From: Ascidia mentula
Lineage: Eukaryota > Chordata > Ascidiacea > Phlebobranchia > Ascidiidae
Assembly (NCBI GenBank): GCA_947561715.1
Contig: OX387197.1
Location: 6,693,001-6,757,000, forward strand
Length of the DNA: 64,000 bases
Direction of reading: 5' to 3'
Made by a program: the position numbers and the translations under genes
Notes under the pieces: generated by a model
The model's input: only the letters and a program-made list of their open reading frames with translations
Told to the model about the DNA's origin: nothing
Database searches by the model: none
Shown here: positions 1-64,000 of the stretch, one piece after another
Numbering within the stretch: the first letter of the stretch is position 1
Layout of the letters: every line of letters begins with the position of its first letter

Positions 1-3000
1 GTCGTAAATAGTGACTTCAATGCGACTCGAGACGCCTTTACTGCCCTTCGGTGCCTTCTGACATCCCGGGTAATGTTTGATGAGCGTTGGGCGCGTGGCC
101 ATTGCCGACTGCAGCTGCGATTTCCCTGAAATGAGCTCGCCTGTTTTGTGTAACAAGTGCGCGTATAAGGTGTGCTGTTTGATTTTAGGCACGCGTGTTG
201 GCGATAATTGCTGTTGCGCTTGGTATGTTCTTTGTCCGTCTTACTGTTGGTATGCGTGTTGGAACAAATTGCCACACCTTTATTACGTTTATCTAATTTT
301 CCGAGCAATGGAAATCTCAAACGGGAAATACTCACCTGATGGTTAATGGAAAGTTTGTGTGACTTTTGAATACAATCCTGGAAGAACTAAAATAAACGAT
401 TGAAAAGTTCGTTTGTATAGATTTACAAAATCCAGCAGTGTCACGTTTGCTGCAGTCATCGCCACGTTCGTGATTCCGGAAATACCATTGCGTCGAAATA
501 ACAAAAGAGCGACAAACCGAGCTTTCATCGAATTCTTGTGTACTGTCAATGTTTGCACGAAAGGAAGATTTTGAAACCCGCGATTCATTCAATAAAACCT
601 TTATCTCCGTTGGTGTGTAGCTTCGAAGCGTAACCGTGTCGTGCTCGCGCGCGAACCGCGACTAATTTTCCAGCCCAGCAGTCGAGCATGATTTAAACGC
701 TCACATTTTTTTTATCCGACTTCAAATGCGCCGAGAGGGCGAAGATGTGAATCGTATATACCTTTCCCTTGGCACAAGAACTGAGCTTGGCCGTATATTT
801 GCCAGTGGATCAGGTGGGTGAGGTAGATGGACGAAATGGGACACCGCGATATGTGACATGTGACACCGTGATATTTGACATGCGCCACGCCGCGCCATTT
901 CTCACTCAACACGCATTGCTACCAGCACAGTCGCGGTGTATTCCGATTTATCCACTTTCGAATCATTTTTTTCATGATTTATTGCTGCCAAACCACACGG
1001 TGATATTTTACTCAACGCTGATAAACCATAGGGGATTAGTGGGAACGGTGATCCATTACTGAATTTTTTCTATTTTATCCCATTATTTGGTTTACAACGA
1101 CCCTGGCATTGCGCGAAAGTTGTGGTGCATTACGATATGCATGGTTAATTTTTGGAGTCTTGATTGGTGTGACAAGCGGGGACGAAGTATAAGTAAATAA
1201 AATGTACGTGTGGGTATTCTGAAATATAAAAAAGGCGACGTGGCGCATATGACTTGTAAGCGTTCGGGATGTAAAATCAATAACGGACTCAGGCGAATTT
1301 GAAACAGGCTTCAAGAGTTCTGACTGAAAATCAAGAAACAGTCGCAATTTTTGCCGTCCGTGTAGTGTTGCTGTGCTGCGACTGAAACATACTAATACAA
1401 AGAACGCCGGAGGACGAAGAAACCGCTTTCCCATAAGAAAATAAACTGATAACGTTACTTTTTGTGATGGATTCAATCGTATCATAGTATTTTACAAAAT
1501 ATTTTCAACTCAGCGACACGACACTGCTTGGCAAGTTTATTTTTACAGAGCGGTGGATATTTGACAAAACATTCGGAAGAAGGATTATTACGTCTGGATC
1601 TTTTCACGTGAAACAACAAACAGAAAACTTTCCGTAAGCTCCAAGTGACTGATCGACTGTTTTGCCGGATGCGCAAAGTCGTTCGTGGTTTTCGCGTTGC
1701 GCTGATCCGACTAACTCACCGCCGTCTATTTCGATGAACAATTGCGGAAAAACTTTGACCTCCACAATCCCATTTTGGTCTACCGTTTTTGTGGCTCAAA
1801 TCCGTGGCCCGCAGAGCGCCCGGGTGGTCCTCGCGGGCAGCGTGTGGGGCCCTGGCTGTTTGTGATTGGTGTCTCAGGGCCTTACACATGCGCGGCCTCC
1901 ATACCGGCTTGTGAATCTAATCTTATCGGCGCTAAAAATGCTTCTGCCGACGTGTTAGTAATCCTGTGTTGATTTTGTTATCCTTCTTGTGGCCTGTACG
2001 TTGATTGCTACCAGGTTTCCAGAGAAACTCGCTGCCATACTCCACCTTTTATGGAAACCTGGGAGGCACTGTTAATGGAAAGATTCCGGTTGCATCGTTA
2101 ACAGCGTCCGGTGCGGTTTTTCGAGATTGGTGTTTGGCAAAGTTGTATGTGCACTGAAAGTGTTGTAGTTTTCGCCATTTACGGTTGTTGTGCACGCAAA
2201 CAGCGAAATCAAAAACTTAGAAAGTCATCTCATGCAAAAGGTAGGTATTCCAAATAAGTTAAAAAACCCAAAGAAAATAATTTGAGAATGGACGAATGAG
2301 ATATTTGTTGTTTACAGTGAATAAACTACTCTTGTAATGGTGGCGTTGTCCACAACAGTCTCTGAAATGAAGCATTCTCAGCACATCACGATGATTTGAT
2401 AATGAACTTGTACCTCACATGAACTATGGGTTGAAAGGTCTTTTATGGTCTATCAGGTTGAAATAAATGCCGAAATTCTCTTGTATTTTTCTCTTGACTC
2501 GACTTGACTTTTCGAATTGTGCTGACAATGCTTTACACTAAAGTACAATGCAAGCATGTATTTCGTTGAAATAACAAGCGGACTTCATGTCCTCAGCAAA
2601 AAGTAAGAAAAAAGCAGAAATTCGTTACGCCCCACTTAACACAAAAAATGTTCAGAACAATGACGTCAATGTTTTCGGCGGAAATACTTCTTCTGTAGAA
2701 CAAGCTTTTATGCGCATGTTTTGTTCAGCGTTCTTCAACTCCCTTCCTATTAATGACGTCACTGGAGGTGCATCGGGGGTCGCGACAGCGCGCGCGAGTT
2801 CTTGTGGTCGCTTGTGGCATTTTGTGGCAACTTGTTTTTCGGCGTTAGTTCGACGAAATCTTGGATATTTTGTTGTTAATTTCCAACTAAAGCTTACTCA
2901 ATAACATGAGAATGTTGGAAAAGAACGGGTTTAAATTTGCATACATGTCCCAAGACAACCGTTTGATGCCAATCTAGCCAAATCAGAAATGCGATGGTTA

Positions 3001-6000
3001 GCATTAACATACCTTAAACGGTGCGAAGTGCAAGTGTTTTGAATCGCTATATGCTGGTATAGTGCAACAGTCAACTGACTGTTTTTAAAATGCTTTTCCG
3101 GTAAATTGCATGGGCTTTATTGATACAGTTGTGATTGATAATGTAGACCAGCAGATTCGCATTTTTGTAAGGTTTGCAAAACACTGTTATTTTAAGTTTC
3201 AGCAGAGGCAAGCCTATCACTCCAATAAGCAAGTAGAAACAACATTCGCTTAAACTTGAAGGCACTTTAATCCTTGTAATTAGTTTACTTTTAAACAAAA
3301 CATTCTCTCAGTTAACAATGCACAGCTCACCCTAATCCATCGAACAACAAGCACGACGAGGCCCCACAGCAACGGGCACAGTACTAATCCTTCATCCCTC
3401 ACGCTTTGGGCGTGACGTAATGGTGGATCCATTGACCCAGCGGCACGTTTGATGGAGTCTGGGGCATGCCAGAGGGCCAAAGAGGGGCATTGTATTTGCT
3501 TTTACCGCTAAGCTGCAAATTAACCGTGGCAACTTTACCTTTTGTCTCGCGGGCCCGAAGCATCGTAACACGCGCGCGCTTTTTTCAAAGATTTTCTTTG
3601 GCTTTGTGACGTCAAAATCGCTTCTATGTGATCTCACAGACGCACGTAAAGAGACGATTATCGGTTATTTGTAATCGCGTTTTCACAAACAACCGTATAA
3701 GTTTGCAAAGCGAACTTGTTTTTTGCAATGAAGGAATTTATAAAGCACAACATTACCCAAAAATATATTGCAAGAAGTGCTGCTTGTGCGTCTACGCAGA
3801 TACACATGCTCTCCGTGAATCGTGATATGACATGTATATATATACTCCAACTAGTTAAACACCAAGTTGAATCAACCGCGAATTAAACTGACTCCATTTC
3901 AAGAAACAAGTCCTTTTGTATCCTCAAATTTATCTAACCACTTTACAAGGTCGGTAAAGATTAGACACGGGAACAGAAAGGTTGCAGTTTTTTGGGGGGC
4001 AAATGACGTCCGATTCGCCCGTCCAGCTGCGTGGGCCGCAGTGGTGCTAAAAATATCGTTGAACCGTCAAACAGAGGTCGCAACCTGACACCTCGGCTAA
4101 CGCACTTGTCGCATCAGATGGCCGCTTAATCCCCGCCAGCACAAAGCGCCCGAATGATTTTGACGGTCGGCGGTCGGGGTCACATGCAATGGAACTAATC
4201 CGGACCTGCAGAGTCCGTCTGTTGTCGACGAGCAAGTATGACGTAATTAGGAGTCAAAGAGAACGGGTCTGTGTACAACAAGTTTGTCCGGTTGACAAAA
4301 GGCTTGTAACTACACGCGCGGCGCGGCTAGAACAACAGGTAGGGATGCCGTCGTTTTCAATGCAACCCACCACGTCTGGGGGGTGGACGATCTGATGCTG
4401 TGCCAACATTCAGAGCCGTTTGGAACGCCAAGTCATCCAACAGCTGCTTTGAGCCGAAAACTTACCCGTTTGAACCCCGGTACCTCGTGTGGTAAACGGT
4501 CTAATGGGGGAGAACGGAACTTTTGCTTTGCATGTGAAAATTTCTGCCTTCGAAAATATTTGGAAAGGTGCGCGGAATTTTGACTGAACCAAAAAGACAC
4601 TCCCTGGTGTTGACGTCACATCACGTGGTCCAAAAGATGTCATGCGCAAATCTCACGTAATAATGGTGTGTATTTCCATAAATTCGTTCACCTACTGTGT
4701 ACTGTCGTAATTGCACAATAAGGAGAAATTTTGATTGAATTTTGTACATTTCAATGTGATAAGTAAGGATACGAAATGCAACTAGATATTCAAGCCAGTT
4801 AAATGTAACCGCGCACCACTGTGTTAAGTTGGCCATTTCGTTTTATAAAATGAGAATGCAGCTGGTCACGAAAATCCTTAAATTCGTGTTACCACTGATT
4901 TATTGTGAATTAGATTTTCACAGATAACGTTGCAAATTTTGTCGGCTTTCGTGCAAAATATGAGGTCGTATGCTCATATCGGTACAAAAACCACACGTGT
5001 TGATCAGAAAAAAAACACTTTCTTTTTCTAAGCTAGAGTGGCATCCGCCCATGCGGGTGCGGGTGAGTTTATTGTGGAATTTCCATGAATGAAAACGACA
5101 TCAATCAGAATACAGAAAGGGAATAAATTATTTGCATTTTATGAATAAATACGTTCAGTACTTTCAGTTTCGCAAACTTCAGCAACACCAACGTATGACA
5201 TAGAAAGAACAACATAAGTGATAAAAAGAATTGGATTGATTTGAAACGGCAACGTCAGATACTACGGCAACCAGGCCAGCCAGCAGTTGTAAAACATAGC
5301 GTCCGGTTACATCCTGTGTGGTCCAAAATAAACACATCCTAGGAAGCAAGCTCGCCGGTTTATCGCCCATGCGTTGACAATCGCCTTAATCGCGATCGCA
5401 CACCAGAGGACGCTACGCGAACAATGCCGTCACATTGTTTCGTCACAGAAGTTCCGCTTGAGCGATTGCGGTCTCCGGCGCTTAAGTAAGGTCTATTTTT
5501 GGGTCAACGTGGCGCCGGATCCAACGGATTTTTTGCACTTTGGCGAGAAAGACATTTCTTTAACTTTTTATTAATAACAAAGAAAAACTCCCCTGCAAAT
5601 CAGATAAAAAATGGCCGGGTTTTATCCATTATTTGAAATACATATTTGACAATATAGCATAATAAAAAAAATAAACATTTTTGTGATAAAATATAACCAA
5701 CATTTTTTTTTTTTAAATATGTTAGTTGAATTCACCTTTATTAACTGGCGACACATCTCAAACAAGCTACAAAAAACAACATGGACCGAGCATGAACTGC
5801 ATTTAAAGAGGTTCACTCGCATGCAATAGACAACACAACTGTTCATGTCCGTTCATAGCTTTGGTTTCCAGGTCATTCCACGGGGTTTGTGCCGCCTGCC
5901 AATCAAATTATTTGCATGGGACACGTGACCAATGTCGCGTCATTTGCCGACAATTGGCCGTGATTTAGTAACCGTATATGTGTACATTGACCGCGAAATT

Positions 6001-7096
6001 GCCGTAATGCGGCCCTTTAAGCACACGCTATATACGAGCACTGAATAGAGCTGCTGATGCTACCGGCTTAGAGATACAGTGATGCTCTTTGTATCCCGGC
6101 TAAAAATAGAAGTAGGTAAAATCATGTTGTAATCTGTGCGGATCTGGCGGCTCGGGCACAGAGAGGGTCGACTACTGAAATTTGTGGTAAAATCTCAGAA
6201 AAAAGAGAAAATAATTGACAAAATTTTGATTTTTTTTTTTGCCCATTCACGTTGTTTGTAGTCCAAGATAAATTGTTTTTTTGCGTTAAACTATTTCCCT
6301 CATTTCATATGCTTGAATCCGTGTTTTTTAGTAACAGTGAGGCATATATTATGGTGGCTGTCATAACGCAATACATATCATCCTGGCCGAGCAGTGCGCA
6401 GAGGTCACCATGTCACTTTTCACTCCCGTCTGAAGTCCATTGAAACCATGCGATGACACACATTTAGTATCGTGCGAGGTATCTACAAATCTAATTCGTT
6501 CAACAACCTCCAGAACGCCGCGTGACAGCCTTACAACTTCCAATGACGTAGTCCCTTCTGCGGGAGTTGGGCACGCCCGTCTTTGGCCCAATTGACACAA
6601 GGAAGCATTAACGTGTTGCGGCAACCTGTGTAAAGCATTCGAGCACATCAAAGCACCGAAACCCTCAACTTGTCGTTGGCTTCAATTTACGCTTTGACGA
6701 CACATTTACGCCCCTTTATGGATCAGCATGAGTACACAGACGCCTTGTCTGGTGCTTGGTACCACGACTTCAATTGCTTTTTCGTTTCTCGGAAGAGAGT
6801 TGGTTTTTCTGCTCACAATGACCTTGGTGTATTACGGAAATGTATCCCCCCGAAGGCTTAGCTTGTTTAACTTAATGTTCTCCGTTTTACGAAATTAAAC
6901 TAATGTTTAAATGACAAATAACAGAATTTGGTGGTATAGAAACCGCTGTTTAAAAGTGAAATACGTACAAGACTTCTAAAAATGTTTAACAGATAGGCCT
7001 ATAATGTTTTTTTGACCGATTGACGATTGGAATCAGCAAACTGTTCGTTAACGAAGTCCATTCCATAAAAGATGCACTGCCATTTTCACTTACCAT
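1..7096. other. Non-coding stretch, left end of gene-poor region
   Basis: I see no coding exon here. The open frames are short, lack recognisable domains and overlap one another on both strands. Identified contents are a 22-bp tandem duplication near 840 and four full CRE palindromes (TGACGTCA) at 2661, 2754, 3607 and 4611. The remainder is A/T-rich DNA with small CpG-rich patches. It may be regulatory DNA of a gene beyond the left edge, but nothing in the sequence proves this. Confidence 0.5.
840..883. repeat. 22-bp tandem duplication, two copies
   Basis: Two adjacent 22-bp units starting GACACCG (840-861 and 862-883) match at 19 of 22 positions. A looser GGTGATATTT echo in inverse sense occurs near 1000. 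No function is apparent. Confidence 0.7.
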
Positions 7097-7186
7097 TTAT
7101 TATTTATTATCTGTGGGCACTTAAGGAGGGTTATTCGCACGCAATGCCAATGGTAAAGGAAACAGTAAATTATATCATGTGGTTTG
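7097..7186 (+). repeat. Dispersed repeat, copy 1 (forward)
   Basis: About 90 bp match, without indels, the reverse complement of 8490-8580. Across 28 aligned triplets about 13 bases differ (roughly 85 percent identity). Both copies happen to be open in the same frame and translate alike (YYLW, SH, ET.NYIM). However, differences fall equally on first and third codon positions, so the conservation looks like a repeat family rather than a protein. The family is not recognised. Confidence 0.65.
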
Positions 7187-8489
7187 TACAAGAACCGGGT
7201 TATTGTTTCTTTACGGTAAACACTAAAATTGCAAATACATGCGAAGCAATTGGACGAATGAGTCCCTCTTTAAACTCGTAAAGCAGGTCTACCGCTGACG
7301 GATTAGTCAGCAATTTATCGCCAAAAACGTGAGGAGGGTAAGATGGCCGCGCTAAACAATCCCAGGAGCCGAGTCTAAACAACCTACCAACCTCTTGCCA
7401 TCTTATCGTAATCGACACGATGTTGGTGTCATTAAACGGTAGAGTTCTGCGATATTTTTGGACATTGTATATCTCAGGATGAGGCGTTTGGCGGGCGAGG
7501 CTGGTAAACAGTTGCCGGTATTGAGAATGCGGCCTGAGCCGTGACATGTTTTGCCCATTTGCGAAAATTTGTTACTTTTCATTAGGGGTAGGAAGACCTT
7601 GAGCCACAGAAGTACTCAAACCATTTACGATGGGAAGTCGAATTTAAAAACACAATACCTGACCACTGAAAACACACCCAGTTCTCTAATGATTAAACGT
7701 AGGTTTCGTCAAGCAATTCATATATTTTGATGGATAATCCATTGCCTTACGTCCTGTCCATGTGTATTTTGGAAAACGGGTTATGCGAATATGGGAAAAA
7801 TTCTTTTCGGAATCGTTCTTGTTTCTATGCCGACTTTTACACTTTTTTAATATCCTGGGTTTGCTTTCGTACTGGCAAAAGGAGAGTGATTTATTGGAAT
7901 TGTGAATGTGTGCGTTCAGATCTTTGACATCCGCTGTCCAAGTTTTTTTAACAACTATCAGCATTGTATGACGCGAGCCGAACGTATATTGTATAACGAC
8001 TATCCCTCGCCACACACGAGCTTAAATGCATTTTATTCCACACCCGGGTTTACTTTATGACCACAGAATAGATGCGATATTGTCCACGGAAGGCTTGGAA
8101 ATGATTTTTCCGAGAAAACCAAATTGAAAGAATCCGCGAACCGATATCTGACAAGTTTGTTGGGCCAGCGTTGAATGATTAAGTGCTGAAATGTTTGATC
8201 CCCTTTTCATGAAGGGATTAGTGGGTCTTGTTAGAGGGCTTTGGGGTCGCGTGCAAACTATATGTTGACATCTCGTGTTTAACTTTTTACAACTCATTGT
8301 ACGGAAAAGAAATGTTACTTTATGGTGGGGAGCAACCGCCGTCTACGTGACTGATTTCAATGCTGCTGCTAAAATGCTTCTCTGCGCTGATCAAATCTCT
8401 TGACTCTCCATGTGCAGTAAACATATCTTAGCATCGCTTCAATTACGGTTTGAAGGAGACTGGAATTTAATATTGCTTTAACGCGAAAA
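7187..8489. other. Spacer between two inverted repeat copies
   Basis: About 1.3 kb between the two oppositely oriented repeat copies. I see no transposase-like reading frame, terminal inverted repeat or target duplication that would make the interval a single mobile element. Confidence 0.4.
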
Positions 8490-8580
8490 ACTAATCGCAT
8501 GATATAATTTTCAGTTTCCCTTACGATTGGTATAGTGTGCGAAAAACCCTTCTCAAGTGGCCACAGGTAATAAATAAAAA
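8490..8580 (-). repeat. Dispersed repeat, copy 2 (reverse)
   Basis: Reverse-complement partner of 7097-7186. The best-kept stretch reads, on the minus strand, from TTATTTATTACCTGTGG to ATTATATCATGC. Similarity stops abruptly on both sides, which suggests an inserted element or fragment rather than a local duplication. Confidence 0.65.
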
Positions 8581-11500
8581 AACCCAAGTAACTCAATTTT
8601 GTACGACCGAAGGTTGTAATTTCATGTTGTTATATTTTACTTCCTTTCAATATCGTTGGTCGTAACACACCGAGTTAGGTCAGAAGGCAGATATGAACAG
8701 CTCTATCCATGGAAATTTGTTCACAATGGGAAGTTAAGTTTAGCGGATATGAACTTAAACTATGTGGATGTTGCAACGCTCGAACGTCACACTTTTAAGC
8801 TTAACCCGAAGTAAACGATTGACAATACGAAACGATGTGCTGTGTTTCCAACACAAAATATGGTTCTAACTCCAGCCCAGCAAAGGAAAGGAGGATGAAG
8901 TTATTTTGATCACGGATTACAGGCACAGAAACGTAATGAGCTGCCCGAAAGCCAGAGTGGTTTGCGTGACGCATTTTCACTACAAATTTAGCTGGCGAAA
9001 TTGCTTTCAGCGCGTTTTATTGGTTTTGCTGCGCGTGGCAATTCCCTCATAAAGTCATTTCTGATGATAATGTTTTCCAACTGGTAATGGGAGGAAAGCT
9101 TTCTTTTTCTTTTCCGACTATCGTTGTTTATTCAAGCCGCAGTTTGTATTGAGATTTTCGCTGGATGTTTTGGAAGAATTGTTGCAGCTTGCTGCCGTCA
9201 ATCACTCGAGCAAATGAATTGTAACTTTACAGTAGCTATGAAAATTTGCGCAAAACACTTTTCGCAAATGATTTTAAGTCGACGTTTTTTGAAACGATTA
9301 TTTCCGTTGACGGGGAAAATGCAATTGTAAAGTTGAAACGTTTCATTACTTCAAACCTTAGCCCTCCAGCATTATACGATGGCGTAGTGGCAAATGTATG
9401 AACATAAATCCACTGTTAATGACTTTTAACGCCGCTCAACAAATCGTGCTTAAAATCACGTGGATTACACTGGAACAACGGTATTAGATGTGGACAATAG
9501 GGATCTACATAGTTCCAACGGTCATAGCCTGACCGTGAGGTCGATGACACTGCCGTCTATTCTACTCAAATATTAAGATTTCTATCATTGTTTTCGACTA
9601 TCACTGTTTGACAAACCGATGTACACAAAAGTCGGGTCTTCGTACCTCAGTGCGAATTTTCCTTTCATTTTCCTGTTTTGCTTTTAATTTGATGGCGCCC
9701 GGAGTTGAAACCGTGCGGCGTCGCAGTGCTGTCCATTCCATTGTCCACACTGGTCTTCAAGACGGTTGCTATTTGTCCAAGGAATAACCAGGCAGCTTTG
9801 TTTGCGGTCATTGCATTCGCGAACCTGAATAATCCAACAGGAGATAACGAGCTGTTTGAAGGGAGGCAAACATTTCCAAGCAAGCAAACAAATAGAACGT
9901 GTCTCTCCCGCCTTTCTGTCGATACCTTTGTCATAATATTTACTCGGTGCGAGCAGAGTTTAAGATATTTGTGAAATCGCCCAATGATATGTGAATAATT
10001 TCTGTGCTGAATGTGCAACACTTGCCTTTTAGTGGTGGTTACTGTGAAATTAGTATCTAACATTTCAAAACGTTCTTTATCAAACCCGGTCGTTTGAGAA
10101 AAACCACAAAGTGTGCATCGGCATCCACACTCCCCTAAACAGCCTGACATCAAATAAAGTAATGTCGAGTTAGGTGTAGAAAGTATTGTCCAGTATTACC
10201 ATAAAATCGAAACAAATTCTACACCAAGCAGCTCTGAATACGGCAAACTGTCGATCGCAAAATTGCGCGGATACTTCCAAGGATAAAGCAAAACAAAAGG
10301 TTTTTTGTTTCAGAGCAAGGCGGCATTCCCGAAGATTCCTTCCCATTTTAAAGTGGTTTTCCTACACTTTCTCGGCGACATGGGTTGAGAGGATGTTTAT
10401 CTGGTCTTTGAAGTGCCCACTCGAACGCGAGTAGACGAGGCTCAGACGCGCGGCGAGTTGTGTGCACAACCGATGAAGGGACATCGTTATCGGCCTAATG
10501 CAAACAAGGCCTAATATTTTCCAATTCTTTTTACCTCGCGCCTCGTGACCTCAACGAACCGAAGAAGGGAATTCCAATCAACGCCCTTTTTCTTTTTTCT
10601 CTCGTTTTTGCCCTTTTTCCTCGCTTCCGTTTTCTTTCTCTTTTTTCCATCGTGCTTCGGTGCAAATATTAATGTGTACCGAGAACATTTGCACAGCCCG
10701 CTCCCCCCAAACGCAATGACGTCATGCGGACGCGGTGCCCTTTGACGCAAGGGCAATTACACGCTCGCGTTGCCCTTGGAAACGCTTACGATCGCCTATC
10801 ATTGCTGTTTGTACAGCAATGACTTTGGCGCGACATCTTTCATTTGCGGACTTCCCGCTCTTCCGTATGGTATTAAGATGTTTGTCGTCGGAAGTTGCTG
10901 CAAACGGTAGCGCGTTTATTTCTCATCACCGAACTACGCGATCTACTGACGTAAACTCAATAAATTTATGAGAAAAAAAATCTGTTTTTGTTGTCGTGCC
11001 TCGACTGGTCACAGCAAAATTGACAATGGCAGCTTTTGTTTCAGGGATCTGCTTGAACCAAGAGAAAGAAACTCGTTTGGTTACATTGTGATGCTTACTG
11101 ATGTCATTGGGTTGTAACAACAAAATATCTGCTTAAATTTCACACTAAACATAAAATAGGGCTGTATGCAAAAACACTTCACAGCAATCACAGCAGTTTT
11201 TTACTGATTTTCCGTCCTTTTTAGGATATAGGTATGAATGTTGATATAATATTAGCAACACATTAAGGATTATGGAATAGTTGCATTTAAAAATGCGGTT
11301 AAGTTAATACATAAATTAATTCCTTTTTATCTATTACTAACATTTATGGGAGTGGATTAAATAACCTTGTTTTTGTTGGTGTCGAACCATTCTATTTCTT
11401 ATGTTTATTGTTCAACCGAGCAGTTGCTTTTTTGCTCAAATTAAAAATGATTTCAGTTGATCTGATTTTTCCCCAAGGTCATGTAAATGGTTTGATTTAT

Positions 11501-14500
11501 TGAAAAGGACATTCAATAAAACTTCAAATAAAGAAGGGTGTTCAAGGGTCCAAAGTGTCTAATCCGCCACTTGAGGACAAACCACGTGGCAATCACACGG
11601 TTCCGTTGGCTCAAGGATCTTTACTTGACTGAAGACCGGTTTGCTATTTGCCATCCATTATACGCAGTGGGCGGGGGCCGCATTTAAGCTGTTTGTCGAT
11701 CGTGATGCTGGAAGCTCATAAACTCTCGACGATCTCTCGTTAAGACTCCACGTAAGTGAACGCTGGTTGCCCTTTTATTCGAGAATATTCCCTTCCAGCT
11801 TTCCTTGCGACGAAAGGCGTGCGTCTCGCATTTATTGTACGAATTTCTGTATAGTTAATAAGCCTTTCTCAAGAAAAATATTCTGAAAAGAATCTTGTGA
11901 ATATTGTACAAACTGTCGTGTGTCGTTGTGGCCGAAAGTAAGTCAAACATTCAAAAAAATATCCTTAGCGTGGAAAATAAGATTTTAGGACTTATACGAA
12001 AATACCGTTGTCACATCAGGAATTAAAGAAAAACTTTGATAAGCTTTATTTTTATCTTTCACCTTTTGCAAACTGTCTCCGGATCCACAAACATTCATTG
12101 ATCAACAAACACCCGATTACGAACTTAACATTTGCTTGCCATTTCAATTCACCTTTGCTCCGCCCATAATGATGGCAACTAAGCACACACACTTCCACCA
12201 TTAACGGCTTTTCCCTGGAGAAGTCGCACTACTTTGGGATGCTTCGACAACTAAAATAAGGCTGGATTTATGGATTTATTTTAAGGAAAGGTCATCCATT
12301 CATTGGACGAAGATGCTAAAACGGAGTTTAATGGAAAGGCAGCAAAAGGTAGAATCTTCTAAACTTTTACATTATGTTATGAGTAAATGTTTTTTTACTA
12401 TAGGAAAAGAGTGCTTTTAGATTTGTTATGATGTTAGAGCAACTGCGTGTTGAAAAGTGTGTCATCAGTTTTGTGAGTAATGCAAAGAAAAGTTGATCAA
12501 AACCAGCGATCGTTGCTAATATGGCGCGCTGTTCTGTTGCTGTACATCAAATCACTGGAAATGTGCGGTTTATGACAGTTCAAGCTTTACCTCTGGTGCA
12601 TTAACATTCAAACATTTTAATTAGGCTGGGGATATACTTTTCGATCGATGATGAATTGCGCAATTTTTTTCCAACTTGCACCATGTTTGCCAAAGGCGAA
12701 TTTAGGTCTACTCGTTCAATTGCTCCTACACTTTTTTGTATACTAGCTCCCTCCGGGGGGGGTAGAGACGTAATACACGTGGACAAAGGAAAATCGGTAT
12801 CTTATCTTAGGGACTGTGGGAACTACTAATAGAAACGTGCCGATATTTCGGTTCTATGTGAATGACGACGTCGAAAGACATATTAATCACGTGTACATGC
12901 AACCGCAATGTAAATTAAACCTGTCACAACCCTGGTCAAATATGCGCTCCTGGTGTGGTTGCAAATATGATATATTGAACTTCCGTGTGGTTGAAGATAT
13001 TGGTATTAAGGGATTTTTCCAGGGAGGTCGTTCAGAAGAATCATGACATGTATAGTTTTTTAAAGGCTAAAGGCATTAAAGGCTGAAGGTTTGGTTACGA
13101 GAACAAAAGATGACGCGAGTAATATATCGTGTCGCTCATCTCTGAAGCAGTGGTCCCAAAAATGTTTTTGCTGGAAAAACAACGCTGCAGCCATGCCGAG
13201 ATGCAATCGTAATAACTTCCTCCACAATGTCTCTGGAACAGCGATAGCAACCGACGACACAGGTGTTTCTAAAGTGCAAAGCGGAAGGAAGAAATACAAG
13301 ATCCACAAAGCTTTTCGAAGCTCCCTCGTTCGCCACAACAACTTTAACAGGTGCCTTTGCATTTGTGGTGGCACAATTTTCACGCCTTTACAAGGGTGCG
13401 GTGCGCCTTAATAGACCCTCTTATCGTGCTCTGGAATCACCCCGTGCTTTCAAGCACACGTGGCAAGGACAAGACTGACACTTTCAGTCGACACCATAGC
13501 CCCTTATCTTACTGCTCAAAGCACTGTCGACTGTTTGAAAACAGGACAGTGTTTGAATCATACGGCGTGCTTCACATACCCTGTCATATGTTTTTGCAGG
13601 AGAGCTCTGGGTGACATGACTTTGTCAATGTCGATGCGGTTGAAGAGATATATCTTAATATATGAGTCTGTGTATTTACGGTTGTCAAAGAAATGGCTTT
13701 CGGCATCATCACAGCCTGAAGGCGAAAACGTTTGTTTAATTAGCATAAACTTATCCGACCTTGTGTTATCAACCACGCTCGCGCAATGTAAAAAACCTAC
13801 ATAACTAACAGATATTACGCACTGGACGTCCACGACGTTTAACTTTCGCCTACTCTCAAACAACACTTTGTATTCATTGCGATCTTTTTCTTTTGCATTT
13901 TCTACATATTTCCGGATCAGTCATATACCTGTTATGTACCGACTGCCTATGTCAGAGTCCATCTTAACCATACGTTTTTATTGTGGATCCACAGTATTCC
14001 AGTTTACGACACTTTGCTATGACCATGAGATATCAAATTCTGTTTGAATTTTCTTATTTAATGAATATAAGATGCAGGAAAAAATGACCAGTGTTAAAAA
14101 AACGCAAAAAATGTAAAGCCTCAGCTAAAATATAATTCTTAACGACAGCCAATATAAAAACACACAAGAATGCGTCAGAATACCAACGAACAATTGGTGT
14201 ATTTACGAAACATGACCAGAAAACGATAATTTCCAGGATTTGACTTGTCACCGCATTGATATATACTGGCGTGCGCTGCACTGGCGATTGCTCGCCCATG
14301 CTTGTGTATCGCAAAACAAACAACGGTCACCTCTGCCAGGCCGTGGTGATTTTTTTCAAGCCAAGAGCGACGGTTTAATGGCGTCATAGTCCGGAGATAG
14401 GCGCTTAGCGTGACGCGGCTGTCGAACAGATTCGCTTTTTTTTTCCTCAAATTTTCATCCGAAAAAAGGAGCGCGCCGCAAAAAAAAGGATCTTTGTTGC

Positions 14501-17500
14501 TCAAATCGTCCGACTTACGTAATGCTTGGCGGACGCGTGGCAAGCGTAATTAACGGTTTGATCTTCTCTATCGGGCACCGGATCGTCTTCTCTTGGGCGT
14601 TTCTTCGTTCGGCGCCGTAGAAAGTGGGGGCTGGTGCCGAAGTTGTTGTGATGAGTAATTCCAGTGTGGAGTGAAGCGTCCTTTTGTTGCCGTTCCGAGC
14701 CACTGCGTTCATCCACACTTTACATGTATTTAGTGTTTGACACTTTAAACCAATTGTGGCTTGTGGTGTTTTCCAAACTACCGCAGCCTTTGAACTTGCC
14801 AGCACGTTTTCTCGATATATTTTCGTCAGTTTTCTTTACCCCTTTCCTTTCTCAAAACCTATGCATTTACACAGAAGGTGGTTATTGTAAAGTCTACGGT
14901 TTGATGTTGTTTGCATTTTAATTTAATCACGTTCTCATTGTGAAAAGAACTATTATTCCAGATAACAATGCCGGGTGTGTTATTGATGTCCGCTGTTGTA
15001 CGTCACGAAGAATGTGAAAAGTTGTGACACTTTAGGTGCTCCTATTTGCAAAGGTTTCTATTTACCCGTCACTAGAAGAAAGATGGTACCCAATAACCAG
15101 AATTTGCGCTGGCGCAAGGCAGCAGGCTCTATTAACAATTCTTCATCAATGGCTCCTTGTGGGCGAGTTATCCCGCAGATGCGAGCAACGGCTTTGCATT
15201 ATTTTTACGGAGCTGACAGATTGACCAAACCTTCTTAAACGGTTCGTTTGATGTCCCGGCCTACCCCTAAACGCTTGCGACGCATCGATGGCATTGTTTG
15301 TAGGTTGCCAAAACCCGTTCACCCATGCCCAGCAATTGGCGGTTTCTGGTGTCAATGCAGGAGCCCTTTGGTCTTGGATTTAGCTTTAATTAGGAAGGAC
15401 AGTTTATCTTTAATTGGCTTAAATGCATTTTAAAATTGCAAATATCAGCGCATTTTGCGTCATAAATTGTTTTGGATTGATCGCATCCTGAATAAATATC
15501 CAGCTCATCTTATGTTTCTTATCACATAACTAGTTAAAATCTTGGGTTAAGTTCATCCAAATTCTTGAAAAGAAACATGTTTAATATAACGGGGTTTTCG
15601 CAAGTAAATACAAGTGAGTAGGTAAGAATACATTTTCACTCCAATGACACGCAGACTGGCTTGGGTACAACAGCAATATAGGTATATAGCGAACATGTTG
15701 CATGCTCTCACGTAGGCAGCTATTGTGTTGAAGATACAAGAAGACAAGCATATATTGCCAGCAGGTATACGTGAAAAAGATAAAAACTCCACCAGCAGCA
15801 GGCGTCAAAGCAAGCGCTGTGTGCCTAAACTAAGGCATACGTCATGTTTTGACTGAGCGCGTGTGTGCGAGCTCCTCATAAAACAAGCCTCTAATCCCGA
15901 CTTAAACATATCCACATTGTAATTGACGAGAAGGATACGCGCCCGAGAGAGCCTTATCGTATCTATCACAGCTTGGTTTCTTTCACAGAAAGGCCATTTC
16001 TAATGCAACGGATTACGTCGCGGCGCACAATGGTGGGCTATGTTGTCGGGCGTTGCTTTCTCCCGCTTTGTTAGTGTGTATGTTTACCTGGGAGAGCCAG
16101 GTTTATCTGTGAGGCCCCGTCGTTGTTTCGAGTCTTTATCAGCGAGCTTACAGTACGACGCTTTGTGCCGAGCGTTCGGTTGCCATCAATTACTTGAGCC
16201 AGCCTTGCTTGGCTAATTAGACGGCGCCGCGTGGCAGCAAATATGTACTCTAACAATCACGCCAGTCTCACAGCCAAGCACACTAGGTCTTGAATCGCAT
16301 TACGCAAAACAGGCTGCATTGTTTTCCCGTCCAATCATCTGCCGTTGGATGGCAAGGCATGTACCTGCTTATCCAACGTGCAAATAAATATCCGATCGTC
16401 AAAGGCTGGGGGCAACTGAGGTCCCACAAAACACTTGCAATGTTGTAGGCCGCGGTGTGTGCTCTCACGGGTCTGATTACATTTTTTCCGTGGTATAATC
16501 GATGGATCAATCGATAGGCGTAATCTTTACTGTACGAGGCGTTGGGATTAAAATCAAACTGCATAGTTTGTCAGCCTGTTTTCTCGGAAGGCGCCCTGAC
16601 GCATAACTGATCAGAAAAGGCCATTTGTGAATGATTTTGGTTCACGAACATGGGCAATTACTATTCGCAATTTTTACTCAAATTTTGTTTTGTGAAACAT
16701 CGTTAACATTCTGGTTGCCACAGGCCTTCAGTTCGCTTCTGTATGGTTGCGCTGCACAATCAAGGCAAAACAAGCATATGCGGGTATATTCGCAATAACC
16801 TTTTGGCACGTGTGAGTGTGACACTGACCATTTTCAGCACCATTGAAAATGTGTGTCAACGTTTATGTCCTCCAGATGGTCCATACGACACCTTTTTTAT
16901 ATATTATATTTTTTTTATTCTTCCAAAATACACCACGCACAAAGCTGGCGACTATAATCACATATCTGCACCAAGTCCTCTCGCAATATAAGCGGCGATT
17001 TGTTTTCAGTGAGTACTTGTGATACGGGTCGGCTCAAGTTTGTAAATAATCAGCTGAAGCGTCAAGAAAAGTGGCGTTCATGACCCAAACGGCTTACCGG
17101 ATTACCTTTGCTTTGAAAACACCACTTGCGCGCTTCTGGAATCGCAAACGAAAACAAATTGCGTTGTTATTTTTTGTCAGCTCCTAAGACTTATATGGCT
17201 ACTTTTTAGGAAAGATACGCAATCATATCATGAATCGTATTTGTCTGATTTTTTTTCAAATTTTGCGCTAAATTTTAAGATTGGAACCTTCACAACGTTG
17301 GTGTTTAAACTTTAAATCTATTGAACAACAAATAAATCTAGGTGATCTTGTTGTGCCTTTCAACCTTATGGCCGCCAAATTCTTCTGTGGTCACTTATAG
17401 AACCTAAATCGCATCTTTCACTAATCTATATCGTTCTGCGAACGTTGCTTGAAAACCAAGGATTTATTAAAAATTCCCAATTGAATTTGTTTTCTGTTCG

Positions 17501-20000
17501 ACCATTTTGCGTCAATGGAGTTTTTGAAGACAGATAAAGCTCACTGCATCACGCTGACATAGAAAAACAATCTGTTGAAAGCAACAACAACATTTATGGA
17601 TCACACTGTAATTTGTGGGCCTATCTTAACATTATAGTTGAACATTACATGGAAATGTGAGAAAGTTTTTTAAAACAACATGGACTTTTACGAGTACTGC
17701 AAAACACCACCTCCTCTAACACGGTCCCATAAGATTGGGGGGTGTAGCTGTTGCTGCGCATCATACTAATCTATAGTAATGGGGGCATTAATAGCAAAAG
17801 GGGCCCAGGAACATCAGTGTTTGCTGTGAAACGGTTAGATTTCAATCATATAGACTAGACTTCACCTTTAATTCCATGTGATCTTCAAACAAATGTTACC
17901 AAAGGCGCATTTCTCTCTTCCAGGGCCCTGATACAACGTTCTTTATGTTCTACTATTGTAACTTCAGCAATTCGTGACAGAAGTCATGACCAGCATGGCG
18001 GTTGTGTGGAGAAGCTCGCTTTTGCGGCAATGACGACATCCACGGCAAGTCCGGACATCCTAAGGAGTTCGCATTCCTTCAAACCAATAGAAGATTTAAT
18101 TGGTTGATTTGCCGTTTTCCAACGTAAGCTTAGTTCTTAATCTGGAAAATTCTGAGTCTCAAAGCCACCCCCGTGAGAACTTGCAAAGTGAAACTCGTCG
18201 GCGATACTGAATCACCCGAGCCTACGCCAGGCAAGCGTAATTGCATTATGGAGCTCAACCCAATCGCGGTAATTCACTGAATCAGATCGTTATCAGCGAC
18301 ATGAAACGGCAACGGCACCGCGACACATGTGTGACCAACCGCTTTTTTATCGCCCTACCGCCTTTCTCCCTCCGACCGCCGACACTTCTCTGCCAAGTGC
18401 GTCAGTTTTGAAGTGGTATCTACTTTTGTGGCGGGTGCAGCTGACAGCAATAACATAAAAATTCCCTTTTGCATTCGAAAATAAACTCTGCGTTTGTTAC
18501 GTCACGTACGTGCCGAGCTTCCGATCGCCAATTTGTTACTTAATGGAGGAGGCTGTGTTTTTCCTATCGCCGTCTTGTGACTCATATTGATAACACATTT
18601 TCCCTCTGACGAAATATAGAGTTTCTTATCGGAAGTAGAACATGCTGTGACATCGTTTAATTATTTTGCATTGTTTAAAAATATTTCAAATTATTTTTGT
18701 CGTTTCGTGTTACAATGGGTTCAGATTGTGACAACGATGTAACTCATTTTGGTTGAAACGATATTTTCCAAGTACCAGTACTGGTCATAGCCATACAACC
18801 TTGCTCATAACCTTACACCCAGGCGTTCTCTTTCACGAAAAAAATAGGTTCTATCAGAAAAAATGACCAACTAAAACTAAAAATAAGCATGTAGCCATGT
18901 TTGATTGGTTGGAAAATTCTAAAAATGGCACCACTTAGCCATATATGTTGTCGTACCTCTTCATGCGGCAATTGCAACAAATTTTGTTATGTTAATGTTA
19001 TTTTACAAAACCTCTACTACTAACCTTAGTTTCTGTTCACAAAAACGATGAAACGTTAGAAAAAACTTATGTTAGATCCCTTACAAATACAATGGCTCCT
19101 TTATTTAAACGCGTGCGCGTGTGGGAAGGCACTGCTCCGTCATTCGTGACCCCTACAGCCATGATCTATATGTGTTTCACCCACAAAATCCTCTTCCATC
19201 AATCTCCGTGGATATTTGGATTCAAAACGCAACGCATTATTACGTCACAAACGCGAAATGCGTCCTTAAATCCGAAGAAACTTTACTTATTCTCAGTTTT
19301 CGTGATTCGCAACGTTGGGTCACCGACCGCGTTCTGTTTGAATCATTGAGGTTGTGTTTATTCAGAATCAGACGATACGGGTGTTTCTTGTGCGGTTTTC
19401 TCCCTTTCCTCCAACCAACAACTCACGATCAACTTAACGATTTTGACCTAAACCTTCGTAACTCGGATAGGACAGATGTACGTCCATCACCATGCCCTCG
19501 TTTCTCTTGGTGGGCGGTCTCTGTGTTGGGTTGTTTTCTCCTTTGATCTATAGGAGAAGGAAATATTAATGCTATATTCACAATCTTGCATATTTGCCAT
19601 CGTAATGTAAGTGTTTCGAACAATCTGAAAATGATGAACTTACAGCTGCGTCGAACAACTCCCTTGTATCACGTGATGTTATAACATGTCGCCGCGTGAA
19701 AACCGTTTGGCAATAGTTCCAATAGGAAACTTTACCTGGTATGCAAAGTGTTTCTGACCGTACTTTTCTGTATGGCCATGTGTTTTTGTAAACATTCCGC
19801 GTATAATTTTATAACCAATAATTTACTTTTGATAAATAATTGACTAAATATTAAATCATTCTTGGTAAATGAATCCAGAAATGTGAAAAATGTACTTTTA
19901 AATCATAAAAAATTCGAATTCGAAACATTCATTTCTCCGTATCGCCCATCCCTACACGATATATCTGTCAGGATTGGCAGATCTTAAAACTGCGATAGTT
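8581..20000. other. Non-coding stretch
   Basis: No exon recognised. It holds a pyrimidine-rich tract at 10583-10648, a CRE palindrome at 10717 and CpG-rich patches around 10,700, 14,550 and 16,200. The 162-codon minus frame at 9665-10153 has no domain, signal peptide or repeated motif and overlaps a plus-strand open frame, so I do not call it. Confidence 0.45.
10583..10648. repeat. Pyrimidine-rich tract
   Basis: Sixty-six bases that are almost all C and T, broken by about four G residues. Such tracts can form triplex DNA or act as promoter or splicing elements. No gene is recognisable nearby, so the role is unknown. Confidence 0.7.
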
Positions 20001-23000
20001 TAATGCCCAATTAACCGCACCGGAACGTGTTACAAGTGTATATACCGACAATGTCATTGCCCTTGTGGGAAGGACACACGTATTGCAAACGCTCTAACTC
20101 TAACCACTAATACACGTTAAGAGTGTCGAGTTACTATTCTCCTATAGCTTTCTCATCAAATGTTTGCTTGGGCAGGATTGTCATGGTGTAGCTATGCACT
20201 ATTTCATCATAACTTGTGTTGCTACTCCCCGGCGTGTTATCTTCTACCGCAGCCTTTTGTGGATTGTCTGGCACATTTGCGACATAGCCGTGTGTACGTT
20301 ATGATCGTAATTTGTTCTACGTGTATTTCTGAATGCTTAATTGAACCGCATTGCAAAGAGTTTGCCTGAGACAAATGATATCGGCAAATTATCGGCACCT
20401 GGGTTGTCGTGTTCACACAAAAGGGTGTTTGAGAAAAGCTGGGATGCAGCTAATCCACTTTTTGTCAATGAAAGTAATTGTTGCATCTTGTTAATGAAAA
20501 GTTATTGTATATGCGCAAAAATAGCAATAATATTCATTGAGAGCTCCAGACAAATTTCCTGTCTATGATTTGGGTGAAACCCAAACGGTATCACAAAACA
20601 GTCGTTTGGCAATAGTGCACTCCACGTGGGTTGTCTCTACTGTTTGGTACCCAGTTGGGTATTCTACTGTTTGGTACCAAGAGCTGCACTGGCGAGACCT
20701 TACATGTCAAAACAGTGTGTACACCTGTCTGCAGCTCTCCATGGAAGGTAATTATATTTGCGAAAGTACATTGTAACCACTTGAGGTAAAACAAACAAGT
20801 CTTTGTGGTGTTTCATCACTCAGTGATTAAGAATGACGTAACGCCCAAACAAACTTGATGAAATGAGAGCCTCATTAAAAATGTATCGCACAAACGCCAC
20901 ATGCAAATACATGAACAGGAAGTGTACGGCTTTTCTCATAACTATTCATCTCCCAAAACATAAAACTAACCCCCAAGTGCGAAACTCCATCAGAAGGAGA
21001 AAGAAAGTGAATATGAAAGCCCTTATTGTGCCATTATTTTGTTACCGATAGGAGGCAAAAATGTTATGTATTCGCTTTCAACAAGTATGATATACTTAAC
21101 AGGCCAATGCGCGGCAGTATGCGTTAAAATATTCAGGGACGAACGTGGCAGTTGTGCCGTGTGAACTGAAAATACACCCGTTAAGAAAACTTAACATTTT
21201 ACTTGACATGCTAAGATAACTTAACATTTGCTAAACTTCCAAACATATGCGGATGCGAAGCATTCCGTTGAATTCGGGGTCAAGTACTTCGTGACGTCAA
21301 TTAACCCTCAAAAAGGTCAATACTTGTCCAACGTATTTGAAGAATTCACGCTTGTAAAATAAATTTAAAAATTCCGTAGCTTAAAACATTTATTCGACAA
21401 AGTCTGTTAACAAAACATACTTCTTTTGGGGGGGCTTATCCATGTAGCAGCTGGACGCCATTTAACTAATTCACAAAATTAAACTTGACTGTGCTGCTAA
21501 GTACGTTTCAGTGAAATTTTTGCATTCATGTCATATGTTGTACGTAGCATTTAATATATTTAACAATTCCGACTTAATTTGCCAGGGAGTGTCACTTTTG
21601 AATACTAAATATTCCTCAATAAATGTTTCACTTTGAATGCTTCAATTTTTATTTTAACAAGCTTGATTTAAAATTTGCACTCAATTGTGACATCACAATG
21701 AGGTCCATTGTGCCACGTTGGAGGGATTTCTGTCGACTCGCTTGGCCGCGCACGCTTGCGACTATGCAGTCGTGTGTGACACAATAAAAGAGCACTTTCT
21801 GGTAAATATAACCTGCCGGTATCTATTTTGGCAAATGCCGGCTCGCCAAACTTTAAGGTTTAATCCCTCTCGGGCGAAATATTTTAAAATATCACAACCC
21901 GCATGTGACGCCATGCAACGTCACAGGTCTGGGCGTTTTGGCCCGCTTACGTCAGAGCCTGCACGCATGAAGTGATGTGACAATAAACATTTTTCCGTTT
22001 ACCCGAATTGAAAGTGAAATGGCGACCTTAACGGCTTGATATAAATGGTTCGAGGTCGCTATTTATAGACACATAACACATGGATTTGCAACCTTTGGAT
22101 GTTTCCATGCAATATGATTTTATCTACTAACGGTATAAAGTACAAAAACATGATTTTGATGCACCATCGTTCCCAATTTACAATCAATTCAACATTTATA
22201 CATATATGGCGAAAATATGTTCTTGCTACCATGGTAGCAACGAATATCTCGTCGGCAGCACTATAACTATCAGTAGGTCATATCGTTTTATGGGTTTATG
22301 GTCTTGGTGTCAATGTCCGTTATACGATCGTTTTATCACCCACAGAATGCAGATTCTGTTATCGAAAGAGATATCCATCTATTGTTTTTAGGGCTTAAAG
22401 CCGTTTTTTTAACAAACAACAACAAAAAGTTGCATTGCGATTTTTATTTTGAACTAATCCCAAAAAACGAAAAATACAAGAAATAAATAAAATTACAGAA
22501 ATGATCCAAAACTACTTACGAATGGAAATACTGTTGCTAAATCTTAAATAGCACTGATGTCATCTTGATTTTAAGCCAAGATTACGTCAACTTGAAATAG
22601 ATTGTCTAAACAGATTTGTGGGTTGAAGTTTTTGACCATAAGCCGAGATGGTCCAACCAACAAGCTTGAAAATCACACAATGTTTCGTATAATTATTGTA
22701 TTTTTTAAAAAAAACGCCCATTTGATCAACTCGAACGTTTTAATCAATGTTTTACAAGTCGCCACTTTGATTCCTTTACTTGACATCAAAAGAATCACCG
22801 CCATCGCCAATAACAGCAAACCAACTACGTCATTGTATATCTGGCAGTCGATTACAAGACCGACATTTCGGTTGCAGGCAGATTAGCTTGCACGCGTCTT
22901 GCTTCCACCCCATTCTCCTTTGGTTTGTGCCAACCGTTTATGACGTCAATGGCGGTTTAACATGGGGTCGGAGGGCACAGGAGGATGAGCAGAATATATT

Positions 23001-26000
23001 AACTCTTAGACGTTTTTCGGCGAGCTTACATCACAATATTATTTCCGGCCTTGTGAGCGAGTTAGTGAAGAGCCCCGTTGTTAATTTTTTCTTCGTTTTT
23101 TTTCGTTCACCCGTGTGTCGAAAAAACACCAACAACAAACGCACTAAGAACGTGATTCAGAACTTGCGTCGCGCGAGCCAAGCTCGTGACATCATAATAA
23201 GGCCCTTGTCTTTTGTGTTCGCGCTTCCGAACCGGTTCACTGCTAAACTAGCAACCAGATACACCTCCGCTCTTCGCGCCGTTTAATCTGAATGAGCTGC
23301 GAACGAGGCGGTAAATATACACGAGATATGGACAGAAATCACTCATATGGGATCCAGTGTTGTGGTATTTTAACACAAGACTTATCTCTGGAAACACTTG
23401 TTTAAGCTTTGTACATGTGGTGACGTTGAAATTTCGTCATGACCTGGTGACAACTTAATTGCAGTCTTTAGCAGTCTCGCTTCTTGTGTTTTTTTAGCGC
23501 GTCATTGCCATTGGTTCGGTGTCTGTTTCTCGCATGTGAGTTTAAGGAAGTTACAAATCCTTTGTTCGCACCAAAGGTGAAACTTTCGTTGCACCGGAGT
23601 GACGTCAAAGTTCCAAAATATCTTCCGAATTGTTTTCTGTAAAGTTCGACGACCCCATATTTTCACTGCAACCTCAAAAAACACAGACGAATATTGCAAA
23701 ATGACAATTGAAAAAAATTAAAACACGCATAATGAACTATCGCCAAACAAATAAAAACATGTTTTTTGTAAAGTATGAAGAAGCAAAAAATGAATAACAG
23801 CTGTTTTTCGCATTTTCTCAATTTTTCTCAAATATTTGTAATCCGTCCGACGGCAGAAAAACAGTTTTGACCTTTTAAAATCACCGCGATGACCTTGTAA
23901 ATATATCGAATCTGAAACGTCACTCTCAAATGACTGTACACATTCAAGGAAATCCTTGCCGAACCGAAATGCGTCATAATATAACTATAGCTACAATACA
24001 TGTTTCATGGCCGCCTAATGGTCTTCGCGTGTGTTTATTATGACCAAGCAACGTGAGGTGTAAACGGCGGTCCCTGGCCTTCCTCGCCTGCATGACAGGA
24101 GTTCATTAAAACCGTGTTCCTCAACCAGCCAAAACAAATTTCCTTCGGATCTGCTGTGTTTGTGTAAAGCAACCGAAGGTCCCTGCAGCCGCATTGATTA
24201 TTTTGCCTCAATTAGCGGTGATTGCATTGATTGATGTTTGGACGAAATAGGCTTCAAAACTGCTACGCATAGGGTTAAGTATGTCAGTGTCTGAGGGTGA
24301 TGTTTACTTGAATAATTTAAAAATGTCGGACTTGATTTAACTGAAATAACCGATGGCTTGGGAACAGTAAAATTATGTCCATTCTACAGAAATTTCCGTC
24401 AAAAACAGATGAATTTTCAATGTATTTTATCAGGGTGAAAGTGGGTTTTCGCTGAACTCACACGAAATAAACACATTTAGGGCTAATATATTTTGGGTGG
24501 GATGATATTGTTTACACCAGTCCTATACAAATGTAAATACGTTCATTGCAACATATTGGTTGTGAAAAAATGTTTTGGGAAATACCATTGGTATAGCTTG
24601 GAGGAATGCAAGGGATAACAATGAGGGGTAAAGTGTATTGAATTTGGTTCGCCAAAGTATTTTTTCTCTAAGAATAATGCAACGAACAAATGATGTCATC
24701 AACCTTGCTTAGCAACGTCATCAATCATAATTACTCAAAACGCAGATCTTTATGAGGCCTGAGCTTTATGGTTTGCTTGACGCCACGCTGATTGCAGAAA
24801 GACGGCAACAGTAGCTGGAATATTGTTTACTAATCCAATTAGTTGATGTTTGGGAGTTATGAAAAGCCCCAAGACCACCCGGACGTGGGCCCATTTATGC
24901 CCTCTGGGACCACCCTGCTTTTGGGCTCGGATTTAGTTAGCAGCGGTTTGAAAACAAAAAGGACAGCACTTGTTCTGGAACTTTCCCAGCTACTCAGTCG
25001 CCGCTTGAATTGACGTAACCTTCACAACAACGCTCGCTGCACTGGTGTGAAAGCGATTGAACGACGTGTGGCAATCACGTGTTTGTTGCAAAACGCGCTT
25101 TTCTTTGGTGTTCAACAGAAAATCCGCACCGCGAGCTATTGGCACCGGGATTACTGTGGTTAGACTTTTGTTTACTGCCGCTTATTTTTATTAATTCATG
25201 ATTATATGATGGGTTTCAGACCACCCGGTTCGGGATCCGTTATTGCGATTTTTGTCGAACCTTTGTGAATGAATCGTTGTTTTGCATCTCAGCTTCAGCC
25301 TCTTTTTCGAGGAAGAGTGTTAGATACCGATTGCGGTCTTATACGGCGTGTTTCTCCATGCTGGTGTGAATGCGACGCGGTTGTCGACGCCTCGCAACTT
25401 ATTTTCGTCCCGCCGCATGTTGGCAATTAGTGTGTATGGTTGCTCGTGGAATAAAACCTCAAATGCTATTTGGGTTTGGACCTGGGAATTGATAACAAGA
25501 GATTTATTAACGGGGAAATGTTGATATGAACGCCATTAACACAAAACACACAACGTTCTTTTCGTGACAGTGCAGCCTTGTACGGGGTTGTGTATCAAAA
25601 CAGAAACTTTGTTCATTGTAGTTGGCACAGTCGCGTTTATTCAATGTAAAAGCTTCGGATAAGGGAAATGGAGAGTAAAAAGAAAAAGGCGACGAAAGGA
25701 AGACGCTCAGAGCTTCAGCGCGAAGGTTCAACGCTAATGGGTGTTTGGCATCCTTCGATTCCATACGACTCACGCATCGTTTTGTATTTCTTCTCCCTTT
25801 CTCACTATGATTGTTTGTATGTTAGAGTATGTGTAAGCAAAGTCATGGGAGAGTAACACACTATCGCCCAGCTGAAGCCTCAGTCTTGATGACGCAACAA
25901 TGACGTCACAGAAGTTGGTTGAAGCATCTGGTTTGAGGAATTTCGCTCCTTGGAATTCCGACGTTTGTTGAGTAACTACTTTGGGTTGCCCAACTTCAGA

Positions 26001-29000
26001 GATCTCAATTTCCGCGAGATTTTTTCCTCCCTGTAACAAAAGGTCTGTGGTCGAGGCTTCCCTTGCGTTCCCTGGTAACAGGGACCCGTCGGACGGATGT
26101 CAACAGCTTCCATGTACACAAGAGAAGAAGGCTCCTGTGGGAAAATCGATTTTATGAGGTTTCGCGACAAGTATACGGATTCAAGTTCAGCCTTGAGTCG
26201 GGATTTTTTCACCAACTTGTGACACGGTTTATGTTCTTTTTGAAGAAATAGCGAAATTACGTAACTCCTTTAGATCATTCAGAATACGCGAAATTCAAAG
26301 AACTCCATCCAATTCAATGCGGATGATCCGGATGTGATGACTGAGTCACAGTATCCCGACAAACTCGCATCGGAAGGAATTTACATCCCATTTCATACGA
26401 CCATTTATAAGTTGCGTCTCATAACAATTCAGTTTCGGTGATACTTAACCTTCGTACGCCCGCCTTATATAACCAAACTCATATGCGCGAACCAGACGTA
26501 AAAATACACATTACATCACAGCCAAACCTTAAACGAGGTCACTAAAACAAATTGCTCTCGTGCACAAGCATACACTTAGCCCACTTCAAGTTCCCCGCAA
26601 GTTTAGAAAACATTATGAGGGCATTGTAATACAAAGGAAATCGCGATCATCGAAGCGATATGGACCGGCTGCAAATGGATTGAGCCATCGCAGAAATGAT
26701 CCTAATCGTGCGTTTTCTTATTCTATGCCAACCAGTTCCCCTTATTGATCTTAGGACCGTATATTCACCAAACACACGCTCAGTTTCTGGCACCTTGAAA
26801 ATCAGGTGCTCGCATAAGTTTACTTGCCGCCTGAGGGGCCAAGTTTTGGATTTCCGGGCCAATTGTTCAGCGATTGTCTTCTCGAAGATACCGCGCCCGT
26901 ATCGTGCGGCTTTGACGCGTTTCATGTGGTTGACGTTCAATTGTCGTTGTCTGTGGTCGCAAAACGACGAGTTGAAAAAGTTTGCCTTGCTGGGCCTTGG
27001 TCTCAATTGCTGGTTAGATACACGATACCGCACCCTGTGAGGTGCAGTTTTAGATGGGTTCGTATCGAAGTCAGGGGTCCTTTGTGTTGACGGTTTGTTT
27101 ATAGTTGCGGTGACAAGGCGGCGTCTCAACTTGTGAAAGAGTCTGCAATCGACAGTGAGAACAGCATCGAGATACTGTGTTCGAGACCTTTACAGCGTTT
27201 TGGTAATTGCACCTCTTTGAAAGTGTTTATTTGGTCCATCAACCGAAACTGAAGGTTGTCAAACAACATGTGTATTTTTTTGTTTTTTTGCATAAAGTTA
27301 CATGGTACACATTTTCGTGGCATGGGCGCAATGCATTTAAATTCGTGTTACGCTTAAAATCCTAACAATCCACTTTAGCACGATGACAGCATTTGTGCGT
27401 TTGAATGCGGCATTTGTGAAAACCAATAATTATTCAAAGCACCGAAGATTATATCTTGTACACTGCAATTACGTCGAATATTGCCATACTTCTGGCATTA
27501 ATCGATAAAACCGTTTCCGGAAAGCGCACTTCACTTTTCCGACCCACGTTTTACATTTAAGAATTTGTAAGGTTACAAACTTAAGTTTGTGCATCTTAAT
27601 GTGAATAGCGTCCCGTAAACCGCTAAGCATTTTTTTCTTTCATATGGCTATGTGTGTCATTGGTTAGGTTGATTTCGTGATATTCCAGTATTTTCCGCAT
27701 TTAGAACAATGATTTAATGCATAAAAAGCTTCTGTGTGTACTTGTATATTCTTGTACTGGTATAACGTCTGCAAACATTTAAAAGTAAGAAATGAAAACA
27801 AGATCAGTTTTCTGTGGAGTGCTTGAACTGTTTATTTTTTATTCACCACCGTCTCCGAGTCAATACTATTTTGGCACTTTTTTGATAAATTCTTGTACTT
27901 GAAACCAGATAGCGTGCCAGGGAGCTCAGATTACGTCCAAACAGGATGTTTTGGTCTTTGTGCATCAGAGTTACTTGGCATTGGGGCGAATCGCTTTGTC
28001 ATCCGGTGTAGTGCCCGAAGCAGGCGTCAGAGCCACTGTATTTGTTACATGTGGTTTTTAGGGCTTATGTCTGCGCGTAGTTTTGTAATGAGTCGCGTTC
28101 CCTCGATCCTTTTGCGCATATTCTGCGAGTGTATTCCTGGGTTGATGATATCAGTGCACTTGAGGTGCATGATGGTGATTTAAATGTCCGGTGCGCGATA
28201 CAATACACTGCGTGATACAGACGATATGAATTTGCTATGTTTTCTTACACGATATATGAAACCAATCTGCGTGATTCGAATAATGACAATTTCTTATAAT
28301 AAGACTCTGAACACACATTGTATTCATTGCCTTTGTTTTTTTAATCAAAGATACATTGCCCAGTGCTCTTAAAATGTTGTAATTACGATAAATTGTAAAC
28401 GTTTGCAGACTAAGTATAGCACGTAATCACGAGTGTGCAGTTAAAGCAACGAACCTCCATCAGACCTACATCGTTTTGTATATCTGCGGGTTAAGGTTAC
28501 GTGGCCATCCTTGGGTGTTACTCGCCATACCTCCAACGTTTATTATCACTTTGTTAACGCACCTTAACTTTGTATATCCTCATTGAAATATTTTACCTTG
28601 TGACCCGACAACAGCTTCTAGACAGCATGCTTAACATAAACGATCATTTACTGGAAAGCCTTTTGACGTCAAAGTGTATCCTTTATTTATCACAGTAGAC
28701 AACCTTAAAACCGTTTTAATTGTTCGCGTTAAAAGGTTTGGCCGATTTGTTCCGCAACCGTGACGGCTCTAAATGCGCGGAAAACTTCTCGGGCCGGTAT
28801 TACGAAGTCCCATACCTCGAAGACTCCTTTACGCTTCCGCCTATAAATAGACGTTTACGTAACGCTTGGTCGGTGCAGCGTCGGTGAGCTTGTTTCTCGT
28901 TTCGCGAGCAGCTGCATCAAGGTTACGGATTTCAGAGAGAACAATGTATTTTTTTCAGCGCCGGCACTCATCGCCTGCGAACCGTCGGATTCTGCGAGCT

Positions 29001-32000
29001 TGCAGATGGGCGGCTTGGCAAATTGATTGCAAGATTGATGGGCCGAATGGAATTTCTAAACAAATAGCAGTGGTATCTTCTATCGGGCGTTTTTTGTCGT
29101 TCAGCCAAGCTTTAAAACTTCACTTTTGTGACGCACTGCATTATTTTCTTCCAAAACTATCAAGTTTGAATTTTATTTTGCACTACGATCCTTCTCTTGT
29201 GCGTAGTTTAGGTCTGTAACAACAGTATTTCTATCTTGTACTGTATTCCTTTTCGTTAAAGTTTTTATATAGACTCCTATATCCTCTGCAGTCTTCACAA
29301 TACCAAAAAAAATATTTGTCACAACTTCGCGACAATACTTTTGAAAAAAAAGTCATTATAAAAAAATGTTTTTTTGCACAAAATACACAAATGTCACTTG
29401 ATCGTAACTTTCAACAGCATATTGAAGCTTAACGCTGTTAAATATCAACTCACTAATGTTTGTTGCTATTCACATTCACTTGCAATGAGGATTGGCAACC
29501 AGGTTGAAAAAAATCATCTAATTTTGTCGAGCACTTGAAGTACGTGACAGCAGAAACGTGCCGCACGAGGCCTAATGCAAAAGTTTACGCTATTTCTGCT
29601 TCTCATCACATTGCCTGGTGTTGTTTCGCCATCTCTGATCCGTATAAGCTCCATCGCAAAACAACACTTTCTTCAAGCAACATCACACCGTTGCACGCAT
29701 GTTTGTCATTTCACGAGGCCGCCACATCGAGTGTGACAAATGTTGTGCCAAAGTTTAATCCGTTCGTTTTCACGCTTTCACAGTTAGTTCTAAACTCACG
29801 ATTACGCAGTACAGTGTGCATCGACCAACGGCAAGTTTCACCTATTGACCCCACGTCTACGTTTACCCGCTATGGAATATACGTACTTAAACAGACAAGG
29901 AGCAAATTGGATCGTTGACATTCAAAACGAGGGCTTATACAGACAATAAAAGTTTAGAAAGATATACGTTATACCACAGCAAATACATAAAAAAATTACA
30001 GCATGACGTTGCATACAAGCACAAGCGTTTAATATTGGAATTCTTCCTAAGGCTACTATTGACTACAGCGAGACGCTGTCTACTACCTAAATACACAAAT
30101 GGAAATCCATATTATCCTTAGATGATGCAGGGTGAAGATAATTCGCAGTTTTTTGTTACCACATGGTGTAATTCACACATGTAAAATAGAATCTATTAGA
30201 ATAAGAAATTGATAATGCCAATAGATGAAATTTCTGTTTCTATTTTAATAAAAAATTATATACACTGACGCTGATCGTCTGTTAATTTTCTATGAGTTTG
30301 CTGAAGTTGCCCAGTACGTAAAAGACGAATCCCGACCTACACAGGCGGATTCTTCTAGTCATTTCATGGCATTTTCTCTTGCATTTAGCAGAAATTTAAC
30401 ATTAAGTCAATGTAGGTATTTTTCATGTTACAGATCGAGTATGTTGAACCCTTTCCAGAACTTGTTTTGAAGCCAAAATGTATTCGTGTCCAAACAAAAT
30501 TTTGCCGGAACGATGAGTCATGGGAAAGCTTCCCGCGCCTCCTGCTTGTATTTTTTACGGTCGACTGATCGCACTCGTGTGCATTTTTGACCCTGGTCGC
30601 AATTTTCACATTATCCTTCGCGTCCTTCCCACTTGTGACGTCACACGATCCGCCGTCACCGAAATTATGCGAAGTGTTGACTGAAGATTTCGAAGTTTGC
30701 CCAAGCTCGAAAATAACTCGCGGAATCGCAAACACCGTCATAGTTGGTCACGTGATGTTTTTTGCAAGGCGGAAGAGGGCAGAAGGCTTGTCAGGCCAAG
30801 TACATTTTGTCAGATTAGATACAAATCGCATGGCTCCTGAGATTGCGTTTCCATGGTCCTGTGGAGATGCTTCCGAGATACGGTAGCGGAGAAAGGCCTT
30901 CAATTTATTGCGTAAATGCATTTGTTTTTCAGTTGTGTGCCATTTATAGTTGAATACTCCGTTGACTGCACGTAAACGCCCTTTTCCAGGGTCGTGTGTG
31001 TTTAAATGTTTTCAATTACTTCTGGTGGGATTGTTGTTTCTCAAAACCTGTTTTGTCATGTGGAATGCGCTATATTGCAACAAACGCTACACGACTTTGC
31101 CATTTCGAGTTGGGCAAAAACTGCGTATCAGAACACGAGCAATTAGAGGTTTAAACCAAAACTTTGGAGAGCACACCATAACGAGTTACAAGTCTATGTC
31201 ATACATATTAGGCCGTGGCTCCTCCAGTTTCTTTTGGCCCGGATGTTTATGTAAATGTAAAAATTGTCTGCACGGGAGTGAAAAAACAGTTGTTTGTTAC
31301 TGTCAATGACGAAACGCATGACCCGAAAGAGACCTTTTGGTCCCTGATTCAGAAAGCACTCGTTTCTTTGATCCCCTCACAGTCGGTTGAACCGACTAAT
31401 CGTGACGAACGTTCTGTCAGTTTCATCGTTTCTTTCCAATGTGAGTTTGTAATCCTTTATTTAGAAAACGTTGTTTCGCAAACGCTCACAAAAACTTTTG
31501 AAGCAACCTCACCCCAAACAGAAGTGTTGCATCATTGTAGGCTACGTTATTTATGTCTAGCCCGTAAGGGAGTAACTAAATGTAGTTTTTCTTACAAACC
31601 AGTAAAGATCTTACAGTTGTAAAGTCCCAGAGTTTTTCTATTAAATTTTGAAAGGCCGTAAAGCATTCTGTCAACCAGCAAATGTAATAGCTATTGTGCG
31701 GGAGTGAATATTACTTGCCACCATAAAATCTCTCTTAGAGCTAACAGGCTTACATGGAACCTACGTCCTACACCCATGACCAGCTTCCAGGGTCATAATT
31801 CAGCGAAAATCGACACAGTTTTGAAAAACACGGCGGTCAGCTTTTAAAACTTGATACACTTATTAAAGCAAATATAAGACATTTTATATTGTGGTGCATA
31901 TTTAAACCAATAAGATATGAAAGTAGATGAACTTGATGTGTCTGCTTCACACCTTATTGACATACTCTCCTTTGTTTGATTGTCAGATCTCTGAGTCGAT

Positions 32001-33590
32001 GTTACGTCTTCGTGTGGGAAAGGTTTTGCATCAGACCACATTCAAAATGAATGCAGGGCCTTTGCCAAATTAATTCAAGCTGCCACAGTCAGAGTGACGC
32101 AAATTCACACGCGCTTGACGCATAGCTGGGTAGTGCGACCAACCAATACAGGAAACACCCATTGCCATTCATGAAACTCATCCGCACCGCATCGTCCTAC
32201 TGCGGTCAGTCATGACTCTAGCTGCAAGTAACTGTTTCGGTTAGTAGCCAATGAAAACGCGTCGCCAAAGTCACATGACTGCTGGTATTGTGAGAAGCTC
32301 GACCTTCTGTGGCTAAATCGGGAAGATGCGAATTCGTTGATGCAGTTTGTGGATGTGAGATGGTTTGAATGACCTTTTTGAGGGATACGCAATACGGAAT
32401 GCTTGCAAATTGGACTGTGCCACAGAAGGCAACAAGTCTTAGCTGAAAATTTCTGAGCCTTATAGCCACAAGCAACGCCCTAGAGATTTGTTGACATTGA
32501 AAGTTACCGACAACAACAAACATGCATGTTTGAATCATGACACTTCCAGCAAATTACGACATCAAATGGTACATGTGGATACCAATATTGCCTGTGTACT
32601 AAATGTGTCCCTAATTAGGTGTGAGAACGTGTTATCGAATTTCTGTCACTCCAGCAGGCGAACTGTTGGGTTTCGCAAGTATGAAAAAAAGCACTTCGTC
32701 GCGAAACTCTGGCAGTTTCTGTCAGGCAGTTTTCTAAGCTTTGCTGCTAATAAGGTGAAAAGTGGCATGAAGGTATTTCGGGTCCACGAGAACCGGAGAA
32801 GCGCTCTGTAAGAAGGAACGCAGCATCGCGCGTTAAATACCATCGCCACAATTATCTGCCGCAGATTGGGCGATGTTTGTTTCCCAAGCTTAGCGGCACA
32901 TGCGCTAATTTGCGCTTATTAGGCGTGGAGGTAAAAAGTCAGAGAAAAAACAATTTTCACGAAACACCATCATCTCCTTCCACGAAGCGTGCGTTGCATT
33001 AAGTTGTTTACTGCGTCTGCTCAACCACCTGCTTGCCGTGAACTGGTGAACTCATGCAAAAGGTATTAGGTTACATATGGGCGTTCGGCCATCTGCGATC
33101 GCTGCTTCGGAATTTTTAAACCCGTCCAACCTTTTGGATGTTGATTGAAGCTCGTATTAACTCCTTTGCATTCCAGCTTTCACGGCCTTTGAGAAGTTCC
33201 AGAACATTCGTGGCACAAACCAATGTTTGTTGCTGCTATTTGCAAAACGTGGCAGATGATATTTTGCTATTCCACTGTGCGGTCGCTTAGCGAACGTTGC
33301 GTCGGCTGCGCATTTGCGTCAGTATGAGTTCGTTGCGTTCAATGTTGTTGGAATATTCGACTGACGTGCAAAACTTTGAAATGTCAGGAATCTCACTGTA
33401 AGGTGTGCAAAACAACAACGAATGAGAAATCAAGATATAACAACAATAGAAGTTGGGATAGGAGTTTAAACAAATGCTTGTGTCCAATTTAAATACCCTT
33501 TTTATTATGTGAAACTCCTGATGCTGCCACTCATATTGCAATTCAAAATATACTGCTCTTCTGTCATAAAATTAACGTGCTGTATTGTTA
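20001..33590. other. Non-coding stretch
   Basis: No exon recognised. CRE palindromes lie at 21292, 22941, 23600, 25901, 28664 and 30636. Perfect three-unit heat-shock elements (TTCNNGAANNTTC) start at 24973 and 33197. A 16-bp direct repeat lies at 20636-20678. Open frames at 22780-23286 (+) and 26647-27129 (-) are long by chance standards but show no protein family features. Confidence 0.45.
20636..20678. repeat. 16-bp direct repeat, 27-bp period
   Basis: TCTACTGTTTGGTACC occurs exactly at 20636-20651 and again at 20663-20678. It is a local duplication; no other function is seen. Confidence 0.75.
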
Positions 33591-33591
33591 C

Positions 33592-33626
33592 GACGTTTCG
33601 TCTGCCATTCAGTGACACTTCATCAG
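33592..33626 (-). ncRNA. Degenerate hammerhead-like motif
   Basis: On the minus strand the sequence reads CTGATGA (complement of 33620-33626), a 20-nt segment, GAAA (complement of 33596-33599), then CGTC. These are the conserved core boxes and a GUC cleavage triplet. The intervening stem II pairs poorly (only about three to four pairs), and stem III has no loop, so it could form only between two RNAs through the ACGT palindrome. Probably a relic of a retroelement-borne ribozyme, or chance. Confidence 0.3.
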
Positions 33627-36600
33627 GGTTTGGTACCATAATTTCAACGTAAACCACACTAAAACATTCAGGGGCACAAAAAAGAAAAAGGGATCCCTTT
33701 CATTGTTTGCCAACGTTTTGCCATGATAAAATGCTTGCTAAGTCTCAATGAGCTGATGGGATTTGGGGCCAAATAAATGCATGCGCAATTGCCTTCAACT
33801 GTCGCACAGTTTTGTTTACGTTAAATAATTGTGGATCAACTGTAAGTTTTTTAGAAATATTCGCGGAATTCCGTATCATCGTAACTGCGGACAAAACAAA
33901 TCCGTTCGGCATTGAAATATACCCTTCGCACAGCCTAACAAGGCATGCCAGGATCCTTGTGACGTGCACAGTGACGTCGTCTAGGTCCTAGTCTTTCCGT
34001 TGCATGGATTGGGAAGGCGTCGGTCGCCTTTCCATTAACGCAACAAATTTGCCTTTAAACATGTTTAAGATCTCACTTTGACCTTCAAGTTAAGTTGTAG
34101 ATTTCCGGCAAATTCGTCGTGACAAACTTGACGTGCACAGCGACATTTTTGTGCCGTACGGTATTCGTTGCGGTGCAGACTTCGAACCTAACGTTCTATC
34201 TGCAGATCGCCCACGCCCGATTTAGGTCTCAATCCGACTATACGAGGACTTGCACCATCACGTCCGGCGCCGTAAGTGCTGTTTGGACCGAGTCCTGTAG
34301 TAAACAGGGCAACCTCAATTAGTGCGAATATTATGTCCGCACTGCCCCGGAGCTCAGGTTTCATACACTCTTGTGCTCTTTTCAATAATTCCACTTTCGC
34401 GTCCCGCGCTGACCTGGCCCTAGTGACGCGTGCTGACGTATCCAATGGCGCTGGATACACATCAACAGATTCCGAGAATGAATGGGGGTCTTTCGATAGG
34501 CGCCAATACTTTCTTTCTCCTGAGGTAACGGCCCTTCACCGCTGTGTGTTACCTTCATTCGGATAAGGGGTTCTCTTTTCAACAAAGCTGCCCACGAGAT
34601 GGATTATTTTAGGTTTAGGTTTTCAGTGGTTTCAGGTGTTGTGTGCTGGAGGCGCTGGCCATGTATTTCAGGTACATTACAATGTACAGAAATAGTGACC
34701 ACGGTCAGGGAATCGAATTAACCTTATCGTATAAAGGGCATTTTCTGTGGTCAAGCTCAAAGGCAGACAAAATATAGCTCTGACCTGTTTCTTAATGTGG
34801 AACTATTGTGAAGCGAAACTGAAAAGGTTCCAGCAAATCGTCACGGTTTTTCGTTTAAAGTAGAAACGGTTGTTGGACTTGTTCGGTATCTCATAAACAT
34901 CTACTAAAACCTATTTCTGCTTCCATGCCCGTTTCACCTAAACTAAGAGAAGTGTTTTGTCCATTTCGTGGGGCCGCGCCCTTTGAACGTTCTGCTAAAA
35001 ACCGATAGACAAGCCGCTGGAGCCTACTCAATCCGTGTCTGTGCCTTTTCATAAACCGATCTGTCGCGTCTTTACCAAGAGCTGGATACTAAGGATTATT
35101 TTTCCGCCGCTAATTGTCTGTTTGTGTGGAGGAATGAGAGCTTTCCGGCGATGAGTCTGCGGTCGGTGCTTGCTTACTTGCTGTGTTTGCACAAAATAGC
35201 CCACAATGACGGCAAGAGCTTAATTTGGTCAAACCGAGTGCTTCGTATCCATCGGTACGGCAAATTATCATCTTTGTTCGCGTGGCGGCGGTTTGTCTTA
35301 TTAGGCGCACGCGCTCGAGCGATGGAAAGGTCGCGGCGGTACCAGAATTCGAGATTTTTCCCGGCATGTTTATGAGGCTGCTGCACGCGCCCAGTCAACG
35401 GAACTTTATAAGGATCGCCCACGAAGATTTGAAGAATAAATCTCCGCAAACTCCAGTTATGATTCGCATGACTTTTGACCTGGGCGCGCCGTCGTTTGTT
35501 TTCAGTTACTATTCGATACCAGATCGTGATTCACCGATCGTATATTCGTCGCAACGTGATTGCTGTGCATGAAGGACAGATACTCAATATCTAGAGTAAA
35601 TATATCACACACTTCATAACCAATTAAGGCGTGAACTGTCGGCTTGTTACCAAAAAACAAATATCAATACCAGTTTGGCGGAGCATTTCAGAATCGGACG
35701 ATTATAAAACCCCAGGTTAAAAGGTTCGGTCTAACGTATTTCCTTTTTACTGTTTTCTGGGAGCGGACCCTAAATGAGCCACGAAACCACGTTTAAAAAC
35801 AAACCCTCATTACATCATAAGGGCGCAAGAAAGTTGACAGAAAAACCTTTGTACCAAAACTTACTGCTTTCCTATATCGGTACAACCCAAAACCCCATCT
35901 TAGTCACCATATAGTATCGCTTATACTCTTCTGAATCCCACTGTGATTTAGACCCTTACAACGTGCAATGATGACGCACAGTAAACAGGTCCACGTGGCT
36001 ACGGCGATACACCATCGATCATCGGCTATTTATGTCTTGTTGGTAATTATGTTATTTTACCTTGCAAAGCTGCATTCGACATCTGCACGTCTTCGAGAAC
36101 GGCTTAATTACAACGTTTACGAAACCTCCTTGGTGATTGTGTCGGCCGCAATGACATGGCTCTGACACAGCCGATACTCTACGATTTGAAAAGATCTTTT
36201 ATTTCGACGATAATCGTCGTGACTTTTCATTTCCTGCCCAAACCATATGGTGGCGACTTGAACGTCGTTCTCTCCGACCACCAGAATCTGTTTTCGTGAC
36301 ACAAGCCGCTAATTGTCGAGGCTTAAGTGTCGGTTTTTACGAAGAGCTTAATTAAATAGCCTCGATAGTCTGCCTTGAGGTTAGCAGTATGGGAAAGCGA
36401 ACAGGAGCTATTGAGGCGCTTGATAAGCTTCGCAATTTTAAGCTGTACATTTAAAGTATGGTCTTTTGGAATGTGCTGAGAGTGTTTTGATGTCTTTGAA
36501 TTGCTACGAAAACAAATGTTAAGTGGTAACTATATCAGGTGTCGTTTTCTCAGGCAATCATGCTGTTGACGAATTGTGTGACCTTGTCGTACTTATTAAA

Positions 36601-38289
36601 CAGGTTGTTACAGTTTGTTGGGAAACAGCACGATTGTTCGAATTTGTATTTAGCAGATTTGTTAATCTGAATTCGGGAGATCGGGCCATACTGTAGGCTA
36701 CACAAAATACTGAATATCTCAGGTTTTACTATTGCCCAGGACAGTCCCTTTTCAGTAGCGCTGAAAACAAATAAAATTCAAAAGTTTTCAGTTGCTATAA
36801 ACTATGTTTGAAATTGAACTGAGCATTTGTATCAAGAGCAAACCGTTTGTTTATAAAAGGCATGTTAAGGCACTTCGTCTACGAAATCATTGTCCGCGCA
36901 CACTGAACTGTAAAGTGACAGTGCACAGGGACTTACACGAGTTGCTTTTCTCAGAGGGGCTTATAGGTGCCAAAGCGCGCTAGACCGAATGCGATTGCGG
37001 ATGGTCGCTGGCCTTCTGAGCACTGTACTTGAGGACACAGCCGCCGTGTCCGGAGGCCGCGTGTACCTAAGTTGGGGCGGGGTCAAAATCATGCAGCGTT
37101 CTTTTCTCTTTATCTGAAGTTCGGGGGCAAACTGTGCAGTTTTCGGTTTGAGTTACACTCGATTGACGCATTGTTATGATTTATTTCCAACGGCGCCGTT
37201 TGGGTTGATGGCAAGAGTTGTGTGTGCAAACGTGTGAAAGAATAAAAACGCTGCGTCACAGGCAACCATGCGTCACGCATGACGTGTAGTCGAAGTGTTG
37301 CAGACCCGTCGGTGAAAGATTTTCTTCCGCCACGCGGTTTCGCTTCGTAATAGACATTTCTCAAAGAATTAGTTATTTAAACATCCGCACACAACAATGT
37401 TGTATTTTATGGTCATGCCTTCTTTTTTATGTTTTAAATTGCGTGAAAACCGATTGCAAATGCTAAAATCGTCATTCATCACACGAATTATTTATTTTCA
37501 GTTTTTGTCGAGTTAAAGAATCGCAATCTGCAGCGCATTGCCATGTTGTGGTGTTTTCAAATTCTTGCGTTAAAACTGATTGGGGGCAATATTTAGACAA
37601 TCGGTCTCATCTACCCAAAATAAATTCGTCATACAGAACCTTCCTCGGACGCGCGCTCTCTTTCGCGTCGCTGGCGAAAAAGGCGCAGGCAGCTATTATA
37701 AAGGCCTCAGCTTGAGGTGTGTGGAAGCAGTAATCAACCGTACGGTGGTTGAACATTACAGGAAAGATGCTGCGCTGTAGCATATGAACTAGCGGATTAT
37801 TGTAATTGCGAATTACAAGGGTTACAGACGGTTGTTGTATCGGCTTTTTTGGCAACTTACAACTGTTCAGAAAAAGATTGGGAATTTCTACACGAAAAGT
37901 GTGCTTGGCGCCGAGCTTTGGCTGATTACTCGCCCGGCCGGAAAGTATGTTCGAATTCGCGGCCGAAAATGTCTGATAGCCCGAGGTCAGGAAAGAGCGT
38001 GCGGGTGAATGTAGATAAATTTTAAAAATTTTGATAAACAGAGACAACAACGAATGAACTGTCTAAATATACACCGCAGCCAATGTTAACAAAACATTTC
38101 GTCCATAAAATCCTCTTCCGGTTTTGGAGCTTGAATAGCAGCAATAACAAGTAATGTTGACATAAGCAGGGCTAAGTGTTGATATATGCCCCTGATATAC
38201 GTCTTGAGACGTGTTTTCAATGGCTGGATTGTTGATATTTGCTCAGCCGGTTGTGAAGAAGTGTGTATGTCTTACGGTTCCGCGATCAC
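33627..38289. other. Non-coding stretch upstream of ADAMTS gene
   Basis: No exon recognised. CpG-rich patches occur near 35,270-35,350. The 147-codon minus frame at 37607-38050 has no recognisable domain. This interval is a reasonable place for enhancers of the ADAMTS gene, but none can be named from sequence alone. Confidence 0.4.
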
Positions 38290-38925
38290 GATGTAGGAAA
38301 GTAGACAAAATCCTCCCGGAGGCAGCGGGCGCAACATTTAGGTGGCAGGTGCCGCATTATGCCCTGGCCTGCGAAAGGTTGAGCCATAATGTTCCCGGTC
38401 GGTCTTTGCAGCTAAGCGAGACGAGCCCGGCGGGCGCGCGCGTTTCGCAAGATCGGCGTTCCAGAATAGATCATGACAGCATCAGATAGGTCGGGACTAA
38501 AAAGAGCCCATTGTTACTGACGGGAGACAGTTGGTCTTGAACGGATGCGAGTTTAGAAAGGCGCCGACCGACCTGTCTTACTTACGCTCGACTGGCAGGA
38601 AACTTTCATTGACTTAAAGGGTTTATTTTTGCAGCGCCGCAGAGGCAAGCGATAAACACGTAACGAACATACTCTGCTATTATTGCCTGCGCGAAAACGT
38701 AACGAAGACGAAGCAAACGACGAAAAGCCTCCTTATCTATTTATTGGATTAGAAGTCCGGGCAAACAAACCTGGAACCGCGACCTGACAAAGTGATACAA
38801 AGCAACATTGGAGAACTTCATCTACAAACTAGAAAAACTGTCGTCAAAGACGAGCGCAACGTTTCCCATCTCTTCATTCCTATTTAACTTTATTTAAACT
38901 TTTTACGCATCGCGATATTTATCAA
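38290..38925 (+). promoter_or_regulatory. Probable ADAMTS promoter and 5' leader
   Basis: A CpG-rich patch at about 38300-38470 is followed by A/T-rich sequence that runs into the start codon. A pyrimidine stretch ending in TTTTTGCAG at 38633 could be the acceptor of a 5' UTR intron or, in an ascidian, of a trans-spliced leader. A TATTTAA-type element lies 30-50 bases upstream of the ATG. The transcription start cannot be fixed from sequence. Confidence 0.3.
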
Positions 38926-39019
38926 ATGGCTTCTTTCGGACATCAACTTATTTGCGCCACATTGGCGGCCCTACTGTCCTCATTCCTGGTCCACGCCACC
39001 ACGATGGAACGGCGTCACG
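38926..39019 (+). CDS. ADAMTS exon 1: start and signal peptide
   Basis: Starts at ATG (G at +4) and encodes a hydrophobic signal peptide ([17 protein letters not shown]). It ends with one base of a split codon before GTGAGT at 39020. It is chosen as the start because its phase fits exon 2 and the leader is a convincing secretion signal; an extra upstream non-coding exon is possible. Confidence 0.8.
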
Positions 39020-42000
39020 GTGAGTTGATTTAGGTTTTTTATTTTCTGGAGCGTATATGTGTTCATGAGGATGTAACTTTTGGCACAAATTGCGAAAAGA
39101 TTTATGCCACGATATGGAAAAATCACTTTATTTTCATTTGCGCCGATAGCCAACTAGTTAATACACATGGTCTTATACGCCATATAACCAGTGCCTGTGT
39201 ATGGAGAACTAGGGATCGTTAGGTTTTCACTCTCGCGCTTGCTTTGTCAATATTTGACTTTTTAATGGGTGACTAGATTTCCGTCCGCCGATTTGCACAT
39301 TTGGCCAAGTTAGGGCGCTGTACTGATTTAGCACAATAATGAAAACCCGCGAAAGTTATTTCCGATTTGTAAGATGATTAGTTGAATGCCTTTGGTGAAA
39401 AATCTTAATTGAAAACTTTAAGTAAGTGCTGCTGCTAACATTTTAACTTATCTGTTTATGTAACGTAACCACCAACCGATTAGCGCATTGTGCTCGGGCG
39501 TATTCGGCCCCAATTAACAGACTATTTCTGTACCTTTGATAGGGTTGGGTGTATAAACAACCTCCGCTGAGGGCCAGTGCGGCGCTTTTCATCTTTTGTG
39601 TAGTCCTGCTACCGTCTCGTTGGGCGCATTGTGTTCACGCTCACGTATGGGCGGCCATGATAAGGCTTGTGTAAATTTTACCCGTGCAGGGTTATTCGAC
39701 TTCCTGGGAGAACACGTTAATGACGTTAATCGGATTAGATTTGAACCCACTAGGACTATTTTAGTTGCGTTACTGTGTTTGTCTGTTTGAGTCCTCATTT
39801 GTATTGAGTACCGTTGTTACGAACTGTACATAAATGCCAAATTTTCAGTGATCCCCGACTAATCCTGTCCTTTGTGTTTTTTCTTTTCCTCGGAACACCG
39901 GACGATCGAGCAGAGAAGTTTGTGAAATCCCTCGAAATCATGGGCGCGGGAGGAAAGTTCGAACCGGTGGTGACTGTGATGCCAAAACGAGTCAGCCGCT
40001 CGGGACAGTTTCTCGAATACGCGTCCTTATCGCCATTGTCCGTTTACGAAGGGTCGCGAAGACTTCGGCGTCGGCGCAGCTTGGATGCCCGCGACGTCCG
40101 CGACGAACTCGACGCCGCGTCGGCCACTGCCGATGGCGACCATGAAGTGTTTTTCGACTTGGGGGATGCCCCGGGCACACCCCTGTCGGGCGCGAAGCTT
40201 CATTTAAAGCGAAATTACAAACTGGTCACAAGAAACTTTATGGTCGAGGAGAGGTCTCGCGGAGGCAAGTTGGTGAACAGACACAGCCTTGTGGAGGATT
40301 GCCACTACAAGGGAGTCATCCACAACCACGAAAGCTTCTCAAAAGTCGCGTTAAGCCTCTGCAACGGCCTGGTTAGTGTGACCTGGATCCTGTGTCATCA
40401 TCGAGCCATTTTTATATTTCTCAATTTAAAACCTTTATCGCAGCAAGGGGTTATTGTCCGGGGCGACGACACGTACTTTATCGAGCCTTCGTGGAACCAC
40501 ACAAAAAATGCGAGCCAATCAGAGGAAGGTCATCCCCACGTAATCCTGAAGCGTTCAGTCCTCGAGCATCTTACAGAGAGGCGGGAGAACGAAGAGGATT
40601 TGGGACATTGCGGCTACTCTGGTAAGAACGCATTTGTTTTTCCATAGTGTAAAGAGAGAGTGCGGCAGCCTAAACGTTTGCAACTGTGCAGATAAAGTAG
40701 CCGGCGAAACGCCCTGGTGGAAAATTGACCCACGGGAAATATCCAAAACCAAAGATGAGAAAAAAAGCGACGATGAAAGTTCCTCCGGGCGCCACGGCAG
40801 AAAGCATCAACACCACCATCATCGCACAAGCGCTGGACGCTCCGCGGCTGAAGAAGATGCAGTTGATGTGGAAGATGAGGTGGCTAAGAGCAGGAGAAAA
40901 CGATCCGTGAGTGTTGAACGACACGTGGAAGTCATGGTGGTCGCCGACAAAGTGATGGTTGGGTTCCATGGACGCAAAGACGTAGAAAAGTACATTCTCA
41001 CCATCATGAACATTGTGAGTATCAAAATTGCTGGGTTTAACTGAGGGCAACGGGATTATATTTTCATTCTAAATGATGTTTGCTTTACAGGTAAGCAATC
41101 TCTACCACGACTCAAGCATTGGAAACGCAGTCAACATTGTTGTTACAAGGGTGGTTTTGTTAACTGAAGACCAGGTACGTTGGTTTTATAACTACTGTCA
41201 GTCACGTGGACACGACTAAGATTGCATACCTTGGCTTATCGGGATGGGATAGGGATAACTGTAGTTGCAGCGCCATTTCACTAGAAACAATGCGCTTGTG
41301 TTGCAAACACTGGCATGTATTGTACAGAACCACAGTACATGGATGAATTTTCCGCCGAGATTTGTGTGTTAAGCTCTGATGCGGATGCGATAACGACCCT
41401 ATAAAGATAACGCGTTACGCACATCGCAATTTCATGGAAAAGAGATCCCTGTTTACAATATCATTCTTAACTACTGTAGCGGTTTTATCACGGGCTTGAT
41501 AACTCGCGTTTGGGACAAAGTAGTTACAGACAAGTCGCTTGTTTTGCCTTGTTTGCTCGCGCTGTTTACCTTCAAACCAAAAACTCCCTCAGCGCATTGC
41601 CGAAATTCCTCTTCATTAGCCCTGACGTCACGACATCACGTGACGCGAAAGGTCGAGGCCACAACAAATAGGAGCAAAGCGTCGATGGGGAATGTGTTTT
41701 TTTGCCTACAAATGTTTTGTCCAAACACGAGAAAAGTGATTCATATATCTTTAAACGTACGGCACATCCTAATATGTTCCACCCGGTCTCGACTCCCGTC
41801 AAAATGCCGAGATTTGATGTAGATATTGCGTTGGTGAAGGGCTTTGTAGGCCGGTTTTTAACTGTCAAGGACTCAACACGTCCGAATCGACCTGTTTACG
41901 GCGATTTGCTCTGAATGCGATAAATCGTTACTAGGAATAGAGCGCTTCCAGCGAGCGGCTGCGTCCAATCTAGCCATCGAGCGACGGATTAATCTTGCCA

Positions 42001-45000
42001 CACTATAAACATCAGCAAGCTTGCGGCATCGAGCGCACGCTTCGCACTATTTTGACCATGTTTGGTGCAGTGGAGGCTTGAGATTTCAGCAGGGTGTGCC
42101 TTTATCAGAAAGCGGCACGAAAACAGCCTTTCACACAGTCAACCAACTGCACCTGTTCCTCGATTCGTACATGCTTTTCCTGCGTACAGCCGGCCGGTAC
42201 TCGCAAATTACTTCTCGCATGAAAATCGAACCGAAGTGCTGATAAGGTATCTGGCGTGTAGCAGTTCCCACGTGGTCGAATGCCTCTCGCTGCGCCCATT
42301 TACGCAAGCCTCGGTTTCGTGTTTCAATGCTGAAGTGCTGGAGTTCATAACGGGGTCGAGGGTCCTGTGCAGTGATTCAATAATGCACCAATCGGTCGCA
42401 CGCGTCTGAAACGCTTGGACGGGCGGCTAACTGCATTGTCCTTGTGTCGCTGGACAAGATGCGTTTGTCATTCGATCGTTGGAAAGATAGACAGGTCCAC
42501 TTCAGAGTTCCATGGGGCGTTCAAAGGCAACCCGCACGCCACTCGAGGGAACAGTGGCACTTTCTCGCCCTTCCTGTGGTTTTCCCACGATTCAGCGCAG
42601 AACCCTTCGTTTTTGATTGTTAGTGCAGCGCCGTTTTATTGGCAAACCAGTGAACTGCAACGTTTTCACCTTCACAACTACAAAACGTTGAATTATTAAC
42701 ACTCGCAAGCGCACAGTGCCAATCCTTTTACGAATTAGTATTATATTTGTTCATTCACAACAAAGTTTGTAATTTTGTTTCAAAAGTAAATGTTTTTCAT
42801 TTTCAGCCTGGTTTGTCGATTAATCACCACGCTGATCAGTCACTTAACAGCTTCTGCCGATGGCAGTCGGACATCAACGTGAACCAATCGGATTTCGGCC
42901 TTGCTCACCATGACAACGCCATTCTTATCACAGGGTATGTTTCTTTGCTTTGCTTAACATTGACTCGACTTATTGCAAAGCCTTATTGACTTGTGTTTGT
43001 CGTTGTAAGTTTATGATAGGCTCATTAGGTGTATGTTCAGCAAACGTCATTGAGCCCCTACGGGAGCAATTGCTGCTTAAAGACATATTTGTTCTTGATA
43101 GGGAGGCAAATGCTCAGCTGTGCAGCCTTGGACTCTAACCTGTAGCTTGATTGCATTTGGCGAAATCGTTGTTTGTCAAATGTCTGGTTTTACAATCCAG
43201 TCTGGGGTTAGGGTTCCAGCCAAACCATATACCGTGGAGCGCGAACCGTTCACTAAGGGCTGTAGAAACCGGCACATGCTTACGTAATGTGTTATTTTCG
43301 GAGGCGTTTGTATCAGTTGAAACCCAAAACTGGACCCACTCACCCGTTGAAGCGTTTCCTTACAGCGGCAAGCCACGCTCCCCGTTCGTTATCCTAATCA
43401 CTCATTGAGGGGAGCTTTGTATAGGTCACAAAACAGTTGGCGTGAGAACTTGGTCGCGGTCCACCAGCCCCCTATGGCTCCTCAAAATGACTACCAATGC
43501 GGCCATGACAAGTCGGCTAGGAGCTTTGCGAAGCATGACGACGCTTGATCTGCGTGTGAGGCCGAGCATGTTACTTAAAAAACACGGTCAACCGGCTTTC
43601 TTACGTCGTTGGCAATTTGCGCCTTTGCGTGGGTTTCCAGCTGTCTTTTCCCCACTGCCCATACCGGCAATCATGGCGTCCGATAGCATGGTGCAGACGA
43701 CTGCGGCACCGTTGCCCAACAATGCGATCACTGTACTGAGGTAATTTCTCTTCATCCGGCCGGTGATCCCAGAAGCGATATCTCGCACCTTACGCGGATT
43801 AAACGCATTTCGAAAATGCCGCCTTTGTCGCCCAAGACTTCGGGTTTAGGGATTGTACAAAACCACGACAGGCAATTAGGTTTTATAGTGTTCACGGTGC
43901 TGCGATGACGTGCGCTTCTAAAAACAGTCCAGGGTGTTAAAAACTGTATCGGAAAAGGTCTTGTTTTGACCATCAACAATAACCATCTCTCACTTTCGCC
44001 CTGGAATGCCTAAGATCCTACAACTGGCTTTCGAGTGTTCCGCTGCCTGTTTCTCGTCAACCTTGAGCGATCGGATGTAAATCATTTGATAAATCCAGGG
44101 CGCCGGAATGCAAAACACGACCGGTGGATTCCAAGCCATAGAAATCGCAACTTCCCGATGCGTGAAAATATTAATCTTTCTGCAATTCGCTCTGTAAACA
44201 GTCGTGAAAAGGCAGCGATCGCAAAAATTCCGCGTAAACACCAGCCGACGATGCAAGCAATATGTCCATGTAGCCTTAAGTGCGGATCAAAGCCTTCACC
44301 CTCCTTTGAAGGCGGGCCTGAAAAAATAAGCCTGGTCATATAATCGCTTTTCAATATCCACTTCACTGCTCTTCCCAGATATGAATGGACACTTGCTCCA
44401 ACTTTATGATTCATTGCAAATGAACGCGGCTAAGCGATTTAGCCGTGTCTAATGTGGCCTGATGCAGTAAACACCTCACTATAGAGTTTGTTTTACGTAC
44501 AAAATCTTATGAATTTTTTTTGCTTTTTTGTAACTAAACATTGTTTACTTATATCCAGGAATGACATCTGCACCTACAAAAACCAACCTTGCGGGACCCT
44601 TGGTAAGTTGATTTTATTTTTTAAGCGTGGTGTATTTCGGACTGGCGAAACTCGAACACAAGGCTGTTAATTTTGCGCGAATTCTTACCGTTTAGTTCTT
44701 GTCTGAGGCGCTTCCTTCAAGAGGAAAGCGTTTGCGACTGATTGCTTCATTGGGACGCCCCGGGGCGGGTTGGTCTCGCTAGTTTGTAGCTGATTAAGAC
44801 CATTGTTGACAAATGCCCACTTGCGCAGTTAGCATAACAACATTTAAACGGACAAAAATTCATTGGGTGAAATTTGTAATGTGTTGGGGGTTTTTATTAT
44901 TTATTATTGGCCACTTGCAAAACAGGGGTTTGCGCTTTAGGTGGGGTCGCTAAATCTCGTGTAATATATTCGAAGCACAAACAACATCAATCACAAATGC

Positions 45001-48000
45001 AAACCGCGCATTACGAAAGTTTGCGTTCGACAACACAGCAGCTCTCGAAATAGCGGTCACCCCCCGCCATGCGCTCACCTCTTCCGCGAAAACAGGGCTA
45101 TTGTTCACTGGTTCCGCGCCGCAAGGAACTTTCGTGGGGGCTTCGACACGAGTGTATATTCTGGGCCCTCGTTTCCGCCCTAAGCTTTAAATGGACCGCG
45201 CTCGCGTCAAGGACCTTTTCAAACCACCGTCAACTGGCTGCGCGCGGAGATTGGGTGTACGCGGTCGCTTTTAAGACGACACGGACCAAAGTAAACTTTT
45301 GTCGATTGAACTCGCTCGCACGCGCGTTCAGGCCTATTGTGCCTTTGAACAACAACCTTGACGTCATGTCACGGGTCGCCGCAACCGATTGAACGAAGAC
45401 CCCGAAAGTTTAAAGCTTGTTTTCTTTCAGGTTTGGCCCCGGTTTCGGGAATGTGCGAAAACATGCGAAGTTGCAGCATCAACGAAGACATTGGCTTGGC
45501 TTCCGCTTTTACCATCGCCCACGAAATTGGCCACAAGTAAGTTCTCCACCCGTTTTCCGCGGCATTCAGGTTGTCTAGACGCCAGTGAATGATAATTGCA
45601 AATTGCAAACGCGGACGCCAAATCTAATCACCGGCTCCGAAGGGCATATTACATGGGACTTTGCTTAAGAGCACCCGCTATATCGTTACCCAAGAGTTGT
45701 GGTAGTGGCCCTAGAGCGCCTTTCGTCTAGACGCCCGTTTCAAGGAAATGAATGTTTTCTCAGCCGTTTCCACAGGACCGTTAAAAATCCAAACAAAGCC
45801 TTAAACCACTCATAAACCTGGCAAATGTAGGAGCAGGCCACATATATTCTCCGCTGCAACAGCTCAGCTTGCCGGTTGCAGCGCTGCAGCGTCTGCAACG
45901 TAAACACCACCTCTCCGACCGGCCTTTTTGCGTCTTTGGTTGGGACGTTAATCCCGCCAGTTGGCGATTGGCCATTAGTGGGTATCTGCCACACACGGCT
46001 ATAGTTTAACCTTCGTGCTCGGCGCTTCTGAATAATCCTTACGCCTGGCTGGAGATCGCGAAGACGAATGGGTCGATCCATCATCCTAAGTCGCTAGTCT
46101 GATGGTCAGTCAGCGATTCGAGTTCTTGTAAAAAAACCCATTTGCGGCTGAATATCGAAAACGAATGGAAGCAATTGTGCATTTAGTTGATTCCCGAACT
46201 CTTTGTTTGTAGCTTTGGTATGAATCACGACGGTACCAACAACGACTGCGGCCCAGGAAACGGCCATCCATCCAGAATAATGGCACCACAAATGACCAGT
46301 AACACCAGTCCTTTCATGTGGTCCAGATGCTCCAAAAAATACATCACCGACTTCTTAGAGTAAGTACACCGTATTGTGTTATGAGTTTGCATGGTTAAAT
46401 GTTTGAAACCTAATGTTTTGTTTTCTCTGTATGCAGTTCTGGTGCCGGCGCATGTCTTGTCGATACGCCACCATCCAGGGACTTTAACTTCCCAGAAGAA
46501 ATGCCTGGACAACTTCACGATGCCGACGAGCAGTGCCGATTCCAGTACGGCCCCCAGTCGAAGCAGTGCCACTACGGGGTGAGTGCCTTGCATATTTCCT
46601 ATCAAGCCCTCAATCTGAATGATTTATGTCTGCCGCTTTCCCGGCAAATGCGTCCAATGAGAGCCTCCGTTTCGTTTGTAAACATGCCTAATGACGCCCT
46701 GGCGCTATCTGTGAGCGATTAACACTTGACTGTAGGCCTAGCGCCCACCAAGATGGTTCATTTGTCTCAAAAATGAGCATCGTCATTACTGCACAAAGGG
46801 GCAAGGATATGTAATCAATCGGCCGCTTTTGTTACCAACGGTACGCAATCCCTTGGCGAAACTATCGCACTAAACGTACGTCATTTCGTGGTTCAGCGAC
46901 TTCTCACCTACGTATGCAGTGCGCGCATGTATCACCCAGCCGCGGTGGGTGGCCCTTAGCGCCCGACCAACTTCCGACCTGTTGGGTGAATGTTAGTGTT
47001 AAATGTTTGGCCCAGCATGCCAACGCGACCATGTCTTCATGCCAGTGCCAAGTACGGTTTATCAGGCCACCCAACCGGCATGAGTGCCCTCAAAATGTTT
47101 TTGGTTCTGTAATAAGCAACGCAAATTTTTTTCGGTCACACCTATAGTTAGAGATAGTATCTGTGCAAGATAAAGTTACAAAGCAATAAGGGTTTTAATA
47201 AACACTTGCTTTGTTGTTAAAATTGCTTTCTGGGTTGACGAAACTTAGCGATTGCCCCAGGCTCGAAAACTTCACAATCTCTCGACGCAATATTGGATTG
47301 TCTGACCTATATGTTGTTTACTCCAGGATGTTTGTCGTGAACTTTGGTGCACGAGCAAGAACGAACATTGTGCAACAAACAGCATCCCAGCTGCTGAGGG
47401 GACCAATTGCCAAACTACCTACATTTCACGTGGGGTAAGTCATCAACACTTTCAAGAACAGTTGATGAATGAAGTATAATGAATCGTCACCAAACAAATG
47501 TAGAATATGGCTTGCTCTCATACGTAATTGTTTTTATTTTTGTCGCAATCAACCGCTTTTTTTACGCAAATCAACAATCCGATTCACTTTTTAGTGGTGC
47601 TACCGCGGCAACTGCGTTCCTTTTGGTTACCGCCCACAAGCCGTAGACGGTTCCTGGGGCTCCTGGACGGCTTGGGCCGAGTGTTCTCGTACGTGTGGCA
47701 CTGGAATCAGCTCCTCGTCTAGGAGTTGTGACAGTCCTGCACCGGAACATGGTGGAAAGTACTGCATTGGCGAGAGAATGCGATACAGATCTTGTAACAC
47801 TCAGGTAAGAATTTACTCCAGAGCTTTTACATTTAGACTAAATGCATTAGAATTGTCGTAAGTGCGCTGTTGTATTGTATTGGAACCTGTGGAAATGCCT
47901 TTTGCCTCATTCTTAACTTCCCTCGCGGGTTTCATAAACAGGAATGTCTGTTCGCGTCTGGCGATTTTCGTTCGGCGCAGTGCGCCAATTCCGACAACAC

Positions 48001-51000
48001 GCCATTCCAGGGAAAATATTACAACTGGGTTCCGTACACTCTCGGTAGGTGTCGCCTCGGGGTGGAATTTTTTCCTCTTTCCGGGGTTGCAAGTTAATCC
48101 GCAAATGTAATTTTGCTTTTAAACGCGCCGCTGGCAACTTGGAACCAATAACATACCGGCTCGTGGGCTTATGTTGTTACTCGCTGCTTTTCGCCCTGCA
48201 CGCATACTGCGTACGTACGCTGCTAAATTGACTGCGGGACATACGAAATTTCGAAGTCGCCAAGCTTTTCTGCATTGACTGAATAGCGCGCAGATCCGCA
48301 ACAAACAGATTCACATCCCTGGGAGGCATTTCCACAGTGTGCAAATGTCTGTTTTTGAGCATGGACGTCCCTGTGACCACCCATGCATCCGAAATGCGCC
48401 CGCTTCGTTTTGCTAACTGCTTTGTATGCGTTGAATTTAACAGCCCTGCACCGACCCCAACTCGGACCCGCGGCGAGAGCAATGCGCTCGTCACGATACT
48501 GAGCTCTATCAGGGCAAATACTACAACTGGCTTCCCCATACAGGTAACGCTTTGCACCCGAAGCATGCTTTAAAATGTATTCTCGTTTGTTTTCCCCAAT
48601 CGAGGCAGCTTTTGTGCTTAGCAATTGTTGGTGTGAAATGTAATTTTTGGACATTATTTGTATTTAAAACTTTAGGATGCTAGAAGCCTTTTTTAAATTG
48701 CGTGTTTTGTGAGTTATTTCTGGTGTGCATGAAGTACTAAAATTAGTCGACCGAATCGTAGGGACTAAAGTCTATAAGTTGATCTTTGCTACGTATCGTT
48801 TTAACTCGTCATGTTCCCATAAGATAACCATTCATATCTCCATCTTGCAGGCAGCAACGTGAAGGCATGTGCCCTCAACTGTCTGGCACAAGGCTTTAAC
48901 TTCTTTGCTGAACGCGCGCCTGCTGTCATCGATGGCACACCATGCTTCTCAGACTCCCTTGACGTGTGCATCAACGGCGAATGTCATGTAAGCACCTCTC
49001 ACACCCATCTTCATGGCCTTAGCATTTTGCGATGCCATTTTAAGATAGCATCCCCACTGTTCTAAAGGTCACACCGCGCATTTACCAACAGCACAAAGTG
49101 CCGATTGTTTTAGCCGCTGTTGTACAATTCCTCAAGGAAAATTAATATAGCCACTTGGGGATAGCCTCCACCTTTGGTCCGTGGTTTATGAAAATAGATT
49201 CAAATGTTGTTGTTGAACATATTCTAGTTGAACAATTTTTGAGCATGCCTTTCTTCTTTGAGCAGCATGTTGGTTGTGATCACGTGCTTCATTCGAACGC
49301 CACTGAGGACAAATGTCGTGTTTGTGGCGGCGACGGCAGCACCTGTGAGACACAAGCCGGAATCTTCAATGTCCCCATCCCAAGTCATGGACGTAAGTGA
49401 ATTTGTCGCATATTTAGGCAAAAAAAAATAAGTTTGGTTAAAGCAGGGGAAGGTCGCAACAAAATATGGCTCCATTCGCCTGCAATAGGAAGGGTATTTG
49501 TTGAAAGTTGAATACAACCAAACAATTGGGGCATTCATACCCAGTATGGGCAATATTCCCTGCTGCAGTGTGCATGGTGGTGTTGTCAATCGGGCCATTA
49601 TATCCCTCGCACCCATGCGTATCCTTTTATGCACGCGATTCGACCACGATTCCGCCTCCTCCGAAATATCGCCTCCCTAATCTTTGATCGGGTTAAACCG
49701 AGAAAATAACTTTTCCTGCGTTTGACACCTCCGCAATTTGAACGGATTAATCAGAGTGCTTGGTGCAGCCAAAGTTCTGTCTCAACTCGGTCCTCCTACG
49801 TCACCCGCCCACGGTAAAATAAATGCCTCTTTGAATGGAGGCCACTTGTTATAAGCAGAACACAGTACTTCCGCTGTCTGACGCGCTCTCGACAGAAGCG
49901 TAAATATTTAGACTCCGCCGGCCTGGAGGCATTACCTATCTATTTGGCTTGAGTGAGTGAAACGATTTTTTATCTTTCGTGCAGAATACCACCAAGTCGT
50001 CACCATCCCACAAGGCTCGGTGAACATTCTCATTCAAGAGCTGGAAATCTCCAAACAGAATTATATCGGTGAGCAGTGAATACATGAACGTTTTGTGCTT
50101 CGTCTTATTCTCGTACCCGACCAAACATAAACGAATCCAATTATCCACACAGCGTTGAAAAATACTCGCGATGAGGACTACATTAACGGCGGGTGGACCA
50201 TCGACTGGCCGCAGAAATTTCAAGTAGCTGGTACTACGTTCACGTATAAACGCCCAGGAAACGAACCAGAGTCATTGGTTGCGTTGGGGCCAACCACCGA
50301 AGATTTGATTGTCATGGTAAGCGATTCCAAACTACTTAGTGCTGGTACAGGCGATTCTGACTTGTGAAATTGTTTTAAAACACGTAGTTTTTGATTAATT
50401 GATGTTAAGTCTTGCTTTGGTTCGCAGCTTTTGGTTCAAGAACAAAACCGCGGCCTCCGCTTCGAGTACAATGTTCCAGTCGAACGCGAAAGCAGCGGAG
50501 ACAACGTATCTCCATTCTTGTGGAATGAAGGCGACTGGACGCCTTGCACTGCAACCTGCGCTGGAGGCACCCAGCGTCGACCGGTTGAATGTCGAAGGGT
50601 CGATGACAACACTCAGGTGCAACCTAGCTACTGCAACCAGGCAAACAAGCCCGACGTGCAAGAACAATCATGCAACGTGGAACCATGCCCGCCGATGTAA
50701 GTATCGTGAGGAATGTTAGGTTTATCGGCACTGTAATCAAATGACAGAGACATGTTTGCAATTCGTTCCTATCATAAACTTATTATTCAATTTACAGTTG
50801 GTCCCCTGGCAAATGGAATGATTGCAGCAGAACGTGCGGAGGTGGCCACCGCACCCGCCAGGTTATTTGCATGCGCGTGTTGAGTCAGATCGAGGACGAA
50901 GTGATTGACGAAAGCTACTGCACCGGTAGAAAGCCGCCGTCTAGTGACAGCTGCAACCAGGAAACCTGCCCACCACGGTGGACCACCGGACGCTGGTCTT

Positions 51001-51806
51001 CGGTAAGTTTATGCCGCCCTTGGTTGACATGTACGAATATCGTGACATTCAAAAATAGTATAAAGCCTCAAACCGGTCAATCAGAACACCGCTTAATGAT
51101 TTCCGATTCGATCCCATGTATTTGTCTAGTTCATCAAACTTATAACACTTCCTCTCTGTTCAGTGCAAACCACGTTGCGGACCGGGCACCAAAACCAGAG
51201 ACGTGCAATGCAAGTCGAGTGACCGAAGGCAGACCTTCCCCGATGGCAGATGCGATATTCGAACCAAACCTGCAGCCAAAGCACACTGTAACAGCGGCTC
51301 TTGTCCCCCTCCCCGATGGGTGTACGGCAAATGGAGCAAGGTACGTTTGGAAATGTGTTGGTTTTGTAATACTTGAATATTAGATATCTCCTACCACTTC
51401 TCTTCAGCGAAAAACTTTTGCAGCAAAATTAGCGTTAGCTGCTTTTTAATGGTGACACAGTTGAGCGGTGAACAAGTCAATTGTGAAATAAACATCTTTA
51501 AAATGATATATCGCCAAATCAATACCGGGTACTTTTCCTCTACAGTGTTCTGCCCCATGTGGTCACGGAACCAAAAGGCGACGTGTCTACTGCGCTGTAC
51601 CTGGAACCAATTCGATGACCAATGGCTGTCCCACCAATCGCAAGCCTAAGACCGTGCAGTCGTGCGTTTCACAATGCAACGCCGATCCCGAGCCTCAGTG
51701 TCAAGACGATCCCAAAGTTGCATACTGCCGCCTTGTGCTCAGATTCAAGTTCTGCCACCGCGCCTACTTCCGTAAGATGTGCTGTTCCACCTGTTCACGT
51801 GGATAA
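38926..51806 (+). CDS. ADAMTS6/10-type secreted metalloprotease, complete gene
   Basis: Predicted secreted zinc protease of the extracellular matrix. The 21 exons used per transcript give about 1,182 residues. Domains: signal peptide (1-25), prodomain with cysteine-switch C241, furin site RRKR at 311-314, M12B catalytic domain (about 319-530) with zinc motif HEIGHNFGMNHD (H467, E468, H471, H477) and Met-turn M495, disintegrin-like (about 535-620), TSP1-1 (624-674), Cys-rich and spacer (675-about 905), four TSP1 repeats (about 911-1140) and a PLAC domain (1147-1180). Five TSP1 repeats plus PLAC, together with residues around the zinc site, spacer end and PLAC, match the ADAMTS6/ADAMTS10 class. 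In vertebrates these enzymes act on fibrillin microfibrils; a similar role here is inference. Exons 13 and 14 are alternatives. Introns over 300 bp contain no further exon I can see. All junctions are GT-AG and frame-consistent. Confidence 0.95.
39914..40371 (+). CDS. ADAMTS exon 2: prodomain
   Basis: Prodomain up to SLCNGL, a conserved ADAMTS prodomain motif. It contains a basic run RRLRRRR that could be an extra proprotein convertase site. The acceptor is tandem (GAGCAG): splicing at 39911 instead of 39914 would change E to AE at the junction. Donor GTTAGT at 40372. The open frame continues upstream to 39814, but that part is intron. Confidence 0.88.
40372..40443 (+). other. 72-bp ADAMTS intron 2, open in frame
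   Basis: A GT-AG intron whose length is a multiple of three and which has no stop in the coding frame. Retention would insert 24 mostly hydrophobic residues between CNGL and QGVIVRGDD. In ADAMTS relatives these two motifs are nearly adjacent, so removal is the expected form. Confidence 0.8.
40444..40621 (+). CDS. ADAMTS exon 3: prodomain, cysteine switch
   Basis: Encodes [15 protein letters not shown], a typical prodomain strand, and ends at HCGYS, the cysteine-switch region (C241). Donor GTAAGA at 40622; phase 1. Confidence 0.93.
40692..41014 (+). CDS. ADAMTS exon 4: pro-peptide end, furin site, catalytic start
   Basis: Begins [11 protein letters not shown] charged, histidine-rich linker follows (QHHHH around residues 283-287, then an acidic run), then furin site RRKR|S at 311-315. 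The catalytic domain opens with [14 protein letters not shown]. Donor GTGAGT at 41015. Confidence 0.95.
41091..41174 (+). CDS. ADAMTS exon 5: catalytic domain
   Basis: Twenty-eight codons ([20 protein letters not shown]...) with the conserved [10 protein letters not shown] strand of reprolysin domains. Phase 0 at both ends. A 1,632-bp intron follows. Confidence 0.95.
42807..42934 (+). CDS. ADAMTS exon 6: catalytic domain
   Basis: Encodes [16 protein letters not shown] and [10 protein letters not shown], both standard in ADAMTS catalytic domains. Acceptor TTTTCAG; donor GTATGT at 42935; exits in phase 2. A 1,624-bp intron follows. Confidence 0.95.
44559..44602 (+). CDS. ADAMTS exon 7: 44-bp catalytic micro-exon
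   Basis: Fourteen full codons ([14 protein letters not shown]) plus two split codons. It is accepted because phase 2 in and phase 1 out exactly join exons 6 and 8 and supply the conserved DIC and CGTLG residues. Confidence 0.92.
45431..45536 (+). CDS. ADAMTS exon 8: zinc-binding helix
   Basis: Encodes [24 protein letters not shown] and the first part of the zinc motif (AHEIGHN). The last asparagine codon is split with exon 9. Donor GTAAGT at 45537. Confidence 0.96.
46213..46359 (+). CDS. ADAMTS exon 9: third zinc histidine and Met-turn
   Basis: Begins FGMNHDG, supplying the third zinc histidine, and contains RIMAPQM with the Met-turn methionine. It ends YITDFLD, the end of the catalytic domain. 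Donor GTAAGT. Confidence 0.96.
46437..46578 (+). CDS. ADAMTS exon 10: disintegrin-like start
   Basis: Encodes [22 protein letters not shown] and QCHYG. The YDADEQC-type motif is typical of the ADAMTS disintegrin-like region. Donor GTGAGT at 46579. Confidence 0.94.
47327..47434 (+). CDS. ADAMTS exon 11: disintegrin-like domain
   Basis: Thirty-six codons: VCRELWC, then [11 protein letters not shown]. The CxxLWC pair and the ADGT-like turn are hallmarks of this domain. Phase 0 at both ends. Confidence 0.94.
47595..47804 (+). CDS. ADAMTS exon 12: central TSP1 repeat
   Basis: Encodes [11 protein letters not shown], then TSP1 repeat 1 ([17 protein letters not shown] ... [13 protein letters not shown]) and ends RSCNTQ. 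It exits in phase 0 and can join either exon 13 or exon 14. Confidence 0.96.
47942..48044 (+). CDS. ADAMTS exon 13 (alternative a): Cys-rich start
   Basis: Enters in phase 0 and leaves in phase 1: [16 protein letters not shown], then [14 protein letters not shown]. This is the DFR..QCA and GKYYNW segment that follows TSP1-1 in ADAMTS6/10. Acceptor AAACAG; donor GTAGGT. It is homologous to exon 14; only one of the two fits a mature message. Confidence 0.92.
48444..48543 (+). CDS. ADAMTS exon 14 (alternative b): duplicate Cys-rich start
   Basis: Same phases as exon 13 (0 in, 1 out): [16 protein letters not shown], then [13 protein letters not shown]. It matches exon 13 at about 16 of 33 residues with both cysteines aligned, and is one codon shorter. 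Acceptor TTTAACAG; donor GTAACG. If exon 13 precedes it in the same RNA, the shifted frame stops at TGA 48500-48502. Confidence 0.9.
48851..48987 (+). CDS. ADAMTS exon 15: Cys-rich domain
   Basis: Encodes [28 protein letters not shown] and DVCINGECH, all canonical Cys-rich motifs. It needs one base from the preceding exon; joined straight to exon 12 it would stop at TGA 48860-48862. Confidence 0.95.
49266..49392 (+). CDS. ADAMTS exon 16: Cys-rich end
   Basis: Encodes HVGCDHVL, then [13 protein letters not shown], the conserved end of the Cys-rich domain, followed by the first spacer strand. Donor GTAAGT; phase 1. Confidence 0.95.
49985..50068 (+). CDS. ADAMTS exon 17: spacer domain
   Basis: Encodes [16 protein letters not shown] and SKQNYI, the beta-rich spacer motif (vvxIPxGs). 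Donor GTGAGC; phase 1 in and out. Confidence 0.93.
50153..50316 (+). CDS. ADAMTS exon 18: spacer domain
   Basis: Encodes [20 protein letters not shown], then [15 protein letters not shown] and EDLIVM. The INGxWTIDWP wording is characteristic of the ADAMTS6/10 spacer. Donor GTAAGC. Confidence 0.95.
50428..50696 (+). CDS. ADAMTS exon 19: spacer end and TSP1-2
   Basis: [17 protein letters not shown] closes the spacer. TSP1 repeat 2 follows, from [16 protein letters not shown] to CNVEPCPP. The donor GTAAGT overlaps the ATG of the last split codon. Confidence 0.95.
50798..51002 (+). CDS. ADAMTS exon 20: TSP1-3
   Basis: Third TSP1 repeat: [20 protein letters not shown] ... SCNQETCPP, then the first strand of the next repeat (WTTGRWSS). 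Donor GTAAGT at 51003. Confidence 0.95.
51164..51340 (+). CDS. ADAMTS exon 21: TSP1-4
   Basis: [16 protein letters not shown] ... CNSGSCPPP completes the fourth TSP1 repeat and opens the fifth (WVYGKWSK). Phase 0 at both ends. Confidence 0.95.
51546..51806 (+). CDS. ADAMTS exon 22: TSP1-5, PLAC, stop
   Basis: [16 protein letters not shown] ... CVSQC ends the fifth TSP1 repeat. The PLAC domain follows ([27 protein letters not shown]) and then stop TAA at 51804-51806. The six PLAC cysteines are present. Confidence 0.96.
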   Translation, partial: CSAPCGHGTKRRRVYCAVPGTNSMTNGCPTNRKPKTVQSCVSQCNADPEPQCQDDPKVAYCRLVLRFKFCHRAYFRKMCCSTCSRG

Positions 51807-52369
51807 GCTGGTTGAGAGTGGTACCCAGGTGTAAATAGTCACCTGCCCTTTGCTATGCAAAACAGCTGGCTGGATGATGTATGTATGGGGTGTAGTAAGA
51901 GAAAGGAAATGCAGCAGAACTCGAGAATGACCTTGGCAGTTTATCGCTGTATTTTCTACTTTCACTGTGAGAGCGGCAAGCTGCCTTTTGTGTGCGAGAG
52001 AATTTATTTCTGTTAAGACGACTTTTTCCTTTGCTTCCTTACGTTTATATATTCTTTGTCGTTAATATCCCCCCGTTGCTGAGAAATCGTTGGAAGCGCC
52101 CGCACGCCGCGGATTTTGCTCCATTTCGTTATTGTCGGACAGTCTAAACGTCTTCAGCACATTCGACGATGCAGCATATTGAAACTGATTGTGCGGCTCC
52201 AGCGCTTTTGTATACGATTCCGCAGCAGTATTTTTTCGCCAAATCCGCTTCTTCGCTTTGCCTTTTCCTATATTTATTATTATTATTAAAGTTTATCTGT
52301 GCCTTTGTCATTGCTCGTCATTTCGTTGTTGTAATGGTCGCCTTGTTTAATTTTTTATTGCTTTCGACC

Positions 52370-52445
52370 TTACCGGGATTCGAACCCACGTTATCCTGCG
52401 CACGAACCCGGATTTCTAATATGGTGCCTTCATGGATGTTGCCAA
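52370..52445 (-). other. tRNA-like (B-box) sequence, possible SINE relic
   Basis: On the minus strand GGTTCGAATCCC (complement of 52375-52386) matches the RNA polymerase III B-box exactly. A weak A-box-like TGGCAACATCC lies 58 nt upstream (complement of 52434-52444). I cannot fold a full cloverleaf. It sits in the probable ADAMTS 3' UTR, antisense to it. Confidence 0.2.
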
Positions 52446-52672
52446 TCGCCCTCCCGCCGTTATGTTTTCGCCACAGCCAAAGCAAACACGAAAGCTGCAG
52501 CGCGGCTTCTCGTGGTTTGCTGTCAGACTATGCGTCGGTCACATATGTCAGTCGCCACGCTTAAACACGTTGCGTTGCTACGTCATCAAATCCGAATCGC
52601 GTCTCTCTTGCGGTACGCTCAAACTTCCACAATTTGCTAGTCGAATTGCAGACCTTCATCTTTGCCTTTTTA

Positions 52673-52682
52673 AATAAATAAA
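52673..52682 (+). terminator. Probable ADAMTS poly(A) signals
   Basis: Two overlapping AATAAA hexamers about 870 bases after the ADAMTS stop are the first I see downstream. Another AATAAA lies at 52844-52849. The exact cleavage site is unknown. Confidence 0.5.
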
Positions 52683-52849
52683 AACAGCGACTATTTGCTA
52701 TGATTTCTGTGATGAAAGTAGTTGTAGACAGAGGCATAAGCAATACACTTAAAAAGGCTTTTGTAATAGTGAATTAGAGAATTATTATCTCTTTCTGAAA
52801 AGTTTAGTTTCTCAAATTGTGGTTCTGACATAAATATGACTGCAATAAA

Positions 52850-53633
52850 AAACTATTTTGATTCTAACTGCGTCATCAAAAAGCAGCGTGCTTTTGGCAG
52901 AAAAGAGTTCCGCGATTACAAGACAGACTTTCGTACTGAGTGAACTCGTGTAAATGCAAAACAGCTTTTGTACCAAAATTGTAAATGTTTTTTAAGCTAT
53001 AGTCTTACATTTTTATTGTGATAATGTGACAAATGCCGTAAAAGAGTGCGAAAATAATGTTTTGAAATTGAAACTATGATAGAAACTCCAGTTTAACAGT
53101 TTTGTTTCCAGGAAAATCCTCCAAAATTACTAAAGTAATTGTGAGATAATGACGTCAAAAAATTCCACGCCCAGCAACGTTTTTGCTGGTTGCGGCCATG
53201 CGCGGAGGGTCATGAGACGTGTAAGTGTAAACCAGTTGTGGTACCGATATTCAAACCCAGTATTTGCAGACTATCCTCTTTGAAAACCTCATGAAATCCG
53301 ACATTGGTTCATTTAGGAAATTAATGTAATTCCAATATACTTGTCCCATTGTTAGGGGGAACGACAAGCAATAAGCAGCAGGAAGGCTTTATAAATGGCA
53401 TTCTTCATACATGAACATTTAACACAACACACCCGGGTATCTGAGACGTGGCGAATGACCTTTTTGTAAACAGCGTTACAATTCCCTCAAGATGATGCAG
53501 ATTTATTCTCACTAAAGCATGTTTTAAGAGCGATCCGCGCAGCCAAACCTATCAAGAGTGAGATACAGCGCACTAAGTCCCAGAAGTAACTGGCAGCCCT
53601 ATAAATACCAAACGAATTTAAATGAATTATGTG
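52850..53633. other. Intergenic, nothing recognised
   Basis: A/T-rich intergenic DNA with one CRE palindrome (53150-53157). No exon, RNA gene or repeat is recognised. Confidence 0.4.
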
Positions 53634-53689
53634 AACTGCAGAGAGATGGCCACTGTTTCGATCCAATAGGTCGTCCTTACAGTGCAGCT
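53634..53689 (-). ncRNA. Degenerate hammerhead ribozyme copy
   Basis: On the minus strand this repeats the layout of 63091-63143. Stem I (AGCTGCA with TGCAGTT, seven pairs including one wobble) and GAAACAG are kept. The CTGATGA box is broken by an insertion (CTGTAAGGAC), stem II has a C-A mismatch and the base before the cleavage UC no longer pairs. Self-cleavage is therefore unlikely. Confidence 0.5.
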
Positions 53690-54199
53690 TGGCTTGTATA
53701 TCTGATTTAAACGGCCAAGTACGCATACATTTAACATACATTTTTACCAATTTATAGGAAGTGAAAAAGCTGTGAATCCATGCAGGGAGAAATTAGATAA
53801 AACGCATTAGATGTTTGCAAGGGATTATTTTGTGTGATCGCACATTTTTAATATTTGAGTCGGAAAAGTTTGTAAAAGTTTTTGAGCTCAATTTCTCTTC
53901 TTAGCGAAGTGATGTGAGCATACTATTGAGGAACATTTATTTTTTGGGATGACTTTCGCTTTCAGTATCAGTACAAGGTGTCCATAGAATAGTTTGTGCC
54001 ACTGCTTTATAGGGATTGTCTTTAGATGTGCTCTCCAATAAGGACAAAATACGCATTTTCAAACACGTTTTCCATTAATGCCGTAGCGCTTTATAATATT
54101 TGATATTGTATTGTAAAACCATAAATAGGCATGCCGTATAACAGTAAAGAGCTCAGTGAACACGACACATTGAAAGTAAGAGAATGTATCTGGCGTTAC

Positions 54200-54499
54200 G
54201 TCCTGTATTGACCCAGTTTACTCCAGAGGGTTGAATTTATTTAACAAATTGTATTTGTTGAAGGCAATTCTCTGCGGAACTATAATGTTTCTTTCTAATA
54301 TACGCGGCCTCTTGTTACTCAATCTGAGATTATAGAAGCTTTTGAAATAAGCATTCAGCGAAAAACAACATTTCTAAAAGCTTTTACTCCGTAATAAGAT
54401 AACCTTACACCGGGCGCTGAGGGACTGGCGCAGTATACCACCAGCTGTCAATCAATCAATCAATTCTGCTATGTCCTGTATTGACCCTATTAACCCCAG
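54200..54499. repeat. Pair of 27-bp direct repeats and (TCAA)n
   Basis: GTCCTGTATTGACCC followed by a similar 12-mer occurs at 54200-54226 and 54473-54499 (23 of 27 bases equal). A short TCAA microsatellite (54448-54465) lies just before the second copy. The repeat family is not recognised. Confidence 0.6.
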
Positions 54500-54628
54500 T
54501 CAAGCGGTAATTATGCTTGTTACGTAAGAGCAACATAATTGAACAATATTACGTTGCCTGTCAGATTTATTAGAAAATGTGGAACCAGGAAATAACGGAA
54601 AGTGTCCTAATTAGGCATTGGTTAGGTT

Positions 54629-54873
54629 CATTATATCAGGGTTTCTCAAACTGTTTGCCGTAAAGTGAGTTTAGGTGTGCCGCGAAACATTTCAAAAGAA
54701 ATTATACCTCTGCAATGTTCGAAGCATCAGTAGCCCCGAATCAAAGCAATTCGTTCACTAGGGCCACCTGCTGCTGTTTCCTTTTAAATCTTGCATTGAT
54801 TTAAAAGTTTGCCGCGAACGAATTAAGAGGATCCAAGTGTGCCGTGAGCCTAAAGTGTTTGAGATCATTATAT
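54629..54873. mobile_element. hAT-type MITE with 8-bp target duplication
   Basis: The non-autonomous element at 54637-54865 (229 bp) begins CAGGGTTTCTCAAAC and ends GTTTGAGAT. It is flanked on both sides by the perfect 8-bp duplication CATTATAT (54629-54636 and 54866-54873). An 8-bp duplication and CAGGG..CTCAAAC termini, plus internal GTGCCGCGAA and GTGCCGTGAG blocks, are typical of hAT elements. The right terminal repeat lacks the outer bases found on the left. There is no coding capacity. Confidence 0.75.
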
Positions 54874-57800
54874 GATCAAAATAAAATTAACGCTAATTTG
54901 CGTTTCATTTTATGTCGCTTTAAATATCGTTTGAACAAATTTTACGTGACACGAAACCACGTCACCCGCACCATGCCAATGGACAACCCATTACTTACTT
55001 CGTCTTGACTCGGGTACCACGTGCTAATGACTCATGGGCGACATACTATCAGCGGCTTAAGGCGACGGACCACATAAAATCGTCTTGGCGTAGTTGCCTC
55101 CAAATACCCAATTCGCCAGAAACACATTTTATGATTAAGATGACATTGTTGGCTTTTCTCTTTGGATGATTGCTAACGAGAACCACTGACCCTGAACATT
55201 TTAGGGCGTGCGATCGATTTGCTCACCTATTCAAAATTCTAGCCTTAATCAGAATATTAACACAGTAATATTACGAAGGTTTTTGTCGAATACCAGAGAT
55301 GTAAAAAACACATGATCGTATAAGTCAGCTTGTTTCCACTGAAATAATTAAAACGGAAATACGAAAATGGCATTTCAGCAATTTATTGGTCTACGGCTTT
55401 TCGAAGATTTACACAGAGTTGCCGATATTTGGTCAAGTTTCTGACATCTCACTTTGTGGGTCTGATCGACATTGTGTTCATAAATCATGTAGCTTTACTG
55501 AACATCATACCTACAATGTGGCAGAGAAACCCAATAATAACCAAATGTTTCTGCACAGCTCTGGTGTTCATCATCAATGTAATGCAAGCCATTATACGTT
55601 TCAGAGCAGTGTGAGTATTGGCGTTTAATTTATCTTTTGGAATGTTTGATCTATATTTTGAAATCCGCTGCAAGTTATATCGTACTCCATGTTGCGCCAT
55701 ATGCGCTGCAAGTATCATTCATCACGATTTGTTGTTTTGTAGGCGTTTCTTTTGTTGGTGAACTCCGCCGTTTCGGCCGCAGGACTGACGTTTATACAAG
55801 GATTTAATACAGAACTGTAATTCCCTTTCACATTTTTCGAAACCTGAACTGACTGGCCGTTTTAATTATTTAGGTAAAAACTCGGCTGTGAATGTTAAAT
55901 ACGGAAAAAATAATTTTTCTGGTTTGTCGAGAACATACAACAATTTAGGCCAATTAAGCACGACGGTTGTTTCGAAACTTTTCAAAATTAAAGACTAACT
56001 GAACGACGGAAATTTGTATTAGCGGAGAAACTTCGGTGCGGATCAATTTTCCCGTTGGAATAACTAACTGTCTCGTTCATCAATAAGTTATACCCTTCTG
56101 CAGTCAATCAGCCACACGAAAGAGTTCAAGTCGATGGCGCTGCGCAGAACTGTCATGTTGGCTGTCAATTATGAGGGGTTGAGCCTTTATTGGCCCCAAA
56201 CTGGCAAGCGGACTGCACTTGGGCCGGCTAATTCAAAGCAGTAGGCAATTACAAGAGGCAATTCCGCCATCATTAATCTTTCATCAGGACATTTCAGGCT
56301 CTCGACCGGCCGAAAAGATCCCATGGGATGGCGCCCGAATCAGTGTGATGTTTGCGTGGGATTACGCCATTGGTTGGTGGGCATTTAAACTTTTATTTTG
56401 AGAGTACACACCAAGAGTATTTTTGCCTGCACGCCAGTGTAAACAAAGACCTAGTGATCATTATGCAAAAACGAACCGAACGCTTGTTGTTGCTTAGAGT
56501 TTCTACCATATAACATATACACAGCAATCTATGCCAAGAATAGAGTTTTTAACAAGTTAGCGGTAGAACGAGATGGTTTAGCCATCAAAGTTTAGCCATC
56601 ATTTCCTATCTGTTAAACGAAAGCAAGGCCTTTTTGTCCTTGAAAATATTATCAAGCACTGTGCAGAATTGTTTATGAAAGCTAAAGATAATAATACACA
56701 GGGTTAAAATGCAGTATCTTTGCTCTTAATACATTTGCGGTTAAAAGCACAAGTGTCAGGTAACAGACTCTAAATTACCTTTTATTTCATAACAATAATC
56801 CTCTTTTGGCGTTAAGCGGTTGCACAGGTCGAATATTATGAAACGGGGCAATCAGTAGGAACTTCATCTATTCCCCTGCACGGCTTATGACGGCGACGTA
56901 TTGATTCAGAGATAGGAAAAAAGTTCACTGGATGGCATAATTAGGCTTTAGCTGGGTATATATACCACGTCCAGTCTGTTAAAACTGGTCCAATAGGGAA
57001 TATTTCTTGGTGCCAAAGAATAAAACAATTTGTGTTAAAATTCTGCTGTAAAGGTTTTAGTGTTTACTCAGTAGTATAGAAAAAAAACAAAGCAATGATA
57101 AGAGATTCTAATAGTGGACCACTGGAGGCTTATTTTCACGATATTAAACAACAGAAGTGCGAACTTTGAAGGTATTTTGGCAATTTCTTGGTCTACCCAT
57201 TTTCGAAGAGTTGCATATTTTCGTTCAAAGCATTAAAATCTAATTGGCATTCTGCTCATAACACACGCACCAATGTAATTTGCATTTACAGTATTGGTGG
57301 ATAGTTTGGCTGTTGCCCTCTTAAGTGTCAACGGTTGAACCTTTTTCCCCAGGAGTGAGTATTGAACAGCAGGCTTTTAACACCAAACAGTACACTTAAT
57401 TTGGGATTTATGCAAACGTGATAGCATAACTACCTCTATCTTCGTCAAATATTCCGAACCGAAACGACTTCTTAAATTAGTCTTAAATTATTAAGCTGGT
57501 TACATGGTATCACTATCCGTATAGTGAACGTATCGTTTTTCAGCTAACATACGTTCCGTATGAGTGAGTTATCTATGGGGTTATTTAGCATGGAACACTA
57601 CTTAATATAATGGGTTTTGGGTAAAAGCTTCGACAGCTTTGGTTATTATACGCACAGGCAGGATTTATTGTAGCCATCTTGTGTTAAAAGCAAGATTCAA
57701 GTTATAGGCGTTTTCACGTGTGAGGACAGGGGTTTTCGTGCTTGAATAACGTGGTCTACATGTTTATGGTATTAGATTATCCGAAGGCCACTAGAAACTG

Positions 57801-57915
57801 CGGCTCTGTATATGATTGCCAAAAGATTTTTATTTGAGATATATGAACTTATAAAATCTACACATTGGTTTTGAGAATGAAAAAACTGGCCCATACTGTT
57901 GTAAACATTGTCATG
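54874..57915. other. Intergenic, nothing recognised
   Basis: A/T-rich DNA between the two genes. Open frames at 55386-55628 and 56219-56401 are short and without family features. No exon or RNA gene is recognised. Confidence 0.4.
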
Positions 57916-57969
57916 TTTCATGTACGAAAAAAGTTTCGGCAAGAACTTATGCCATCATCAGTTTGAATG
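57916..57969 (-). ncRNA. Degenerate hammerhead-like motif
   Basis: Minus strand: CTGATGA (complement of 57955-57961), then a 4-bp stem GGCA/TGCC with an unpaired T, then GAAAC (GAAA is the complement of 57934-57937). A possible 8-bp stem I pairs GTCATTCA upstream with TGAA and TGAC downstream, with a 3-nt bulge. The cleavage triplet would be GUA, and stem III is only one pair. Weak, probably decayed. Confidence 0.3.
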
Positions 57970-57999
57970 ACGCGGTTGGTGTAGCTCCATCATTATATG

Positions 58000-59008
58000 G
58001 AGTCTTTTTATTCTCAGAATTATTGGCAAATCCGTTAATAGTGTTCCTGTACATAGGATGTTTTCTCTAACATTTATATGCGAGTTGCTTTGTCACAGCT
58101 GAGAAGTTCATGTCCACAGATAACCTAAAACTTTCAAGGTAACATTTTTTATAAACAGGGACTTAACCCGATTAAAGTAAAAATACACAGGTGACGCACT
58201 AAGCCGAACTAAATAACATGGAGTACAAAATGCCCGCAAATTAACCTTTACTTTGCAGTTGTGGTTTGAGCCAGTTCCGCCAATTCAAATTGTATTTCTG
58301 GTTACTGTGGGTTAAGGGGCGGGGATTAACTGCTTCTCTCAACAAGATTAGGCCTAATCTGTACGCAACGAAAAACAACCAATACAGTTTAAATTAAAAA
58401 AATAAATTAAAAAACCCTTAAGCCATAGAGGCAATGTTGCAAAAAGATTTCCATTATGATCTGAATCATCCCCTTAATGCTTTTACCTAAGGGCCATCAT
58501 CCATGCGCAGGATGGGTGCGCGGTTTTTAGGCAACGTGATTGCAATAAAGACACTTAAGGCTCATTTCGAGCGTGCGCAGATTACTTGTAATTTTTTGAA
58601 AGGAATATCTGCTGAAGGTAAAGCCGGTCACTTTTGTTGGATTATGGGGCAAACTTGTCTTTAAAAGGTAACGCGTCTGAATTAGATAAAAAAGTAACTT
58701 GTGTTTGAAATAAACAACGTAGTTGCTTTGTTTTGTTCTCAAACTTCCAAGTTGCGCAGAAATTTAGTTACTTTAGATACGAAAGCTTTAGCGAGCCATG
58801 CAGCACGAATTAATGCTGTTTGAACGTTTGCTAGTTTTCAAAAGTAGTCGATGGTCAGTTTCAACAGCTGTACAAATTTGAATTTAAAGTGAATTTAATC
58901 CAAACGATGACACTTTCTTCATGTTATTTTGAAAACTACTCTAACAGTTTGTTTGTCTTGTGGTTATTCAGCTTCGTTTAAAACTGTGTTTAACCGAAAA
59001 TAACCGAG
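58000..59008 (+). promoter_or_regulatory. Upstream region and 5' leader of GPCR gene
   Basis: No TATA box is obvious. A pyrimidine-rich run ending TTATTCAG at 58971 lies 37 bases before the start codon. It could be a 5' UTR intron acceptor or, in an ascidian, a spliced-leader addition site. The rest is A/T-rich without recognised features. Confidence 0.3.
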
Positions 59009-59316
59009 ATGAACTTTTCTGGCCAAAGTGACGTCAGTATGATGATGATGAACAACGTCACGCCTACCGCGAGTCCACTCCCACCCCCTGACGTCATCAC
59101 AAATATTGTGGTGCCTTTAATTTATCTTTGCATATGCCCTGTTGGTCTTCTTGGCAATGCCTTCGTTCTGGGTATACTGATATATCAGGATCGGAGCCGA
59201 GTTCAAGGTAATACAAGATCTGTGACCAACATCCTTGTGATCAACTTAGCCATCGCCGACTTCATCTTTGTCGGGGCTTTGCCTTTCTGGGCCACGCAGC
59301 AGTTCCTACAGGGCAG
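59009..59316 (+). CDS. GPCR exon 1: N-terminus, TM1, TM2
   Basis: Starts at ATG (context GAG-ATG-A) with an extracellular N-terminus holding NFS, MMMM (from an ATG microsatellite) and NVT. It then encodes TM1 (GLLGNAFVLGI) and TM2 (NLAIADFIF). Donor GTACAG at 59317; phase 2. Two CRE palindromes (59029, 59089) lie inside the coding part. Confidence 0.92.
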
Positions 59317-62300
59317 GTACAGTAATTGGTTTACACGCACATTATAAAGGATTGACAAGCGTTTTTATTGACTTTCTTTTTTATGTAACAACTGACATAG
59401 TGGTATATGCACAACTTGTTTGCGTTCGGTGATGGTTGGGACCAGATAATTCGACTCCCTTAACAACCTTGATTATTCCTAATTTTTCAGTAATTACAAC
59501 AACATCGCACAAATTAACCAACGGCAGCAGCTACAGTATATCACCACTACAATGGCAATTTTTTCATTTTCATTATACGAATTTTTAAGCCAATTTAGGT
59601 AATGACTCCACCGTAAGTAAAAAAAGGTATTCAGACGGACATGCACTATGCAAAAGTAGTTGCAGCATGTATTGTAAGTTGCTTGTCCCAAGAGTTTTTG
59701 CGGTGAATTGACTGTGATTTTAGTCGTAAATCATTCATGAGCGTTCGTCCGTTGACTCGTGTTATGCAGTCATTTGTTTGCCGGAATTGAAACAACCTTT
59801 AAAATCACACAAGCACATTCGCTGTGTTGAAAACAAGGATTGAATCTGAGATAAAACCGCAAAATGAGACTAATTTCGACTATTTTAAAAATATCGAATT
59901 AATTAATTATACGAAAGAAAGAAATATTAACAAGGATTTATTGAAACAAACTTAGATTTTTCGTTACGTTTTCCTGCATATGTCATATGATTTTTGGCGC
60001 CATTTTGTGTTACATTTTCTGGAACGTCTCCAAGTCATTTGATAACGTAGGAAACAATTTTGTTGCGAAAAAATATCGGACCAAACAATACCATTGATAA
60101 AATATAAATACGAAAACTACATGTATGCAGGTAGGCTATGTGAGAATGTACACAATTTGAAGCTGTCGTCTACGAACCATACTACTTCACGAATACATTT
60201 ATTTATTCCATACTGGTGCTAAACGTCCCTTTACTTTAATAGGTGACTTGGCTGTATTTTTCAACAGGTGGGTTTTCGGTAACTTTGGATGCAAGTTCCT
60301 CAGCTTTGTCTCTCTCATCAATCTCTACGGGAGCGTCTTCTTTCTGGTTGCCATGGGAATCGACAGATACTTGGCTGTGGTGTTCGCAGTGCGAGTCCGA
60401 AACTACCGAACTCCTCAAAATGCCATGCGAGTGTGCGTCGGAATTTGGCTTTTTGCCAGTCTCATTGCATCCCAGGCATTGGCATTTCGCGAGGTTCGTT
60501 GTAGCAATTTTTATTAGAGTAATTTTGTTTCTTCGCAATAATTCGCATAGCAGCGACGATGACGCAGCAGAAGTTTTAAAATGGAAGCTTGTAGTCTTGC
60601 TGATTGTGAATGTCAGCACGTGTTGGGGGGCGCCAGAAAGTTGCGACCTACATACAAGTGTATCATTTGCTTAAAGCAAAAACTTAAGCATTTGTTTTGT
60701 TATGACGCATTTATGTCAATCACCCTTTTTCAAGTAGTTTTAGTTATTATCCACCTAGTCGCCCTAAAAGTATTAAAACGTCTGTCACAATTAGTCATAT
60801 AACAAACATGCGTAATTTGATGAAAATAGAACGGAAAAATTAAGCACGAAAGCCATAAATACGCACGTTTGTATTTACTACGAAACTTAATAATAAACAA
60901 AAATCTTACAAATAAGCACGCCATGAGAACCATGTGTACCAGAAGATTGTAAAAGAATTGTTTCGCTTAAAAATTTTTGTATACATTATTGGCAACAGGT
61001 GAAAGAAAATACACGAAGATATTTCTTGAAAATGCTCAAACTTGACAGAAGCTTTAAGAAGTGAGATCGAAGTCAAGTTTGGCTCTCATAACGACATAGG
61101 CAAAATATATTTATTTAATTTCCTATCGCACCGTTCCGTTAAAACTGTATATGGGTCACGTCAAGCTTTTAAGTCTCGCTGCGTACACGATATTTAACTT
61201 GAATAATTCATGACCTGGTCATTGATCATTAAAATCAATGGTTGGGGCGGCAAAATGAGATTATCCCTGGCTGGTTGGATTGGCTGTAAACTGACACGAC
61301 CGGCCCCTGCATAATTAATTCAAGGCCAATCAGATTAACAGCAAGAATGTTAAATCTCAATTACAGCCTGAGGTATTTCCAATAAAATTTGTTTAGCGTC
61401 ACGACGCGTTGCTCACCTGACACCTCGGAGTTGTGCTTTAATTTACCAACTTGATGGACATTGATTAAGTCGTGTCAGTTTCTATATAGCATAGCCTTTT
61501 GGAGTTTTTTGTTTACATTCAACTTATTTACAAGTTTTCTGAAAAAATGTCTGATGAATAAATATTTACCAAATAACATTTAGCCCATAGAGCAAACCGG
61601 ATGTTTACACCCTGTAGGGAACTTGACAAGTGTTGTATTTTTGTGAAGGTTTTTAGCAAAATGCCGATTCTTGATTCAAATCATTTAAACGGACGTAATA
61701 ATAACATTGTACTAACTGTTAATTACTCCACACCAGACCATATTATGTAGATTTTTTCCAACGTATAAGAATATTTTAAAACAGTTGACAGAATATTTTC
61801 TCAACGCAGGTCCAGTCGGATGCCAACAACGTGTTGAAGTGCAGTTGGCATTTACCGGACGGCAAGGCATATTTGGACGCATACTTCGTTATTCGGACTG
61901 CTTTGGGATTCTTTCTACCGTTCCTGGTCATCGTCTACTGTTACATCTTCATCATACTTAGTCTTCGGAAGCGCTCCCGGAATGCCATCACCTCTACTCA
62001 CATCACTAGCAAACAACATAAAGTAGGGATTGTTACGAAGTTTCTTCTCTCTTTACCTGTTTGGATGGCGGTTAAATTCTGGACACTTTTAATTCCAACT
62101 TCTGTACAAGAAACAGATGTTGTGAACAAGGAGCTTTGAGCACAATTTTTTATTCATATGTAGGTTGAGATAATTTTGAAGTTGCGAAAGAAATTAATAT
62201 GCTTACGAAATCTAAATGTTTTTCGGGGTCGTCACTACGCCATTTTTCTCTGTCACTCCTCATCCCTTGGGAATTTGTAACTAGTGAATCGACATGTTTG

Positions 62301-63386
62301 GCTAGGTTGTGCCAACGAATCCTCCACAGTGTGTCGATAATTTTTTTAATAGTTGGAGTCAACGTTTAAATTTGTATTATATTCATTTCGGTTTGTACAA
62401 GATTAACGTTTCTGCAACTAACAAAGCCGTATAGACCGTCAGTTTCCGTTTTAAATTCTTGTTAAAATATTTCGTACATTATTACTTCAACATTTTTGTT
62501 CCAAACATATTTGGTATGTTGAAGACATATCGTCACATTGATTAGCTGTCTGTTTTGTGGGTGAATGGAATGAACGCTGATGGAAATACCAACAAAAATA
62601 CGCTGTCTGTGTTCTGAGTGCATTATTTTTCAGGTGACTCGGCTTATCCTGTGTGTGATCAGTTTGTTTGTGATCTGTTGGCTTCCCAATCATATTGTGA
62701 CCCTCATGTTGGCTGTCAACCTGAACGATCCGGCTGAACGAAAACGACTTCATATCGACGTAAGTGTTTTGAGCCCAACTCCCACTTACTGTTTCATAAA
62801 TTAAATATATCGCTCATCATAGGATGGTGCAAAAAATGTGGATTATTTTCTCTATTTTTCCAAAAGTTTGACCATTCTCTTAACCAGATAATTTTTGATA
62901 AGTATTGCTGTTATTTCTTTAATATTTTTGCATGTTCAATTCTGACATTTTTTTTCGTTTATTAGTTTTATTTTATCAATTAAATCTTCAATTTTTAAAA
63001 CCGGTTATATATCGTGAGTCGTAACTATTTCCAAACGAGTATCGAATTTCCACACACTCACCGTGAAAAAAAATTAATTTTTATTATGTGAGCAGCAGAC
63101 AGATCGTCACTGTTTCGACCTATTGGGTCTCATCAGTACAGCTTGATGTGACTCTTATTTGCTTATATGTGCGTGGTCTCTGCGCCAATCTATCACAAAT
63201 TATTTCCTCCAGCAAATAATAATTTAACTATGGAACATAATTACAGCTTTATTAGCTTGTGTTTTTTTTTTCTATTGGCAGACTGCCAATCTTATATCGA
63301 CATGCTTGGCTTACTGCAACTCTAGTATTAATCCAATAGTGTACGCGTTCATGAAGGAGGACGTACGACAGCAGGGAGTGACGTTG
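59009..63386 (+). CDS. Rhodopsin-family (class A) peptide-type GPCR, 3' end missing
   Basis: Five exons give 326 residues of a plasma-membrane G-protein-coupled receptor. N-glycosylation sites lie at N2 and N16. Landmarks: N50 (TM1 GN..V), LAIAD with D84 (TM2), LPFWA (TM2 end), C111 (TM3), DRY 135-137, W163 (TM4), C189 (likely disulfide to C111), P215 (TM5), CWLP 264-267 (TM6) and NPIVY 308-312 (TM7). LPFWA, the C-C pair and CWLP resemble the angiotensin/bradykinin/chemokine and related peptide receptors. The ligand cannot be assigned. The C-terminal tail is absent: exon 5 ends at a donor (GTGAGT, 63387) and no convincing continuation is seen before the window ends. The full protein is probably 350-400 residues. 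Confidence 0.92.
59317..60267 (+). other. GPCR intron 1
   Basis: 951 bp, GTACAG to CAACAG. A/T-rich; no additional exon or RNA gene recognised. Confidence 0.8.
60268..60493 (+). CDS. GPCR exon 2: TM3 and TM4
   Basis: WVFGNFGCKFL enters TM3, then MGIDRYLAVVFAV, and TM4 (VGIWLFASLI). It ends FRE before a non-consensus donor GTTCGT at 60494. The choice is supported because phase 0 joins cleanly to exon 3, and reading past the donor soon meets a stop. Confidence 0.88.
60494..61809 (+). other. GPCR intron 2
   Basis: 1,316 bp ending TCAACGCAG. No exon or RNA gene recognised. Confidence 0.75.
61810..62022 (+). CDS. GPCR exon 3: ECL2 and TM5
   Basis: VQSDANNVLKCSWH (ECL2 with C189), TM5 (TALGFFLPFLVIVYCYIFII), then a basic third intracellular loop. 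Donor GTAGGG at 62023; phase 0. The open frame runs on to 62139, but that part is intron. Confidence 0.9.
62023..62633 (+). other. GPCR intron 3
   Basis: 611 bp ending TTTTTCAG. Nothing else recognised. Confidence 0.75.
62634..62759 (+). CDS. GPCR exon 4: TM6
   Basis: VTRLILCVISLFVICWLPNH is TM6 with the CWLP switch; a charged third extracellular loop follows (NDPAERKRLHID). Donor GTAAGT at 62760; phase 0. Confidence 0.93.
62760..63281 (+). other. GPCR intron 4
   Basis: 522 bp, GTAAGT to TTGGCAG. It contains the antisense hammerhead ribozyme at 63091-63143; the remainder is A/T-rich. Confidence 0.8.
63091..63143 (-). ncRNA. Hammerhead ribozyme (type I), intronic, antisense to GPCR
   Basis: On the minus strand, in order: stem I 5' side AGCTGTA, core CTGATGA, stem II GACC-CAATA-GGTC (four perfect pairs), core GAAA, stem III CAG-TGACGAT-CTG (three pairs), cleavage residues UC, stem I 3' side TGCTGCT (six of seven positions pair, one U-U). 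Every invariant core base is present. Predicted self-cleavage lies between the complements of 63098 and 63097. It sits in GPCR intron 4. Hammerheads of this short-stem-III type are known from animal Penelope-like elements and related small retroelements. No tandem partner or element body was seen beside it. Confidence 0.8.
63282..63386 (+). CDS. GPCR exon 5: TM7
   Basis: TANLISTCLAYCNSSINPIV then YAFMKEDVRQQGVTL: TM7 with NPxxY and the start of helix 8. Donor GTGAGT at 63387, phase 0, so at least one more coding exon must follow. Confidence 0.9.
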
Positions 63387-64000
63387 GTGAGTGGCAGTTA
63401 TTAGGTTTAGACGTGACTGCTGATGGTAGATCGTTGATAATGACAATAGTCATATATAATTTTGCGGCCATTCCCTCGAAGTATTGATTTTCAAATGTTC
63501 TGTGTATGGGGATTTGTTTTGCAAACAGGGAAAGCGTGTAAAAGTGCAAATGTCTAATTGGCATTTTGGGTTATTACACAAGACATCACATTTAAAATTT
63601 TTGAAGCCGTTTATACCTACATAGTTTAATAGCTTTGTTGGTAAAGATACCAGATATATATGACCATCAAGTGGATGTTATCAATGATAGATTAAGTATA
63701 ATTTACACATGCTTAAAATCTACAAGACTGCGGTAATCAGCGAATTTCTCATGTTTGGTGTTTTTGTCGTACAAGCTAAAACAAAATTGCAGCCTATTCG
63801 TGATTTGCAAACAAACGAAACACAAACGAATTTTAACAAACGTAATTTCACTTTTCTCCCGTCACCGCTTGTCAATGTGTGGTTATTGATTTAATTAATT
63901 TTTTAAAACCCGAGGTGGCGAAGCGGGTTTGGTTTCCCGCAGAACACATTAGTCGCACCGCAAACTTTAGGCTTATCATATTGATAATATTGCGAAACAA
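63387..64000 (+). other. GPCR intron 5 (partial) to window end
   Basis: No acceptor followed by a plausible receptor tail was found. The short open frame at 63709-63894 starts inside A/T-rich sequence and does not resemble a receptor tail. The final exon probably lies beyond 64,000. Confidence 0.5.

Follow-up and report, generated by a model that had tools for sequence, protein, structure and literature searches.

A probable mutually exclusive pair of homologous exons opening the Cys-rich domain in an ADAMTS6-type gene of the ascidian Ascidia mentula

A complete ADAMTS6-type gene of Ascidia mentula, a relative of Phallusia, lies on the forward strand of the window, the whole stretch of 64,000 nucleotides that was analysed. 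The model has 22 exons in total, with 21 coding exons per transcript and a product of 1182 or 1181 residues, and all internal boundaries carry an AG acceptor and a GT donor. The gene and the features discussed below are located as follows, in window positions.

38926..51806, + strand: ADAMTS6-type gene, ATG start to TAA stop (matched by tblastn with Phallusia ADAMTS6 P0003; exon model; Pfam on isoform A)
47595..47804, + strand: exon 12, end of the disintegrin-like domain and first TSP1 repeat, ending ...CNTQ in phase 0
47942..48044, + strand: exon 13 (A), 103 nt, 34-residue peptide, AG..GT
48045..48443, + strand: intron between A and B, 399 nt
48444..48543, + strand: exon 14 (B), 100 nt, 33-residue peptide, AG..GT
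48500..48502, + strand: TGA in exon B, read if A is spliced to B; it precedes the exon 14/15 junction by 41 nt and the last junction by 1204 nt
48851..48987, + strand: exon 15, carrying on the Cys-rich domain from phase 1
48860..48862, + strand: TGA in exon 15, in the frame of the joined exons when A and B are both skipped

In isoform A, Pfam recognised the propeptide, Reprolysin, ADAMTS_CR_2, TSP1, ADAMTS_CR_3, spacer and PLAC domains, all above cut-off and in the order expected of an ADAMTS6 (co-)orthologue. The protein is 88% identical to Phallusia P0003 from exon 6 onward, and in exon 12 the two share 69 of 70 residues. ADAMTS6 proteins are the closest relatives, those of Phallusia, Clavelina and vertebrates leading the matches listed (best 120 of 212; best 120 of 169). 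A search with the prodomain returned four tunicate ADAMTS6 proteins and five fish proteins, and the three fish proteins with gene-specific names are ADAMTS10. Such a result would follow from co-orthology of the tunicate gene with both ADAMTS6 and ADAMTS10, and the published phylogeny has a single gene in Ciona where vertebrates have these two (PMC549037). The assignment as (co-)orthologue is based on sequence matches and domain order. The earlier note, made from the letters of the DNA, had assigned the gene to the ADAMTS6/10 type; tblastn, domain order and closest relatives bear this out, and its exon numbers 12-15 are also those of the full gene model.

The same note had described exons 13 and 14 as two versions of one exon, and we could confirm their coordinates, phases and splice dinucleotides to the base. 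Their peptides are identical at 16 of 33 residues, including both cysteines and the motif QGKYYNW, and each exon is entered in phase 0 and left in phase 1. When exactly one of them is included, the frame remains open into exon 15; joining both runs into the TGA within exon B, and skipping both into the TGA of exon 15, as had been calculated. The further claim that the frame enforces a choice holds only in part: transcripts with both exons or neither would be unproductive, but the splicing choice itself is not forced by the frame. Judged by the rules for mutually exclusive exons in the section 'Search algorithm' of PMC3228551, which are those of WebScipio, the lengths of 103 and 100 nt differ by a multiple of three, both exons have the AG..GT pattern with phase 0 in and phase 1 out, and the global scores of A and B are 0.43 and 0.41 of self, where at least 15% is required. 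Neither joint inclusion nor joint skipping leaves an intact protein.

The pair stands alone in the window. With A as query, 12 of 3558 open AG..GT/GC candidates on the forward strand reached at least 15% of the self score, and with B 16 of 3521; all of these overlap A or B, and the best candidates elsewhere on this strand scored 0.046 and 0.03, respectively. None of the reverse-strand candidates reached 15% (0 of 3445 with A, 0 of 3410 with B), and the window has no third open AG..GT segment of comparable length that is similar to either exon. Among the other internal exons, 17 of 18 were long enough for comparison with their flanking introns; seven yielded no candidate at all, and the remaining ten reached 0.022 at most. 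In paralogous ADAMTS genes, searches with five exon peptides showed one strong match to an ADAMTS exon per locus among the matches listed, a weak negative for a second pair that covers 11 loci of ~3.1 kb, several of them overlapping and extending only ~1.5 kb to either side.

Genome queries with A and B in context, in which only the best candidates are scored, gave a near-identical match for each exon nowhere but in the window; all remaining rows (of 21 and 13 matches) belong to the other member of the pair, to adjacent exons of the gene, or to paralogues with 32-54% identity. This bears on whether the pair is an assembly artefact or a falsely duplicated haplotype. False exon gains are known, and zebra finch ADAMTS13 is named among falsely duplicated genes (PMC9516828), but a false copy would be near-identical, whereas the two peptides differ at about half of their positions and the flanking introns agree, in register, at 28 of 100 bases upstream and 33 of 100 downstream. 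Both exons also lie in one 27.9 Mb contig. False duplication is ruled out by the divergence of A and B, and we give an assembly artefact a negligible probability.

The relation of the two exons to other tunicate sequences provides information on their age. Phallusia ADAMTS6 (P0003) carries a B-type version, with 27 of 33 residues equal to exon B. Six residue states are common to B and Phallusia and absent from five outgroup sequences; exon A has none of the six, and it has F9 and P21 as in all five outgroups and V30 as in Clavelina. Since B and Phallusia share these derived states and A shares none, the duplication, and with it the divergence of A and B, evidently predates the split from Phallusia. 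In the tree (33 columns, 11 rows) B was joined with Phallusia (97/93), and an arrangement with A and B as sisters was rejected (p-AU 0.013). A duplication deeper than Ciona and Clavelina is suggested by the tree (91/92); a constraint holding A, B and Phallusia together was not rejected (p-AU 0.0565), and the exact depth of A is unsure because its branch is long (0.46). The exon start of the C. savignyi model looks mispredicted; this species has no place in the counts of invariant and derived residues and entered the tree with its first seven columns set to X. The fish proteins P0149 and P0094 failed the sequence pattern, and P0013 was omitted from the tree.

Phallusia, Ciona and Clavelina have an orthologous gene with the same protein region; each protein record seen, including the representative proteins of Clavelina and Ciona, has a single exon version. 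The best 120 of 212 matches to the A query, of which some sequences were inspected, are headed by the B-type Phallusia protein, and no A-type protein was recognised among those inspected. With clustering at 90%, the clusters of Clavelina and Ciona (3, 3 and 4 members) could conceal an A isoform, while the Phallusia cluster has a single member.

The single versions in the four tunicate proteins inspected, B-type in Phallusia, and the long branch of A would both fit a dead or dying relic, i.e., a duplicate that was once used, with B alone spliced now. Against this, exon A has an open frame, AG/GT sites and a YNYTRAY match starting 31 nt upstream, keeps all nine family-invariant residues, and exceeds B in the ADAMTS_CR_3 profile score in context (47.4 versus 42.1 bits, cut-off 21) as well as in donor and acceptor scores. 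Residues private to A number nine, and those private to B (three) or found in B and Phallusia only (six) also number nine; the equal counts give no sign of relaxed constraint on A. In a simulation of neutral drift at 0.15 substitutions per site, the splice dinucleotides, open frame and invariant residues survived together in ~2% of cases, which permits only a fairly recent loss. We consider the relic explanation unlikely. That the exons encode two versions of the Cys-rich opening, as proposed earlier, and that both are constrained, is supported; A keeps the nine invariant residues and has a Cys-rich fit no worse than that of B.

The comparison of codon positions points in the same direction. 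Between A and B, positions 1 and 2 are identical in 20 and 19 of 33 codons (shuffled means 7.9 and 9.8), whereas position 3 is near random (12 of 33, mean 9.3, p 0.19). With dN at 0.49 and dS inestimable (returned as -1), no dN/dS ratio is given; conserved positions 1 and 2, a near-random position 3 and an inestimable dS indicate long-lasting selection at the protein level.

Splice sites were scored with a small matrix built from sites in the same gene, leaving out exons 13 and 14. Of the 21 donors in the gene, those of these two exons score lowest. Decoys scoring as high as A and B made up 1.8% and 8.6% of 838 donors and 7.9% and 12.2% of 673 acceptors, respectively. Judged by this matrix, the sites of A and B are plausible but not strong. 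Weak donors are common in regulated exons.

Such weak sites would also permit regulated unproductive splicing, in which the protein is normally made with one of the exons and is switched off, via decay, by including both or skipping both; the double and null products each run into a stop that lies upstream of several junctions. For a pure off-switch the extra exon would have no need of conserved ADAMTS residues. A nevertheless retains the nine invariants, and the first two codon positions are conserved between the exons; we regard this explanation as very unlikely. Unproductive splicing could coexist with mutually exclusive use.

Three known means of exclusion were considered. Steric exclusion is ruled out by the middle intron, which at 399 nt is too long for a donor-branch point distance of <50 nt; its branch matches lie 171 and 33 nt from the 3' end, the latter matching YNYTRAY. 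U2/U12 incompatibility is likewise ruled out, as none of the three introns around A and B has a U12 donor or branch motif. In this single species, Dscam-like docking/selector pairing gave p 0.41-0.84 for three docking arrangements (60 shuffles each) and whole-intron duplexes gave p 0.63, 0.055 and 0.51 (200 shuffles each), so that competing RNA pairing was not above dinucleotide shuffles and was marginal only for the duplex of the second and third introns (p 0.055).

Most probably, on the genomic evidence, exons 13 and 14 arose long ago by tandem duplication and have been retained as a mutually exclusive pair that gives two isoforms. The spliceosome would link exon 12 to one of the two, and that exon to exon 15; transcripts with both or neither would carry an early stop and presumably be lost to nonsense-mediated decay. 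Exon A would be used in mRNA, exclusive with B, the choice may be made by trans-acting splicing factors at the weak splice sites, and substrate binding may be altered between the isoforms.

ADAMTS proteases choose their substrates largely through exosites in the ancillary domains, and the ADAMTS6/10 group is linked to fibrillin. The substrate- or matrix-binding region suggested earlier can be located more precisely, with local ambiguity in the alignment: by alignment the A/B region corresponds to ADAMTS13 residues from about 437 to 478, a stretch that includes L443, M446 and the Cys-rich exosite Gly471-Val474 (PMC6706451, PMC4885070). ADAMTS13 belongs to another subfamily, has no exon choice there and has a 5-residue insertion relative to the A/B region. 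Its residues G471-A473 face a gap in three of four alignments to isoform A and in both alignments to isoform B; in the fourth alignment to isoform A (3vn4) they are opposite V, P and Y. The hydrophobic L443 and M446 are opposite G/S and R in A and B. As far as these alignments go, the exosite match is one of place, and the residues facing G471-V474 vary with the alignment.

Pairs of homologous exons that are mutually exclusive and frame-incompatible have been well described as a class (PMC5740500, PMC3228551), and in 377 of 629 clusters (60%) of the human catalogue the exon length is not a multiple of three (PMC5740500). As a candidate from genomic sequence, the A/B pair resembles these tandem duplications in similar length, phases, homology, frame shift on joint inclusion and location inside a folded domain by homology. 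The main text of the human catalogue does not contain the term 'ADAMTS' (PMC5740500). Splicing of vertebrate ADAMTS4 and ADAMTS17 also changes ancillary domains, affecting activity, secretion and possibly substrate recognition; however, as described in PMC8275829, ADAMTS4 loses its spacer and gains a new C-terminus, ADAMTS17 has a short-peptide deletion or insertion in the spacer, and neither event exchanges one homologous exon for another where the Cys-rich domain begins. Among the titles and abstract openings listed for ADAMTS or metalloprotease splicing and exon duplication, for mutually exclusive exons in tunicates and their prediction, and for the ADAMTS13 exosite, none describes homologous exons used mutually exclusively in an ADAMTS gene. 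The mechanism is of a known kind; the novelty lies in the gene family and the site.

More speculatively, ADAMTS6 of tunicates might be an ancient splice-controlled exosite switch, perhaps older than the divergence of Ciona, Clavelina and Phallusia. Depending on tissue or stage, the one gene would then supply either of two proteases whose Cys-rich exosites, and therefore matrix substrates, differ, a task for which vertebrates have the separate genes ADAMTS6 and ADAMTS10. If the exon pair is used as proposed, two natural isoforms with an identical catalytic domain and a single differing exosite segment would cleanly reveal the role of that segment. It would also represent a splice-level solution in a chordate group with a single gene, as opposed to the two of vertebrates (Ciona phylogeny, PMC549037).

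The plus strand of the window contains a complete ADAMTS6-type gene, whose coding exons were recovered by tblastn with the Phallusia mammillata ADAMTS6 protein (P0003), from which the gene model was derived. The gene and the exons around its duplicated pair, exons 13 (A) and 14 (B), are as follows.

38926-51806, + strand: ADAMTS6-type gene, ATG 38926 to TAA 51806, 22 exons, every internal boundary carrying the canonical AG acceptor or GT donor
47595-47804, + strand: exon 12
47942-48044, + strand: exon 13 (A)
48444-48543, + strand: exon 14 (B)
48851-48987, + strand: exon 15

Each modeled transcript uses 21 of the 22 exons; the predicted protein is 1182 residues long when exon 13 is the one included and 1181 when it is exon 14. 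Pfam matches to isoform A, all above the cut-off, comprise the propeptide, Reprolysin, ADAMTS_CR_2, TSP1, ADAMTS_CR_3, the spacer, TSP1 repeats and PLAC. Among the matches listed, Phallusia ADAMTS6 is nearest, followed by Clavelina, Ciona and vertebrates, so the source is probably an ascidian close to Phallusia. From exon 6 onward, isoform B matches the Phallusia protein at 88% identity in an alignment of 807 columns. Identity to Phallusia is very uneven across exons: 98-100% for exons 5, 12 and 15, only 68-78% for exons 1, 4, 20 and 22, and 82% for exon 14, which lies between two exons at 98-99%.

A spliced-frame check bore out the reading-frame logic that the earlier note had claimed. With exactly one of A and B, the frame continues from exon 12 into exon 15; inclusion of both meets TGA 48500-48502, and skipping of both meets TGA 48860-48862. 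The two peptides share 16 of 33 residues. The internal exons of the gene, except exon 7, which is too short, were then screened by the rules that PMC3228551 gives for finding candidates for mutually exclusive splicing. Expressed as a fraction of the query peptide's own alignment score (threshold 0.15), A and B reached 0.43 and 0.41. When the 17 other internal exons were compared with their own flanking introns, seven had no candidate and the best of the remaining ten scored 0.022. A scan of the plus strand of the 64 kb for open AG..GT/GC candidates of similar length gave 12 of 3558 at or above 0.15 with query A and 16 of 3521 with query B, and all 28 overlap A or B; the best elsewhere on that strand scored 0.046 (A) and 0.03 (B). 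On the other strand, none of 3445 (A) or 3410 (B) reached 0.15.

The divergence between A and B is that of constrained coding sequence at the first two codon positions, where 20 and 19 of 33 are identical, well above the codon-shuffled expectation (7.9 and 9.8); the third position is not (12 against 9.3). No dS estimate could be obtained for the pair. Compared in register, the introns on either side of the two exons agree at 28 and 33 of 100 bases. A retains all nine residues invariant in seven other versions. A simulated unconstrained exon keeps the invariant residues, the frame and the splice dinucleotides in 6% of runs at 0.1 substitutions per site and in 0.75% at 0.2. Private changes are balanced, with nine in A, three in B and six common to B and Phallusia.

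At the homologous place, the Phallusia protein record is identical to B at 27 of 33 residues. Clavelina and C. intestinalis each have a single version in the protein, about equally close to both exons (20 residues shared with A and 19 with B in Clavelina, 16 and 18 in C. intestinalis, of 33). Vertebrate versions are closer to A: Xenopus and Amblyraja ADAMTS6 share 21 of 33 residues with A, against 16 and 15 with B. In the Ciona savignyi ADAMTS6 model (P0146), VGTLYLLSLGV stands where related proteins begin the homologous exon with xCPxP, which looks like a mispredicted start. Protein searches with A and with B, each in its sequence context, put no A-type record at the top of the A search. Because each cluster is shown by one representative, an isoform differing in 33 residues could be hidden in clusters of several members, but the Phallusia cluster has a single member.

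B and Phallusia have six states in common that are absent from the Clavelina, C. intestinalis, Xenopus, Amblyraja and Polyodon sequences, and A has none of the six. A carries the residue of all five at positions 9 and 21, and that of Clavelina at position 30. In a tree of 11 sequences and 33 columns, B groups with Phallusia (97/93) and a sister relationship of A and B is rejected (p-AU 0.013). The unconstrained tree puts A outside the remaining tunicates (91/92), although a single group of A, B and Phallusia is not rejected (p-AU 0.0565). The duplication therefore predates the separation from Phallusia and may predate that from Ciona and Clavelina, with the caveat of a short alignment and a long branch for A.

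The three introns between exons 12 and 15 measure 137, 399 and 307 nt, and no U12 motif was found in any of them. Scored against the gene's own donors, those of exons 13 and 14 are the two lowest of 21; their acceptors rank 14th and 17th of 21, and up to 12% of decoy sites score equally high. Matches to the branch-point pattern YNYTRAY begin 31, 33 and 52 nt from the intron 3' ends. By the 50-nt criterion of PMC5740500, the middle intron is too long for steric exclusion. No docking/selector pairing exceeded shuffled sequences; the strongest signal, a duplex of the second with the third intron, is marginal (p 0.055). This leaves frame incompatibility, a feature of 60% of human clusters (PMC5740500), together with a presumed choice by splicing factors at weak sites.

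In alignments to ADAMTS13 of known structure (6qig), the exon starts one residue ahead of C438, where the first TSP1 repeat ends, and extends to about residue 478. It thereby covers the place of the ADAMTS13 Cys-rich exosite, G471-V474 (PMC6706451, PMC4885070), but the residue-level match is uncertain. G471-A473 fall opposite a gap in three of four alignments to isoform A and in both to isoform B, with V474 opposite V (A) or L (B); in the fourth they fall opposite V, P and Y. L443 and M446 are matched by G or S and by R, so hydrophobicity is not conserved at these sites. The isoforms differ clearly opposite residues 439-447 (LFASGDFRS against TDPNSDPRR), and the Phe at position 9, found in A and all five outgroup sequences, has been lost in B and Phallusia. 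ADAMTS6/10 proteases have been linked to fibrillin and related matrix proteins (PMC7226509). The most likely consequence of the swap would be an altered exosite.

A further ADAMTS-like gene of this genome (L045, G000:C2:17050500-17060400) contains direct repeats at 3650-7408 of that locus: a block of two exons, covering the end of the disintegrin-like domain and the first TSP1 repeat, occurs in three tandem copies spaced about 1.27 kb apart. By blastn the copies are 94-96% identical over 1.2-2.5 kb, introns included, and tblastn with the protein from the window found no Cys-rich or spacer exons downstream within this stretch. It may be a recent tandem exon duplication, a decaying gene or an assembly effect.

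Mutually exclusive exons that arose by duplication are well known. The ADAMTS splice events described in PMC8275829 are loss of the spacer, or short insertions and deletions within it, and none of the papers listed from the open-access literature described a swap of homologous exons in an ADAMTS gene. Ciona is reported to have a single ADAMTS6 gene where vertebrates have both ADAMTS6 and ADAMTS10 (PMC549037). Exons A and B are thus well supported in anatomy and evolution as a candidate mutually exclusive pair, whose alternative splicing is predicted.
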